A stretch of DNA of 64,000 bases. It comes from an uncultured Butyricicoccus sp. (GTDB lineage: Bacteria; Bacillota; Clostridia; Oscillospirales; Butyricicoccaceae). The DNA is taken from NCBI GenBank assembly GCA_904420185.1, contig CAJFUJ010000026.1, positions 1 through 64,000 of the forward strand, read 5' to 3'. The translations under genes and the position numbers were made by a program. Below the pieces are notes generated by a model. The model was not told the DNA's origin. It worked only from the letters and a program-made list of their open reading frames with translations, and searched no databases. Positions within the stretch are counted from its first letter, which is position 1. Every line of letters begins with the position of its first letter. This document shows positions 1-64,000 of this stretch, piece by piece.

Positions 1-146
1 CCTTTTTGCCACCTGCATTCCACTTCTTGCTCCTTTTTGTTCAATTTTTTTGCGTCACCCCCTCTTGACTTAATACCGTTGGACTAAAAATATAGAAATG
101 CAAAAGATTGTTTGTCCGGGAGGACGTTGCCGTCCTGTTGTTTGTA

Positions 147-162
147 TATTAATATATTAGTA
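147..162. promoter_or_regulatory. Putative GntR operator, site 1 (TATTAATATATTAGTA)
   Basis: 15/16 match to the perfect palindrome TACTAATATATTAGTA; identical to site 4 (3270-3285). Confidence 0.6.
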
Positions 163-218
163 CGAATGTGTCAAGAGGAAGATGAAAAATAATTTCGAAA
201 AAATTTTTGGTTTTCCCC

Positions 219-252
219 TTGACAAAGGAATACTAATATACTAATATATATT
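219..252 (+). promoter_or_regulatory. ald promoter (TTGACA-17-TAATAT) with overlapping operator site 2 (TACTAATATACTAATA, 231-246)
   Basis: -35 at 219-224, -10 at 242-247; palindrome variant between and over -10. Confidence 0.65.
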
Positions 253-330
253 TTAGAAAGCGCAACCACTTCGGTGGCGGCGTGTGGATCGTAAATATTG
301 TTCTCACCAAAAGAAAAGGAGTGTGCGAAT

Positions 331-1443
331 ATGATCGTAGGATTGGTAAAAGAAATCAAGAACCACGAGTACCGGGTTGGCCTGACCCCCAATGATGTAA
401 AGGCCTATGTGGACGCAGGGCATACCGTGCTGGTAGAGACCGGCGCAGGCGAAGGCTCGGGCTTCCCCAACATGGAATACCTGGGCGCCGGCGCACAGGT
501 GCTGGGCAGCGCAGCCGAGGTCTGGGACAAGGCAGAGATGATCGTCAAGGTCAAAGAGCCGATTGAACCCGAATATCAATACCTTAAAAAAGGGCAGATC
601 CTGTATACATACCTCCATCTGGCGGCCGACCGTCCGCTGACCGAGGCGCTGCTCAAGGCCGGCACCAAGGCGGTTGCCTATGAGACCATTACCGGCAAAA
701 ACGGTGGATTGCCCTGCCTGATCCCGATGAGCGAGATCGCTGGCCGCATGGCCGTACAGGAGGGCGCCAAGTACCTGGAGAAGCCGTTCGGTGGCCGCGG
801 CCTGCTGCTCTCGGGCGTGCCGGGTGTGGAAAAGGCCAACGTGGTCATCATCGGCGGCGGCGGAGTCGGGACCAACGCCTGCAAGATCGCGGTCGGTATG
901 GGCGCAAATGTCACCATTCTGGATGTCAGTGCCCAGCGCCTGGCCTACCTGGATGATATCTTCGGCAGCCGTATCCAGACCCTGTACAGCACCCGTGCCA
1001 ACATCCTGGAATGCATCGAAAAGGCCGATCTGGTCATCGGTGCCGTGCTGCTGCCCGGTCGCAAAACCCCCAAACTGGTGCGCAAAGAGGATTTGCAGCG
1101 CATGAAGAAGGGTGCGGTCATCGTGGACGTAGCGGTCGATCAAGGCGGCTGCATCGAAACCACCCATCCGACGACCCATCAGGACCCGGTCTTCGAGGTG
1201 GACGGCGTGGTACATTACTGCGTTGCCAATATGCCGGGCGCGGTATCCCGCACCTCGACCATGGCGCTGACCAACACCACCTTGCAGCATGGTTTGGCAT
1301 TGGCCACCAAAGGGTTTGAGCAGGCGGTCAAGGACGATCCCTGCCTGGCCCAGGGCGTCAACTGCTATGAGGGCAAGTGCACCTATGCCGGCGTAGCCGA
1401 AGCGCTCGGTCTGCCCTGTGCGGACATTCTCTCTCTGATCTAA
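331..1443 (+). CDS. ald: Alanine dehydrogenase
   Basis: [40 protein letters not shown]..., Rossmann [28 protein letters not shown]. Confidence 0.95.
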
Positions 1444-1530
1444 CCCATACCGCGTACAGCCGCGCACGGTTGCGCTGCGCTGGATGCATGCAAAATTTCT
1501 TCTTTCTCTCTTTCTTTTCCTTTCAGTATG

Positions 1531-1567
1531 CAGAAGCCTCCGATGTGCGTGAGATCGGAGGCTTCTG
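1531..1567. repeat. Perfect 14-bp inverted repeat (CAGAAGCCTCCGAT / ATCGGAGGCTTCTG)
   Basis: Hairpin with 9-nt loop directly upstream of the terminator hairpin. Confidence 0.8.
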
Positions 1568-1575
1568 CGCCTATA

Positions 1576-1611
1576 TTCGGAAAAGCCCAGCTTTGGCTGG
1601 GCTTTTCCGAA
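1576..1611. terminator. Bidirectional terminator hairpin between ald and SDR gene
   Basis: TTCGGAAAAGCCCAGC TTTG GCTGGGCTTTTCCGAA, 16-bp perfect stem. Confidence 0.8.
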
Positions 1612-1619
1612 AAGGTGCC

Positions 1620-2345
1620 TCATCGCATAAACTGGCCGCCGTTGACATCCAGCGTGTGGCCGGTGATGTATCCGGCTGCGTCTGAGGCCAAAAAACAGAC
1701 CGCGTGCGCCACCTCTTCGGGTGTGGCGGCCCGGCCCAGCGGGATTCCGTCGGACGGGATTCCTTCGGCGCGCGCCATGGGGGTGTTGGCGGTCCCGGGC
1801 GACACAGCATTGACCGTGATGCCGTCGGCCGCAGCGTGCAGCGCCAGCGATTTGGTCAACGCGAGCAGCCCACCCTTGGATGCCGCATAGTGCGCGCCCG
1901 AAAAAAAGGCGCCCCGCTCCCCGGCGATGGATGACAGGTTGACAATGCGGCCATAGCGCTGCGGCCGCATCAGCCCAAGCGCGTACCGGCAGAGGAAAAA
2001 GGGGGTTTTGAGGTTGACGCTGAGCATATGATCCCATTCGTCTTCGGTAATTTGGTCGATCGTGTGGGTGTTGGAGATGCCGGCGTTGTTCACCAGCACA
2101 TCCAACCGACCGTAGGTGTGCGTGATGGAGTCCATCATGGCTTGCACCTGTCGGAGATCGGCTAGGTCGCAGGCAAGGCAGCGCCCGCTGCCGCCGGCAG
2201 CCTGGATGCCTTGCAGGGTCTGGGCGGCCCGGTCCTCGCTGCGGCAAGCCAGCAGTACAAGGTCGCCGGCCGCCGCCAGCTCCACTGCAACCGCTTGGCC
2301 GATTCCGCCGCCAGCGCCTGTCACCAATGCAATTCGTTGTTTCAT
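1620..2345 (-). CDS. SDR-family NAD(P)-dependent oxidoreductase
   Basis: TGAGGGIGQAVAVELAAAG, NNAGIS, YAASKGGL, classic SDR motifs. Confidence 0.92.
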   Translation of the reverse strand: MKQRIALVTGAGGGIGQAVAVELAAAGDLVLLACRSEDRAAQTLQGIQAAGGSGRCLACDLADLRQVQAMMDSITHTYGRLDVLVNNAGISNTHTIDQITEDEWDHMLSVNLKTPFFLCRYALGLMRPQRYGRIVNLSSIAGERGAFFSGAHYAASKGGLLALTKSLALHAAADGITVNAVSPGTANTPMARAEGIPSDGIPLGRAATPEEVAHAVCFLASDAAGYITGHTLDVNGGQFMR

Positions 2346-2439
2346 AGAAATTCCTCCTATTTTATGTGGAATGCGCGCGATCTTGCGGCAGACCGTTCAA
2401 ATTGTGCGGGAACTAGCCGGATTGACGCGGTTTAAAAAA

Positions 2440-2480
2440 TTGACGCCTCCCGCAAAAAATGATATACTAATATAATCAAA
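2440..2480 (+). promoter_or_regulatory. gntR promoter (TTGACG-17-TATACT) with operator-like site 3 (TACTAATATAAT..., 2465-2480)
   Basis: -35 2440-2445, -10 2463-2468; well conserved left half of the palindrome. Confidence 0.5.
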
Positions 2481-2517
2481 AAATATGTGGATGCAATGGA
2501 AAGGAAGTGCCCGTTCA

Positions 2518-3201
2518 ATGGAAAAAACGGTAAAGTCCAGGCGGAAAAGCCGGATTGATGTGTATGATTCCCTCAAAGATGCAATTCAATATTTGGAGCT
2601 CATGCCGGGATCGATTATCCACGAAAATGAGCTGGTTGAAAAACTCGGCGTCAGCCGTACCCCGATTCGAGAGGCCCTGATCCGACTATCTAGCGAGTAT
2701 TTGGTCAACATTTACCCCCAGCGTGGTACCTATGTGTCTACCATTGACTTCCATTTGGCCCATGAGATCGCCTATATGCGCCATCTGCTGGACACCGAGG
2801 TCTGTCTGGATCTGTGCCGCCAGCATACCCGTCTGCAAGATGCGGTCGAGGAGCGCATGTTCTTTATGCAGCAAGCAGTGAAGCGGTGCGATGTGGTCGG
2901 CTATATTAAAAACGACAATGCCTTCCACAATGCCATCTTTGCGGTGGCTGGGCATGAAATGATCTGGGAGATCATCTCCAACTCGCGCGCGCATTATAAC
3001 CGGATGCTGACCCTGGATTTGCAGCGGCCAGGCGTGATGGAAAAGTCCTATCAGGAACATCTGGACATCGTATCAGCCATTGAGTCGGGGGATGAAAAGG
3101 CGCTCACCGCCATTTTGGACCGCCATCACGACCACCAGGATATGCAGACCCGTGAAAAGGAAATCCGCGCGATGTTTCCGGCCTATTTCGAAAATGAATG
3201 A
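2518..3201 (+). CDS. GntR-family transcriptional regulator (FCD-domain type)
   Basis: wHTH ELVEKLGVSRTPIREALIRLSSEYLV and FCD-like C-terminus; RBS GGAAGTG. Confidence 0.9.
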   Translation: MEKTVKSRRKSRIDVYDSLKDAIQYLELMPGSIIHENELVEKLGVSRTPIREALIRLSSEYLVNIYPQRGTYVSTIDFHLAHEIAYMRHLLDTEVCLDLCRQHTRLQDAVEERMFFMQQAVKRCDVVGYIKNDNAFHNAIFAVAGHEMIWEIISNSRAHYNRMLTLDLQRPGVMEKSYQEHLDIVSAIESGDEKALTAILDRHHDHQDMQTREKEIRAMFPAYFENE

Positions 3202-3249
3202 TGTGTTGCCGCAGGGCGCAAACTCTGCGGCATTTTCTTTGCAAAACCC

Positions 3250-3285
3250 TTGACAGACCCTATAATATATATTAATATATTAGTA
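3250..3285 (+). promoter_or_regulatory. iolB-like promoter (TTGACA-17-TAATAT) with operator site 4 (3270-3285)
   Basis: -35 3250-3255, -10 3273-3278; 18-mer TATATTAATATATTAGTA identical to 145-162. Confidence 0.65.
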
Positions 3286-3333
3286 GCTTCATTGCAAGGG
3301 TTTTCTGTAATTTTCAATATGGAGGGATGTTTT

Positions 3334-4125
3334 ATGTACATCGATAAGGAGTGCGTGCGCGGTTACAATGAGTATATCCGCTGCGACGAAAATAACGGCG
3401 AGGGCAGCATGATGGATGTCGCGCTGCTGATTCTGGAGGAAGGAGACACCTATTCCTTCCACGAAACCGAAAAGGAGATGGCATGGATCCTATTCGAGGG
3501 CAAGGCCAGCGTAACCTTTGACGGCGAGACCTATGAAATGGACCGCCCCAACCCCTTTGACTACAGCACCTACTGCCTGCACCTGTGCGCGGGCGGCGCG
3601 TGCGAAATCACGGCCCACAGCCACTGCGAGTTCTATGTGCAAAAGACCTACAACGACAAGCAGTTTGCAAACCACCTGTATACCCCCGAGGAGACCGACA
3701 CCTGGCGGCGCGGGGCGGACGGCGCGTGCGCCGGTTGCTGCAAGCGCGATGTGCGCACCAGCTTTGACTATGAGATCAACCCGCTGAGCAACATGGTGCT
3801 GGGCGAAGTGGTCAACCTGCCGGGCAAGTGGTCATCTTATCCGCCGCACTGGCATCCGCAGCCCGAGGTGTATTTCTACCACTTTGAAAAGAAAGAGGGC
3901 TTTGGCGCCGGCTGGGTAGATGGCAAGATCGAAGAGCTGCACCACAACGGCTTGTCCATCATCACCAAGGGGACCCATCCGGTGGTCATGGCGCCTGGCT
4001 TTGCCTGCTGTTATGCCTGGGGCATCCGCCATTTGCCCGGCAACCCCTGGGAAAAGACCCGCATTGACGATCCGACCTACGAGTGGCTATACGACCCCAA
4101 GGCCGAGTTCTGGCGCGGCGAATAA
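3334..4125 (+). CDS. iolB: 5-deoxy-glucuronate isomerase family protein (IolB-like)
   Basis: Cupin with PPHWHPQPEVYFYHF...GTHPVVMAPGFACCYAWGIRH, typical IolB motifs. Confidence 0.85.
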   Translation: MYIDKECVRGYNEYIRCDENNGEGSMMDVALLILEEGDTYSFHETEKEMAWILFEGKASVTFDGETYEMDRPNPFDYSTYCLHLCAGGACEITAHSHCEFYVQKTYNDKQFANHLYTPEETDTWRRGADGACAGCCKRDVRTSFDYEINPLSNMVLGEVVNLPGKWSSYPPHWHPQPEVYFYHFEKKEGFGAGWVDGKIEELHHNGLSIITKGTHPVVMAPGFACCYAWGIRHLPGNPWEKTRIDDPTYEWLYDPKAEFWRGE

Positions 4126-4129
4126 TAGA

Positions 4130-4157
4130 CAAAGGAGAGGTTGCCAACCTCTCCTTT
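4130..4157. terminator. Terminator hairpin
   Basis: AAAGGAGAGGTTGCCAACCTCTCCTTTT. Confidence 0.75.
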
Positions 4158-4228
4158 TGCTTTGCGCTGCAAAACGCATAAAAGATGCCGCCTTGCCACA
4201 TCCTGAAGGGCGGAAGGGGGCGCTTGTA

Positions 4229-4546
4229 GTGGAGCCCATTTTGCATAGCCTGGAATATGGTCTGTCCCAGCTGGCCGGGCTGGCCATTTTGCTCTTCGAG
4301 CTGACCGGCGTGGGGATCATCATTTGTAGCGGCGTGGACGGGGTGCGGCGCTATCTCAAACGGGCAGATGACACTCGCATCTACCTAGCCAAAGGGTTGG
4401 CCCTTGGCCTGGAGTTCAAGCTGGGCAGCGAGATCTTGCGAACGGTGGTAGTCCGGGAATGGCGGGAGATAGCTGTTGTCGCCGGGATTATTGGGCTGCG
4501 CGCCGCGTTGACCCTGCTCATCCATTGGGAGATACGGCAGGAGTAA
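4229..4546 (+). CDS. DUF1622-like small membrane protein
   Basis: GTG start; ...GLAILLFELTGVGIIICSGVDGVRRYL...ALGLEFKLGSEILRTVVVREWREI. Confidence 0.7.
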   Translation: MEPILHSLEYGLSQLAGLAILLFELTGVGIIICSGVDGVRRYLKRADDTRIYLAKGLALGLEFKLGSEILRTVVVREWREIAVVAGIIGLRAALTLLIHWEIRQE

Positions 4547-4550
4547 ACGG

Positions 4551-5891
4551 CTATTGCTCGGTAGGCAACAGATTAGACCGGTGCTGTTTGTAGTAGAGTG
4601 CACCGATCAGGTCGGCCAATAGCCAACCGATGGGGACCGACAGCCAGATGCCGATCACGCCCACCACTGGCGCGAGCAGGTAGGCAAGCGCCACCCGTGT
4701 CCCCAGGGATGCGACGGTCAGCACCACAGACATGGCGGGCCGCCGGACCGCGCGATAAAACCCGTACAGCAAAAACAGCAGGCCAATGCCGCAGTAGCAC
4801 AGCCCTTCCACGCGCAGATATTGTACGCCGGTGTCGATGATTGTGGTCTGGGCCGGGTCGATGAAAATACCCATGAGCGGCCGGGCGAACACGCACACTG
4901 CCAGGCTGACGGCGATACAAAACAACATCGCGCAGCATACTGCGCTGCGGATGCCCTGCCGGATGCGGCTGGACTGTTGCGCACCATAATTTTGCGCGAC
5001 AAAGGTGGAAAAGGCGTTGCCGAAGTCCTGCACCGGCATATAGGCGAAGGAATCGATTTTGACTGCTGCGGCAAATGCGGCCATCACGCCTGCGCCAAAG
5101 CTGTTGACCAGGCCCTGTACGAGCAGGATCCCGAAATTCATAATCGACTGCTGTACACAGGTGAGAAAGGAAAACGAGGCGATTTCCTGTAAGACCGACC
5201 GGTCCAGCCGCAGCGCGCGCACGTGAAAGCGCAACTGCGGAAAGCGGGCAAAGGCATAAAGCGCCAGCCCGACACCGGAAACCGCCTGCGAAAAGACGGT
5301 CGCCCAGGCCGCGCCTGCTACGCCCCAGCGCAAAACCAGCACGCAAAACAGGTCCAGCCCAATGTTGAGGACAGCCGACACCCCCAGAAACAGCAGCGGC
5401 GCCAGCGAATTGCCGACAGCGCGCAGCAACGAGGCAAAGTAATTGTACAAAAATACTACTGGGATCCCCCAGAAGATGGCCCAAAGATAGGTGCGCATGA
5501 GCGGAGCGACTGCTGCAGGTGCCCGCATAAATTGTAGGATCGGTTCCAGAAGCGCAAAAGATAGCAAGGTCAGCGCAAGCGCCAACAGTGCGATGAGAAC
5601 AAACGCATGGACGATGCAGCTCTGGAACCGCGGCTGGTTGCCCGCGCCAAAGTAAACCGAAAACACCGCGCCGCTGCCCATACACATGCCGAGCAGGATG
5701 GAAGTCAGAAAAGTCATGAGCGTGTAGGAGGAACCGACTGCCGCTAGGGCGTCTGCTCCCAGGAACCGGCCGACAATGACCGTGTCGGCGATGTTGTAAA
5801 GCTGTTGCAACAGATTGCCTGCCATCAAGGGTGCGGCAAACAAGAGCAGATTTTTGGAAATGGGGCCGCTGGTCAGGCTGACTGTATGCAT
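4551..5891 (-). CDS. MATE family efflux transporter
   Basis: 12-TM protein, SGPISKNLLLFAAPLMAGNLLQQLYNIADTVIVGRFLG. Confidence 0.92.
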   Translation of the reverse strand: MHTVSLTSGPISKNLLLFAAPLMAGNLLQQLYNIADTVIVGRFLGADALAAVGSSYTLMTFLTSILLGMCMGSGAVFSVYFGAGNQPRFQSCIVHAFVLIALLALALTLLSFALLEPILQFMRAPAAVAPLMRTYLWAIFWGIPVVFLYNYFASLLRAVGNSLAPLLFLGVSAVLNIGLDLFCVLVLRWGVAGAAWATVFSQAVSGVGLALYAFARFPQLRFHVRALRLDRSVLQEIASFSFLTCVQQSIMNFGILLVQGLVNSFGAGVMAAFAAAVKIDSFAYMPVQDFGNAFSTFVAQNYGAQQSSRIRQGIRSAVCCAMLFCIAVSLAVCVFARPLMGIFIDPAQTTIIDTGVQYLRVEGLCYCGIGLLFLLYGFYRAVRRPAMSVVLTVASLGTRVALAYLLAPVVGVIGIWLSVPIGWLLADLIGALYYKQHRSNLLPTEQ

Positions 5892-6103
5892 AGGATCGTC
5901 TCTTTCCGCAGGAAATTTGGGGGAACGCGCTGACCTTATCATAGCAGGAACCACAGCCTCCGGTCAAGGGAAAGAACCGCGTTTGCAGTCTCATCCACAT
6001 TATAGGCCACAGTCTGCCCTGCAAAAATTTTCGCCGGATATGGATTGTATTTTGTTTGAAGCCCACCTATAATGGAAACAAACCGAGTAGGAGGGATGGA
6101 AAG

Positions 6104-6739
6104 ATGGAACAAATGACCGTGACTGCAGCCCAAATGAAAGAGATCGAACGCGCTGCGGATGCCGCCGGGCTCAGTTACCGGCAGATGATGGAGAATGCAG
6201 GTAGCCGTGCCTATGAGACGATTTGCCGGCGTTTGCCCTTCCGGCGCAGCGCCGTAATTTTTGCGGGCAAGGGAAACAATGGCGGTGATGGATTTGTTGT
6301 GGCGCGGCTGCTGGCCGAAGATGGGGGGACCGTCCGGGTAGTTTTGTGCGAGGGACCACCGGTGACCGAGGATGCTGCCTACAACTATACCCGCATGACC
6401 GGTGTCGAGATCTGGCCGATTGAGGAGCTTGAGGCCGCACAGCAGGCAGAAATTTTGTCGAGCGAGCTGATTGTGGACGCGTTGTATGGGACCGGGTTCC
6501 ACGGTGGGTTGCGTCTGAACGGTCTGCGCGCCGCCGAGTTGATGAATGACGCCAAGGGGGTGGTCTGTGCGCTCGACTTGCCCAGCGGGGTCAATGCCGA
6601 TACCGGCGCGGTAGCGGCAGGCGCGGTGCAGGCCGATTTCACGGTGACCTTCCACGCCCGTAAGCAAGGGCAGACCGTGCCAGCAGCAGCGGCGCAATGC
6701 GGTGACATTGAGGTTGTGGATATTGGGATTCGGGTTTAA
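6104..6739 (+). CDS. NAD(P)H-hydrate epimerase (YjeF N-terminal domain)
   Basis: MTVTAAQMKEIERAADAAGLSYRQMMENAG, AGKGNNGGDGFVVARLL; no C-terminal kinase domain. Confidence 0.9.
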   Translation: MEQMTVTAAQMKEIERAADAAGLSYRQMMENAGSRAYETICRRLPFRRSAVIFAGKGNNGGDGFVVARLLAEDGGTVRVVLCEGPPVTEDAAYNYTRMTGVEIWPIEELEAAQQAEILSSELIVDALYGTGFHGGLRLNGLRAAELMNDAKGVVCALDLPSGVNADTGAVAAGAVQADFTVTFHARKQGQTVPAAAAQCGDIEVVDIGIRV

Positions 6740-6745
6740 AAAAAG

Positions 6746-6771
6746 AAGCGGTTCGCCGGGGCGAACCGCTT
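6746..6771. terminator. Bidirectional terminator hairpin
   Basis: AAGCGGTTCGC CGGG GCGAACCGCTT with A/T tracts. Confidence 0.75.
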
Positions 6772-6798
6772 TTGTGCTGGATATCGTTCAAAATCCGC

Positions 6799-7941
6799 TT
6801 ATCGTGCATCAACATTGACCCAAACGTTGTGATTCGCGTTGGACTGCAAGCAGGCCTCCACGAAAGCAATGCCACGCACGCCGTCCTCGACGGTCGGGTA
6901 GCGGAATGTACCTGGGTCGCCGCCGGTCTTTTTGGCAATGAGGTTGGTACAGAACCCGCGGTACAGGTTGCCGAAGGCTTCATAAAAGCCCTCGATATGG
7001 CCGGAGGGCAGACGGCACAACGCCTTTGCAGCCGGGTACAGATAATCACGGTTGTTGGTATAGGTCTGCGGCGGCTGATTGACCCGGGTTACGCGTAACG
7101 CCCAAGGACGCAGGTGGCTCCACTCGATCGAGCCTTTTTCGCCGAAGATGCGGACATTGAGCTCGGTTTCATGTCCTGTGGCGATTTGGCTAGTCCAGAT
7201 CATGCCTGGCACGCCGCCGTCGAATTCCACCATTATTTGGGCGTTGGTTTCCAGCGGGATGTCGGACGGGATACTGTCAAACCGCGCGATGACACGTTTG
7301 GGATGCAGGCCGGTCATTTGGGCGATCAGGCACTCCACATGGGTACCAATATCGGCACAGCAACCGGACGCGCCCGAACGGGCCGGATCCTGTCGCCAGG
7401 TGGCCTGCTCCGAGCTGCCCGACACCAGCGATACCGCCAGCCATTCCTGGGGGTATTCGCCCTGGATGCAGGTGATGCGGCCGATCTCGCCGGCATCGAT
7501 CATTTCGCGCGCCTGCCGGATCATGGCGTAACCGGTGTATGTATAGGTAACGCCAAAGAGTAGGTCCTTTTCCTTGGCCAGCTGGGCCAGTTCCCGGCCC
7601 TGAGCGGTATCGAGCGCCAGCGGCTTGTCGCACATGATGTGAATCCCGTGCTCTAAAAAGCATTTGGCAATTGGATAATGGGTGTCGTTCGGCGTGGCGA
7701 TGGTGACAAAATCGATGCCATCTGTCCGGGCGGCTTCGGCCGCAGCCATGGTCTGATAATCTGGATAGATGCGGGATAGGTCGGTGACGTTCCATTTCTC
7801 CGCAAAAGCGCGGCTTTTGTCCATGTCGCGCGAAAAGCAGCCGGCGACCAAAATAGCCAGGTCGTCCATTTGGGCTGCATGGCGGTGCACATCGCCGATA
7901 AAGCCGCCTCCGCCGCCAACCATACCGAATTTAAGTTTCAT
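6799..7941 (-). CDS. Gfo/Idh/MocA family oxidoreductase
   Basis: FGMVGGGGGFIGDVHRHAA, CDKPLALDTAQ. Confidence 0.9.
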   Translation of the reverse strand: MKLKFGMVGGGGGFIGDVHRHAAQMDDLAILVAGCFSRDMDKSRAFAEKWNVTDLSRIYPDYQTMAAAEAARTDGIDFVTIATPNDTHYPIAKCFLEHGIHIMCDKPLALDTAQGRELAQLAKEKDLLFGVTYTYTGYAMIRQAREMIDAGEIGRITCIQGEYPQEWLAVSLVSGSSEQATWRQDPARSGASGCCADIGTHVECLIAQMTGLHPKRVIARFDSIPSDIPLETNAQIMVEFDGGVPGMIWTSQIATGHETELNVRIFGEKGSIEWSHLRPWALRVTRVNQPPQTYTNNRDYLYPAAKALCRLPSGHIEGFYEAFGNLYRGFCTNLIAKKTGGDPGTFRYPTVEDGVRGIAFVEACLQSNANHNVWVNVDAR

Positions 7942-8143
7942 AAAATGACACCCCTCTTTTGGTTTTTTTGTGGTATAGTTCTCATTTTAATTCCCCACCC
8001 GCCATTTTGCAATAGATATATGGGGGTTTTAGGGCGCACCCGACCTTGCATGAAGATGCCCTGCAAATAGTGCGCGCATTGGAATGATCTGATACGCCCT
8101 AGAAGGAGAATAGAAATTGAGAAAAACGTGAAAGGGTCACAGG

Positions 8144-9121
8144 TTAAAAGGTTTTGCCATAGATCTCCTGGCTGTATTGATCAACATTTTCTGCGGTAAC
8201 CAGCTCAAAGGGGGAGATAATTCGGTCCTCGACCTCCTGACCGGCCAGGATTTTTTCAATTGTGTCGATGGCGTTTTCGGCCTGGACGATGCCGTTATAC
8301 AGCATAGAACCTGCAAGCTCGCCATCCTTGATGGCTTGCATACCGTCCTCGGTTGCGTCAACGCCGCAGACAATCACGCCGTCCAAACGACCCGCTGCTT
8401 TCAGCGCCTGGATAGCGCCCAGCGCCATCTGGTCGTTGGCGCATACAACGCCGTCGATCTCCGGATAGGCCTGAATCCAGTCCTGCATGATCTGCATTCC
8501 TTCTTCGCGTTCAAAGTTGCCGCTCAGTTCAGCGAGCACTTCGACATCGTCCCGGTTAAAGTTTTCAAAGAAACCATCATGCCGCAGGGTGGTGTGGTTG
8601 AGGCCGGGTGTGCCGGACATATACACGATTTTGGCGTTTTCGGGCAGGCGTTCCGCGTAAAATTCAGCCTGCGCCTGGCCGCACTGGTAGTTGTCCGAGC
8701 CGATGTAGACAAAGTCGCCGCCCGCCGCATCGCAGATCAGACAGATGACAGGGATACCGGCGTCGTTGGCAGCCTCAATGCCGGGGACGATGGCTTCGTA
8801 GTCAACCGCTTCGATGACAATTGCGTCCACCTCGGCGGTGATGAAGTTGTTGACCTGCTGGATTTGTTTGAGGGTGTCCAGCTCGGCGTCCGCGGTGTTC
8901 ACCGTCCAGCCTTTGGCTTCAGCTTGCTCGACAAAGCGGTCCATGGTGTATTTGCAGAAGACGTCGGTGTCCGCCATGTTGGTAAACCCGATGGTCACGG
9001 CATCCTCGCCGCCTTGGGTGCTGCCGTCGGCCGCAGAGTCCCCGCCGCAGCCCGCTAGGGGAATCAGGGTGCAGGACAGGCAGACCGTCCAGGCCAACAG
9101 CCGTTTTGTGATGGTTTTCAT
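8144..9121 (-). CDS. Sugar ABC transporter substrate-binding protein (ribose/inositol type, lipoprotein)
   Basis: Signal peptide with LAGCGG lipobox; periplasmic binding fold. Confidence 0.9.
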   Translation of the reverse strand: MKTITKRLLAWTVCLSCTLIPLAGCGGDSAADGSTQGGEDAVTIGFTNMADTDVFCKYTMDRFVEQAEAKGWTVNTADAELDTLKQIQQVNNFITAEVDAIVIEAVDYEAIVPGIEAANDAGIPVICLICDAAGGDFVYIGSDNYQCGQAQAEFYAERLPENAKIVYMSGTPGLNHTTLRHDGFFENFNRDDVEVLAELSGNFEREEGMQIMQDWIQAYPEIDGVVCANDQMALGAIQALKAAGRLDGVIVCGVDATEDGMQAIKDGELAGSMLYNGIVQAENAIDTIEKILAGQEVEDRIISPFELVTAENVDQYSQEIYGKTF

Positions 9122-9193
9122 GATCTCTTCCTCCTCTTAAAATCACGTTTTATTCTGAAGGGCACTCCGCAGCGGGAGAAAGCCCGTCCAGCC

Positions 9194-10174
9194 CTATTTT
9201 TTTCTGCGTTGCACCAAGGACTTGCTCTTGATATCCAAAATGACGGCAAGGGCGATGATCAGGCCGCGCACAATTTGCTGCCAATACGAGGAAACCCCTT
9301 TGAGGTTCATGATGTTGTCCAGCACGCCGACGATCAAGCAGCCGACCAGGGTACCTTGGATGGTGCCCAAGCCGCCGCTCAGACTGGTGCCGCCGACGAC
9401 AGCCGCGGTGATGGCGTCCATTTCATAGTTGGTAGCGCCGGCAGGTTGGCCGGAGTTGATGTAGGACATCAGCACAATACCGCTCATGCCGGTCAGCACG
9501 CCCATCAACAGATAGGTGACCGTGACCACCCGGTGGGCGTGGATACCCGAAGCAATGGCGGCCGATTCGTTGCCGCCGCAGGCATAGATATACCGGCCAA
9601 AGCGGGTGCGGTTGAGCAGGACCCAGCAAAGGGCAAAACAGATGAGCATAATGAGCACCGGCATGGGCAAAAAGCCGAACAATTCACCCTGACCCAGCTG
9701 GCGGAAGCCGTCGCCCATGCCGGAAACCGGCACAGCGTTCGTAAAGAGCAAAACCACGCCGCGCGCGATCTGCATGGTCGCCAGAGTGATGATAAAAGCC
9801 GGGATTTCAAAGTGGGAGATGACAAAACCGTTGATAAGGCCGCAGACCGCGCCGACGATCAGGCCGACCACCACGCCCAGCAGGACGCTTTGGGTCTGGC
9901 TGACCACCGTGCAGGTGATGCAGCCGCACAACGCCATAACCGAGCCGACCGACAAATCGATCTTGCCCAGAATCAAAACCATGGTTTCACCAAATGCGGC
10001 CAGCGCCACGATAGACATGCTTTGGATGATGTTGGTGATGTTGCGCACCGATAAGAAACTGGGGCTGACGATGGCCGAAAAAACGACCAAGATCAGCAGG
10101 ATGAAGAACATTCCGTATTTTAAATAGAGTTCGGCCACAGAAAATTTGGGCCGGATGTGCTGGTTTGCTTGCAT
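9194..10174 (-). CDS. Sugar ABC transporter permease (RbsC type)
   Basis: Multi-TM; SVGSVMALCG, GGTSLSGGLGTIQGTLVG. Confidence 0.92.
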   Translation of the reverse strand: MQANQHIRPKFSVAELYLKYGMFFILLILVVFSAIVSPSFLSVRNITNIIQSMSIVALAAFGETMVLILGKIDLSVGSVMALCGCITCTVVSQTQSVLLGVVVGLIVGAVCGLINGFVISHFEIPAFIITLATMQIARGVVLLFTNAVPVSGMGDGFRQLGQGELFGFLPMPVLIMLICFALCWVLLNRTRFGRYIYACGGNESAAIASGIHAHRVVTVTYLLMGVLTGMSGIVLMSYINSGQPAGATNYEMDAITAAVVGGTSLSGGLGTIQGTLVGCLIVGVLDNIMNLKGVSSYWQQIVRGLIIALAVILDIKSKSLVQRRKK

Positions 10175-10189
10175 GGCGAATCCCCCTTT

Positions 10190-11686
10190 TTATTCCATGA
10201 CCGCGTAAGTCATCACGGTTTCCTGCGTAGCTTGTTCCCGGTCGAGTTCGCCGGTGATTTTTCCGTTGTGCATGACCAAGATCCGGTCGCTCATCCCGAG
10301 CACCTCGGGCAGCTCGGAGGAGATCATGATGATCGCCATACCTTCGGCAGCCAACTGGCCCATCATGCGATGGATTTCGGCCTTGGCGCCCACGTCGATG
10401 CCGCGGGTTGGTTCGTCCAATATGAGCACGTCGATCTGCTGCAAGAGCCATTTGGCCAGCACGACCTTTTGCTGGTTGCCGCCGGACAGGCTGGAAACCA
10501 CGTTCTCCATGGACGAGATCTTGATGCTCAGCTGGGACACCATGTCCTCAATCAGGGATTTTTCCTGTCCGAGCTGGAGCAGGCCGTGTTTGGTGATGCG
10601 TTTGAGCGATGCGAGCGAGGTGTTTTCCCGGATGGACCTGCAGAGCACCAAGCCGATCTCTTTGCGGTCCTCGGGGACGTAGGCGATACCGGCGGCGATA
10701 GCTGCGCTGGGATGCCGGATGTGCAGTGCCTTGCCGTGCAAGCGCACCTGCCCGGCATTCAGCCGGTCCAACCCAAAGATGGCGCGCGCGACTTCGGTGC
10801 GCCCGGCGCCGGCCAGCCCGGCAAAGCCCAGGATCTCGCCCTTATGCAGAGTAAACGAGATGTCCTGAAAGACGCCGTCGCGGCAAAGCCCTTCGGCCTC
10901 CAGTACCGGCTCACCAATGGGAACCTGCACTTTGGGGAAAATATCGGTAATTTCACGACCGACCATTTGGTGGATTAGGCCGTCCATGGTAAAATCTTCT
11001 TTGGGACCGGTTTGGATCATTGTGCCATCGCGCAGGATGGTGATGTCGTCGGCCAGGGTAAAGATTTCATCCATTTTGTGGGTGATATAGATGATGGCGA
11101 CGTTTTTCTCCTTGAGCGCGGCGATTTGCGCAAAGAGCGATTCAACCTCGGAATCGGTCAGTGCCGAGGTGGGTTCGTCCATGATGATAATCGAAGCGTT
11201 ACGGGAGATGGCTTTAGCGATTTCCACCATCTGCTTGCCTGCCAGGCTGATGTCCTGCACAAGGGTCTTGGGTGAGTAGGGGATGCCCATTTGGCTCAAA
11301 ATTTGTTGGGTATCTCGATACATCTTTTTGAAATTGATGAACCGGCCTGGCCCCAATGGCTCGCGCCCGAGGAAAATATTTTCTGCAATGGTCATATAGG
11401 GCTCAGGGCTCAGCTCCTGGTGGATCATCGAAATGCCGAGTTCCAGACATTTGGAGGGGGTTAGATCGGAGATTTCCTGCCCCTTGTAAAGGATGACACC
11501 ATCATCGGGCGCGTGGATCCCAGAGATGATTTTCATCAGGGTGGATTTGCCTGCGCCGTTTTCACCCACTAGGGCGTGTACGCTGCCGGCTCGGATGGAC
11601 AGATGCACATCTTTTAAAACCGGTACACCCGAAAATCCTTTCCGGATGTTCCTGAGCTCTAAAATTGTGTCTGTGGTTTGCGCCAT
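10190..11686 (-). CDS. Sugar ABC transporter ATP-binding protein (RbsA type, two ABC domains)
   Basis: GENGAGKSTLMKIISG; LSGGNQQKVVLAKWL; two ATPase halves. Confidence 0.93.
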   Translation of the reverse strand: MAQTTDTILELRNIRKGFSGVPVLKDVHLSIRAGSVHALVGENGAGKSTLMKIISGIHAPDDGVILYKGQEISDLTPSKCLELGISMIHQELSPEPYMTIAENIFLGREPLGPGRFINFKKMYRDTQQILSQMGIPYSPKTLVQDISLAGKQMVEIAKAISRNASIIIMDEPTSALTDSEVESLFAQIAALKEKNVAIIYITHKMDEIFTLADDITILRDGTMIQTGPKEDFTMDGLIHQMVGREITDIFPKVQVPIGEPVLEAEGLCRDGVFQDISFTLHKGEILGFAGLAGAGRTEVARAIFGLDRLNAGQVRLHGKALHIRHPSAAIAAGIAYVPEDRKEIGLVLCRSIRENTSLASLKRITKHGLLQLGQEKSLIEDMVSQLSIKISSMENVVSSLSGGNQQKVVLAKWLLQQIDVLILDEPTRGIDVGAKAEIHRMMGQLAAEGMAIIMISSELPEVLGMSDRILVMHNGKITGELDREQATQETVMTYAVME

Positions 11687-11748
11687 GGGATCGCCTCCTG
11701 CCAGTCAAATACAGCTTGTGCATCGGGGAAGTCCAATACCGTACAAAG

Positions 11749-11761
11749 TTGTATTGTATAG
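11749..11761. promoter_or_regulatory. Degenerate operator TTGTA-TTG-TATAG near ABC operon promoter
   Basis: One intact half-site of the TTGTA-N3-TACAA motif. Confidence 0.4.
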
Positions 11762-11904
11762 AGCGATAGAGCTGCGAATGGACAAGCTGTTTACTAAGTT
11801 GTATATAGGATAGCGCAAAAAAATGTGTTTGACAAGCAATAGAATGGATAAAAATAAGCGGAAATCCTATGCAAATTGCACAAAAACGAGCGGATTACGA
11901 AGAA

Positions 11905-11917
11905 TTGTATCGTACAA
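11905..11917. promoter_or_regulatory. Inverted-repeat operator TTGTA-TCG-TACAA
   Basis: Perfect 5-bp arms; AraR-like GntR operator form. Confidence 0.55.
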
Positions 11918-11990
11918 ATATGAACAGAAATCGCTCAAAACTGAAAATAAAAGCCAGAATATAGGGGAAAAAATGAGGAATCTTGCGATT

Positions 11991-12024
11991 TTGTATTGTA
12001 CAACCTTCAAAAACTATGTATAAT
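11991..12024 (+). promoter_or_regulatory. Promoter of GntR-LacI hybrid (TTGTAC-17-TATAAT) overlapped by operator TTGTA-TTG-TACAA (11991-12003)
   Basis: -35 11996-12001, -10 12019-12024; perfect inverted repeat over -35. Confidence 0.65.
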
Positions 12025-12054
12025 GGAACTGCAGCAGTGACAGGAGGGAAGCTG

Positions 12055-13161
12055 GTGGAAAATTTAAAATATATGGAGCTTTACCAATGGCTTCGAGAAC
12101 AAATCACCCAAGGAAAGCTGGGGCCGGGCAGCAAGGTATATTCCGAGCTGACGCTCGCCCAAATGTTCAATATCAGTCGGCAAACCGTGCGGCAAGCCAT
12201 CGCTTTGTTGGTGAAAGACGGTTTGGTTTCCCGCTTGCGGGGAAGCGGTACCTATGTTACCGCCAAGTCCGAAAAGTTTATCCGCCGGAACACCAAAACC
12301 ATCGGCGTTGTTATGACCTATGTGGATGACTATATTTTCCCATCGATTATCAGCGGGATCAATGGCTGCCTGTCCGATGCAGGCTATACAATGAACCTGC
12401 ATATTACATACAACAAGCGCTGCAATGAAGAAAAAATCCTGCGCATCATCTTGGAAAGCCAGTTGGATGGCCTGATTATCGAGCCGACAAAGAGCAGTAT
12501 GGTCAATACCAACCAAGGCTTGTACGAACAACTTTCCTGCAAATTACCGTGCATTTTTGTCAACTGTTACTATCCTGGGCTCAAGTTGCCCTATGTCATG
12601 CCTGATAACACCGAGTCGGTGCGGCGCTTGACCAACTACCTCATCGAGCGCGGCCACCGGCGCATTGCCGGCATTTTCAAGGTGGACGACGAGCAGGGCA
12701 ATCTCCGCTTTTCCGGCTATGCGCAGGCGCTGCAAGAAAATGGCCTGGTGGTGGATGATACCCTGTTGAGCTGGTATCAGACCGAGGATTTCGACTATGT
12801 GTTTGAGGGCCGCAGCGGAAAAAACATCTTGGAGCGCTTGAAAAATTGTACAGCTGTGGTGTGTTACAACGATCAGATCGCCGTGCGCCTGATCCCCTTC
12901 CTGCATGCGAACGGGATTCGGGTTCCGGAGGATTTGTCGGTCGTCGGCTTTGATGATGCCCATTCGACCTGGTCGGAGGTGCCGCTGACCACCATGGCCC
13001 ATCCCAAAGAAGCGGTGGGCCGTCGCGCTGCGCGCAACCTGCTCGCACTCATAGAGGACCCGTCGTTCGATGCGACCCATATCTTTCCGCCAAAACTGGT
13101 GGAGCGGCAGTCGGTGCGCGATTTGCGGCAAATCCCCCAAAAGACAGCCCAACAAAGTTGA
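12055..13161 (+). CDS. GntR-family DNA-binding domain with LacI/periplasmic-binding-type effector domain (AraR-like regulator)
   Basis: GTG start after AGGAGGG; YSELTLAQMFNISRQTVRQAIALLVKDGLVSRLRGSGTYV then LacI-type effector domain. Confidence 0.9.
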   Translation: MENLKYMELYQWLREQITQGKLGPGSKVYSELTLAQMFNISRQTVRQAIALLVKDGLVSRLRGSGTYVTAKSEKFIRRNTKTIGVVMTYVDDYIFPSIISGINGCLSDAGYTMNLHITYNKRCNEEKILRIILESQLDGLIIEPTKSSMVNTNQGLYEQLSCKLPCIFVNCYYPGLKLPYVMPDNTESVRRLTNYLIERGHRRIAGIFKVDDEQGNLRFSGYAQALQENGLVVDDTLLSWYQTEDFDYVFEGRSGKNILERLKNCTAVVCYNDQIAVRLIPFLHANGIRVPEDLSVVGFDDAHSTWSEVPLTTMAHPKEAVGRRAARNLLALIEDPSFDATHIFPPKLVERQSVRDLRQIPQKTAQQS

Positions 13162-13167
13162 ATTACA

Positions 13168-13205
13168 AAAAAATCTGGAGAGGATTAATCCTCTCCAGAT
13201 TTTTT
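13168..13205. terminator. Bidirectional terminator, 38-bp perfect palindrome
   Basis: AAAAAATCTGGAGAGGATTAATCCTCTCCAGATTTTTT. Confidence 0.9.
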
Positions 13206-13220
13206 GTATAGCAGGTGATG

Positions 13221-13928
13221 TCAAGCGTCTTTTCGCTCGGCACGCAGCTGCTTGAGTTGCGGCCGAAGCCAGGCGGGCAGCCGCCGGGATTCCAGCGCTT
13301 TTTGCAGCGCCTTGCGGTAGGTCCAGGCGTCGAGCGGGGTGCGTTCCAAATGGGCGAGCGTCTGCGTGGGGAATTTGACCAGTGCCTCAGCCAGCGCCCA
13401 CGCAACCGCCATACGCGCGTTGTATCCGGGCGCAGGCAGCGCAGTCAGAGCGGATAAGGTGTCGGACAGGCAGTCGTCGCGCACAAAAAAGCGCAGCAGC
13501 ATGACCGCGCCAAAGCGGGCCGGAAATTCGTCGGCACAGACAAGGTAAGGCTGCAAAAAGTCGCGCAGAGCGGCCCGGTTGGCCTCGGCACACGAAAGAC
13601 CGCTTACAAAGGTGTCGCAGACCGCCCAGTTGTGGATATACGGGATGAATGCGGCGATGTAGTCCAGCCGCTCAGCGAAGGCCAGCTTGGCCGCGCCAAT
13701 AACAACGCCACGGACGACGGTTTCCTCGTAATATTGGTCGGGCGTGCGGTCGTCCAGGATGCGGTAGACATCCTCGCTGCGGGCGAGTTCCTTGCCGAGT
13801 TTGCGTAGGGCGGGAATGCGCACGCCGAGCATCTGGCTGGTATCCAGCCCAGGGACTAACTTGACGTGAAAATCCCGGTAATCGGGTTCGGCCAGTGGCA
13901 ACAGTCGGGGTAAAAGATCGTAGTTCAT
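13221..13928 (-). CDS. DNA alkylation repair protein (AlkD-like HEAT-repeat)
   Basis: KLVPGLDTSQMLGVRIPALRKLGKELA, NWAVCDTFVSGL. Confidence 0.88.
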   Translation of the reverse strand: MNYDLLPRLLPLAEPDYRDFHVKLVPGLDTSQMLGVRIPALRKLGKELARSEDVYRILDDRTPDQYYEETVVRGVVIGAAKLAFAERLDYIAAFIPYIHNWAVCDTFVSGLSCAEANRAALRDFLQPYLVCADEFPARFGAVMLLRFFVRDDCLSDTLSALTALPAPGYNARMAVAWALAEALVKFPTQTLAHLERTPLDAWTYRKALQKALESRRLPAWLRPQLKQLRAERKDA

Positions 13929-15214
13929 GCGGCATTCTCCCAATCTTGTTGGGTGGTGGTATCTTCGAAGGACAGCAGTCCCAGCGACTGCTTCCAATCC
14001 AGCACCCGGCGGACGTGTTCGTCGATTTGTGCTTCGGTCAGCACACCGTTTCGCACGGCATCTACAACAGCTTGATGCTGGGTGGCGAAGTCCGAGCTGA
14101 TCAGCAGGTCGTTGCCCGCCTGGATGGCCAGGACAGCGGCGTCAGTGTCACCGGCGAACGCGCCGATGGCCTCCATGGACAGGTCATCGGTCATGACGAC
14201 GCCGTCAAAGTCCAAGGCGGTGCGCAAAATATCGTGGACAGCGGCCGAAAGCGAGGCGGGTGCACGGTCGTCCATGCATTCAACAATCAGGTGACTGACC
14301 AACACCGCGCCCGCCCCGGCTGCAATCCCGGCCTGGAAGGGCAGGAAATCCGACGCATAGTAGCTGTCCAGGCTGCGGGTGTCGGTGGCGATGCCGTCGT
14401 GGGTGTTGTCGTTGGGGCCGTATCCGGGGAAATGCTTGAGCACCGCACCCATATTGTCGTGGACCATCTGTTCAACGGTGATGCGCACATATTCGGCGGT
14501 CGCTTCGGCATCCTGTCCGAGCGTGCGGTCGTACATATAGTCGTCCGTGTCGGTGGAAACGTCGCACACAGGCGCCAAATTGACGTTAATGCCCAAATCG
14601 GCCAGCAAACGGTCCTTTTCCGCGGTGTCATATACGAAAGCTGCACTGCCGTCCTCTTCAAACAGCTCCTGTGGGGACTGGAAGGGCCAGCGGCGAAAGG
14701 CCTCGTACCGGCTGACGCGCACCACCGAACCGCCCTCCTCATCCACGCCGATGAGCAGCGGGATTTCCGACACCTGCTGGTAGGAAGCGATGGTACTGTG
14801 CACCGAATCCGGGGTCTGCCCCTCAAAGTCGCGGCCGAACAGCACATAGCCCGCCGGATGCAGCAACTGGATTTCTTCGAGTGCGCCGGTATCTGGACAG
14901 CGGGCAAAAAACAACTGCCCAACCTTCTCTTCGAGGGTCATCTGCTCGAGCAGCGGGTCGGCTGGATGGGCTTGGGGGACCGTCTCCTCTCCGGTGTTTT
15001 GGACAGGTGCCGAGCTGATGGCCCCCACACTGGTGCTGGCGCTGGCTCCCTCCTCCGGGCAGCCCCACTGAATCGAGGGCAGGCAAAAGGGAAGCTGGAT
15101 TCCGAGCGCCGGAAACAGCAAAAAACACACCGAAAAAGCCAACAATAGGCCGGCTGTGACGATCAGTGCCAGCCAGCCTGCAAATTTTTTGAGCAAAGGA
15201 CATCCCCCTAACAA
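13925..15214 (-). CDS. Glycoside hydrolase family 3 protein (beta-N-acetylhexosaminidase type)
   Basis: KHFPGYGPNDNTHDG, GVVMTDDLSMEAI; N-terminal TM; 4-bp overlap with next gene. Confidence 0.9.
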   Translation of the reverse strand: MLGGCPLLKKFAGWLALIVTAGLLLAFSVCFLLFPALGIQLPFCLPSIQWGCPEEGASASTSVGAISSAPVQNTGEETVPQAHPADPLLEQMTLEEKVGQLFFARCPDTGALEEIQLLHPAGYVLFGRDFEGQTPDSVHSTIASYQQVSEIPLLIGVDEEGGSVVRVSRYEAFRRWPFQSPQELFEEDGSAAFVYDTAEKDRLLADLGINVNLAPVCDVSTDTDDYMYDRTLGQDAEATAEYVRITVEQMVHDNMGAVLKHFPGYGPNDNTHDGIATDTRSLDSYYASDFLPFQAGIAAGAGAVLVSHLIVECMDDRAPASLSAAVHDILRTALDFDGVVMTDDLSMEAIGAFAGDTDAAVLAIQAGNDLLISSDFATQHQAVVDAVRNGVLTEAQIDEHVRRVLDWKQSLGLLSFEDTTTQQDWENAA

Positions 15215-15432
15215 TCAAATGGACCTGTGCCGCATGGAAGCTGTGCGGAGTTTCCCCCAACCGGCGCAGCCACGGCAGTGCAAAAGGTTTTGCGCATTGG
15301 ATACAAATACTATACCATATTACTCGGCAAAACGCTATCCCCAAAAGATATTGTAAAGCAAAACAAACGAAAAACGGCGCTGCAAGCCGCATGGCGCGGG
15401 GGTGCAGGGCCGTTTTTGCAGATGTAAATGTG

Positions 15433-15849
15433 TTAATCGTCCGGCGTTTTGGATTCGCCCCATGGCAGTGCCAGCAGCAGCGAGCAGACCGCAATCGCGG
15501 AGCCGGAGGCCGAAACGCTATCCATCAGTGTATCGACAAACAGCATGGTGATGGCGGTACCACAAGCGTCGAGCACAAACGACAGCACTTTGCACGCGCG
15601 GTGGGAGATGCGCCCGAGGGACAAAAGCGCTTTGGGCAGAGCGCTGGCAACAACTTCGAGCGGGAATCCAGCCAACGTAATGAACACAAAAAACAGGATG
15701 ATACTGCCAATCGAATCGTAGGTGAACCCAAAAAACCGCATGATTGCGCCGCCAAAGATCGCAAGCACCGAGATAATCGCCAAAATCAGCAGCGCGATGA
15801 TCCCCCATCCCAGTAGGGCGGTTAGAAATTTTTTTAGAGCGTCCTTCAT
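15433..15849 (-). CDS. Small membrane protein, possibly YrvL-family
   Basis: Hydrophobic; GFPLEVVASALPKALLSLGRIS resembles YrvL. Confidence 0.5.
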   Translation of the reverse strand: MKDALKKFLTALLGWGIIALLILAIISVLAIFGGAIMRFFGFTYDSIGSIILFFVFITLAGFPLEVVASALPKALLSLGRISHRACKVLSFVLDACGTAITMLFVDTLMDSVSASGSAIAVCSLLLALPWGESKTPDD

Positions 15850-15864
15850 GCTACACCCCTGTGC

Positions 15865-16242
15865 TCACTTGTGTGCGGAAAAGTCATAGGCAGCTTGGAT
15901 CCATCCCATCAAGACATTGTCCACAGCATCTGGGCTGGAAAGCAAGACATGGTGGGTCCAGCGGTTGGGGTAGGGTTCCACCGCGCGAAAGATGCGTGGA
16001 CAATCCAGCCGGACCGGCAAACCAAACGAAACGCCGAGTTTTGCAGATGTTTTGATCCGACGCTGTGCAAGCCATGCGTAGGCAAATCCGTAGCGGTTGG
16101 AAAAGCAAATCTGTGATTTTTGCACCTTGACGCGTACATCCGGCCAACGTGCACGGATGCAGCCAGCCAACGCCATATAGATCTCCAAAGCATCGGATGC
16201 ACCATCAAAAAACTGCATTTCATCCAAGGAAAGCGTATTCAT
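15865..16242 (-). CDS. DUF5655-like protein
   Basis: QKSQICFSNRYGFAYAWL...GLPVRLDCPRIFRAVEPYPNRWTHHVLL. Confidence 0.6.
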   Translation of the reverse strand: MNTLSLDEMQFFDGASDALEIYMALAGCIRARWPDVRVKVQKSQICFSNRYGFAYAWLAQRRIKTSAKLGVSFGLPVRLDCPRIFRAVEPYPNRWTHHVLLSSPDAVDNVLMGWIQAAYDFSAHK

Positions 16243-16361
16243 CCCCGAGCCCCTCCTCGCAGCCAAACAAAGGGTTTTACCTATTTGTAAAATAGCGTAT
16301 CGCATCCAGTGCGCTTTGTCAACTGCAATGGCCGGGCTGCCGCAGGCTGGTATACAGGGGC

Positions 16362-16937
16362 TCAGAGCGGCTTTTGATATGCAGTTTGTTCAAAAGAGCC
16401 GATCGCATGGCAAAGACCGCATACGTCCGGGCGTTTTTCATAGATTGCGCCACAGAAAACGCAGCGATAGCCGGTGGACAGGGTAGCTTTGGGTTTGGCC
16501 GGGGCGGATGACGGGACTACCGGCGCTTTGGCGTTGGATTGCTCTTTGCGGAGCGTTTTGGCCAAAGCGGACATGAATTGAAACTCATGTTCTTGCTCGA
16601 TTTTGGCAATGCTGCGGAATAGCTTGGCGATGTCGGCAAAGCCCTCTTCCTCGGCGATGTCAGCAAAAGAGGGATACATACTGCTCCATTCGTCATATTC
16701 GCCGCGGGCGGCTGCTTGCAGATTTTCGGTGGTCGAACCAATGCCGCCAAAGGCTTGGAACAACAGCTTGCCATGCATCCCCTCATTAACCGCGAGCTGC
16801 TCAAATAATTCGCCAATTTCCGGCTGGTTTTCTTGCCGGGCTTTTTCGGCGTAGAACAAATATTTATTGCGCGCCATGGATTCTCCCTGGAAAGCGGCGA
16901 GTAAATTATCGTAGGTACGGGTTCCTTTCAGTTGCAT
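16362..16937 (-). CDS. Rubrerythrin family protein
   Basis: GTRTYDNLLAAFQGESMARNKYLFYAEKA; C-terminal CVFCG/CGLCH rubredoxin-like site. Confidence 0.92.
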   Translation of the reverse strand: MQLKGTRTYDNLLAAFQGESMARNKYLFYAEKARQENQPEIGELFEQLAVNEGMHGKLLFQAFGGIGSTTENLQAAARGEYDEWSSMYPSFADIAEEEGFADIAKLFRSIAKIEQEHEFQFMSALAKTLRKEQSNAKAPVVPSSAPAKPKATLSTGYRCVFCGAIYEKRPDVCGLCHAIGSFEQTAYQKPL

Positions 16938-17147
16938 GAAACATCCTCCTTTAAATTAATAATAGTTCTTATTTCTATAATTAAAGATACGACAGTATTT
17001 GTGAAAAGTCAATATGAAAATGGGGCGTTCTACAAAATTTTAAAGAAGCGGCATATAAAATGTTATTTTTTTCATCTCTACACAAAGGCAACTTTTCAAA
17101 TGGACTAGATCGTGATACAATGGAGGTCAAGAAGGAGGACGGCTGGA

Positions 17148-18149
17148 TTGAGCACATCGAATGTAGGACGTTTTGCGCCCTCGCCCAGCGGGCGGATGCA
17201 TCTGGGGAATGTGTTATGTGCCTTGCTCGCATGGCTTAGCGCGCGCAGCAAGGGGGGGACGCTGCTGCTGCGCATGGAGGATCTAGACGAGATGCGTTGT
17301 CCACGCACCTATGCCGGGCAATTGATGGACGATTTGACCTGGCTGGGGCTGGATTGGGACCCCATAACCGAACAAAATCCGGGCGCACAAAACTATGCGC
17401 AAGCGCTTGCCGGGATTCCACAAGCCATCCGGTGCACAGCATATCAGAGTGAGCGTACCCCGGTGTATCGCTATTTTGAACGCATCCTGCGGGAAAAAGG
17501 GTTGCTATATCCGTGCTTTTGTTCGCGCGCAGCATTGCACGCGGCCAGTGCGCCACATCTATCCGACGGGCGGGTGGTTTATGCTGGTACATGTCGTAAT
17601 TTGACAGCAGTGGAAATCGCCCAGAAGCGGAAAACGCGTGCTCCGGCGACCCGGGTGCGCGTCCCGGCGCAGACGATCTGCTTTACCGACGGTTGTTTGG
17701 GGCCCTATGCCGAAAACCTGGCCGAGGAATGCGGCGATTTTATCATCCGCCGCTCGGACGGGGTGTTCGCCTATCAGCTGGCAGTCACAGTGGATGACGG
17801 CCTGATGGGCGTGACCGAGGTGGTGCGCGGCCGTGATTTGTTGGGCTCGACCGCGCGGCAAATCTGGCTGCACCGGCTGTTCGGCTTTACGCCGCCGGCT
17901 TTTTATCACATTCCACTGCTGCTTGCACCCGATGGCCGCCGCCTGAGCAAGCGCGACGCCGACCTGGACCTGGGCCGCTTGCGTGCGCACATGAAACCCG
18001 AACGGTTGGTGGGTGCGCTGGCCTTTGCCGCCGGATTAATCGATCGGGACACACCTGTGGCGCCCGCTGAATTGGTGGACACATTCTCATGGGATAAAAT
18101 CCCAAATACCGACCTCTATTTGCCCGATATCTTTCACACATTGGTATAA
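17148..18149 (+). CDS. gluQ: Glutamyl-Q tRNA(Asp) synthetase
   Basis: GRFAPSPSGRMHLGN, CFCSRAAL...VYAGTC zinc site, RRLSKRDADLDL; TTG start after GGAGG. Confidence 0.85.
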   Translation: MSTSNVGRFAPSPSGRMHLGNVLCALLAWLSARSKGGTLLLRMEDLDEMRCPRTYAGQLMDDLTWLGLDWDPITEQNPGAQNYAQALAGIPQAIRCTAYQSERTPVYRYFERILREKGLLYPCFCSRAALHAASAPHLSDGRVVYAGTCRNLTAVEIAQKRKTRAPATRVRVPAQTICFTDGCLGPYAENLAEECGDFIIRRSDGVFAYQLAVTVDDGLMGVTEVVRGRDLLGSTARQIWLHRLFGFTPPAFYHIPLLLAPDGRRLSKRDADLDLGRLRAHMKPERLVGALAFAAGLIDRDTPVAPAELVDTFSWDKIPNTDLYLPDIFHTLV

Positions 18150-18207
18150 CCATAGGCGGGCAAAGGATCATCTGATAAAAAATCCATCAGAATTTCGCAG
18201 AAAAGGC

Positions 18208-18237
18208 TTGAATTTGTCCCCGCATCGGGGGTATCAT
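18208..18237 (+). promoter_or_regulatory. Candidate promoter TTGAAT-18-TATCAT with CCCC-N5-GGGG dyad in the spacer
   Basis: Spacer-centred dyad, reminiscent of MerR-family sites. Confidence 0.35.
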
Positions 18238-18342
18238 ATTTGTTAAAGCAGACTAACTACCGGATCGCCCGGCGAGTCGGCTGCACCGCTTTGCATCTTG
18301 CATTTTTTCATTTGTACAATAAACCGAGAGGAAGTATGGAAT

Positions 18343-19446
18343 ATGACGAAAATCGACATTATTTCTGGATTTTTGGGGGCAGGCAAGACGACGCTGATTA
18401 AAAAGCTGCTCTCCGAAGCCCTGAAAGGCCAGCAGGTCGTGCTGATCGAAAACGAATTTGGTGAAATTGGAATTGATGGCGGCTTTTTAAAGGAGTCGGG
18501 GATTCAGATCACTGAGATGAATTCGGGCTGCATTTGCTGCTCGCTGGTCGGCGACTTTGGCAAAGCCCTCAAGGAGGTCATCGAAACCTATCATCCTGAC
18601 CGCATCATCATTGAACCGTCCGGCGTAGGCAAGCTGTCCGACGTGATCCGCGCCGTGCAGGACGTAGCCGAAAAGGAGCCGGTTGTACTCAATAGCTTTG
18701 TAACCGTTGTCGATGTGCTGAAATGCAAGATGTATACCAAGAACTTTGGCGAGTTCTTCCTCAATCAGATTGAGCACGCAGGCGCCATCTTGCTCAGCCG
18801 TACCCAAAACGCCAAACAGGACAAGTTGGATGCCTGCGTGCACCTGCTGCGCGATCATAACCCGAACGCCCGCATCGTCACCACCCCGTGGGACGAGCTG
18901 ACCGGCGCGCAGATGCTGGAGGTCATGGAAGCCAGCCATTCGCTCGCTGAGGAGCTGCTCGAGCAGATCAAACAGGCGTCCGTACCGGCGCACGAACACG
19001 AGCACGAACATCATCACGAGCATGAATCTGAACATCCGCACGAACACCATCATGACCATGCGCACCCGCACGAGCATCCCCACGACCACGCGCACGGCGA
19101 AAGCTGCGGCTGCCATGACCATGGACACCATCATCACCACGATGGCTGCGGCTGCGGACATGATCATCATGCCGACGAGGTGTTCCAAAGCTGGGGCGTA
19201 GAGACGCCGAAAAAATTTACCGCGGACGAACTGGATGGTTGCCTGACCAAGCTGGGCGATATTTCGTTGGGAACTGTGTTGCGCGCCAAGGGCATTGTAC
19301 CCTGTGCCGACGGTGGCTGGCTGCACTTTGACTACGTCCCTGGTATGCCAGAAATCCGGCAAGGCGCGGCCGATTATACCGGCCGGCTGTGTGTGATCGG
19401 CGCCGATCTGGATGAAGACCGTCTGGCCGACATTTTTGGCGTGTAA
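18343..19446 (+). CDS. CobW/COG0523-family GTP-binding protein with extended His-rich metal-binding segment
   Basis: GFLGAGKTT, NEFGEIGIDGGFL, SGCICC; HEHEHEHHHEHESEHPHEHHHDHAHPHEHPHDHAHG... Confidence 0.93.
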   Translation: MTKIDIISGFLGAGKTTLIKKLLSEALKGQQVVLIENEFGEIGIDGGFLKESGIQITEMNSGCICCSLVGDFGKALKEVIETYHPDRIIIEPSGVGKLSDVIRAVQDVAEKEPVVLNSFVTVVDVLKCKMYTKNFGEFFLNQIEHAGAILLSRTQNAKQDKLDACVHLLRDHNPNARIVTTPWDELTGAQMLEVMEASHSLAEELLEQIKQASVPAHEHEHEHHHEHESEHPHEHHHDHAHPHEHPHDHAHGESCGCHDHGHHHHHDGCGCGHDHHADEVFQSWGVETPKKFTADELDGCLTKLGDISLGTVLRAKGIVPCADGGWLHFDYVPGMPEIRQGAADYTGRLCVIGADLDEDRLADIFGV

Positions 19447-19458
19447 GGGGGAAACGGT

Positions 19459-20406
19459 ATGAAACCCCCTGCTTATATCTTTGTCGGCCTGCTGGAAAGC
19501 GGGAAAACGAGCTTTATTAAAGAGGTGCTGGCTGACCCCAATTTTACGCTGGATGAAAAGACCTTGCTGATTCGTTGCGAAGATGGCATCGAAGAATATG
19601 ATGAAGATTTTCTGGAAAAGTATAACACTGTCTTGGTCGCGGTGGATGAGGAAGAGGAACTCACTACAGCGGCCTTGAAAAAGGCGCATGAAGCAGAAAA
19701 CCCTGACCGTGTCATCATCGAATTCAATGGGATGTGGGATTTGGGGCACTTCGTGGACCAGGTTATGCCGAACTGCTGGGAGTTATATCAGATTATTGCG
19801 ACCGTTTGTGGGCCAACCTTTGAGCTTTATTCAAATAATCTAGGGCCCAAGATGTTTGAACATATCACCGCGTCGGATTTGATTGTGTTTAACCGCTGTA
19901 CCGAAGCAGACAAGGAGTACCTGCACAACCGGAATATCCGTGCGATGAACCCGCGGGCAACCATTTTCTTGGACGATGTGGACGGCAATTCCGAAGACTA
20001 CCGGGACAATATGGTCATGCCATTTGATCTGGATGCGGATGAGATTGACATCAGCGACGAGGATTTTGGGTTGTGGTATGTGGATGCAAGCAGTGATCCG
20101 GAAAAGTATGACGGTAAGACCGTCCGCTTCAAAGCGCATATTCTGATCACGCCGCAGCTGCCGGAAGGGTGGATTGTACCCGGGCGGCATGGGATGGTCT
20201 GTTGCGCTGAGGACATTCAGTTCCTGGGTTTCGCCTGCAATGCGGGCGACCGCTTCCCGCAGCTGCAAAACAAGGGCTGGTACCAGGTGACCGCTCACAT
20301 CCATGTGGAGGAACTGCCGCAGTACAAGGGCGCAGGCCCGGTGTTAGACCTAGTCGATATCGTGCCGGCGCAGCCGCCTGAGGAAGAAATCGTTTACTTC
20401 AATTAA
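19459..20406 (+). CDS. CobW-like GTPase domain with TIGR03943/DUF1980-like C-terminal domain
   Basis: GLLESGKTSF P-loop; C-term DGKTVRFKAHILITPQLPEGWIVPGRHGMVCCAEDIQFLGF. Confidence 0.75.
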   Translation: MKPPAYIFVGLLESGKTSFIKEVLADPNFTLDEKTLLIRCEDGIEEYDEDFLEKYNTVLVAVDEEEELTTAALKKAHEAENPDRVIIEFNGMWDLGHFVDQVMPNCWELYQIIATVCGPTFELYSNNLGPKMFEHITASDLIVFNRCTEADKEYLHNRNIRAMNPRATIFLDDVDGNSEDYRDNMVMPFDLDADEIDISDEDFGLWYVDASSDPEKYDGKTVRFKAHILITPQLPEGWIVPGRHGMVCCAEDIQFLGFACNAGDRFPQLQNKGWYQVTAHIHVEELPQYKGAGPVLDLVDIVPAQPPEEEIVYFN

Positions 20407-20418
20407 GATAGTAAAAAC

Positions 20419-20467
20419 GAAAACCGGCGTTCGATCGGGGCCATGGCCTCGGTTGAACGCCGGTTAT
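20419..20467. terminator. Long terminator hairpin
   Basis: AACCGGCGTTC ... GAACGCCGGTT then T-rich. Confidence 0.75.
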
Positions 20468-20478
20468 TTTAAAACAAA

Positions 20479-20512
20479 AAAGACCGCAGAGAAGATTTCT
20501 CCAGCGGTCTTT
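20479..20512 (-). terminator. Terminator downstream of tRNA cluster
   Basis: AAGACCGC...GCGGTCTT with A-tract on + strand (U-tract on - strand). Confidence 0.65.
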
Positions 20513-20513
20513 G

Positions 20514-20589
20514 TGGTGGAAGTTACAGGGCTCGAACCTGTGACCCTCTGCTTGTAAGGCAGATGCTCTCCCAGCTGAGCTAAACTTCC
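20514..20589 (-). tRNA. tRNA-Val(TAC)
   Basis: GGAAGTT/AACTTCC acceptor, loop CTTACAA, CCA encoded. Confidence 0.95.
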
Positions 20590-20592
20590 GAA

Positions 20593-20668
20593 TGGTGGCC
20601 CATCGGGGGCTCGAACCCCGGACCCTCTGCTTAAAAGGCAGATGCTCTGCCAGCTGAGCTAATGGACC
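20593..20668 (-). tRNA. tRNA-Lys(TTT)
   Basis: Acceptor GGTCCAT/ATGGGCC, loop CTTTTAA, CCA encoded. Confidence 0.95.
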
Positions 20669-20772
20669 GAACAGCAACCCCTTAGCGCGGAACCTTAAAT
20701 AGTATACCACAGAAAAAAGGGATTGTCACGCATTTTTTAAGGAAAACCTCAAAAAAATTTGTGAAGAAAAAA

Positions 20773-20847
20773 TGGCTGGGACGGCTGGACTCGAACCAGC
20801 GGATCGAGGAGTCAAAGTCCTCTGCCTTACCACTTGGCTACGCCCCA
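20773..20847 (-). tRNA. tRNA-Gln(TTG)
   Basis: Acceptor TGGGGCG/CGTCCCA, loop CTTTGAC, CCA encoded. Confidence 0.95.
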
Positions 20848-20868
20848 ATATCGAAGAGATAAGTTACA

Positions 20869-20899
20869 CATAACGCGCTGCTTTTGGCAGCGCGTTATG
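20869..20899. repeat. Perfect 13-bp hairpin between tRNA-His and tRNA-Gln
   Basis: CATAACGCGCTGC TTTTG GCAGCGCGTTATG. Confidence 0.85.
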
Positions 20900-20907
20900 C
20901 ATTTTCC

Positions 20908-20985
20908 TGGGGTGAGTAATGGGATTCGAACCCACGGCCTTCAGAGCCACAATCTGACGCTCTAACCAACTGAGCTATACCCACC
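20908..20985 (-). tRNA. tRNA-His(GTG)
   Basis: Loop TTGTGGC; G-1 opposite C73, CCA encoded. Confidence 0.93.
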
Positions 20986-21022
20986 ATAGCTATAAACTTC
21001 GAAGCTCGCGCATATTATAAGA

Positions 21023-21099
<77 letters not shown>

Positions 21100-21195
21100 A
21101 TGGGACTCCCTCGACTCCAGCTGGCGGCAATACACCGCAGCTGCTCACATCCGCTTTTCTTTTGCTTACTTTTCTTTTCTGGAAAAGAAAGTGCG

Positions 21196-21269
21196 TGGAG
21201 CGGGTGATGGGAATCGAACCCACGTGTTCAGCTTGGAAGGCTGACATTCTACCATTGAACTACACCCGC
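21196..21269 (-). tRNA. tRNA-Gly(TCC)
   Basis: GCGGGTG/CACCCGC acceptor, loop CTTCCAA, CCA encoded. Confidence 0.95.
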
Positions 21270-21376
21270 GGGTTTCTGGCACTCATATATTTTAGCAGAC
21301 GCGGGCAGGGATGTCAACGATTTTTTTGAAGTTTTTTTCCTCTTTATGCAGGCAGGGGGCAGAAGGGGAAAAAGAA

Positions 21377-21404
21377 AAAAGCCCCAGCTAAAAGCGGGGC
21401 TTTT
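21377..21404 (-). terminator. Terminator of ferredoxin gene
   Basis: AAAAGCCCC/GGGGCTTTT hairpin with A-tract on + strand. Confidence 0.75.
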
Positions 21405-21431
21405 ATCTCAATTCTTGGATTTGCAAAGCAA

Positions 21432-21602
21432 TTAGCCCTGGGAGATCGCACCTACCGGGCAGCCGCCAGCGCAAGAACCGCAGTCAACGCAGGAATCCGC
21501 ATTGATTTCGTACTTGCCGTCGCCCTCAACGATCGCGCCTACCGGACACTCGCCAGCGCAAGCGCCGCAGCTAATGCACGCATCAGAAATAACGTATGCC
21601 AT
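21432..21602 (-). CDS. 2[4Fe-4S] ferredoxin (56 aa, below ORF-track cutoff)
   Basis: Translated by eye: MAYVISDACISCGACAGECPVGAIVEGDGKYEINADSCVDCGSCAGGCPVGAISQG. Confidence 0.92.
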   Translation of the reverse strand: MAYVISDACISCGACAGECPVGAIVEGDGKYEINADSCVDCGSCAGGCPVGAISQG

Positions 21603-21942
21603 TGGAAAAGCACCTCCTATAAAAATTACATTCTCATTGTATCACATGTTTTTGAAAAAACAAGGGATTTCAAACATGTTAGCCGTCTACAACTTCATGT
21701 TAGCAATAACTAACCGGAAATGCGGCGGATTTTTGCCAAAAAAGTTGGGAAGACTAGAGGGGACTAGCATGATTTTCGGTACTTGTCTTTCCTTGCCGGC
21801 TCTATCCGCACAGGTTTTGGTGCGTTGCCATGATAAATACGGAAGCCATAAGATTGCTGAGAAATGAATACAAAAGAAATCATTTAAATAAGATAGAAAA
21901 TAGAAGAAAACAAAAGATAATCGATTGGATTTCAATTGCAAA

Positions 21943-21959
21943 GGTCAATAAAGGTCAAA
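21943..21959 (+). promoter_or_regulatory. CtsR box 1 (GGTCAATAAAGGTCAAA)
   Basis: Matches CtsR heptad direct repeat GGTCAAA-N3-GGTCAAA. Confidence 0.85.
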
Positions 21960-22007
21960 AATAATGCTTGCATTTCTTTCGGCGGGGTGTATAATAGAAG
22001 CATAAAA

Positions 22008-22024
22008 GGTCAAAGAAAGTCAAG
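22008..22024 (+). promoter_or_regulatory. CtsR box 2 (GGTCAAAGAAAGTCAAG)
   Basis: Second degenerate heptad repeat, downstream of TTGCAT-TATAAT promoter. Confidence 0.75.
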
Positions 22025-22061
22025 GTCAGAAACCGATGAACATCGGAAGGAGATGGCACAA

Positions 22062-22514
22062 ATGAAAATGAGCGATATGATTGCGGATTTTATCGCAGAA
22101 ATGCTCACCGACGGCGGCGGCGTGGCTGAGCTGCAACGCCGGCAAGTTGCCGACCGCTTCTCCTGTGTACCCAGCCAGGTCAATTATGTCATAGAAACCC
22201 GCTTCACCCCGGAAAATGGGTATCTAGTTGAGAGCCGGCGCGGAGGCGGCGGATATATCCGCATCATCCGGTTGATGGATGATAAGCAGCGTACGCTGGT
22301 GGAGGCGGCCCGCGGCATCGGTGGGCGGCTCACCCAAAATAATGCTGCTAAGCTAACACGGGCGCTGGTTTCGGCAGATTTGCTCACCGCGCGGGAGGGC
22401 AACCTGCTCTTATCTGCCTGTTCAGACGGCGCGTTGGCCGAGGTGCCTACCGAGTACCGCGATACCATCCGCGCAAGTGTGTTCCGATGCGCGGTGCTGG
22501 GCATTGCGACCTAG
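22062..22514 (+). CDS. ctsR: CtsR family transcriptional regulator
   Basis: MSDMIADFIAEMLTDGGGVAELQRRQVADRFSCVPSQVNYVIETRFTPENGYLVESRRGGGGYIRI. Confidence 0.96.
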   Translation: MKMSDMIADFIAEMLTDGGGVAELQRRQVADRFSCVPSQVNYVIETRFTPENGYLVESRRGGGGYIRIIRLMDDKQRTLVEAARGIGGRLTQNNAAKLTRALVSADLLTAREGNLLLSACSDGALAEVPTEYRDTIRASVFRCAVLGIAT

Positions 22515-22589
22515 GCCACTGAATCTGGCGCACCAACAAACTCTATTCATGTAAATCCCATTAGATTGTGTACGAAAGGAAGATGTCTT

Positions 22590-23138
22590 ATGTTGTGTCA
22601 GAATTGTAATAAAAACGAAGCCACTACCTATTATAAAGAAAACATCAACGGCCAAACACGTGAACTGCATCTGTGTCCTGAATGCGCAGCCAAGTTGACC
22701 GGCGGCACACCAAATTTCAGTTCGTTCTTTAATGAACCGTTCTTTGGGCAGTCTTTCCTAAATGATCCCTTCTTTGGTCAGCCGTTTGGGTCTATGCTGA
22801 GCAACCCGTTTGGCGTAAATGCGACACAAGCCATTGGCGGCGGCCGCCGCTGCCCGACCTGTGGCATGACCGAAAGCGAGCTGCGGCGCACAGGCCGTGC
22901 CGGCTGCGCAGATTGCTACAAAAATTTCAGCGATATCCTGCTACCCTACATTAAAAAGTTGCATGGTGCTGCCGCGCATGTGGGTACAACCCCGGCGCCG
23001 GCGGCCGATCAGCCCAAGGCCGATCCGGTAGAGGGGCTGCGGGCAAAGCTGTCGCAAGCAGTACAGGCAGAAAACTATGAGGAAGCCGCGCGTTTGCGCG
23101 ATGAGATCCGCAGATTGGAGGGCGAAAACCATGCGTGA
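22590..23138 (+). CDS. mcsA: McsA, UvrB/UvrC-motif protein, McsB activator
   Basis: MLCQNCNKNEATTYYKENINGQTRELHLCPECA; C-terminal UVR motif. Confidence 0.93.
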   Translation: MLCQNCNKNEATTYYKENINGQTRELHLCPECAAKLTGGTPNFSSFFNEPFFGQSFLNDPFFGQPFGSMLSNPFGVNATQAIGGGRRCPTCGMTESELRRTGRAGCADCYKNFSDILLPYIKKLHGAAAHVGTTPAPAADQPKADPVEGLRAKLSQAVQAENYEEAARLRDEIRRLEGENHA

Positions 23139-24138
23139 TTTTAAAAAACAAGGCGGTTTTACCGGCATTGCAGCCAGTACGCGCGTGCGTCTGGCGCGCA
23201 ACATCAAAGGCTACCCCTACCGCGGCCTGACCGCCGACCAATATAAACAGATTGCGGGCAAGATTTGGGATGCGCTGCAAACCGCACCGGCGATTGCACC
23301 ATCCTTTACCATGACCGAGATCCGGCCCAAATCGGCCGAGGGCGCGGCTCTGGTGGAAAAACACCTGATTTCCCCCGAGCTGGCCCAAAGCGGCGGCTGG
23401 CTGATCGCCTCCACCGATGGCGGCGTGGCTATTATGGTCGGCGAAGAGGACCATATGCGCCTGCAAGTCATGGGTTCGGGCCTGTGTCCCAAGGAGTGTA
23501 TGGAGGAGGCGCGCCGGCTGGCAGCCCTGATCGAAAGCCAGGTCCCCATGGACTTTGACGAAAACCTGGGCTACCTGACCGCCTGCCCGAGCAATCTGGG
23601 CACCGGCCTGCGGGCGTCGGTCATGCTGCACCTGCCCATGATGAGCGCAGCCGGACGCATCCAAGGCGTCATCTCGGCGGCCGGACGCCAGGGCTTTACG
23701 GTCCGCGGCGCTTACGGTGAAGGCTCGCAGGCAGTTGGCGGGTTCTTCCAGATCTCCAACCAGGTCACCTTGGGTGTGTCGGAGGACACCATCATCGGCA
23801 AGCTGGTCGCGCTGACCACCGAGGTCATCGAAAATGAGAAAAAGCTGCGTGAGCAGGTCCGCAGCCAAAACGAGCTCCAGCTCACCGACCGCATCTATCG
23901 CGCGGCGGGTACACTTAAAACCGCCCGCTTGATCGAAACCAACGAAGCCATCGATTGCCTGTCCAATGTACTCATCGGCCTGTCGATGGGTTATCTGAGC
24001 GGCGTATCGCCGACTGCGGTCTGCGAGGTCGAGCAGGCTATCCGCCCGGCTGTTCTGGGCGGCCAGCCGCAGGAACGCGACAAAAAACGCGCAGATATGC
24101 TGCGCGAGATGGCAAAACAACTGCAAATCAGCGAATAA
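23131..24138 (+). CDS. mcsB: Protein arginine kinase McsB
   Basis: [15 protein letters not shown], guanido-kinase fold motifs, operon context. Confidence 0.95.
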
Positions 24139-24206
24139 TCACGAACGTAGCAACCGATGGAGAACCTCCGCCGGTTGCGCATCAAGCGAAAGGAAGTGCT
24201 TATTTT

Positions 24207-26696
24207 ATGTTCTTTCAAAATAGATTCACCGAACGTGCTGCGGAAGCCCTGCGTTTGGCGCAGGAAACCGCAGGCCAGATGGGCCACAGCTATGTCGGCT
24301 CTGAGCACCTGCTGGCCGGCCTTGCCAAGGAAAACGGCGGCATTGCCAATAAAACACTGGCCGAATTTGACGTGACACCCGAAAAAATCGAGGCCGAAAT
24401 CGAAAAGACTACCGGCCGCGGCAAGCCGGATGCCAATGCTCCGCAAGGCATGACCCCGCGCACCAAGCGCATCATTGAACTGGCGGTCATGACTGCCAAT
24501 CAGCTGGGCGTCAGCTACGTCGGCACCGAACATCTGCTGCTCGGCCTGATCCGCGAGGGGCAGAATGTGGCGCTCAACGTGCTCAGCTCGCTAGGCGTGG
24601 ACGTGCAAAAGCTGTACAACACCCTGTTGCAAGCAGTCGGCGGCGCCGAAGAGGACGTCACCATGGCGCAAGAGGGCGCCAATCCGGGCGCAGGCCGTGG
24701 CGGCGCAGCCAAAACCGTGGAGAAATTCGGCAAGGACCTGACCAAGGCCGCCCGCGAGGGCAAGCTGGACCCGGTCATTGGCCGCAAAGAGGAGATCGAC
24801 CGGGTTATCCAGATCCTGTCCCGCCGCACCAAGAACAACCCCGCGTTGGTCGGTGACCCGGGCGTCGGCAAGACAGCCGTCGTAGAGGGCCTGGCGCAGA
24901 AAATCGTGTCCGGCGACGTGCCCGAAACTCTCAAGAACAAGCGCCTGATCGCGCTCGACCTGACCGGCATGATTGCGGGCACCAAGTACCGCGGCGAGTT
25001 CGAAGAGCGCATCAAGAGCGTGCTTGACGAGCTGCAAAACGCCAAGGACGTCATCCTGTTCATCGATGAGCTGCATATGATCGTCGGTGCAGGCGCGGCC
25101 GAAGGTGCGGTTGATGCGGCGAACATCCTGAAACCCGCCCTGGCGCGCGGCGACATCCAGGTTATCGGCGCAACCACCCTGGACGAATACCGCAAGAACA
25201 TCGAAAAAGACGCAGCCCTGGAGCGCCGCTTCCAGCCGGTCCACATCGGCGAACCGTCGCCTGAGGACGCGATCGAGATTTTGAAGGGCCTGCGCGACCG
25301 CTATGAAGCCCACCACCGCATCAAGATTTCCGACGAAGCCATCCAGGCAGCCGTCAAGCTGAGCGTGCGCTATGTATCCGGCCGCCAGCTGCCCGACAAG
25401 GCCATCGACCTGATCGACGAGGCGTGCTCGCGTGTGCGCATGAAGAACATGACCCCGCCGCAGAACCTGCAGAGCCTGGAGGACGAACTCAAGAGCATCC
25501 AGGCCCACAAGGAAGAAGCGGTCAAGACCCAGGACTACGAAAAGGCCGCCAAGCTGCGCGACGAAGAAACGGCCAAGAAGGCCGAAATCGAAGAAAAGCG
25601 CAAGGCTTGGGCCGATGAACAGACCAAGACCCACGGCGAAGTCACCGAGGAGGACATTGCCGAAGTCATTGCGGGCTGGACCGGCATCCCGGCGGCGCGC
25701 ATCACCGAGGACGAGGGGGAGCGCTTGCTCCACCTGGAGGACACCCTCCATGCCCGCGTCATCGGCCAGGACGAGGCAGTCACCGCGGTCGCCAAGGCCA
25801 TCCGCCGCGGCCGTGTCGGCCTGCGCGACCCCAAGCGCCCGATCGGCTCGTTCATCTTCCTCGGCCCCACCGGCGTGGGCAAGACCGAATTGAGCAAGGC
25901 GCTGGCCGAAGCGCTGTTCGGTGACGAGAACGCCCTCATCCGCATCGATATGTCCGAATACATGGAGAAGCACAGCGTGTCCCGCATGATCGGCTCGCCT
26001 CCGGGCTATGTCGGCTATGACGAGGGCGGCCAGCTGACCGAAAAGGTCCGCAGGAAGCCTTATTCGGTCATCCTGTTCGACGAAATCGAAAAGGCTCATC
26101 CGGATGTGTTCAACATCCTGCTGCAAATCCTGGAGGACGGCATCCTGACCGACGGACAGGGCCGCAAGGTTGATTTCAAGAACACGGTCGTCATCATGAC
26201 TTCCAACATCGGCGCGCACAAGATCACCGGCAAGGCGCGCAAGTCGCTCGGCTTCTCGGAGAGCGCCGGCGAGGAAGAGCAGACCTTTGAAAAGATCAAG
26301 GAAGAAGTGCTCGCCGACCTCAAGCAGGTATTCCGCCCTGAAATGCTCAACCGTATCGACGACATCATCGTCTTTAACCGCCTGACCGAAGAGGAAATCG
26401 GGCAGATCGCCGGCAATATGCTGGGGGCGGTTGCAGAGCGCATGACCGATATGGAGATCACCATGACTTGGACCGATGCCGCCAAGCAGCACCTGGCCAA
26501 AGCTGGCTTTGACCCGGTTTATGGCGCGCGTCCGCTGCGCCGGGCCGTGCAGAGCCAGGTCGAGGACCTGGTCGCCGAGGAATTCCTCAAGGGCACCATC
26601 GCCCGCGGGCAGAATGTCGTGCTCGACGCCCAGGACGACAAGCTCGTCCTGCGCCAAGCCGATGCCGACCAAAGCACCGAAACCCCGGCCGAATAA
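24207..26696 (+). CDS. clpC: ATP-dependent Clp protease ATP-binding subunit ClpC
   Basis: [20 protein letters not shown]; two Walker A sites GDPGVGKT and [11 protein letters not shown] motif. Confidence 0.96.
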
Positions 26697-26710
26697 GCAG
26701 TAACAACACG

Positions 26711-26750
26711 AAGCTCCCACTTTCCAGCACCGGAAAGCGGGAGCTTTTTG
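26711..26750. terminator. Terminator hairpin
   Basis: AAGCTCCCACTTTCC...GGAAAGCGGGAGCTTTTTG. Confidence 0.8.
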
Positions 26751-26758
26751 TTTGGAAT

Positions 26759-27097
26759 TTATAGGGGATGCCATTGCGAGTACACAAGCAGCAGCCCGGC
26801 CGCAGCCGGCACGAGCAGCGACACAAACGGCTCCAGCTTTTTTTCGCACCGCCGCACCGTATACATACACCAGCAAACCGCGAAGCCGGTGCACAGGCAC
26901 AAAAGCAGCAGTGATATCCCGGCATGGCCAAAGGCAAAACCAGCCGCGCCCAGGGCCAAAGCCCACACGCCGATGCGGAACTGCACAAAAATGGGAGGTG
27001 CTGGCGTCTTGTTTTTGGAACAGGACAGGAAAAGCACAAAGGCCAGGCCGAGCACAATGTCGGCAATAAACCAGCCAAACGAAAGCGAACCGGGCAT
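26759..27097 (-). CDS. Hypothetical small membrane protein
   Basis: MPGSLSFGWFIADIVLGLAFVLFL..., RBS AAAGGGGG. Confidence 0.6.
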   Translation of the reverse strand: MPGSLSFGWFIADIVLGLAFVLFLSCSKNKTPAPPIFVQFRIGVWALALGAAGFAFGHAGISLLLLCLCTGFAVCWCMYTVRRCEKKLEPFVSLLVPAAAGLLLVYSQWHPL

Positions 27098-27497
27098 CGC
27101 AGCTACCCCCTTTCTTTGTGGATACAATGAGTATATCATGGAAGCGAGAAGAAATATATGGGCAGTCATGCCAAAATAGGCAGCGAAAATTTGACGGATC
27201 CGTCGGCCGCCTGCGGAAAGGACCGAACCGCTTTTCGCGGGAATGGAAGGACGATTGCAAGCTCTAACGCCATGCACGAATGGGGTACCCCAAAAAGGCT
27301 TTTTGCACTTTGGAAGAAAAACTGTGCAGGGTCTTAGGAAAAGCAAAAATTTTCGTCAAAATGCACAAAAATTATCTGGAAAATAAGTGAAATTGCCCTG
27401 ATAGAAATTTGTTTGTGTGTATGTTATAATAAAGCGGAAGCAAGAAATTGTTGATTTAGACGAAAAGCAAAACGAACGAAACGGAGGAACCCCAGCG

Positions 27498-30131
27498 ATG
27501 AAGAAGTTTGTTTATCTGTTTTCGGAAGGCAATGGCAAAATGCGTGAGCTGCTCGGCGGCAAGGGCGCAAATCTAGCCGAGATGACCAATCTCGGTATGC
27601 CGGTGCCGCAGGGCTTTACCATTACTACCGAAGCCTGCACCCGTTACTATCAGGACGGCAAGACCATCTACCCCGATATCCAGGAGCAGATCATGGAATA
27701 CCTGGACAAGCTTGAAAAGATGACCGGCAAAACCCTGGGCGACCCCGATCGTCCGCTGCTCGTTTCGGTCCGCTCGGGCGCGCGCGCTTCCATGCCCGGC
27801 ATGATGGACACCATCCTGAACCTGGGCATGAACGATGAGATCTGCGAGGCTGTCGCACGCTTGACCAACAACCCGCGCTTTGCCCGCGATTCCTACCGCC
27901 GCTTTATCCAGATGTTCGCGGACGTGGTCATGGAGCTACCCAAGTCCACCTTTGAGCAGTTCATCGACGATGTCAAGGAAAAGAAGGGCGTCAAGCAGGA
28001 TAACGAACTGGATGCAGACGATATGAGCGAGCTCATCCGCCTGTTTAAAGAGCACTATAAAAGTTCACTGGGCCACGACTTCCCACAGGACCCCAAAAAG
28101 CAGCTCATGGAAGCCGTCCGTGCCGTGTTCCGCTCGTGGGACAACCCGCGCGCCAACACCTACCGCCGCATGAACGACATCCCGCACTCGTGGGGTACAG
28201 CGGTCAACGTCCAGTCCATGGTATTCGGCAACATGGGCGACACCTCGGGTACCGGCGTGGCCTTCACCCGCAACCCAGCGACCGGCGAAAAGAAGCTGTA
28301 CGGCGAATTCCTGATGAATGCCCAGGGCGAGGACGTAGTCGCTGGCATCCGTACCCCGATGCCCATCTCGGCGCTGGCCGACACCATGCCCGAGGTATAC
28401 CAGCAATTTGTTGACATCTCTAGCAAGCTGGAGGCCCATTACGGCGATATGCAGGATATGGAGTTTACCATTGAAAACGGCAAACTCTACATGCTCCAAA
28501 CCCGTAACGGCAAGCGTACCGCGCAGGCCGCGTTGAAAGTAGCCGTTGACCTGGTTGATGAGGGCGTGTGCACCAAGGAACAGGCAATTATGAAAGTCGA
28601 GCCCAAGCAGCTGGACGCGCTGCTGCACCCGACCTTCTCCCCGGCGGCGCTCAAGGCCGCAACCCCGATTACAACCGGCCTGCCCGCCTCTCCCGGCGCG
28701 GCCTGCGGCGCGGTCTACTTCACCGCTGCCGACGCGGCTGCCGCCCACAAGACCGGCGAAAAGGTCGTGCTGGTCCGCCAGGAAACCTCGCCCGAGGATA
28801 TCGACGGCATGGCGGTTTCCGAAGGCATTATGACGGCGCGCGGTGGCATGACTTCGCACGCAGCCGTCGTAGCGCGCGGCATGGGTACCTGCTGCGTGGC
28901 GGGTGTCAATGGGATCAAAGTATCCGAGCAGAATAAAACCATCACCTTTGCAGATGGCAGCGTGGTCAAGGAAGGCGACTATATCTCGCTCGACGGTTCG
29001 ACCGGCAACGTCTATCTGGGCAAGATCGACACCCAGGATGCCGAGCTGACCGGTGACTTCGGCCGCTTTATGGGTTGGGCCGACGAAATCCGTACGCTGA
29101 AGGTCCGCACCAACGGCGATACCCCGCGCGACGCCACCCAGGCGCGTAAGTTCGGTGCAGAGGGCATCGGCCTGTGCCGTACCGAGCATATGTTCTTTGA
29201 CCCCGAGCGCATCAAGGCGGTCCGCGAGATGATCGTCTCCGAGACTGTTGAACAGCGCCGTGCTGCGCTGGCCAAAATCCTGCCTATGCAGCGTGGCGAC
29301 TTTGAAGCCATTTACCGCGCAATGGGTGGACTGCCGGTAACCATCCGCCTGCTCGACCCACCGCTGCACGAATTCTTGCCCCAGGATGAGGCGGATATCC
29401 GCGAGCTGGCTAGCCAAATGGGCTTGACCTATGAAAAGCTCAAGAGTGTTGTGGATGGCCTGCATGAGTTTAACCCCATGCTCGGCACACGCGGCTGCCG
29501 ATTGGATGTACTGTATCCGGAAATCGCGGAGATGCAGACCGAGGCGATTATTTCGGCGGCCATCAACGTCACCAAGGAGGACGGCTTGCACATTGTACCC
29601 GAAATCATGGTGCCGCTGGTTTCCGAGATCAACGAGCTGCGGTTTGTCAAAAAGATCATTAAGGCGAAAGCCGATGAACTGATCGAGGCATCTGGTCTGA
29701 AGATGAAGTATATGATCGGCACTATGATTGAAACCCCGCGTGCAGCGGTTACGGCCGATGAAATCGCCCAGGAGGCGGAGTTCTTCTCCTTTGGTACCAA
29801 CGATTTGACCCAAATGACCTATGGCTTCTCGCGCGATGACGTGGGCCGCATTCTTGACACCTACTTTGAAAAGAAAATTTTGGAGTCCGATCCGTTTGCA
29901 CGCTTGGATCAGAATGGTGTGGGCAAGCTGGTTAAATATGCAGTGGAAAACGGCCGCAAGACCCGCCCGGACATCAAGTTGGGCATCTGCGGTGAGCATG
30001 GCGGCGACCTTTCTTCGGTTGAGTTCTGCCACAACATCGGGCTGAACTATGTCTCCTGTTCACCTTTCCGCGTACCGATCGCCCGCCTGGCAGCGGCGCA
30101 GGCACGCGTAAAGGAGCTTGGCCAAGCATAA
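27498..30131 (+). CDS. ppdK: Pyruvate, phosphate dikinase
   Basis: GGKGANLAEMTNLGMPVPQGFTITTEAC, GGMTSHAAVVARGMG catalytic His motif. Confidence 0.97.
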   Translation: MKKFVYLFSEGNGKMRELLGGKGANLAEMTNLGMPVPQGFTITTEACTRYYQDGKTIYPDIQEQIMEYLDKLEKMTGKTLGDPDRPLLVSVRSGARASMPGMMDTILNLGMNDEICEAVARLTNNPRFARDSYRRFIQMFADVVMELPKSTFEQFIDDVKEKKGVKQDNELDADDMSELIRLFKEHYKSSLGHDFPQDPKKQLMEAVRAVFRSWDNPRANTYRRMNDIPHSWGTAVNVQSMVFGNMGDTSGTGVAFTRNPATGEKKLYGEFLMNAQGEDVVAGIRTPMPISALADTMPEVYQQFVDISSKLEAHYGDMQDMEFTIENGKLYMLQTRNGKRTAQAALKVAVDLVDEGVCTKEQAIMKVEPKQLDALLHPTFSPAALKAATPITTGLPASPGAACGAVYFTAADAAAAHKTGEKVVLVRQETSPEDIDGMAVSEGIMTARGGMTSHAAVVARGMGTCCVAGVNGIKVSEQNKTITFADGSVVKEGDYISLDGSTGNVYLGKIDTQDAELTGDFGRFMGWADEIRTLKVRTNGDTPRDATQARKFGAEGIGLCRTEHMFFDPERIKAVREMIVSETVEQRRAALAKILPMQRGDFEAIYRAMGGLPVTIRLLDPPLHEFLPQDEADIRELASQMGLTYEKLKSVVDGLHEFNPMLGTRGCRLDVLYPEIAEMQTEAIISAAINVTKEDGLHIVPEIMVPLVSEINELRFVKKIIKAKADELIEASGLKMKYMIGTMIETPRAAVTADEIAQEAEFFSFGTNDLTQMTYGFSRDDVGRILDTYFEKKILESDPFARLDQNGVGKLVKYAVENGRKTRPDIKLGICGEHGGDLSSVEFCHNIGLNYVSCSPFRVPIARLAAAQARVKELGQA

Positions 30132-30418
30132 GGAACGCCTGCGTTTTATATTAATGTGATATGCTCCCTTTATAGCGAACTGTGAAAAACAATGCAACGC
30201 TATGAAGGGAGCATTTTGTTGAGCAATGCGTTGAAATGAAAACAGAACGTTTCTGTTTGGCCTGGGCAAAGTGCGCCAACTCGTTAAAAGCTTTGGCTGG
30301 CTCGGTAAAGGATACCCACTGTATTCCATATAAATCCACGACTCCGAATTGCATACTCATAAAAAACCTGCGGATACTAGGGATGTTGCCACTTGGAAGT
30401 ACAGGAGGAGATTGAGAT

Positions 30419-30541
30419 ATGAAAGCAACAGGAATTGTTCGGAGAATCGACGATCTGGGACGTGTAGTGATTCCGAAAGAGATCCGCCGCACCATGCGTA
30501 TTCGCGAGGGCGACCCCTCACATTACATAGTGCTGCATTGA
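30419..30541 (+). pseudogene. spoVT: Truncated spoVT (N-terminal AbrB/SpoVT swapped-hairpin domain only)
   Basis: MKATGIVRRIDDLGRVVIPKEIRRTMRIREGDP|SHYIVLH*; near-identical to the SpoVT N-terminus then abrupt divergence and stop; RBS AGGAGGAG. Confidence 0.8.
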
Positions 30542-30910
30542 AAATGCAGAAAGGCAAAAGATGCACAGGGGGCGTGCTGACGGCTCTAATAGACCAAACT
30601 GTAAAGTCTATTGAAATATGCAAGCAATAGAAAAAAAGGAGTTGCATCTGTATGGGTTGAATCCACAAATGGGTTGTACAAATTAACTATAATATGTCCG
30701 GCGGTTTTAGGTAATTAGGAGATTTGTTGAAAAATCGGAAGAAAATTTTGGGGATAGATTGCAAAATTTCATTAAAATCATTATAATAAAAACAGAAGGC
30801 GCCCGTAAAGGAAATATTGGTCAATCGATGCTTTTGTAACCCGCAACAATATGAAAGAAGAACGCACATCATACAGATGGGTAAACGTAACTTAAAACGG
30901 AGTAAAAGGC

Positions 30911-31927
30911 ATGAATTTAAAACAAATCGCACAGGCTGCGAATCTATCTCTATCTACTGTATCGTTGGTCTTAAACGGAAAGCCTGGCGTTAAGGCCGAA
31001 ACGAGAGAGCGCGTGGCCCGTATGCTAGAAGAGCAGGGATACACCGTGCGCACCGAACAGCCGGTCATCAGAGACCCCATGCAAACCATTTTGTTTCTGC
31101 GTTACCGGGGTCCCGGCTGCCTGATGGAAAGCAAGGATGATTTTTTCATTCAAATTTTGGATGGCGTGGAACAGCAGGCACGCCAATTGGGCTTCCGCTT
31201 GCAAATTGCCAATACAGATAAGATCAACCTGCGGGAAACGCTGTCCGGCGCTGGTGCGGGCATGGCAGGCGTCGTCCTGTTCGCTACCGAGTTGGAGGCA
31301 GAACATGTATCGGTTTTGGAAAATTGCCAGGCGCCGCTGGTTGCCATTGATGCAGTATTCCCCAACCGGCGGGTTAACACAGTGTCTGTGGAGAATACAG
31401 AGGCCATGTATCAGGCGGTTTCCTATTTGTATGGCTTGGGTCATCGAAACATTGGGTATTTGCATAGCATTGAGCAAACTGGAGCAATTCCAGAACGTGA
31501 GGCCGGGTATTATGCAGCAATGGAAGCGTTGGGACTCAAAGTACAACCTGAATTGGTCTATAAGCTGTATCTATTCATGGACCGCACCTACGATCAAATG
31601 GTCCGCCTGCTGGATGAAAAACCTGCCTTGCCGACCGCATTTGTGGCGGATAACGATGCCCTGGCGGTGGGTGCAATGCGGGCGTTACAGGACCATGGCT
31701 ACCGAGTTCCAGGGGATATTTCGATTGTAGGGTTTGACGACTCATATATTGGCACGATTTCCAACCCGCTTTTGACAACCCTGCACTCTCCCAAACACGA
31801 ACTGGGCCGGACTGCGGTCAAGCGGCTTGCAGATATGTTGGAAGAAAAGCGGCGGACGGTTGTGAAAGTCCGCATTTGCACAGAATTGGTGGAGCGCGAC
31901 TCAGCGGCCCCTCCAAAAGAAGCATAA
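30911..31927 (+). CDS. LacI family transcriptional regulator
   Basis: MNLKQIAQAANLSLSTVSLVLNGKPGVKAETRERVARMLEEQGY. Confidence 0.93.
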   Translation: MNLKQIAQAANLSLSTVSLVLNGKPGVKAETRERVARMLEEQGYTVRTEQPVIRDPMQTILFLRYRGPGCLMESKDDFFIQILDGVEQQARQLGFRLQIANTDKINLRETLSGAGAGMAGVVLFATELEAEHVSVLENCQAPLVAIDAVFPNRRVNTVSVENTEAMYQAVSYLYGLGHRNIGYLHSIEQTGAIPEREAGYYAAMEALGLKVQPELVYKLYLFMDRTYDQMVRLLDEKPALPTAFVADNDALAVGAMRALQDHGYRVPGDISIVGFDDSYIGTISNPLLTTLHSPKHELGRTAVKRLADMLEEKRRTVVKVRICTELVERDSAAPPKEA

Positions 31928-31932
31928 GGAAC

Positions 31933-31970
31933 AAAAAGCAAGCGTTCTCGAAAGGGGACGCTTGCTTTTG
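31933..31970 (+). terminator. Terminator hairpin
   Basis: AGCAAGCGT...ACGCTTGCTTTTG. Confidence 0.75.
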
Positions 31971-32227
31971 TGTGGAGGAGCCTATGCGGCCAAATATATT
32001 TTGCGAGGGAAGAAAAGAATCGCAAGAATCGGGATTCCCATTCCACCAAAAATGTGATACCATAGAGCGAGTGAAATTGCAGGTGGTGGGCGATTTTGGA
32101 TGCAGTGCGCGCCTGTGATCCCGACCGTGCTGAGCAGACCATGTAGGTGCATCTGTGAGATAGGATCGAACGCACGAAAACGTTGCTGAGGGACTCGTAT
32201 TTTTTATATCAATAAGGGGGAGACACC

Positions 32228-32974
32228 ATGACCATGACATTTTCGCTGGGATGCTACATTTTTATTATCGTAGCTTGTGCATTTATCGTGAAAGGGCTGG
32301 CCGGCTTTGGAGATCCACTGATTTCCAACCCGCTTCTTGCCCTTCGGTTGGACAACCGGGACATTACGCCGGCACTGCTGCCGGTTTCACTCATCCTCAA
32401 CGCGTATATCGTGCTCAAAAACCGCAAAAATTTTTGCTTTCGGATTGTGGCGTCTATTGCGTTGTGGGTACTGCTTGGCATTGTGCCGGGCACGTTGCTG
32501 CTCAAGCTGGGCGCGCCGTGGATTGTCAAGGTGATTTTGGGGCTGCTGATCATTGGCCTGGGCGTGGAGATGCTGACCCGGGATAAGGCAAAAAAAATGA
32601 ATCCCAATCCGGTCGTGAAGGCGATCATGTGCTTTATGTCCGGCGTGACAGCCGGCTTGTTTGGCATCAACCTGCTGTTTGTGATCTATCTGGAGCGCTC
32701 CTCGGCCGACCGCCATGCCTTCCGCGCCAACACCTGCTTTGTATTCTTGGTGGAGAATTTTGTGCGCACTATCGTGTATATCGTCACTGGGGTATTTACC
32801 CTATTTACCCTGCAAATTGCGGCAGTCACGATTCCGGCAGCCGCGTGCGGTATGTTTGTCGGCAGCCAGATCGACAAGCACATCGGCGAGAGTAACATCC
32901 GCAAGTTCATCATTTGGATTTTCATTTTGGGCGGCGTGAGCACCCTAGTCAAAGCATTGATTTTTCAGGCATAA
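32228..32974 (+). CDS. TSUP (TauE/SafE) family sulfite/anion exporter
   Basis: Multi-TM; VKGLAGFGDPLISNPLLALRL. Confidence 0.85.
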   Translation: MTMTFSLGCYIFIIVACAFIVKGLAGFGDPLISNPLLALRLDNRDITPALLPVSLILNAYIVLKNRKNFCFRIVASIALWVLLGIVPGTLLLKLGAPWIVKVILGLLIIGLGVEMLTRDKAKKMNPNPVVKAIMCFMSGVTAGLFGINLLFVIYLERSSADRHAFRANTCFVFLVENFVRTIVYIVTGVFTLFTLQIAAVTIPAAACGMFVGSQIDKHIGESNIRKFIIWIFILGGVSTLVKALIFQA

Positions 32975-32975
32975 A

Positions 32976-33009
32976 GAAAACCGGAACCATTGCAGTTCCG
33001 GTTTTTTTC
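32976..33009. terminator. Bidirectional terminator
   Basis: AAAACCGGAAC CATTGCA GTTCCGGTTTTTTT. Confidence 0.85.
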
Positions 33010-33012
33010 TTT

Positions 33013-34377
33013 TTAGTGGCGGTCGCGTTTGTCGTAATCGCGGTAACGCGCCTGTTTGGATTTCATCATCTGCTGGCGGCGTTTTTTGCGGCGGCGTGAG
33101 CGGAAGATAATGAGAGAGAAGTATACGATAAATAGGACAATGATGACAACAACCAGCACCTTAAACAGATTGCTCTGGAAGAAGTTTTCGATCATGTCCG
33201 CATAATAGAGCACATCGGAGCGGGAGACGTCGCTTAGTGCCACCAGATCGACCGAACCGTAGTCCACCCCGTTGTAGCTGACGCGCATCGTGCCGATTTT
33301 TTGCCCGGCTGTGATGGGCGCGTCTACTGAATCGGGCACGTCGATGGTGCGTTCGACATCGGCTAGGTCAATATCGGTGGGGACGGTCCCCGAAACGCTG
33401 TCTGCGGTCACCAGCACCAGCTGATCCTCCTCGGTGGATAAGCGGACCTCAATTTGTTCAACCGTTTCACCTTCAGCGATCAGCTCCTGGCTTTCAAAGT
33501 TTTCAAAGCCCCATTCAAACAGACGGATGGTTTCGCTGAAGCTGAGCGGCTGGGTGGCGCCTTCGGGCATTTCACAGCCGAGCAGCACCGAGATGAGCTG
33601 GCCGCCATTCTTCTCGGCAGAGGCCACCAGGCAGTAGCCCGACTGGGAGGTATGTCCGGTTTTGACGCCAGTGGCATAAGCGTAATACTCCGGGCGGTGG
33701 CGGCTGTAAATGAGCATATTGGTGGTATAAACTTTGAGCGGGTTGCCACCGCGCGCCTCGGTCATGTTGTTGGCGCTCAGGGTTTTTTGGGCGGTGCTGA
33801 CGATGTCCTGGAAGGTTTCGTCTTGCATGGCCTGACGGGTGATGGTGTACAGATCACGGGCCGTGGTGTAGTGGTTGTCGTCGTGCAGGCCGTTGGGGTT
33901 GGAAAAATGGGTGTTTTCGCAGCCCAGTTCGGCGGCACGTTCGTTCATCATATCGACAAAGCCGTCAACCGAACCGCCGACATACCGCGCCAGGGTGTTG
34001 GCTGCTTCGTTGCCCGACGGCAGCATCAGGCCATACAGCAGGTCGATGATGGGGAGCTGTTCGCCTACCATAAACCCGGCCTGCGAGGTGTCGGCCTCTA
34101 CGCCGATGAAGTCCTCTTCGGTCACCTCGGCCAGCGCGTCCAGGTCGTCCACATTTTCGAGCACAAGCAGCGCAGTCATGATTTTGGTGGTGGAAGCAGG
34201 ATACATTTGGGTATCCGCATTGTTTTCATAAAGGACAAAGCCGCTTTCGGGGTCGGCCAAAAAGGCAGCCCGGGCCTGCGGCTGGGGGTCTTCGAGTGCG
34301 GCGGCATTCGGGAATAAACCGCCGAAAAAGACAAAAACCATGCAAAAAATGGTCAAAAATGCGCGCTTACTCTTCAT
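33013..34377 (-). CDS. D-alanyl-D-alanine carboxypeptidase (DacF/PBP5-type)
   Basis: YPASTTKIMTALLVLE (SxxK), SGNEAAN, KTGHTSQSG; C-terminal TM. Confidence 0.93.
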   Translation of the reverse strand: MKSKRAFLTIFCMVFVFFGGLFPNAAALEDPQPQARAAFLADPESGFVLYENNADTQMYPASTTKIMTALLVLENVDDLDALAEVTEEDFIGVEADTSQAGFMVGEQLPIIDLLYGLMLPSGNEAANTLARYVGGSVDGFVDMMNERAAELGCENTHFSNPNGLHDDNHYTTARDLYTITRQAMQDETFQDIVSTAQKTLSANNMTEARGGNPLKVYTTNMLIYSRHRPEYYAYATGVKTGHTSQSGYCLVASAEKNGGQLISVLLGCEMPEGATQPLSFSETIRLFEWGFENFESQELIAEGETVEQIEVRLSTEEDQLVLVTADSVSGTVPTDIDLADVERTIDVPDSVDAPITAGQKIGTMRVSYNGVDYGSVDLVALSDVSRSDVLYYADMIENFFQSNLFKVLVVVIIVLFIVYFSLIIFRSRRRKKRRQQMMKSKQARYRDYDKRDRH

Positions 34378-34603
34378 TGTATTCCTCCAAATGGAAATCG
34401 GCATCGGTAAAGGAACCGCGCAGCACAGCCGGTTTGGGCGGGATGCGGCGGATGGGATCGTAACGGAAGGAACGGCAGTTGCCATCGATGGGGACAATAC
34501 CGCGCTTATAGCAAGTCATATGTGTGTCATCCAGGGGATTGGCACGGCTGCAATAGGAGCAGCGCGGCTCAATATCCCGCCGGAACAGTTTGCTGCGGAA
34601 CAT
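34367..34603 (-). CDS. Conserved small Cys-containing hypothetical protein
   Basis: MFRSKLFRRDIEPRCSYCSRANPLDDTHMTCYKRGIVPIDGNCRSFRYDPIRRIPPKPAVL; overlaps dacF start. Confidence 0.7.
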   Translation of the reverse strand: MFRSKLFRRDIEPRCSYCSRANPLDDTHMTCYKRGIVPIDGNCRSFRYDPIRRIPPKPAVLRGSFTDADFHLEEYNEE

Positions 34604-34713
34604 AAAAAACCTCCCAGCATCAAATGTGAGGGGCAGACCATTGGATCACCCTGTTAGAAAAAGTGCGCACAGCTTGTGCCGCGCCCACTCATATTTTTTA
34701 GAGAATGATTTTA

Positions 34714-35820
34714 TTATAGCCGATTGTGGCGGCGTTTTCCATAGGTGATAGTTAACAAAATCGTGACAATTCCTGCGGGGATCAGCCCATAAGAGGGGGC
34801 GGGAAGCGGGACTGCCATGGGCGCGAGGGTCAGAACCCGCTGGGGCAAGGCGGCGCTGCAAAGGACAGCCAGGGCGGCGGCGATCAGGGCATGGAGGATT
34901 TTGCCTGCAAACAGCCGCTTGAGCGACAAACCGGTGCCGGATAGTACGCTCATGGATTGGCACCAGACCGATAGCCCGCCAAAGGCCAGCAGCGCGCTGG
35001 TGACCGGCAGCAAAAACCGGCCGTCCAGTGCCGCCTCGGGCAAAATGGCCAAGCCGCGCGTCAGCTCAAGCCCGCCGTAGACCAGCGGCCAGACCGCATC
35101 ATCCGGCAGGCCGAACAGGCGGCACACCGGCGTCAGTAGCCACGCCAATCCGGCTAGCAGGCCGCCGGCTTCCAACAGGCCGGCCAGAACCGCGAACAGG
35201 GTGATAAAGGCGGCCACTTGGATGCTGGTTTGGGCGGCTTTTTCACAGGCATGGACCAGCGATCGGGAAAAGGCCGGCGGCGCGGCGGATGCGGCTGGAG
35301 GAATATGCGGTGTGCAGCCCCTGCCGGGTGTAGTCAATACCAGCCCGGTCAGCAGCGCCGAAACGATGTGTATGCCGTAGAGCAGCAGCCCGGCCTGAAC
35401 CGAACCCAGCACACCTGCGCCGCATACGCCGACGATGAACGCCGGGCCGGTGTTGTTGCAAAAGCCGAGCAGCCGTTCGGCCTGTTCGCGGGACAGCTGT
35501 TGGGCGCGGTACAGTTCGGCTGCCGTCGCCGCGCCGACCGGGTATCCGCCGGTCAGGCCCAGCAGCAGCGCGCCTGCCGCGCTGCCTGGCAGGCCGTAGA
35601 GCTTCCACAGGGGGGCGGCGCACACGCGGCCCAGCGCCGCCAGGACACCGGTGTCGGCCAGCAGTGAGCTGGCGGCAAAGAAGGGGAAAAGGGAGGGAAT
35701 GGCGGTGGTGAAAGCTAGGCGCAGGCCATAGGCCGCGCCTTCCCGGGCCGCGCTTGCCCCAAAAAGCAGTGCGGCGAAAAAGCCCAGTGCCACCAGGGCG
35801 GGCAGTAGACGGCGGTTCAT
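34714..35820 (-). CDS. ylbJ: Sporulation integral membrane protein YlbJ-like (nucleoside-recognition fold)
   Basis: TTAIPSLFPFFAASSLLADTG, GGYPVGAATAAELYR, sporulation context. Confidence 0.82.
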   Translation of the reverse strand: MNRRLLPALVALGFFAALLFGASAAREGAAYGLRLAFTTAIPSLFPFFAASSLLADTGVLAALGRVCAAPLWKLYGLPGSAAGALLLGLTGGYPVGAATAAELYRAQQLSREQAERLLGFCNNTGPAFIVGVCGAGVLGSVQAGLLLYGIHIVSALLTGLVLTTPGRGCTPHIPPAASAAPPAFSRSLVHACEKAAQTSIQVAAFITLFAVLAGLLEAGGLLAGLAWLLTPVCRLFGLPDDAVWPLVYGGLELTRGLAILPEAALDGRFLLPVTSALLAFGGLSVWCQSMSVLSGTGLSLKRLFAGKILHALIAAALAVLCSAALPQRVLTLAPMAVPLPAPSYGLIPAGIVTILLTITYGKRRHNRL

Positions 35821-35941
35821 ATGCATCCCTCCGGTTTTGTGGTGAAAATGCGCACAAGCGGCGCGATTTAGTGTATGCGGCTGCAACCCGGCATAGTACA
35901 GGCCGCGGCTGCATAGGCTTGTGAGAAGGGAGGCGAACCCC

Positions 35942-36253
35942 ATGGGCGAATGGAAGAAAATGCGGGAGCTCTTCCTGGTGGAAGATCTGAACCCACATCT
36001 GCCCTATGTGGAGCTGGTTGGCGACCGGCGCGTATTGATTGAAAACCATCAAGGGATTTTGGAATACAGTGACACGGTCATGCGGGTGGCGGTCGGTGGA
36101 ATGGAGTTGTGTATTTCGGGGGAGAATATGGATCTGCGGGTCCTGACCCTGCATGAATTGACCATTGCGGGCACCATCCGCTCTCTGGAGTATATTTGCC
36201 GGAGCAAGGAGGGGGAGCATGATACGCAAGGCGCTAAACCTGCTGGCCGGTGA
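35942..36253 (+). CDS. yqfC: Sporulation protein YqfC
   Basis: VELVGDRRVLIENHQGILEYSDTVMRV, next to yqfD. Confidence 0.85.
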   Translation: MGEWKKMRELFLVEDLNPHLPYVELVGDRRVLIENHQGILEYSDTVMRVAVGGMELCISGENMDLRVLTLHELTIAGTIRSLEYICRSKEGEHDTQGAKPAGR

Positions 36254-37493
36254 GGTGCGCATCCAGGTGCGCGGGGCGTCAGTCGAGCGATTCCTTAATC
36301 AGTGTGCCCGCGGCGGCATTGGGCTGAAAAAGACCCATCGGGTGGATTTTGGCGAGCTGCATACCACGGTTTCGGTACGGGATTTCAAACGGCTGCGCGG
36401 CCTGATGGGGCGCACCGGCTGCCGGGTACACATCCTGCGGCGGCGGGGCGCACCCTTTACCCTGCACCGGCTCAAGCGGCGGTATGTGCTGCTGGCCGGA
36501 GGATTCGCCATGGCCGCCCTGTTCTTTGCGCTGAGCAATTTCGTTTGGGTGGTGGAGGTGCAGGCCGAACCGGGAATTTCCACCTATATGTTGCGCGAAG
36601 CACTGCGGGAGGCAGGGGCCTATGCAGGCGTGCCGATTGCTGCGGTGGATGAGACCCAGATCCGGGAGTATGTGCGCGCCAAGATGCAGGACAGCATCGA
36701 TTTTTTGACCGTGAGCCGCATCGGCAATGTGATCTCGGTCAAAGCATTCGGCGGACAGGAGCGCCCGCAGGTGCAGGACGATCAAGCGGTTACCGGCATT
36801 GTTGCAGCGCGGGACGGGCGCATTCTGCAAATGGAGGTATTGGGCGGCAACCCGTTGGTGGAGCCGGGCGACGTCGTGCAGCGCGGGCAGCAGCTGGTCT
36901 CTGCGTATACGCCGCCCACAACCGAGCAGGGGCTGGGCCACATCGGGCACGGCGATGCGCGCATCATTGCGGAAACCAGGCGGGTGGAAACCTCAGTCCG
37001 CCCGCTGGAGAGCACCCAAAAACAGTACACCGGCAAGATTAAGACCCAATTTGCCTTGATTTTGGGCAATACACGGATAAATTTGTATTTTGGCAGTGGC
37101 ATTTCGGCCGGGGAATGCGACAAACGGGTTTCGGTGCACCGGCTGTCCTTTGGGCAGGGGACTGTATTCCCGGTTGCACTCGTGCGGCAGGAATACACCT
37201 ACTACGAAGCCGCATCACAGACTGACGACGCCCAGCAGCTGCGCGAACAACTGGAACAAAACACCCTGGCGCGGATGCAGACCGACATGATCCAAGGACA
37301 GGTGGATGTCTGGCATAGTGAGCGCCAAATCCGCCAAGGCGGCTTGTTCGTGACTGTCCATGCATCGTGTACCGAGGAGATCGGGCTGGAGATTTCCGAG
37401 GAGGGCCTTTCGTTGCCGCCGCCCGCAGAAGAAACAGACGAGGACAAGGCGGCGGCGCTGGCTTGTGTTTACCGGCAAGGCATGATAGAATAA
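36219..37493 (+). CDS. yqfD: Sporulation protein YqfD
   Basis: GEVRIQVRGASVERFLNQCARGGI, single TM, YqfD-type architecture. Confidence 0.9.
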   Translation: MIRKALNLLAGEVRIQVRGASVERFLNQCARGGIGLKKTHRVDFGELHTTVSVRDFKRLRGLMGRTGCRVHILRRRGAPFTLHRLKRRYVLLAGGFAMAALFFALSNFVWVVEVQAEPGISTYMLREALREAGAYAGVPIAAVDETQIREYVRAKMQDSIDFLTVSRIGNVISVKAFGGQERPQVQDDQAVTGIVAARDGRILQMEVLGGNPLVEPGDVVQRGQQLVSAYTPPTTEQGLGHIGHGDARIIAETRRVETSVRPLESTQKQYTGKIKTQFALILGNTRINLYFGSGISAGECDKRVSVHRLSFGQGTVFPVALVRQEYTYYEAASQTDDAQQLREQLEQNTLARMQTDMIQGQVDVWHSERQIRQGGLFVTVHASCTEEIGLEISEEGLSLPPPAEETDEDKAAALACVYRQGMIE

Positions 37494-37538
37494 GAAAAAA
37501 GGACACTGATGCCGTGCCTATGGAGGAGGACGACCTAT

Positions 37539-38549
37539 TTGCACAGTGAAAGAATTTCTCTGGATGTTTCCGCATTGCAGGATTTGTTCGGCGTAGGGGA
37601 CACCAACCTCAATGCCATTGAAAAAACGCTCTCGGTCAGCGTTTCCACCCGCGGCGGCTTTGTGGAGGTTAGCGGCGAGGAAGGCAACGTACACTTGGCG
37701 ATCGATACCCTGCGGACCTTGGAAAAAATGCATAAAAACGGCGAAACCTTGAACGATTTCGCCGTTGTGCGCGCGATTGACCTGGTGCGCGAAGGGCAGG
37801 GCGACGCGATGGTGGCAGCCATGCAGGACACCATCGCCATCGCCAACAACGGTACGCCCATCAAATGCCGCACCATCGGCCAGCGTAAATATGTCGAGGC
37901 CATGCGCAAAAACACCGTGACCATCTGCATCGGTCCGGCCGGTACGGGCAAGACCTATCTGGCCGTCGCGGCCGTGGTCGGTATGCTCAAGCGCAAAGAG
38001 ATCGAGCGCATTGTCATGTGCCGCCCCGCGGTGGAAGCCGGCGAAAAGCTCGGCTTCCTGCCCGGCGATTTGCAAAACAAAGTCGATCCCTATCTGCGCC
38101 CGCTCTATGACGCGCTGGACGAGCTGCTCGGACACGACACCGTGCAGCGGTATATCGAAAACCGCACGATCGAAATCGCGCCGCTGGCCTATATGCGCGG
38201 CCGCACCCTCAAAAATGCGGGGTGCCTGATCGATGAATGCCAGAATATGACCCTCATGTCGCACAAGCTGATTTTGACCCGCTTGGGCGAGGGGTCCCGC
38301 ATGATCCTCACCGGCGACATCACCCAGATCGACCTGCCCGACGGCACCGAGTCCGGCCTGGCCAAATGCGCCGAGCTGCTGTCGGACATCGAAGGCATCG
38401 GCGTGGTGCGTCTGAACAGCCGGGATGTCATCCGGCACAAGCTGGTCGGCCAAATCGTCAAGGCATTCGACAAATACGAGGGCCAGAAAAAGGACAAGAA
38501 ACCCCCAAAAGTGGACAAGTACCGGTTCCGCAAGATGACGGGCAGATAA
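37539..38549 (+). CDS. phoH: PhoH family ATPase
   Basis: GPAGTGKTYLAVAAVVGMLK, RPAVEAGEKLGFLPGDLQNKVDPYLRPLYDAL; TTG start after GGAGGAG. Confidence 0.92.
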   Translation: MHSERISLDVSALQDLFGVGDTNLNAIEKTLSVSVSTRGGFVEVSGEEGNVHLAIDTLRTLEKMHKNGETLNDFAVVRAIDLVREGQGDAMVAAMQDTIAIANNGTPIKCRTIGQRKYVEAMRKNTVTICIGPAGTGKTYLAVAAVVGMLKRKEIERIVMCRPAVEAGEKLGFLPGDLQNKVDPYLRPLYDALDELLGHDTVQRYIENRTIEIAPLAYMRGRTLKNAGCLIDECQNMTLMSHKLILTRLGEGSRMILTGDITQIDLPDGTESGLAKCAELLSDIEGIGVVRLNSRDVIRHKLVGQIVKAFDKYEGQKKDKKPPKVDKYRFRKMTGR

Positions 38550-38621
38550 GAGAATGCGTGGGCAATTCCTTTGGGGGATGGGAGCTGGGGCAGTAGGTGC
38601 ACTGCTACGCGAGCGCACGGC

Positions 38622-38676
38622 CGGGGCATCGAACCCCAGCCGCGCGCAGGCTCCGGCCAGCCGGGGACGGCTGGCC
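38622..38676 (-). other. tRNA T-arm-like hairpin plus long GC-rich hairpin, not a complete tRNA
   Basis: - strand TGGGG-TTCGATG-CCCCG and GGCCAGCC-GTCCCC-GGCTGGCC. Confidence 0.45.
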
Positions 38677-38690
38677 TAACCACACGCCCT

Positions 38691-38718
38691 AAAAAACAAT
38701 CCCCCGGATTGTTTTTTT
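38691..38718. terminator. Bidirectional terminator
   Basis: AAAAAACAATCC CCC GGATTGTTTTTTT. Confidence 0.85.
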
Positions 38719-38736
38719 GCCCTGGCGGGCCGGGCT

Positions 38737-38754
38737 TTCGAGCCTCGCCATCCG
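38737..38754 (+). repeat. Inverted partial copy of tRNA-Gly(GCC) 3' portion
   Basis: TTCGAGCCTCGCCATCCG matches the tRNA sense sequence TTCGAGCCTCGTCATCCG with one mismatch, opposite strand to the tRNA. Confidence 0.7.
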
Positions 38755-38767
38755 AAGCGGATAAAAT

Positions 38768-38799
38768 AAAAAAATCTCCTCAAAAAGAGGAGATTTTTT
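38768..38799. terminator. Terminator next to tRNA-Gly
   Basis: AAAAAAATCTCCTCAAAAAGAGGAGATTTTTT. Confidence 0.85.
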
Positions 38800-38803
38800 G
38801 TTT

Positions 38804-38879
38804 TGGAGCGGATGACGAGGCTCGAACTCGCTACCTCCACCTTGGCAAGGTGGCGCTCTACCAGATGAGCTACATCCGC
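38804..38879 (-). tRNA. tRNA-Gly(GCC)
   Basis: GCGGATG/CATCCGC acceptor, loop TTGCCAA, CCA encoded. Confidence 0.95.
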
Positions 38880-38987
38880 ATATCGTTCGTTCAGAACGAT
38901 ATTTATTATACCAGGCGGATGCCGGGGAGTCAAGCATTATTTGCAGAAAATTTCCGCTTTTTTTACGCACCCAAATGTGCGGTAGGG

Positions 38988-40214
38988 TTAATACCCCAAA
39001 ATTTCGCCGATGAGCACGATTTCATACCGCTCAAACGACAGCGGCGGTCCCATATGGACGACCAGGCTGCGACAGATGCGCGCTGGGCTGCGGCAGTCGT
39101 GGCATTTACCATCCACCGCGCAAGGGGTTTGGACCTTGAGCCGCTGGGCGTTGCGGGGCGCAGCGACGTTGCGGGCACGTTCGATCGCGTCCTGCACCGT
39201 GGGAGCCAGCTTATTCAGGCCGCACACCATAAAGCAGGTTTTTGCGCCGTAGAGCGAAGCGGCCACCCGGTTGGAAGCACCGTCGATGTTCACCACTTCG
39301 CCGGTGGCCGACAGGCCGTTGGCCGAGGTCACAAAAATTTGGGCGTTCACACAGGGGGCTTCGCCCTTCCAGTGCCAATGCACTTGGGCGGTCTGGGACA
39401 GCGCCTCATAAGCGCCCATTTGATCCAGGGTGATCGAACCGCCAAAGCCCACCGTCTTACCGGCGCATTCCTGGGCCAGATAGGCGGTTGCCTGCTCCTT
39501 GGTTGCAAAGTAGGTAAAGGCAAAGCCGTGCGAGGTGAAGGCCTTTTGCAGCGCATCGATGTCGGGGCCGAGCAGCAGCGTGGACAGTTCATACGGCCGG
39601 TCGGCCAGCTGGACCGCGCCTGCCTCCACCAAGGTTTCCCGGCTGCGGAACCCCCAGGTCACGCCGATGGCGTCGATGCCGGCGTTCTGGGCTGTATGGA
39701 TGTCCACCGCGCTGTCACCGAGATAAACGGTGCTTTCAGGCGCAGCGCCCAGGTCGGAAAGGATTTCCTTACAAGAAGCCGGATCGGGCTTGCGGGGCAC
39801 GTCCGGCCGTTCGCCCAACGTTAGATCGACCAGGCGCGGGAAAAAGTGACGGATGAGCGCTTTGGCCGCGGGATCATATTTGTTGGACAGCACCGCGATA
39901 CGCATACCGGCATCTTTGAGCGCCTGCAAAAGCTCGGTCACGCCCGGGTACGGATGGGTATAGTCCATCAGGTGGTCGTTGTAGTAGGTGCGGAAGGCTG
40001 CCAGACAGGCGTCGATCTCGCTGTCCGGCGTGCCGTCGGGCATACAGCGCGTAATGAGGTTGCGGATGCCGTTGCCCACCCGCTCACGCACCTGGGTTTC
40101 GGTGACCGGGGGCAGGCCGCGCGGTGTAATCGCGGCGTTGACCGCTTCCCGTAGATCCCCCAAAGTGTTGAGCAAGGTACCGTCCAAATCAAAAATTGCA
40201 GTTGTGTACTTCAT
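38988..40214 (-). CDS. HAD-family (phosphoglycolate phosphatase-like) hydrolase fused to LUD/DUF162-type domain
   Basis: AIFDLDGTLLNTLGDL, YLGDSAVDIHTAQNAG; C-terminal GFGGSITLDQMGAYEAL...SANGLSATGEVVNIDGASNRVAASLYG. Confidence 0.88.
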   Translation of the reverse strand: MKYTTAIFDLDGTLLNTLGDLREAVNAAITPRGLPPVTETQVRERVGNGIRNLITRCMPDGTPDSEIDACLAAFRTYYNDHLMDYTHPYPGVTELLQALKDAGMRIAVLSNKYDPAAKALIRHFFPRLVDLTLGERPDVPRKPDPASCKEILSDLGAAPESTVYLGDSAVDIHTAQNAGIDAIGVTWGFRSRETLVEAGAVQLADRPYELSTLLLGPDIDALQKAFTSHGFAFTYFATKEQATAYLAQECAGKTVGFGGSITLDQMGAYEALSQTAQVHWHWKGEAPCVNAQIFVTSANGLSATGEVVNIDGASNRVAASLYGAKTCFMVCGLNKLAPTVQDAIERARNVAAPRNAQRLKVQTPCAVDGKCHDCRSPARICRSLVVHMGPPLSFERYEIVLIGEILGY

Positions 40215-40250
40215 TCCCTGTAACCGTCCTTAATATTTTGATAGTTTGGC

Positions 40251-41759
40251 TTACTTGCCCTGATAGGGCCGGTAGCGCTTATAGGTTTCTGTAATCTCAC
40301 GCAACATCCGTGCGACATTGGGGTTGACCGCTTCTTGGCGCACCCGCCAGCACCAATTCCCGCCCACAGTGGCTGGGACGTTCATGCGCGCGTCTGCTCC
40401 CAGCGAAAGGATGTCCTGCATGGTGGTCATGGTGATGCAGGCGCAAGAGGCCCAGACGCTTTTGATCGCGCTCCAACCCAGCGCTTCGCTGGTCGAGGAA
40501 CGCAAATAGCGGTAGGCAAACTGCCGCTCATCTTCGTTACAGATGTCCATGATCTGCTCACAGATGCTTTGGCTGTCATGGGTCGAGGTGTAGACGATCA
40601 TATTGGGGCGGTAGTTGTGGGGCAAGTGTTCGTTGTCATTCCACACATCAAAGCCAAAGATGAGCACTTTCATGCCCGGGAACCCGCTGGCTTTGAGCAG
40701 GGCGCGCACCTTGTCGGTGATCAGTCCCAAGTCCTCGGCGATCACCGGCAGCTCACCCAGCGCGCCCTCGAGCGCGCGCAGCAGCTTCATGCCCGGGCCC
40801 TTGCACCAGCGGCCTTTGACCGCGTTTTCCGCCCCAGCGGCGACTTCCCAATAGGCTTCCAAGCCACGGAAGTGGTCGATGCGGATGACGTCAAACAGCG
40901 CCAAGTTGCTTTTCATGCGCCAGATCCACCAGCCAAAGCCGTCGGCCTCGTGTACCTTCCAGTCGTAGACTGGATTGCCCCACAGCTGGCCGGTTTCCGA
41001 ATAGTAGTCCGGAGGCACGCCGGCCACCCGCTTGGGGCTGAAATCGGGTTTGAGCTTAAAAAGTTGCGGATGCTGCCATACATCGGCCGAATCAGGCGAA
41101 ACATAGATTGGGATGTCGCCGATGATCTGCACACCATGGGTGTTGGCGTAGACGTGCAGCGCGTCCCACTGGGCGAAGAAGATGTACTGCAAAAAGATGC
41201 GGAAATCGATCTCGCTGGCAAGCTCGTCCTTGACCTGCTGCAGCGCTGCCGGGTCGCGGTCGCGCACCGCGGTGTCCGGCCAATCCCAGAGCGGGCGTCC
41301 CTCATACTTTTCCTCTTTCAGCGCCATGAACAGCGCATAGTCCTCGATCCAGTCGCTGTTTTGGCGGCGGAAGGCGGCAATCTCCTGCTGCATTTGCGCA
41401 TCGATCCGCGCGAAGGCGCGGCGCAGCAGCGGTGGCCGGGTTTCGGATAGGGCGATGAAGTCCACCTTGTCGGGCGTGTGGGCAAATTCGGCTGCATCGA
41501 TCTCGTCTTGGGTCAGCAGCCCTTGTTCGGCCAAGGCGTCCAGGTCGATCATCAGGTAATTGCCCGCAGCCGCCGAAAAGCACTGGTAGGGCGAGTCGCC
41601 AAACCCGGTGTGGCCGAGCGGGAGCACCTGCCAATACCGCTGGCCGGCGGCCTCAAGAAAATCGACAAAGTCATACGCCGCCTTGCCGAGCGAACCGACG
41701 CCGTGCGGCGAAGGCAGGGAAGTGATGTGCATGAGCACACCGCTGGAGCGTTCAAACAT
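40251..41759 (-). CDS. malQ: 4-alpha-glucanotransferase
   Basis: RSSGVLMHITSLPSPHGVGSLG, RIDHFRGLEAYWEV, STHDSQ. Confidence 0.96.
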   Translation of the reverse strand: MFERSSGVLMHITSLPSPHGVGSLGKAAYDFVDFLEAAGQRYWQVLPLGHTGFGDSPYQCFSAAAGNYLMIDLDALAEQGLLTQDEIDAAEFAHTPDKVDFIALSETRPPLLRRAFARIDAQMQQEIAAFRRQNSDWIEDYALFMALKEEKYEGRPLWDWPDTAVRDRDPAALQQVKDELASEIDFRIFLQYIFFAQWDALHVYANTHGVQIIGDIPIYVSPDSADVWQHPQLFKLKPDFSPKRVAGVPPDYYSETGQLWGNPVYDWKVHEADGFGWWIWRMKSNLALFDVIRIDHFRGLEAYWEVAAGAENAVKGRWCKGPGMKLLRALEGALGELPVIAEDLGLITDKVRALLKASGFPGMKVLIFGFDVWNDNEHLPHNYRPNMIVYTSTHDSQSICEQIMDICNEDERQFAYRYLRSSTSEALGWSAIKSVWASCACITMTTMQDILSLGADARMNVPATVGGNWCWRVRQEAVNPNVARMLREITETYKRYRPYQGK

Positions 41760-41913
41760 AAGGAAATCCTCCGAAAAGGCAAAAGCCGTGAATGATAAGA
41801 GATGTCTGTATCATTATAAAAGGGAAACGATGATTTGTCAAATATGCTGGTGAAAAATACGAAAAATCCACATCTTTCAGTCTTTTTGTACAAAGGGTGC
41901 AGGTGGAATCGCA

Positions 41914-42888
41914 TCACCGGCCCAGCAGATCGCCCGGCGCAGCCAGGGTAAACCGGTCGGTCTCCTGCCATATAGGCGCGAGCGCGGACAGCGGGAACAG
42001 CGACGTGCGCCCGTCCGCCTGGCGCAGTACATAGGTCTGCCCGCCGGTAAAGCGCAGCTTGTCGCTGTCAAGCAGCGGGCTGGGCGCCGTGCAAAGGGCG
42101 CCGCCGTTGCGGTCAATGCGGACCAGGCTGGTGCGTACCGTGTTGCCGTCCGGCAAAAATTCAAACACCTCCAGCAGATAGCGCCCCTGCGTGTCCACGC
42201 CCAGGACTTTCAGGCCGAACAGGGTGCAGTTCTCCGCCGTATACAGCGAAAACCGGTCGAGCGGTTGGCCGTCCTGCCAGATGGTCAGGCAAGCACCGTT
42301 GGTCAGGGCACCGTCTGCGTTGTACTGCAGCGCGCTGTGCGCGAACAGGCCGCCGCCCAGCGGCGTGCCGTCCACCTGGCCAGTGCAGACCGCCTGTGCG
42401 CCCGAAACGTCGAGTGTATAGGTGCGGTAGGCGGTATCGTCGGGTGAAAATGCGGTGATGCACAGTTGATCCTCAGCGGGCGCGGACAGCTCGGTGTACA
42501 GCCCCGGTTCGGCAGCCACAGCCGCAGGGTCGAGCGCCGATCTGTGTAAAAGCCCGGATGCACCCGCCTTGAGGATCAGGCCGTTGCGGCCGTCCACGAG
42601 ATAGAAGTTCCCGTCCGGGTCGGTCGTCAGGCGGGAAGCGGTCAACCCGCTGTCAGCCAGATCGAGCGGTACCGTGCGCACCAAGCGGCCGGTTTGGTCG
42701 TATTCGTAGATCGCTTGGGACAGTTCCAAGATGTACAGGTTCCCATCTGCGCCGGCGCAAAAGTCCTGGACCGCTGGCACAGGCGTCGGGAGGACCAGCC
42801 CAGGAGTAGATGGCGTTTGCACCGGGGGACAGGGGAGCAGGGCCAGCGCACCGGCGCACACCAGTGCGGGCAAAACGGTGGAAAACAT
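41914..42888 (-). CDS. Exported beta-propeller-like hypothetical protein
   Basis: Signal peptide; repeated GADGNLYIL, DPDGNFYLVDGRNGLILK. Confidence 0.65.
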   Translation of the reverse strand: MFSTVLPALVCAGALALLPCPPVQTPSTPGLVLPTPVPAVQDFCAGADGNLYILELSQAIYEYDQTGRLVRTVPLDLADSGLTASRLTTDPDGNFYLVDGRNGLILKAGASGLLHRSALDPAAVAAEPGLYTELSAPAEDQLCITAFSPDDTAYRTYTLDVSGAQAVCTGQVDGTPLGGGLFAHSALQYNADGALTNGACLTIWQDGQPLDRFSLYTAENCTLFGLKVLGVDTQGRYLLEVFEFLPDGNTVRTSLVRIDRNGGALCTAPSPLLDSDKLRFTGGQTYVLRQADGRTSLFPLSALAPIWQETDRFTLAAPGDLLGR

Positions 42889-43151
42889 GGGGATACCTCC
42901 TTTCAAACGGGTTGGATATACCCCTATTATAGCATAGCGCCCCGCCGTGCACAGGTGACAATCGGGCAACATCTCCCCCAGCAAGGAGGCAGGCACGCTG
43001 GAAAATCAGCGGCTGCTGTGGTATGATGGAACCATGCAAAAATACGCCCTGCCCAAAGGCGCAAACCAACCGAAGGGCCGAGAGCCACGGCCCGCGCCGC
43101 TGCATACGAATGGGCAGCCGGGAGATTACAGAAAAGCGAGGGAACCCATCC

Positions 43152-43835
43152 ATGCGAATGCGAAAAAAGAAAAATTTAGATAGCCGTCTGGCCGCCTGCG
43201 CGGCGGTGATGGCCGACCAGCCGCAAACCTTGCGCGGCCGGTGGCGGGCGCAGTTCGGCAACGAAAACCCGATCCATCTGGAGATCGGCTGCGGCAAGGG
43301 CCGCTTTATTTTGGAGATGGCCAAACGGTATCCGGACATCAATTTTATCGCCGTCGAGCGGGAGGAGGGCGCGCTTGTCATGGCCACCGAGCAGGCAATG
43401 CGGGACAAGCTGCCCAACCTGCGCTTTCTCAGCTTTGACGCGGCCGCGCTGGAGCAAATTTTTGCCCCCGGCGAGGTTGAGCGGATCTATTTGAATTTCT
43501 CCGACCCCTGGCCGCCCAACCGGCAGCGCCGCCGCCGCTTGACCCACGCCGACTACCTGGACGTGTACAACGGCATCCTATGCGAAACCGGCGACGTGTG
43601 CTTTAAAACCGACAACCAGCGCCTGTTTGAGTGGTCGATTTCGTCCATCTGTGAATACGGCTGGCTGGTGCAGAATATTTCGCTCGATCTACACAACTCA
43701 GCCTGGGCGCAGGAGAATATTATGACCGAGTATGAGGAAAAATTTTCTGCACAGGGTTATCGCATCTACCGTTTGGAGGCGCGCCGCCGTCTGCCGCAGT
43801 TTATGGACCGCCGCCGTCCTAAGCATCGGCCGTAA
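43152..43835 (+). CDS. trmB: tRNA (guanine-N7)-methyltransferase
   Basis: NPIHLEIGCGKGRFILEMAKRYPDINFIAVER, NFSDPWPPNRQRRRRL. Confidence 0.96.
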   Translation: MRMRKKKNLDSRLAACAAVMADQPQTLRGRWRAQFGNENPIHLEIGCGKGRFILEMAKRYPDINFIAVEREEGALVMATEQAMRDKLPNLRFLSFDAAALEQIFAPGEVERIYLNFSDPWPPNRQRRRRLTHADYLDVYNGILCETGDVCFKTDNQRLFEWSISSICEYGWLVQNISLDLHNSAWAQENIMTEYEEKFSAQGYRIYRLEARRRLPQFMDRRRPKHRP

Positions 43836-43880
43836 AACCCGGCCGGCGCGGCTGCCGTCGAATTTTAGGAGGAATCTACG

Positions 43881-44624
43881 ATGATTTTATACTTTTCAGG
43901 CACAGGAAACAGCCGGTATGTGGCCGCACGTCTGGTGCAAGCGCTGTCAGATGAGCTTGTCAGCATAGGCCCCCTGTTGCGCCAGCGCCAGGGCTGGGAC
44001 TTTGCGTCCCAAAAGCCTTATGTAGTGGTCAGCCCGGTCTATGCCTGGCGGCTGCCGCGGGTGGTAGAAGGCTTTGTGCGGCAGGCGCGCTTTACAGGCA
44101 GCCGGGAAATCTATTTTGTGCTGACCTGTGGGCAGGATATGGGCAATGCGGCCGCCTATATCGCGCCGCTGTGCCGGGAAAAGGGGTTATCCTTTCGGGG
44201 CGTAGCGGAGATCGTCATGCCAGAAAATTACCTGGTTCTTTTCTCGGTGCCGAATGCAGAGGAAAGCGAGCGAATCGTACGTGCGGCCGAACCGTCCATC
44301 GATGCGGTAGCCAGTTGCATTGCGGCCGGCAAGCCCCTCGCGCACAAATCGGCCGGCGTGGTGGATCGGTTGAAGAGCGGCCCAGTCAACCGGCTGTTCT
44401 ATCGGTTCTTTGTGTCGGCAAAGGGATTCCGTACGACCGATGGGTGCACAGGCTGCGGCCGATGCGCGGCGGTCTGCCCGCTGGGCAACATCAGCTTGGA
44501 AAACGGCCGGCCGGCCTGGGGCAAGGATTGTACCCACTGTATGGCCTGCATCGGTGTGTGTCCGGAAAAAGCCGTCCGGTACGGCGCTTCGGACAAGGGA
44601 AAAGACAGCTATTACCGCAAATAA
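43881..44624 (+). CDS. EFR1-type flavodoxin/ferredoxin protein
   Basis: ILYFSGTGNSRYVA; CTGCGRCAAVCPLGN, CTHCMACIGVCPEKA. Confidence 0.92.
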   Translation: MILYFSGTGNSRYVAARLVQALSDELVSIGPLLRQRQGWDFASQKPYVVVSPVYAWRLPRVVEGFVRQARFTGSREIYFVLTCGQDMGNAAAYIAPLCREKGLSFRGVAEIVMPENYLVLFSVPNAEESERIVRAAEPSIDAVASCIAAGKPLAHKSAGVVDRLKSGPVNRLFYRFFVSAKGFRTTDGCTGCGRCAAVCPLGNISLENGRPAWGKDCTHCMACIGVCPEKAVRYGASDKGKDSYYRK

Positions 44625-44625
44625 A

Positions 44626-44666
44626 CCAATCCCGCCCAGACCTTCGCGTTCGGTATGGGCGGGATT
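44626..44666. terminator. Hairpin between convergent genes
   Basis: AATCCCGCCCA...TGGGCGGGATT. Confidence 0.65.
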
Positions 44667-44673
44667 GAGCATA

Positions 44674-46824
44674 TTATGCGCCGAAAAAGGAGGAAATTGC
44701 GTCAAAAATCGTTTGGAATACATGGACAATGCGGTCCCAAACGCCGGTGTCGTCGGCAGCGACTTCTTCAACGGGTGCAGCCGTTTCATCCTCGACCGAG
44801 ATTTCACTGGTGCGCAGGATGAATTGCAGGCTGGCGGGTGCGGGATTTTGTGCAGAGGTGAAGGACTTCAGCGCAAGCGAATTATCGACATTGAGCAGAT
44901 TGCTGTCCTCTTCCACCTTATCCACTTCATCTGAGATGGTATTGTGGATGGAATCGGTCGCAGTTTGTAGGTCGCCGGTGGTGGAACCGGAGTCGGCAGC
45001 CCGCTGCATGACATCGATCAGACCATCAATGGATTGCTGCATACTGGCGTCTGAACGGTCGCGTACAGCGCGCAAGGTATCGCGGACGTCGGAAAACAGG
45101 GTATTAGCGGCGGTAAGTGTGTCGGTCAGGGTGGTCGCGGTGTCGGTCACCTTAGGAATCCATGTGTTTATATCGGCGTTTGTCTGGTCAAGTGTCTGCT
45201 GGATAGGTGTGAGAAGCGACAAAAGCACATCCAGGCGGGCCAGCGCATGCTGGATGAGAAGAACCGCCTGCTGCCCCAAGGCCGCTGTATCTGCACCTGT
45301 ACCTTGGTAATCGTCCAGCACCTCGCCCAGCGCTTGCAGCTGCTCAATGGTCGCATCTGAGGCGGTGACCAGCTCGTTCAGTGAACCAAAGATATCCTCG
45401 GTAGCGTACAGGGTATTTTGCACCGCCGCGTTGACCTCGCTGCATAGGCTGATAAGCCGTTGCAGACTGCCGAGCGTCGAGGTCAGCCCGCTGGTGAAGA
45501 TCCCCTCTGGGTCGAGTGCGGCGAGCGTGTCTTCTATGCTCTGCGCCAGCGAGGTCAGCGTGATGGAAACTGCATCTAAACTATCCAAACTGCTGCGCAG
45601 GTCGCTCAGCTCACCTTGCAGGCCGTTTGAATCCTTGCGGATGTCCTCGAGCGCGCTGCGAATTTGCTCTAGATAGAGCCAGTCACCCTCGGTCAGGCTG
45701 TCCAGGTCGGTGAGCAGGTCCTCTAGCTGGGATAAGTTGCCCTTTAGATCGGTGAGCAGAGATTGGTAGTCGGAGAGGTGGTTGCGTGAGACGGTCAGCT
45801 GGTCGAATACCGCGGTCACATTCTCATGAAAGGCGTTGAGGTCGGTTTGGGCGGTTTCCAGCTCAGGAATCAGTGCTTCCGAGCTGCCGGTCAGCAGTGT
45901 GAGTTGGTCGAGCGCAGCGTCAATATCCGGGTCGATTTCGCCGCGCGACTGGATGAGTTGCTGGCGTACCGTATTGATACCCGCGATGCCATCAGCCATG
46001 GACTGGATCCCGCTTTGCATACCGTCCATGGTGTCCAGTACATCGGTCAAGCCAGCATATAGGTCATCGTGTGCACCCTCCAACGTGTCGCGCGCGTTGC
46101 GCAGGTCAGAGATCGTGTCCAGTTGAGATAAGGTGGCAGGCGTCATGAGCATGAAAATGCCCATGGACTGGAAATCATTCGAGCCAATACGCAGGGTGTA
46201 GGTGTTTTCCTGGCCAGGTAGGCCGAGAAAGACGGCGATTTTATAGGAGCCGAACGACTGCACCTGGGCGCCCGGCGCTTCGAGCGATTTGGTTTCGTTC
46301 ATGTCGATCCCGGTGCCGATGAGCAGGGCCATGTTGTTGCGGTAATAGGCGTCCGCCGCCGGGTTGGGGATGGCGTGAATGGTGATTTCGACCAGGCCCT
46401 GCGCGCCGGCCAGTGCGTCCGCCTCGGTGGGGACCCCGTCGAGCTTGTAAGAGACATCAAAGCTCCAAGGCAGCTGCAAGGCGGCGGGGTCGCTCGGGAT
46501 GCATTCGTAGTAAAACCGTGCGCTGTCCAAATCGGGTAGGTTGAAATCCACGCCGTCCTCGCGCAGCTGGGGCTCGTCGTAGGAGGTCATGTTGTACACT
46601 GCCGAATAACTGCCAAAGTCGGACAGTTGGGTCGCGCCATTGAGCGAAACGCCTTTGACAATCCGCATCCCGTCCAGCGCGCCGTAGGCGTCCAGTGTGA
46701 CATACACCGCCTCGTCGGTTTGGGGCTGGGGGGCGGCGGCTTGTGCCAGGGGCGCCGCCTGCGGCAACAACAGCGCCCCAGTGAGCAGGGCAGCCGTCCA
46801 TCGGAAGGCTCTATTTTTCTTCAT
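44674..46824 (-). CDS. Exported coiled-coil protein partnered with MMPL transporter
   Basis: Signal peptide, N-terminal beta-rich region, long heptad-like region, C-terminal hydrophobic VWDRIVHVFQTIFDAISSFFG. Confidence 0.7.
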   Translation of the reverse strand: MKKNRAFRWTAALLTGALLLPQAAPLAQAAAPQPQTDEAVYVTLDAYGALDGMRIVKGVSLNGATQLSDFGSYSAVYNMTSYDEPQLREDGVDFNLPDLDSARFYYECIPSDPAALQLPWSFDVSYKLDGVPTEADALAGAQGLVEITIHAIPNPAADAYYRNNMALLIGTGIDMNETKSLEAPGAQVQSFGSYKIAVFLGLPGQENTYTLRIGSNDFQSMGIFMLMTPATLSQLDTISDLRNARDTLEGAHDDLYAGLTDVLDTMDGMQSGIQSMADGIAGINTVRQQLIQSRGEIDPDIDAALDQLTLLTGSSEALIPELETAQTDLNAFHENVTAVFDQLTVSRNHLSDYQSLLTDLKGNLSQLEDLLTDLDSLTEGDWLYLEQIRSALEDIRKDSNGLQGELSDLRSSLDSLDAVSITLTSLAQSIEDTLAALDPEGIFTSGLTSTLGSLQRLISLCSEVNAAVQNTLYATEDIFGSLNELVTASDATIEQLQALGEVLDDYQGTGADTAALGQQAVLLIQHALARLDVLLSLLTPIQQTLDQTNADINTWIPKVTDTATTLTDTLTAANTLFSDVRDTLRAVRDRSDASMQQSIDGLIDVMQRAADSGSTTGDLQTATDSIHNTISDEVDKVEEDSNLLNVDNSLALKSFTSAQNPAPASLQFILRTSEISVEDETAAPVEEVAADDTGVWDRIVHVFQTIFDAISSFFGA

Positions 46825-49081
46825 GCTCTTGTTCCTCGCTTTCTTCCGGGTTTTTGACGCCCCGCAGCCGGTTCCAAAGGGCGCGCCGCCGTGCCCGGCG
46901 GTTTTGCCGCATTTGTTCGCGCAAAGCCCGGTGCTCTCGTTGCAAAGGGGTGAATTGGGGGCGGGAAAGGCGCTTGCTGTGGATTTTGGCCAGGCGGGCG
47001 CTTTTTTCCTCGGCATGGGTGGACTTAACGATCAGGCGGTCGAAGAGGATCAGACAGCCAGGCAGCAGGAACAGCACCATAAGCATCGAGATAAATGCGC
47101 CGCGGCCGATGAGCTGGCCCAGGCCAGAGATCGCTTCAACGGAGGTCATAAAGTACAGCCCATAGGCAACTGTCATGAGGATCATGCCCGAGGTCAGGAT
47201 GGATTCTGCGCTGACCGAGACTGCCCGCTTGGCAGCTTCCCACTTGTCGGAGAGCGCGCGGGCGTCTAAGTAATTGCCCGTAAGTAAGATGGAGTAATCG
47301 ATGGTCGCGCCCAGCTGAATACAGCCTACGATGATAAACCCCAAATACATCGTGCGCTGGCCGTAGATATAGGGCAAGGCGGTATTGATGTAGATGGCGC
47401 ACTCAATGGGGATGAGCACCACCAGCGGCAACAGCAGCGATTTGTAGGTGATAGCGACCACGAGCGCTACACCCAGCAGCGACACAATGTTGACCCGCTG
47501 GTTGTCGGGGACAATGATGGACCGGATGTCCTGGGTCGAGGGGGTGACGCCCACCAGATAGGTCTGGGTATCCGGGTAATAGCGGTCGATAATCGAGCGG
47601 ATCTCATCCGCGTATGTAAAAGCGGCTTGGCTCTCCCCAGCCGAACGGACGTTGACGATGACACGCGCCCAGTTTTCCCCGTGCAGGATGCCGGTGATGC
47701 TTGGGGGCAGGAAATCCTCTGGGATGCCCTCTGGCAGCACCGAAGAAAGGCCTAGCGCATACTTCACATAGGGAAGGTCGCCGAGCTCCTCGGTCATCGC
47801 CTTTTCGGTGATATTGCTGTCCAGTGGGACAAGGGCCAGCATCATATTGCTTTGCCCAAATTTTGCATTCATCTGCTGTTCGGCCTCGTAGACCGGTGTA
47901 CCCACCGAGTTTGCCACAGCCTCGTTGCCATAGGTAAAGTCGGCCATGCCTTGGGCCACATAGCAGGGTACGATGAGCAGTGCCACCACCGCCAGCACCG
48001 GCCAGCGCAGTTTGTAGGAAAATTCACCGAACTTGCGCCATTGGGTCGGGATAAAGGGGCGGTGCTGGGTTTTGGCGATCACATTTTGGGCACGCAGGAT
48101 GAGGGCGGGCATGAGCAGCAGCACGGTGACCAAACTCAGTGCGATGCCCTTGGCCAGCACAAAGCCCATGTCGGGGCCAATGCCAAACTGCATGAGCGCC
48201 ATTGCCAAAAAGCCGACAATGGTGGTCGCACCCGAAGCGCCAATGGAGGAAAAGGCACGCCTTAAGGCGTTGGCCATGGCCTGCTCGGGCTCGATACCGT
48301 GGCTGCGCTCCTCGGTGAAGGCGTGCAATAGGAAGATGGAGTAGTCCATCGAGCAGGCCAGCTGCAAAACCGCGCCAACCGCGTTGGACAGAAAGGAGAT
48401 CTCCCCGAACATTAGATTGGAACCCATGTTGAGCAGAATGGCGATGCCGAGCACCGACAAAAACAACACCGGTTCAAACCACGAGGTTGTGGTCAAGGTC
48501 AAAATGAGGAAAATGATGAGCACGGCGAGCATCATCACGCGCGCAACCTCGGCGTTGATGGTCGGCCCTAAATTGGTATCTGACACCGCCGAACCGGCCA
48601 CAAGGCCCTTTTCACCGACAATCTGTTCGATTTCTTGCACGGCCGCATGGGTGCGGTCGGAGGAGTCCTTTTCCAAGAAGATGACGTCCATATAGGCGTC
48701 CCCGTCCTTGTAATAGTCCTCTATATCCGCATAGTCGATGAACTGTTCCGAGCCGTAAATATTGGTGGTCATATCGCACCACATGACCATGTCTACCCCA
48801 TCCACTTCTGCGATGCGGTCTTTGATGTGCTTGGCCTCATATAAGGTTACATCCTCTAAAAGGACGCGCCCCATGCCCGGGTAGGTAAACTCCTCTTCCA
48901 TGATGTCCAGCGCCTGGGCCGAAGGGGAGGAATCGGGCAAATACTCGGTCAGGTCATAGTTGACCCCTACCATAGGGATGCATAGGAGGCTCGCGATGAT
49001 CAGAAGAAGATAGACTTTCTCGATGTGTTTCCGGTTGTGGATGATCCAATCGACCGGCCGGCGTCCAGCGCCTTGTTTCAT
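46811..49081 (-). CDS. MMPL/RND family transporter
   Basis: Two 6-TM repeats, LACSMDYSIFLLHAFTEE, GATIDYSILLTGNYLDA. Confidence 0.92.
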   Translation of the reverse strand: MKQGAGRRPVDWIIHNRKHIEKVYLLLIIASLLCIPMVGVNYDLTEYLPDSSPSAQALDIMEEEFTYPGMGRVLLEDVTLYEAKHIKDRIAEVDGVDMVMWCDMTTNIYGSEQFIDYADIEDYYKDGDAYMDVIFLEKDSSDRTHAAVQEIEQIVGEKGLVAGSAVSDTNLGPTINAEVARVMMLAVLIIFLILTLTTTSWFEPVLFLSVLGIAILLNMGSNLMFGEISFLSNAVGAVLQLACSMDYSIFLLHAFTEERSHGIEPEQAMANALRRAFSSIGASGATTIVGFLAMALMQFGIGPDMGFVLAKGIALSLVTVLLLMPALILRAQNVIAKTQHRPFIPTQWRKFGEFSYKLRWPVLAVVALLIVPCYVAQGMADFTYGNEAVANSVGTPVYEAEQQMNAKFGQSNMMLALVPLDSNITEKAMTEELGDLPYVKYALGLSSVLPEGIPEDFLPPSITGILHGENWARVIVNVRSAGESQAAFTYADEIRSIIDRYYPDTQTYLVGVTPSTQDIRSIIVPDNQRVNIVSLLGVALVVAITYKSLLLPLVVLIPIECAIYINTALPYIYGQRTMYLGFIIVGCIQLGATIDYSILLTGNYLDARALSDKWEAAKRAVSVSAESILTSGMILMTVAYGLYFMTSVEAISGLGQLIGRGAFISMLMVLFLLPGCLILFDRLIVKSTHAEEKSARLAKIHSKRLSRPQFTPLQREHRALREQMRQNRRARRRALWNRLRGVKNPEESEEQEHEEK

Positions 49082-49199
49082 AAAATGGGTCACCTGCCTT
49101 GGCGCGGCCCAAAAGGACGGTTGCGCACGCGCCGTTTCTATGTTATAGTATATTACACCTATTAACCGCACACAATAAGCAATTTTATATAAATAAAAT

Positions 49200-49235
49200 A
49201 ATAACGTACATATTGTACATAAAGTGTATGTTATT
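49200..49235. promoter_or_regulatory. TetR operator-like inverted repeat
   Basis: AATAACGTACA ... TGTATGTTATT, 10/11 inverted match; internal GTACA-TAT-TGTAC palindrome. Confidence 0.6.
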
Positions 49236-49263
49236 GATGAAAGTTTTGAAGGAGAGGACAATT

Positions 49264-49830
49264 ATGAGCGAGGATAAACGGGTGCGGCGCACAAAAAAGC
49301 TGCTTCGGCAGGCGTTGGCAGAGCTGATGCAGGAAAAGGAGTTTAAAAATATCACGGTCACAGATGTGGTGCGCCGGGCAGATATCAACCGGGGAACCTT
49401 CTATACCTATTACCAGGATGTATTTGACTTGCGCGAAAAGGTGGAAAACGAGATGGTAGACACGTTGCGTGCGTTGGTGGACCGGTCGCTGCTGGGGGGC
49501 GAGACAGGTACCATGCGTTCGGTGCTCGAGCAGGCGGTCAAATATCTGGAGGAAAACCGGGCGCTGACGTATGCGCTGCTCAGCGACCGCAGCTTGGGCA
49601 GTTTTGAGGACAAGCTAATGACCTTGATGGAAGCGTGCAGCCAAAAAATTCTTCCCCCCAAGAACAGAGGGGATTTGGTGCCAATTTGGTTTGCTGCGGC
49701 CGGCTGTATCGGCGTGATTAAGAAATGGATGATCCAGGATGAAGCGATCAGCAAGGACGCAGCAATCGCCCAGATTGACGCCATCCTTTGCGGAATCTTG
49801 CATATGGCAGGGGCACGGCCAGGACTGTAG
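49264..49830 (+). CDS. TetR/AcrR family transcriptional regulator
   Basis: RRTKKLLRQALAELMQEKEFKNITVTDVVRRADINRGTFYTYYQDVFDL. Confidence 0.93.
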   Translation: MSEDKRVRRTKKLLRQALAELMQEKEFKNITVTDVVRRADINRGTFYTYYQDVFDLREKVENEMVDTLRALVDRSLLGGETGTMRSVLEQAVKYLEENRALTYALLSDRSLGSFEDKLMTLMEACSQKILPPKNRGDLVPIWFAAAGCIGVIKKWMIQDEAISKDAAIAQIDAILCGILHMAGARPGL

Positions 49831-50054
49831 CCAGAGCAAAACCATAGGCGATTGGACATGACTTTGTCGAAAATATACAAAGTGAGCGGGGCAACCCCTG
49901 CGAATCACCGTTAAAATTATGATTTTGGTTTTGAGACGAAAAATTCTTCCCTTTTTCATGTGCCGCCGCTACTCAAAAAGGTGAAAATGCAGTATAATAA
50001 AATAAAAGAAATTTCCTCATCGGGCGCATAAACATCATAAAGAAGGAGTGCTCC

Positions 50055-50957
50055 ATGAAAAAGAGAAGAATGTCCGGCAAGCGTTTTGTAGCGCTCGTGC
50101 TCGCCTTGGCCGCTACGATGGTCCCGGTAGCGGCGCACGGTGCAGAGAAAATCCCGGCATTGGTGGCGATGCAGACCGGTGGCCAGGTTTTATCCAACGA
50201 AAAGGCAGCAGTGGATGCCTCAAACCTTTCCGAAGGCTATATTCTGGTCAAATATACAGGTGGCAAGGATGTGCGGGTCAAGGTGCAAATTTCCCACGAT
50301 GCGGCCACCTATACATACAACCTCAATAACCAGGGCCAAAACGAGACCTTTCCTTTGACAGAAGGAAATGGCAGCTACACGGTTAAAGTGTTTGAAAACA
50401 CCAGCGGCAACCAATACGCCCAGGCGTTCAGCACGACGCTCACTTTGCAGCTGCGAAACGACCTCTTGCCGTTCCTGTATCCCAATCAGTATGTCAACTA
50501 TTCGGCCGATTCCAAGGCAGTGGCCAAGGCCGCCGAGCTGACCGCTGGGGTATCCAGCGATCTGGACAAGATCAACGCGATCTTTACCTATGTGACGCAG
50601 AATATCTCCTATGATTATGATCTTGCAAGCACAGTGCAGTCGGGGTATCTGCCCGACGTGGATCGCACGCTGGAGACTGGTAAAGGCATCTGTTTTGATT
50701 ATGCGGCGTTGATGACCGCCATGCTGCGGTCGCAAAATATCCCGAGCAAGCTGGTTGTCGGCTATGCGGGCGAAGCGTATCATGCCTGGATCAATGTGTA
50801 TATCGAAGGGCAAGGCTGGATTCAAAACGCCATCTATTTTGACGGCGAACACTGGACATTGATGGACCCGACTTACGTATCAACCGGAAAAGCGAGTCAG
50901 GAAACCATGGCCTATGTGACAAATAGTGCCAATTACTCGATGAAATATGCATATTAA
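50055..50957 (+). CDS. Secreted transglutaminase-like domain protein
   Basis: Signal peptide; GKGICFDYAALMTAMLRSQNIPSKLVVGYAG...HAWINVYIEGQGW. Confidence 0.92.
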   Translation: MKKRRMSGKRFVALVLALAATMVPVAAHGAEKIPALVAMQTGGQVLSNEKAAVDASNLSEGYILVKYTGGKDVRVKVQISHDAATYTYNLNNQGQNETFPLTEGNGSYTVKVFENTSGNQYAQAFSTTLTLQLRNDLLPFLYPNQYVNYSADSKAVAKAAELTAGVSSDLDKINAIFTYVTQNISYDYDLASTVQSGYLPDVDRTLETGKGICFDYAALMTAMLRSQNIPSKLVVGYAGEAYHAWINVYIEGQGWIQNAIYFDGEHWTLMDPTYVSTGKASQETMAYVTNSANYSMKYAY

Positions 50958-50969
50958 ACGCACAAGCAA

Positions 50970-51005
50970 AGAGAGGCTTTTCCAGGCAGGGAAAGCCTCT
51001 CTTTT
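50970..51005 (+). terminator. Terminator hairpin
   Basis: AGAGAGGCTTTTCC AGGCA GGGAAAGCCTCTCTTTTT. Confidence 0.8.
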
Positions 51006-51020
51006 TATGAGGGGGATCAG

Positions 51021-52040
51021 ATGAAAAACTTGTTGACGGATGAGCAGATGAGCACCCTATTTTATCAAATGGCGCTAATGGCCCGCGCGGGGATTGGCGA
51101 CGAGGAAGCCCTGTTGCTGCTGCTGGAGGACGCGGAAAACGGGGTGCAAACCGGGCTGGAGAACGTGCGCAGCGGGCTGGCGCAGGGTCAGGCGCTCAGC
51201 CAAGCGTTGGGTGCATCGGGATGCTTTCCGCCGTATGCGCTGCAAATGCTGCGCATTGGCGAACTGGCAGGCCGGCAGGAAGAAGTGTTTGCAGCGCTGG
51301 CAAACTTTTATAGCCGCGCGCACACGCTCAAACAGTCGATCCGGCAGGCGGTGGTCTATCCGGTGGTTATGGCAGTGTTGATCGCGGTCGTTTTTTTTGT
51401 GCTTGTGGGACGGGTAATGCCCGTTTTTTCAGGTGTATTTGACCAGCTTGGCCTTACGCTGCCGCCAGTGGCGGCTACCTTGCTTGGCTTGGGTGGTGTC
51501 AGCCAGTATTTGGCCGGCGGACTGGCGGGCTTGTTGCTCTTGCTGGCGATTATACTGCTGGGTTTATACCGCAGCGGCAAGGTGCGCGAGGAAAGCCTGG
51601 TGCGTGAAAAGAGTGCGGAATGCGTGGCACGCAGCCGGTTTTCTTCATCCATGGCGCTGATGCTGGCTAGCGGACTGCCGATCGATGAGGCGATGGAGCA
51701 GGCGCAGACCTTGCTGGCTGGCACCGTGCTATCGGAGCCCATTGACCGCTGCACCCAAAAGGTGCGCGAAGGTCAAAGTTTTCCGCAGGCGGCTGCAAGT
51801 TGCCAGATCTATTCTGCGCTGGAAACCGGGTTGCTCAAAGCCGGGTTCCGCGCCGGGATGGGTGAGCGTGCAATGGAGGAGCTAGCCCGCCGCAACCAAG
51901 AGCAGGCTGAGGAGCAACTGAATCGGTTTTTGAGCCGGTTTCAGTTTGGGCTGGTGCTGGTTTTGTGCGCGGCAGTGGGGCTGGTGCTGCTGTCGGTCAT
52001 GCTGCCGCTCATCGGCGTTCTGGCTGCCATCGGCGGCTGA
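51021..52040 (+). CDS. Type II secretion/type IV pilus inner-membrane platform protein (T2SF, PilC-like)
   Basis: Two T2SF-like repeats (FYQMALMARAGIGDEEALLLL; FSSSMALMLASGLPIDEAMEQA) and TM segments. Confidence 0.88.
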   Translation: MKNLLTDEQMSTLFYQMALMARAGIGDEEALLLLLEDAENGVQTGLENVRSGLAQGQALSQALGASGCFPPYALQMLRIGELAGRQEEVFAALANFYSRAHTLKQSIRQAVVYPVVMAVLIAVVFFVLVGRVMPVFSGVFDQLGLTLPPVAATLLGLGGVSQYLAGGLAGLLLLLAIILLGLYRSGKVREESLVREKSAECVARSRFSSSMALMLASGLPIDEAMEQAQTLLAGTVLSEPIDRCTQKVREGQSFPQAAASCQIYSALETGLLKAGFRAGMGERAMEELARRNQEQAEEQLNRFLSRFQFGLVLVLCAAVGLVLLSVMLPLIGVLAAIGG

Positions 52041-52050
52041 GGAGGCGGCT

Positions 52051-52350
52051 ATGTGGAAGTATGTCAAAGCCGGCGCGCCGCTGCTGCTGACCGTGCTGGC
52101 AATTGTGGGCCTGGCGTTGGGCGCGGCCCACATTGGGCAAAAGGCGGACGGGGAAAAGGCCGCGCTTGCGGCACAGGCCATCCGCCGGGCAGCGGTGCAG
52201 TGCTATGCCTTGGAGGGCTTTTATCCGGCCGATTGGTCCTACTTGCAGGACCATTACGGCGTGTCGGTCGATGAAAGCCGTTTTATTGTTCACTATGAAT
52301 TTATCGCGTCCAACCTGATCCCGGATGTCACCGTGATCGCGCGGCGCTGA
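52051..52350 (+). CDS. Small pseudopilin-like membrane protein
   Basis: N-terminal TM, AAVQCYALEGFYPADWSYLQDHYGV; operon context. Confidence 0.6.
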   Translation: MWKYVKAGAPLLLTVLAIVGLALGAAHIGQKADGEKAALAAQAIRRAAVQCYALEGFYPADWSYLQDHYGVSVDESRFIVHYEFIASNLIPDVTVIARR

Positions 52351-52364
52351 AAGGAGGACCACGG

Positions 52365-52844
52365 GTGCAAATACCGACTACAAACAGCCGCGTGGCTGCT
52401 TTGCCGGTTTTGGCGCTTGGTGCGCTGTTTTTGACGCTGGCGATGGGGCTGGCGCTGCTGGCAGGCAGCGTATACCGCCAGATCGTCGAAAGCGGCGACA
52501 CACTTGCCATCCGCCGCACGGCGCTGAGCTATTTGGTGGGGCAGGTCCGCCGCGCCGACCGTGCAGATAGCCTGGCGGCGGGCACCTTTGGAGCAAGCGA
52601 TGCACTCTTTGTGCATGAAAATGACTATGTGACAATCTTATATGTTTACGACGGCCAGCTGCGCGAACTGTATATGGAGGAGGGAACCGGCCTGTCGCCG
52701 GCCGATGGACTGGCGATCACCCCGCTGGAGAGCTTGACGGTGGAAACTGCGGATGGCCGCTTGACCTTTGCCGCAGAGGATGCGGATGGCGTGCACACGG
52801 TTTCGGTGTCCCCGCGCTGTGGCGTGCAGGAGGAAGGGCCATGA
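52365..52844 (+). CDS. DUF4860-like membrane-anchored protein
   Basis: N-terminal TM followed by beta-rich domain; operon context. Confidence 0.6.
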   Translation: MQIPTTNSRVAALPVLALGALFLTLAMGLALLAGSVYRQIVESGDTLAIRRTALSYLVGQVRRADRADSLAAGTFGASDALFVHENDYVTILYVYDGQLRELYMEEGTGLSPADGLAITPLESLTVETADGRLTFAAEDADGVHTVSVSPRCGVQEEGP

Positions 52845-53167
52845 AGAATGGGCGGTATACGTTGTTTTTGCTGGAGATTGTGCTCGATCTCGTGATTTTT
52901 GTCATCTGCGCAGCTGTTTGTACTGGCTTATTGCTTTATGCGTGGAGACTGAGCCAGGACAGCGCGCGGTTGACCGATGCGGTGTTTTATGCCCAGACGG
53001 CGGCCGAAACCTGGCGTACAGGCGGACAAGTACCCCAAGAGCAGGACGGCTTTGCGATTGCGGTGACGCCGGGCGCGTCGTCCCAAGCAGGGGTGGAAAC
53101 CGCGCGCGTGACTGTGTCGTGGGCAGGCGAAACCCTGTATACGATCGAGGAGGTGGCGCGGCCATGA
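52841..53167 (+). CDS. Small pseudopilin-like protein
   Basis: N-terminal TM; ATGA overlaps with both neighbours. Confidence 0.55.
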   Translation: MKNGRYTLFLLEIVLDLVIFVICAAVCTGLLLYAWRLSQDSARLTDAVFYAQTAAETWRTGGQVPQEQDGFAIAVTPGASSQAGVETARVTVSWAGETLYTIEEVARP

Positions 53168-53541
53168 AGCGGAAAGCTCCTTTTGGCATTGGCATCCCGA
53201 CCATTTTGACCGTGCTGCTCGTACTATGCTTGACGGTTTTTGCAGCATTGGCGGCTGCAAGCGCACGTGCAGAGTATGCACTCAGCCAGACAGGCGCGCA
53301 GACCGTGCAGGACTATTACGCGGCAGATGCAAAGGCGCAAGTGCTGTATGCCCAGTTTGTGTCCTCCGGACAAGTAGAACTGGACACCACGCTGGCAGTC
53401 AATGAAAACCAGGCGCTCCATTTGCACCTGCGGCGCGCGGCCGACGGCACGGTGGAAACATTGGCTTGGGAGACCATCCCAGCCGGCACGGCGGCCACCA
53501 ACACGCCGGATACAACCCTCCCGGTTTGGACCGGGGAATAG
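53164..53541 (+). CDS. Small membrane-anchored protein of pilus-like operon
   Basis: N-terminal TM, ATGA overlap with upstream gene. Confidence 0.55.
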   Translation: MKRKAPFGIGIPTILTVLLVLCLTVFAALAAASARAEYALSQTGAQTVQDYYAADAKAQVLYAQFVSSGQVELDTTLAVNENQALHLHLRRAADGTVETLAWETIPAGTAATNTPDTTLPVWTGE

Positions 53542-53551
53542 GAGGAACCCC

Positions 53552-54619
53552 ATGCAAGGCATTTCGGAAATTTTGGCGGGCGCGGTGGCGCGCAACGCCT
53601 CCGATATTTTAATCATCGCCGGCCTGCCGGTGTCCTACAAGTTAAACGGACAGATCGTACGTGAGGGCGAACGGTTGCTGCCCGACGATACAGCGGTGCT
53701 GACCCAGGAGCTGTACCGCTTGGCCCACGACCGGCCCATGGACACGCTGACCACAACCGGCGACGACGACTTTTCCTTTTCGGTCCGCGGCCTGTCGCGC
53801 TTTCGCGTTAATGCACTGCGGCAGCGCGGTTCGCTGGGCATGGTCATCCGCGTGGTATCCTTCACCCTGCCCGACCGGTACGCCCTGCACATCCCGGATA
53901 CGGTGATCGAGTTTGCCAATTATGCCAAAGGGCTGGTGCTCATCACCGGTGCGGCGGGCAGCGGCAAAACCACCACCCTGGCCTGCATTGTTGACCATAT
54001 CAACTCCACGCGCAGCAGCCATATCATCACCATCGAGGACCCAATTGAATTTTTGCATCCGCATAAAAAGAGCGTGGTGGTGCAGCGCGAGCTGTATTCG
54101 GATACCGCGTCCTATGACGTTGCACTGCGCGCCGCGCTGCGCGAAGCGCCTGACATCATTTTGGTCGGCGAAATGCGGGACGCCGAAACCATCCGTGCGA
54201 CCGTAACCGCGGCCGAAACCGGACATCTGGTCATCTCCACCCTGCACACCATCGGCGCGGCCAACACCATCGACCGCATCATCGATTCCTTCCCGCCCGC
54301 CCAGCAGCAGCAGATCCGTACCCAGTTGGCGCTGGTGCTGGAGGGTGTGGTGTCCCAGCAGTTGCTGCCCGATAGCGATGGTGAACTCATCCCAGCCTTT
54401 GAGATCCTCAAGGTCAATTCGGCGGCCCGCAACCTCATCCGCGAGTCCAAGGCCCACCAGCTGGACAACCTCATCGCAACCTCGGCGGCGCAGGGCATGG
54501 TGTCGATGGACCAAAGCCTGCTGCGGTTGGTGCAAGAGAAAAAAATCGCCCCCCGACAGGCGCTGGACCGCAGCTTAAATTACGACTGGATGTACAAGCG
54601 GCTGGAAATGCTCAGATAA
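53552..54619 (+). CDS. pilT: PilT-type ATPase
   Basis: GAAGSGKTTTLACIVDHIN, ITIEDPIEFLH, LREAPDIILVGEMRDAETIRATVTAAETGHLVISTLHT. Confidence 0.93.
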   Translation: MQGISEILAGAVARNASDILIIAGLPVSYKLNGQIVREGERLLPDDTAVLTQELYRLAHDRPMDTLTTTGDDDFSFSVRGLSRFRVNALRQRGSLGMVIRVVSFTLPDRYALHIPDTVIEFANYAKGLVLITGAAGSGKTTTLACIVDHINSTRSSHIITIEDPIEFLHPHKKSVVVQRELYSDTASYDVALRAALREAPDIILVGEMRDAETIRATVTAAETGHLVISTLHTIGAANTIDRIIDSFPPAQQQQIRTQLALVLEGVVSQQLLPDSDGELIPAFEILKVNSAARNLIRESKAHQLDNLIATSAAQGMVSMDQSLLRLVQEKKIAPRQALDRSLNYDWMYKRLEMLR

Positions 54620-54757
54620 CACCGCTGGCGGTAAAAAAGTTGAAATCTCCCTTGCAAGCCACCCCCATCCCTGGTATGATATTCTTAAAACAGGGCGTTT
54701 TTACGCTAATGAAAGGTTGAAAATGTGACTGTGTTTGAAAAGGGAAAGGGGATTGCA

Positions 54758-55501
54758 ATGAAAAAAGCAATGCTATGGATGCTCACAGGGGCGCTCTGCT
54801 GGTCGCTCACCGCCTGCGGCGGGCAGGATGCAGGTGACAGCACCGCCAGCACACAGGGCAGCAATACCAGTACAACCAGTGCGCAGGGGGCAGAAGCAAG
54901 TGCGCAGAGCAGCGGCACCAGTGCTGCCGACACACCGCAGATTCCGACCTACAGCGTGGGGGAAACGGTTTCGACCGATATTTTTTCCTTCACCCTGCAA
55001 GCCGCCCAATGGACCATTGCGCTGGACAATGTGAGTGGCGAAACCTTCTTTTTGCCCAAGGAATATAGCGCCCAGGACGACGCAGACAACCCCTATGTCG
55101 CGCCCATCGGACACACCTACATCGCCATGACCATTGTGGGAACCAACCTGGACCGGGCCACGAATGAGCTGTACAGCAGTTTTGGCAGCCCGCTGCTCAC
55201 CGAGGTGCAGGTGGACGGACAGACTTATCCGGTCACGATGGAGTGCGGGGCGGTTATGACCAATCTGGACAAGACGGTGTTGGACCCAAATGGCTATCCC
55301 AACACCATCCACGCCAACCAGTGGTACAGCGATGTGACGAGCAACATGTTGCTCCAGGTGGGCGAAAGCCAGACCCGCCGGGTATACCTCGACGTGGCGG
55401 AGGAGATCACCGACCTGACCACCCCCTTCTCGTTCACCGTGCAGATCCCCAACTCGGATGGGGAAAAGGAAGAATTCACCTATCAAGTGACAGGTGCATA
55501 A
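54758..55501 (+). CDS. Lipoprotein with DUF4352-like domain
   Basis: MKKAMLWMLTGALCWSLTACGG lipobox, Ser/Thr-rich linker, beta-rich domain. Confidence 0.75.
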   Translation: MKKAMLWMLTGALCWSLTACGGQDAGDSTASTQGSNTSTTSAQGAEASAQSSGTSAADTPQIPTYSVGETVSTDIFSFTLQAAQWTIALDNVSGETFFLPKEYSAQDDADNPYVAPIGHTYIAMTIVGTNLDRATNELYSSFGSPLLTEVQVDGQTYPVTMECGAVMTNLDKTVLDPNGYPNTIHANQWYSDVTSNMLLQVGESQTRRVYLDVAEEITDLTTPFSFTVQIPNSDGEKEEFTYQVTGA

Positions 55502-55509
55502 AGAGCGGA

Positions 55510-55561
55510 CAAAAAAGCAGCGTCTTTTGCGCAGACTTTGCGGCAAAGGACGCTGTTTTTG
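55510..55561. terminator. Terminator hairpin
   Basis: AAAAGCAGCGTC...GACGCTGTTTTT. Confidence 0.75.
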
Positions 55562-55567
55562 CCGGGT

Positions 55568-57592
55568 TTAGCGGGTGATGGGCAGGCCGAGCTTTTTCAG
55601 CCGGGCCAGCACGGCGCCGAGCGGCCGCTCGTGCCGCGCCGCAATTTCAGGGAGAGGAAGGCGCTGGCCGGCTTCGTCGCGCAGCCAATCGTCCTCGGCC
55701 TGGGTCCAGGGCTTGAGAAGGCCATGGTCCTGGGCGCTGATGCGCTGGGCCGACGCCGCGCCGGGCGGCGGTGAATCGGAAGATTGGCGCTGGTGGCGCT
55801 TGATACAGCTTAAAAATTCGTCGCCATACTTGCCGGACTTGACCCGGCCTACCCCGGAAACCTCCAGCAGCTCGGTTTTGGTGGTGGGCTGACGGGCGCA
55901 CATATCTTGCAGGGTGGCGTTGGAGAAGATGACAAAGGCCGGGACTCCCTCGCGCGCTGCAATCTCGGCGCGCAGCGCCCGAAGGGCTTCATACAACGGG
56001 CTGCGTTCGATCTTGGCCGGGTCCTTTTTCTTGCGGTCGCGGGGCAGCTGGACGCAAAAGGGCAGCCGCTTGCGGATGATATCGTTGGACTTGGCGCACA
56101 GCTGTACAACCGGATAGTCCCCGCCGGTGCTGACCAGGTAACCGGCTTCGAGCAGGCGGTCGAGCAGGTCGCGGATGCGCTTAACGGAGTCGGTGCGCAT
56201 GATGCCGTAGGTGGACAGGGTGTCAAAGCCACTTTGGCGGATGCGTTCGGTGTCCGCGCCGTGCAGGATGTCGGCGATCATGGATTTGCCGACCGTGCGG
56301 CCGCGCTGGTGCAGGCGGTAGACACAGGAAACGATCTTTTGCGCTTCCAGTGTGGCGTCGGCCAGCTCGAACTGGGTCAAGCAGTTGGAGCAGTTGCCGC
56401 AAGAAAGCGGCGCCTGTTCGCCGAAATATTTGAGGATGAACCGGCGCAGGCAGTCGGTCGTGGTGGCGTAAAAGACCATTTGCCGCAGGCGCTCCTGGTC
56501 GCGCTCTTTGAGAGTCCGGCGGGTAGCGGGGTCCAGCGCTTCGTCGTCGTTGCTGTGCTCGATGAGGAATTCGCAGGTGCGCACATCCTGGGGGCTGTAG
56601 AGCAGGATGCAGTCGGCTGGGGAGCCGTCACGCCCGGCGCGTCCGGCTTCCTGGTAGTAGCTCTCTAGATTTTGCGGCAGGTTGTAGTGAATGACAAAGG
56701 AGACGTTGGATTTGTCGATGCCCATGCCAAAGGCGTTGGTGGCCACCATGACCTGGAGACGGTCAAAGAGGAAGTCATCCTGGTTTTTTCGGCGGGTCTG
56801 GGCATCCAGTCCAGCGTGGTAGCGTCCAGCGGCAAACCCGCGTGCGGTTAGCAGTTCCTGCACCTCGTCAACCACCTTGCGGGTTGCGCAATAGACAATC
56901 CCGCTCTGATCCATACGTTCGCGCAACAGGGTGACTAGGTGCTCACGTTTGTCGCGCGGTTTTTCGGTGTAAAAGGTCAGGTTGGGCCGGTCAAAGCTGG
57001 ACACGCACACGAGCGGGTCGTTCAGCGACAGCAGCCGGACAATATCCTCGCGCACGGCAGCGGTGGCCGTGGCGGTGAACGCACCCACAGGCGGCCGTTC
57101 GGGCAGGGCGTGCAAAAAATCGGCGATTTTGCGGTAACTGGGCCGAAAGTCCTGGCCCCACTGGGAGATGCAATGGGCTTCGTCGATGGCGACATAGGAC
57201 AGCGGCACCCGCTCAAACAGCCCCTGGAACCCGGCTAGCTCCAGCCGCTCGGGCGCGATGTACAGCAGCTTGAGTTCGCCGCGCAGCGCACGGGCAAACA
57301 CCGCCCGCTGCTCCTCGGCCGAAAGCGCGCTGTTCAGATAGGCGGCCGGGATGCCGGCCTGTTCGAGCGCGCCCACCTGATCCTTCATCAGCGAGATGAG
57401 CGGGGACACCACCAACGTCAGCCCGGGCACGAGCAGCGCGGGCACCTGGAAGCAGACCGACTTGCCCGCGCCGGTCGGCATGACGCCGAGCACATCGCGC
57501 CCGTCGAGCAGGGCGTAAACGAGTTCCTGCTGCCGGCCGCGGAAGGCGGCGTGGCCAAAATATTCCTTTAAAACCGCTTCGGGTGTGCGCAT
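55568..57592 (-). CDS. recQ: ATP-dependent DNA helicase RecQ
   Basis: MPTGAGKSVCFQVPALL, DEAHCISQWGQDFRPSY, HRDC domain near C-terminus. Confidence 0.95.
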   Translation of the reverse strand: MRTPEAVLKEYFGHAAFRGRQQELVYALLDGRDVLGVMPTGAGKSVCFQVPALLVPGLTLVVSPLISLMKDQVGALEQAGIPAAYLNSALSAEEQRAVFARALRGELKLLYIAPERLELAGFQGLFERVPLSYVAIDEAHCISQWGQDFRPSYRKIADFLHALPERPPVGAFTATATAAVREDIVRLLSLNDPLVCVSSFDRPNLTFYTEKPRDKREHLVTLLRERMDQSGIVYCATRKVVDEVQELLTARGFAAGRYHAGLDAQTRRKNQDDFLFDRLQVMVATNAFGMGIDKSNVSFVIHYNLPQNLESYYQEAGRAGRDGSPADCILLYSPQDVRTCEFLIEHSNDDEALDPATRRTLKERDQERLRQMVFYATTTDCLRRFILKYFGEQAPLSCGNCSNCLTQFELADATLEAQKIVSCVYRLHQRGRTVGKSMIADILHGADTERIRQSGFDTLSTYGIMRTDSVKRIRDLLDRLLEAGYLVSTGGDYPVVQLCAKSNDIIRKRLPFCVQLPRDRKKKDPAKIERSPLYEALRALRAEIAAREGVPAFVIFSNATLQDMCARQPTTKTELLEVSGVGRVKSGKYGDEFLSCIKRHQRQSSDSPPPGAASAQRISAQDHGLLKPWTQAEDDWLRDEAGQRLPLPEIAARHERPLGAVLARLKKLGLPITR

Positions 57593-57903
57593 TGGCTGCC
57601 GCCCCTTTCGCTGGAAATCTCTTTCTAGTATACCGGCTTTCGACCGGATTTGCAAGGGCCGCACCCAGGGGATGCGCGGAAAATGAAACTGCCCGTGTCG
57701 CGGTGTCCCTAGGAGCGGTTTTACGAAGAAAATCTGTGGGCTATCCAGTGTAACCCGCAGATTTTTATTTTGCCCGTAACGGAGGACGGGATTTCTCGGG
57801 CAACCCATGCCGTTACAGGGTTAATAGGGCAGAAAGGGAGTAGCTATTTTTTCGGTGGCGTGGTACAATGTTCTTGCAAATTCTGAGAACAAGGAGACGG
57901 CAG

Positions 57904-58434
57904 ATGCGCAAGGCAGTTTTATACATTGCCATGAGTCTGGATGGATACATCGCAGATCAAAACGGCAGGGTGGATTGGCTCGCCGGACAGGACAGTGCGG
58001 GAGAACGTGATGATTCCTATGCGCAGTTTGCGCAAACCGTCGATACGGTTATCATGGGCTGGCGGACCTATCATCAAATCGTGACCGAATTGTCACCTGG
58101 ACGATGGGTTTATGACGGGATGCAATGCTATGTTATCACCCATCACAAGGAGCCGTCCACGCAGCAGATCGCCTTTGTTTCAACCGACCCATGCTCGTTG
58201 ATTCAATCGCTCAAACATGATGCGGGTAAGAACATCTGGATCTGCGGCGGTGCGATGTTAGCACAGCAGCTTATGCAAAAGAACTTGATCGATATTTACC
58301 ATATTTCTGTGATTCCTACGATTTTAGGGGCTGGTACGCGGCTGTTCGCAAGCATGGAGCAGGAAATGCCGTTGCGGCTGCTGCAAGTAAAGGATAGCAA
58401 TGGGATCGTCGAGGTTGTTTATCAAAAGAGATAG
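57904..58434 (+). CDS. Dihydrofolate reductase family protein (RibD C-terminal-like)
   Basis: MRKAVLYIAMSLDGYIADQNGRVDWL, IWICGGAMLAQQL. Confidence 0.92.
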   Translation: MRKAVLYIAMSLDGYIADQNGRVDWLAGQDSAGERDDSYAQFAQTVDTVIMGWRTYHQIVTELSPGRWVYDGMQCYVITHHKEPSTQQIAFVSTDPCSLIQSLKHDAGKNIWICGGAMLAQQLMQKNLIDIYHISVIPTILGAGTRLFASMEQEMPLRLLQVKDSNGIVEVVYQKR

Positions 58435-58461
58435 AAGCTTTGAGGAAAGGGGAGAATCCGC

Positions 58462-59601
58462 TTGAAATTCATCCACCTGGCCGATCTGCACCTGGGCAAA
58501 CGGGTGTGTGAGGTGTCCATGCTGGACGACCAGATCTACATTTTGGAGCAAATTTTGGGGCTTGTCCGGCAGCACCGGGCCGATGCGGTGCTGATTGCGG
58601 GCGATGTATACGACCGTCCGGCGCCGCCGCCCGAAGCCGTGGCCGTGCTCGACGATTTTTTGACCAAGCTGCAGGCGCTGGGGACGCCCTGCCTGCTGAT
58701 TCCGGGCAACCACGATTCGGGTGAACGGCTGGCGTTTGGCGCCCAGCTGCTGGACCGGGCGGGCGTCTACCTGGCGCCGGTGTTTGACGGCCATGTGCGC
58801 ACGGTGGAGCTGCAAGACCCCTACGGGCCGGTGCAGTTTACGCTGCTGCCCTTTTTGCGGCCGGTGCAGGTGCGGCGGTATTTTCCCGAGATTGCGCCGG
58901 GCGATTACGAAGGGGCGGTGCGCGCTGTGCTGTCCACCGTGCCCGCCGAACCGGGGATGCGCCGGGTGCTGCTCGCCCATCAGTTTGTCACCGCATTGGG
59001 CGTTCCGCCTGAGCGGTGTGAATCCGAATTGGCGTCGGTGGGCACGCTGGACAATGTGGACGTTTCGGCGTTTGACGGGTTTGACTACGTCGCCCTGGGC
59101 CACATCCACGGCCCGCAGCGCATCGGGCGGGACACGGTCCGCTATGCCGGCTCGCCGCTCAAGTTCTCCTTTTCCGAGGCGCGGCACCGCAAATCGGTAC
59201 CGCTGGTCACCCTGGGGCCCAAGGGGCAGGTTGAATGGGAATTGCTCCCGCTCACCCCTAAGCGCGATTTACGCGAAATACGCGGGTCGATTGCGTCTCT
59301 GCTCGATCCGGCCAACCGCACCCATACCGGCGATTACCTGCACATCACGCTGACCGACGACGCGGTGATGGACGCCATGAACCGGGTCCGGGCCGCCTAT
59401 CCCAACACGCTGCGGCTGGATTTTGACAACGCCTTGACCGCACTGGCCCAAGCGCCCGTACCGGTGCGGCAACCAGCGCTGCGCGCGCCGTTGACGCTCT
59501 TTGCCGCGTTTTACGAACAACAAAACGGCCAGCCCATGGACGCGGACATGCAAGCGCTGGCGCGTGAAATGTTGGAAGATGTCGGGGAGGGATTGCGATG
59601 A
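58462..59601 (+). CDS. sbcD: Exonuclease SbcCD subunit D
   Basis: KFIHLADLHLGKRV, GDVYDRPAPP, PGNHDSGERL; TTG start. Confidence 0.95.
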   Translation: MKFIHLADLHLGKRVCEVSMLDDQIYILEQILGLVRQHRADAVLIAGDVYDRPAPPPEAVAVLDDFLTKLQALGTPCLLIPGNHDSGERLAFGAQLLDRAGVYLAPVFDGHVRTVELQDPYGPVQFTLLPFLRPVQVRRYFPEIAPGDYEGAVRAVLSTVPAEPGMRRVLLAHQFVTALGVPPERCESELASVGTLDNVDVSAFDGFDYVALGHIHGPQRIGRDTVRYAGSPLKFSFSEARHRKSVPLVTLGPKGQVEWELLPLTPKRDLREIRGSIASLLDPANRTHTGDYLHITLTDDAVMDAMNRVRAAYPNTLRLDFDNALTALAQAPVPVRQPALRAPLTLFAAFYEQQNGQPMDADMQALAREMLEDVGEGLR

Positions 59602-62363
59602 AACCGCTGCATTTGACGATGTGTGCCTTTGGCCCGTATGCAGGCAAGGTGGAGGTGCCGCTGGCACAGCTTGGGGAGAGCGGCCTATATCTAATCACCG
59701 GCGACACCGGCGCAGGAAAAACCACCATCTTTGACGCCATCACCTTTGCCCTGTACGGGGAGGCGAGCGGCAAAACCCGGGAGAGCACCATGCTGCGCAG
59801 CGACTACGCCGCCCCGCAAGACAAGACCTATGTGGCCTTGACCTTCCGCTACCGGGGGGAAACCTATGTGGTTGAGCGCAGTCCGCAGTATGCCCGGCCC
59901 AAACTGCGCGGCGAAGGCACAACCTTGGAAGCAGCGGGTGCGGTACTTACTTATCCGGACGGACGGGTCGTGACCGGTGCGCGGCAGGTAACCGAGGAGA
60001 TTACCGAGCTGATCGGCATTGACCGGGCCCAATTTTCCCAGATTGTCATGATTGCCCAGGGGGATTTTTTGCAGCTGCTGCTTGCCGATACCCGCGAACG
60101 CGCGGGAATCTTCCGCCGGATCTTTTCCACCGAAGGCATCCAACGCTTTCAGTTGGCCCTCAAAGAACGCAGCAAAACGGCCAACCGCGCCTATGATGAC
60201 CTGAAAAAGGGGGCGGCGCAGTATGTGGCACAGATTGTCTGTGAGGGCGAACCGATGCAAGATTTGCAGCAGGCACGCGACGAAGGCGGTGTCCATGACC
60301 TGCAAACCCTGCTGCCCCGGCTGGAAGCCGCGGTGGCCAGCGACCGCGCACAGGAGGGGGCGCTGGCCGCCGGGCTGTCGCGTGCCCAAAAGGATCTGGA
60401 GGCTTTGGCAAGCGCAGTGCACAAGGCCGAACAAGAGGCGGCCTTGCAGGTTCAAATCGTTCAAGCGCAACAGGCCTATCAGGCGCTATTGCAACGGCAA
60501 GAGGGGTTGGAACAAACCTACCGTGCCGAGCAGGCGCGGGCCGGTGAACGGCAAAAGCTGGCTGGCCAGATTGCCCAGCAGCAGACTGCACTTGCGTCTT
60601 ATGATGCGCTGGAGGCCGCTCTGCACGCCCTGCAAACGGCGGGAAAAGAAGCCGAGCAAGCGCGCGCGGCCCGCGTACAGGCGCAAAAGGCGGTGGAAGA
60701 GGGGATGCGGCGACGGGAAGAGTTGCAAGCGCAGCGGCAAGCCTTGCGGGATGCGCCGGTGCGCTTGGCCGAAGCGCAGACCAACCAGGAAAAAATAGAC
60801 GCCCGTCAGCAGAGCTTGGCCGGGCTGGTACGCGCGTATCAGCAGGCCCAGGCCGCGGTCAGCCAATATCAGGCGGCTAAATCAGCCTATTTGACAGCTG
60901 AGCAGAAAAGCCAGGTGGTTCAGGACGATTTTCAGCGCAAGGAGCGCAGCTTTTTGCGCAGCCAGGCAGGCATTTTGGCTGCCGGATTACAAGCGGGGAA
61001 GCCGTGTCCGGTCTGCGGCGCATGCGAGCATCCGGCACCCGCACAGCTGGAGCAGGGCGGCGTGACCGAGTCTGACCTCAACAAAGCGCGGGCGGCGGCA
61101 GAACAGGCCCAGCAGCAAGCGCATATGGCCAGCAAGCAAGCGGCCTCAGCGCACGCCGCCGCGCAGACGCAAAAGGACAAGCTGTTATCCGATGCGCGCG
61201 CGCTTTTGGGGGAAGAAATCCGGTTGGACGGCCTGCGCGAACGGTTGCAGCAGGAAATTACGCGGGTACAGGCGGATGGTATAGCAGCCGGACAGGCGAT
61301 CCAGACCTACCAAATGCAGGTTCGGCGTCTGTGCGAATGCGAAGAAGAGGACAAGCGGCTGGAAAGCCAGAACGCCAGACAGTCCCAAGCGCTTTCGTCG
61401 CTTGAGCAGACCTACGCTGAAAGCGCCAAGCGACAGGCGGCGGCGGACGCCAAAGTGCAGACGCTACGCAGCAGCTTGCCGTTTCCAGACAAGCGGCAGG
61501 CGCTGTCGGCATTGGATGTGATCCGCAGACAGCTTGAGCAAATGCAAAAGGCCTGGGAGCAGGCCGACCAGGCGCGCACCCAGGGCAGCCAGGCGGTGGC
61601 GCGGCAGGCGTCCGCCCTGGAGACCTTGCAGCAGCAGGCGCCCGCCCATGTACCGGCAAAGCTGGACGCCTTGCGCGTACAATATCAAGCCGCCGATGCG
61701 GCTTTCCGCGAAAACCAGCGGCAGTATACCGCGCTGTACAGCCGGCGCAATACCAACGAAAAGCTGCTGGAGCGCTTGGCGGATCAGCAGAAACAGCTGT
61801 GCCAGCAGGAGAAAACCTGTCAGATGCTCGCGCGGTTGTCCAATACGGCCAACGGCGAGCTGAGCGGGCGGCAAAAGCTGGCCTTTGAAAATTACATCCT
61901 AGCCTTTTACTTTGACCAGGTCGTTGCAGCGGCCAATGAGCGCTTCCGCTACATGACCGGCGGGCAGTATTGCCTGCTGCGCCGAAAGGAGGCGGCGAAC
62001 CAGCGTGCGCAGACCGGTCTGGAACTAGATGTGATCGATTATTACACCGGCAAAACGCGCAGTGTGCGTACCCTTTCGGGCGGGGAATCGTTCAAGGCTG
62101 CACTGTCGCTGGCTTTGGGGCTGTCCGATGTGATCCAGCAGTCGGCGGGCGGCGTGGAAATCGACGCCATGTTCGTCGATGAGGGGTTTGGTTCGCTTGA
62201 TGCCGAATCACTGGACCAAGCTATGTACATTTTGAGCGGCCTTGCGGGGACCGAACGCTTGGTGGGGATCATCTCCCACGTCGCTGAGCTGCGCGAACGT
62301 ATGGACAAGAAGATTGTGGTCACGCGCTCACGGGAAGGCAGCCGTTTGCGCCTGGAGCTTTAA
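59598..62363 (+). CDS. sbcC: Exonuclease SbcCD subunit C
   Basis: GDTGAGKTTIFDAITFALYGE, coiled coil with CPVCGACEH zinc hook, LSGGESFKAALSLALGLSD. Confidence 0.96.
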   Translation: MKPLHLTMCAFGPYAGKVEVPLAQLGESGLYLITGDTGAGKTTIFDAITFALYGEASGKTRESTMLRSDYAAPQDKTYVALTFRYRGETYVVERSPQYARPKLRGEGTTLEAAGAVLTYPDGRVVTGARQVTEEITELIGIDRAQFSQIVMIAQGDFLQLLLADTRERAGIFRRIFSTEGIQRFQLALKERSKTANRAYDDLKKGAAQYVAQIVCEGEPMQDLQQARDEGGVHDLQTLLPRLEAAVASDRAQEGALAAGLSRAQKDLEALASAVHKAEQEAALQVQIVQAQQAYQALLQRQEGLEQTYRAEQARAGERQKLAGQIAQQQTALASYDALEAALHALQTAGKEAEQARAARVQAQKAVEEGMRRREELQAQRQALRDAPVRLAEAQTNQEKIDARQQSLAGLVRAYQQAQAAVSQYQAAKSAYLTAEQKSQVVQDDFQRKERSFLRSQAGILAAGLQAGKPCPVCGACEHPAPAQLEQGGVTESDLNKARAAAEQAQQQAHMASKQAASAHAAAQTQKDKLLSDARALLGEEIRLDGLRERLQQEITRVQADGIAAGQAIQTYQMQVRRLCECEEEDKRLESQNARQSQALSSLEQTYAESAKRQAAADAKVQTLRSSLPFPDKRQALSALDVIRRQLEQMQKAWEQADQARTQGSQAVARQASALETLQQQAPAHVPAKLDALRVQYQAADAAFRENQRQYTALYSRRNTNEKLLERLADQQKQLCQQEKTCQMLARLSNTANGELSGRQKLAFENYILAFYFDQVVAAANERFRYMTGGQYCLLRRKEAANQRAQTGLELDVIDYYTGKTRSVRTLSGGESFKAALSLALGLSDVIQQSAGGVEIDAMFVDEGFGSLDAESLDQAMYILSGLAGTERLVGIISHVAELRERMDKKIVVTRSREGSRLRLEL

Positions 62364-62478
62364 AAGGCCGGCAGACGGGTGTCGGGCGGACTGCGGAAAA
62401 AACCCCTTTGCAAGCCGCTGGTCCAGGTGTATAATAACATTGCTGATTTTGGGGAAATATCCCCTTGGGGAGGCTTTT

Positions 62479-62976
62479 ATGGAGCATAGAATTCGCGTCA
62501 CCGCCGAGGTGCCGCTGGAACAGGAAGACGAGGTGCGCGCGCTCATCGAGCGCTGCGCCCTGGGCACGCTGGTGCGGGAGCAGGTGCCGTTTGCAGCCTT
62601 TGTGGACGTGACGATTGTCGATGATGCGAGCATCCGCGCACTCAATGCAGAATATCGCGGGAAAGATGCGGTCACCGATGTGCTCAGCTTTCCGATGTTT
62701 GAATTTTATAATGGGCAAGCCCAGGAGCCGCTCGAGCCCGATCCTGCATCGGGCGAGATAATGCTGGGGGATATGGTGCTCAATTATGAGCGCGCTTGCC
62801 AGCAAGCCCAGTCGTTCGGCCATTCGGCCGCGCGGGAGTGCGGCTTTCTGACCGTCCACTCGGTCTTGCATTTGCTGGGTTTCGATCATGAGCGGGACGA
62901 ATCCGACCGCGTCCGGATGCGCGAGGAAGAGGAAGCCATCCTCGCCGCGCAGGGCTTGACCCGCACGAGCGTATGA
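62479..62976 (+). CDS. ybeY: Endoribonuclease YbeY (16S rRNA maturation)
   Basis: YRGKDAVTDVLSFPM, HSVLHLLGFDHERD metal motif. Confidence 0.95.
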   Translation: MEHRIRVTAEVPLEQEDEVRALIERCALGTLVREQVPFAAFVDVTIVDDASIRALNAEYRGKDAVTDVLSFPMFEFYNGQAQEPLEPDPASGEIMLGDMVLNYERACQQAQSFGHSAARECGFLTVHSVLHLLGFDHERDESDRVRMREEEEAILAAQGLTRTSV

Positions 62977-63440
62977 ACCAGGAGATCCGTAAGCTCCGGC
63001 AGAGCTTTGGCTATGCGGTGAGTGGCTTGCGCGCCTGCCTGCGCAGCGAACGCAACTTCCGCATCCATGTGACGGCAGCGGTCTATGTGTCGGCGTTTGC
63101 CGGGCTGGGCCGGCTGGGTATGGTGCGGTTTGCTATTTTATGTTTATGCTTTGCATTGATGCTGTCCGCTGAACTGATGAATACCGCCCTGGAGCGCTTG
63201 TGCGACCGGCAGAGCGCGGGCTATGACCGGCTGGTCAAGCAGGTCAAGGATATTGCAGCGGCAGCCGTGCTGGTGTGCGCAGCGTTTTGCGCGGTGATCG
63301 GCATGGTGTTTTTTGTGCCAAGCGGCGCGCTATGGTGTGCGGTGCAGACGTTGGCGGCCTACCCGTGGGCTGTGGGGATACTGGTACTGTCGGTACCGGC
63401 AGCGGTTTGGTTTGTATTTTGCTTTGGCCGCCCGCAATGA
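62973..63440 (+). CDS. dgkA: Diacylglycerol kinase (undecaprenol kinase type)
   Basis: SFGYAVSGLRACLRSERNFRIH, ELMNTALERLCD, VKDIAAAAVL. Confidence 0.94.
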   Translation: MNQEIRKLRQSFGYAVSGLRACLRSERNFRIHVTAAVYVSAFAGLGRLGMVRFAILCLCFALMLSAELMNTALERLCDRQSAGYDRLVKQVKDIAAAAVLVCAAFCAVIGMVFFVPSGALWCAVQTLAAYPWAVGILVLSVPAAVWFVFCFGRPQ

Positions 63441-63458
63441 CAAGGAAGGAGCAGATGT

Positions 63459-64000
63459 ATGTCTGAAATTACAAAAACAGCAATTCTTTCGGTGGTCGGC
63501 CGGCCGAACGTGGGCAAGTCTACCCTGGTGAACCGGCTGGTTGGCTTCAAGGTTGCGATTGTGTCAAGCAAGCCGCAGACCACCCGCACGCGCATCACAG
63601 GCGTGCTAACCCAGGAGGATTGCCAGTTTGTCTTTCTGGATACACCGGGATTGCACAAACCGCGCTCCCGTCTGGGCGATTTTATGGTCAAGGTAGTGAC
63701 CGATACGGTCGCCGCGGTGGATGCGGCGGTGCTGGTGGTGGAGCCGGTGCCGCAGATCGGCCCGGCCGAAGAAGCCCTGCTCGGCCAGATCAAAGAGGCC
63801 GAAATTCCGGCTGTTCTGGTGATCAACAAAATCGACACCGCCCCCCACGAAAGCCTGCTGGAAGTGATCGCGGCTTACGCAGCCCGGCATGACTTTGACG
63901 CTGTGGTGCCGGTGTCGGCGCGCACCGGGGAGGGCCTGGACGCACTGCTGGGCGAACTGAAAACGTTTGCACTGGAGGGCCCGGCACTGTTCCCTGAGGA
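63459..64000 (+). CDS. era: GTPase Era (truncated by window end)
   Basis: GRPNVGKSTLVNRLVGFKVAIVSSKPQTTRTRI, DTPGLHKPR, NKID. Confidence 0.96.
   Translation, partial: MSEITKTAILSVVGRPNVGKSTLVNRLVGFKVAIVSSKPQTTRTRITGVLTQEDCQFVFLDTPGLHKPRSRLGDFMVKVVTDTVAAVDAAVLVVEPVPQIGPAEEALLGQIKEAEIPAVLVINKIDTAPHESLLEVIAAYAARHDFDAVVPVSARTGEGLDALLGELKTFALEGPALFPE

Follow-up and report, generated by a model that had tools for sequence, protein, structure and literature searches.

Why should a GTPase that lacks the metal motif of its family be joined to a domain otherwise found beside membrane permeases, and be encoded directly behind a canonical CobW protein? The question is raised by a gene pair in the window, the 64,000-nucleotide stretch of Butyricicoccus DNA analysed here. 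To our knowledge, the TIGR03943/YraQ proteins (ScfAB, YcgQR) are widespread fitness genes of no known function, and we know of no clients for most COG0523 proteins. The fusion and the gene arrangements described below tie these two families together through one GTPase, in zinc loci, and the fusion protein, P0002, is a small soluble protein with which the DUF1980 domain could be studied free of the membrane. As far as the open-licence literature searched shows, the pair is uncharacterised so far; no description of a GTPase-DUF1980_C fusion was found there under the topics COG0523, COG3689, YcgQ and permease.

Tandem CobW GTPases had been proposed at 18343-20406, and both open reading frames were confirmed there, intact and on the same strand with 12 nt between them (Table 1). 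The pair is flanked by a gluQ-like gene and a tRNA cluster, with an Rfam scan nearby returning tRNAs and nothing else. The sole good promoter ahead of the pair in a consensus scan has its -35/-10 elements at the same position in the congeners L002-L006, while the hairpin behind the second gene folds at -37.6 kcal/mol (z = -7.2). With a promoter in front and a hairpin at the end, P0001 and P0002 look like a complete operon. The promoter spacer is filled by a palindrome, CCCCGCATCGGGG (window 18216-18229), which was considered as a MerR-type operator and rejected, a similar one being present in L002 only and absent from the other congeners.

Table 1. Features of the gene pair and its flanks (positions in the window).
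Feature	Position	Strand	Basis
Predicted sigma-70 promoter, TTGAAT-18-TATCAT	18208..18237	+	consensus scan
Candidate operator, dyad box GTTAAAGCAGACTAACT, imperfect copy of GTTAGCnnnnGCTAAC	18242..18258	+	just past -10
P0001, canonical CobW/COG0523 metallochaperone-type GTPase, 367 aa	18343..19446	+	Pfam domains
CICC metal motif, P0001 residues 63-66	18529..18540	+	sequence
His-rich arm, P0001 residues 217-276, 60 aa	18991..19170	+	composition
CobW_C domain, P0001 residues 281-365	19183..19437	+	PF07683 8.8e-9
P0002, CxCC-less G3E GTPase fused to DUF1980_C, 315 aa, without TM segment	19459..20406	+	
GTPase domain, P0002 residues 4-169	19468..19965	+	PF02492 8.2e-8; YjiA fold
DUF1980_C domain, P0002 residues 187-313, OB-like barrel	20017..20397	+	PF21537 2.4e-16; model strands; OB-fold matches
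CC, P0002 residues 248-249 (with R243, D252), candidate metal site	20200..20205	+	100% in 106 rows
Terminator hairpin at operon end, 20-bp perfect stem then TTATTTT	20422..20465	+	

The features of the COG0523/CobW family, namely the P-loop (GFLGAGKT), the CxCC motif and the cobW (6.6e-40) and CobW_C domains, were all found in P0001, of which E. coli YjiA is the nearest solved relative. The metal-loading arm of about 60 residues described at first pass is likewise present and contains 29 His, 9 Glu, 5 Asp and 4 Cys.

P0002 retains a P-loop (GLLESGKT) and a cobW domain scoring 32.5 bits against a Pfam cut-off of 20.7. CobW_C, the ordinary tail that would have contradicted the proposed TIGR03943/DUF1980-like C-terminus, was searched for with Pfam and gave no match; DUF1980_C stands in its place at 60.1 bits against a gathering cut-off of 25.9, so that the proposed tail was upheld. 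The full TIGR03943 model matched P0002 at 7.8e-17 over model positions 102-219 alone, its 61.4 bits lying below the cut-off of 88.8, and the N-terminal TM segments that are a trait of TIGR03943 proteins were not found in P0002. The first-pass annotation was also right that CxCC is missing, as it is from all fusion proteins (0/106), but its suggestion that an acidic stretch had taken the place of the motif did not stand, as P0002 has lost the entire CxCC loop by comparison with YjiA, and the acidic stretch comes after the deletion. The profile alignment shows this loop as inserted in YjiA when set against the fusion family, where nothing corresponds to E37, C66 and C67, the metal residues of YjiA.

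Residues invariant in alignment A1 are G10, G15, K16, E41, E88, N90, G91, N145 and R146 in the GTPase domain and G242, R243, C248, C249 and D252 in the tail. The Cys pair is common to the fusions and most TIGR03943 proteins, appearing as HC in L178 and L180; Cys and His metal ligands often interchange. Modelled by AlphaFold from its single sequence P0002 reached a pLDDT of 46, which an alignment of 62 fetched relatives raised to a mean of 92.6 (pTM 0.76), and the resulting model predicts a G3E GTPase followed by an OB-like barrel, the latter providing the structural check of the C-terminal part that had been called for. A PDB search with the P0002 sequence alone gave no match while a profile search led to YjiA, and the top Foldseek matches in the PDB to the N-terminal part were YjiA (Zn-bound forms included), HypB and UreG, those to the C-terminal part being OB folds such as mitochondrial SSB, CST and Asp/Asn-tRNA synthetase domains.

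Proteins and nucleic acids are frequent ligands of OB folds, and two rival readings of P0002 follow this line. The protein could be a metal-free adaptor, a GTP switch that sets the client specificity of CobW with the OB domain docking proteins, and both the OB-fold matches and a GTPase domain that keeps all nucleotide-binding invariants without E37, C66 and C67 are in keeping with this; as no residues of the tail are more conserved than the Cys pair and D252, which also recur in TIGR03943 with C/H exchange, we regard such an adaptor as unlikely. A role linked to translation, in which the OB domain would bind RNA or ribosomes during metal starvation, has a precedent in the CobW-like factor that recruits MPY in mycobacteria (PMC7174638) and is compatible with the matches to ssDNA-binding and aminoacyl-tRNA synthetase domains. 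Ribosomal genes were not found beside the inspected fusions, however, and RNA binding makes little sense for the TIGR03943 relatives, which are membrane-bound or secreted, such that this role is highly improbable.

The survey of the domain fusion suggested at first pass showed it to be real and widespread, with a full-length fusion in 89/295 genomes of the order (Oscillospirales) and at 80 loci among public genome contigs of Butyricicoccus, Agathobaculum, Oscillospiraceae, Lachnospiraceae, Erysipelotrichaceae and Christensenella; some public loci duplicate the order's genomes, leaving 99 distinct fusion proteins and 90 distinct partner CobWs. CxCC was present in 90/90 of these partners and the His-rich arm in 88/90. 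Using a threshold of E < 1e-50, a CobW orthologue was detected in 88/89 genomes with the fusion versus 5/206 without (88/1/5/201, Fisher P = 7e-68), and across loci the CobW gene lies immediately 5' of the fusion with a median gap of 13 nt (88 loci). The sole genome with the fusion only, G176, is cut off upstream of it. Among the five with CobW only, G168 and G033 carry a GTPase-permease fusion (see below), G251 and G294 have a weaker match (47-49% identity) and in G113 the locus stops at a contig edge. The CobW-like gene of G294 (L216:3095-4234) follows what reads from its sequence as a ferredoxin-type activator gene for corrinoid proteins, with a similar neighbour in G251, and its product is possibly a cobalt or corrinoid metallochaperone. 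The pairing varies in a few loci: in Pseudobutyrivibrio (L101/L103 and L109) the fusion has no adjoining CobW, and in Butyrivibrio hungatei (L105/L110) a different CobW adjoins it. The order in L105:6844-10061 is FUR-family gene, fusion, different COG0523 protein, indicating that the partner can be exchanged. Judged by this distribution, CobW and the fusion are a real unit that is common in butyrate-producing gut bacteria.

The first-pass annotation had noted that no permease was visible near the pair, and the absence proved genome-wide: no ArsP_1 (PF03773)/YraQ permease was detected in the window's own genome, G000 (83% complete), or in the congeners G012 and G035 (each 100% complete). Across the order 73/89 fusion genomes are without an ArsP_1 permease and 16/89 have one, permease presence being independent of the fusion (Fisher P = 0.44), which rules out dependence of the fusion on a distant permease. 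Replacement of ZnuABC by the fusion was likewise ruled out, as ZnuA presence was not associated with it (P = 0.70); in six genomes around the window, from the genus and family, ZnuA was not found. The missing permease would also suit a leftover of a lost permease complex that is functionless today. This is contradicted by conservation, with frames intact in 88/89 genomes, the catalytic and Cys residues invariant at 31-71% identity and the pairing with CobW constant, and the likelihood of a functionless leftover is close to negligible.

The origin of the fusion is indicated by its relatives. In the phylum Bacillota, DUF1980_C was found in TIGR03943 proteins beside a permease, in the GTPase fusion, and in small proteins of secreted or lipoprotein-like type; L197, L198 and L204 encode short DUF1980_C proteins whose N-termini resemble a lipobox and which come without a permease. 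Three settings were seen for the CxCC-less GTPases: ArsP_1 permease fusions, free-standing proteins with a hydrophobic segment at the C-terminus (as in G497), and DUF1980_C fusions. Full-length TIGR03943 was confined to 2/295 genomes, G168 and G033, other strong matches being mostly the fusion. In G168 (L111) it lies in a zinc locus with CobW, a GTPase-permease, a regulator of the FUR family, ZnuA and ABC genes, and in G033 (L112) with a GTPase-permease, ZnuA, ABC genes, FUR, CobW and S14 and L28 paralogues, the latter two with a single Cys each, as is typical of zinc-free ribosomal proteins. The G033 cluster (L217:1228-3574 with L112), which unites Znu genes with the FUR-family regulator, CobW and these two paralogues, has the look of an island for zinc starvation. 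The GTPase-ArsP_1 permease fusions of these zinc-uptake loci (L111:7775-9361, 528 aa; L112:2419-4032, 537 aa) were not found described in the open-licence literature. In G445, ZnuA, permease, TIGR03943 and CobW genes are followed by a stand-alone GTPase with a C-terminal TM segment.

In a tree of the G domains the DUF1980_C fusions occupy one side of a single branch (SH-aLRT 93) and their clade joins the permease-fused GTPase of G168 (SH-aLRT 98); the fusion is thus of single origin on the GTPase tree. The CxCC-less GTPases stand apart from the canonical CobWs (SH-aLRT 86), a separation to be read with caution given the long branches, while the CobWs of G168 and the window group together (SH-aLRT 98). 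The YjiA sequence used as outgroup agrees with the PDB segments from the profile alignment. A published finding agrees with this origin: in B. anthracis, Zur binds ahead of both an ArsP_1 permease operon (BAS1632) and the neighbouring yciC (PMC6336718). The permease/TIGR03943 pair is important for S. pyogenes fitness with its function not known (PMC5584981). By hydropathy the TIGR03943 proteins of L111, L112 and L205 contain three hydrophobic segments, and the loop joining TM2 to TM3 is basic, from which their DUF1980_C domain is probably outside the cell, and a listing of S. aureus lipoproteins includes a DUF1980 protein. By the same measure 104/106 fusion rows are without a TM segment, such that DUF1980_C seems to have moved to the cytosol in the fusion.

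Ancestry points to zinc, as the relatives lie in zinc loci, while local control points to iron. The dyad GTTAGCnnnnGCTAAC, in the form RTTARnnnnnRCTAAC, precedes cobW in 33/97 upstream regions versus 0.3 expected from shuffles, with 25/89 distinct cobW genes carrying it, all from Butyricicoccus/Agathobaculum; it was not seen before cobW outside these genera among the 97 regions. The pattern has 13 occurrences in G000 versus 1 for a reversed control. Across six genomes its neighbours included feoB and flavodoxin with DUF3793 (each in five genomes), a ZIP transporter (in three), ABC transporters and a P-type ATPase, so the window operon shares its candidate operator with known iron genes. This gene set looks like an iron-deficiency regulon, and the box common to feoB and flavodoxin genes suggests that the operon is under iron control. 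DtxR sites have similar dyad half-sites with different spacing (PMC524172), and G000 encodes two small DtxR-family and two FUR-family proteins. No Zur box or Znu/Zur neighbourhood was seen at the pair in the window, whereas such neighbourhoods are present around the related genes of G168, G033 and G445. Several copies of the dyad box lie ahead of DUF3793 and flavodoxin genes in L152:2129-3165 and L161:3627-4663, and DUF3793 may be an iron-starvation protein. A P-type ATPase beside a YtxH-like small protein near an iron-type box (L151:110-2585; L156:5126-7699) presumably recalls ferrosome (Fez) genes. Elsewhere in the window a perfect-looking box, GTTAGCAATAACTAACC, lies at 21699-21715, some 220 bases ahead of a ctsR-like gene (21936).

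It is possible, if somewhat unlikely, that the relay proposed below carries iron, the pair having been recruited in Butyricicoccaceae to an iron-deficiency regulon under a DtxR/IdeR-type repressor and delivering or sparing iron. The frequency of the dyad, its other neighbours and the two small DtxR-family proteins argue for this, but the nearest unfused relatives lie in zinc loci, the box is confined to the two genera with the repressor a candidate only, and the metal that regulates need not equal the cargo. By ancestry the cargo would be zinc, possibly iron in Butyricicoccaceae, and zinc is somewhat more likely than iron.

The first-pass description of a streamlined metal-trafficking pair remains the best reading, from the 88/89 pairing and the absence of a permease, with the trafficking itself an inference. 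We consider it reasonably probable that the pair is an operon for metal starvation, derived from a zinc GTPase-permease module as its soluble offshoot, in which P0002 relays metal with CobW. The ancestral zinc-linked module would have comprised a canonical CobW, a CxCC-less sister GTPase, an ArsP_1/YraQ permease and a TIGR03943 protein. Metal scarcity would derepress the operon; CobW would take up metal at CxCC in a GTP-dependent cycle with the His arm as a buffer; P0002, binding GTP and having lost a CxCC site of its own, would be an obligate partner docking on CobW via its G domain; and the invariant Cys-Cys-x-x-Asp site of its OB domain would receive or position the metal and hand it to cytosolic clients. 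As the ancestral GTPase presumably sat on the permease, the fusion would make this step membrane-independent. The scheme is supported by the architecture, constant pairing, permease loss and kinship to zinc-locus GTPases. It is weakened by the loci in Pseudobutyrivibrio (no adjoining CobW) and B. hungatei (a different one), and by the probable extracellular position of DUF1980_C in TIGR03943, whose role there need not hold in the cytosol; for zinc in particular it is weakened by the feoB/flavodoxin box and by the fusion not tracking ZnuA. The fuller scenario, in which a zinc-module GTPase captured an outward-facing DUF1980_C into the cytosol to form a permease-independent relay of two soluble GTPases that spread in gut Clostridia and passed from zinc to iron control in Butyricicoccaceae, is tentative and, taken whole, rather unlikely.

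Set against known systems, P0001 has every sequence feature of the COG0523 (CobW/ZagA/ZigA/YjiA) G3E GTPases, while P0002 keeps their cobW G domain, P-loop and ExxG but differs in having neither the CxCC loop nor CobW_C and in ending with DUF1980_C. With the TIGR03943/DUF1980 proteins (B. subtilis YcgQ, S. pyogenes ScfB) P0002 shares the C-terminal OB-like domain and R..x.CCxxD; unlike these proteins and their ArsP_1/YraQ partners (YcgR, ScfA), it has no DUF1980_N, TM segments or permease and is GTPase-fused and presumably cytosolic. A further likeness is to the zinc module of G168 and G033, in which a related CxCC-less GTPase and a canonical CobW are also clustered, but there the GTPase is fused to an ArsP_1 permease, ZnuABC and Fur/Zur lie in the cluster, and the DUF1980_C that P0002 carries within its own chain is borne by a separate membrane protein adjoining the GTPase-permease.
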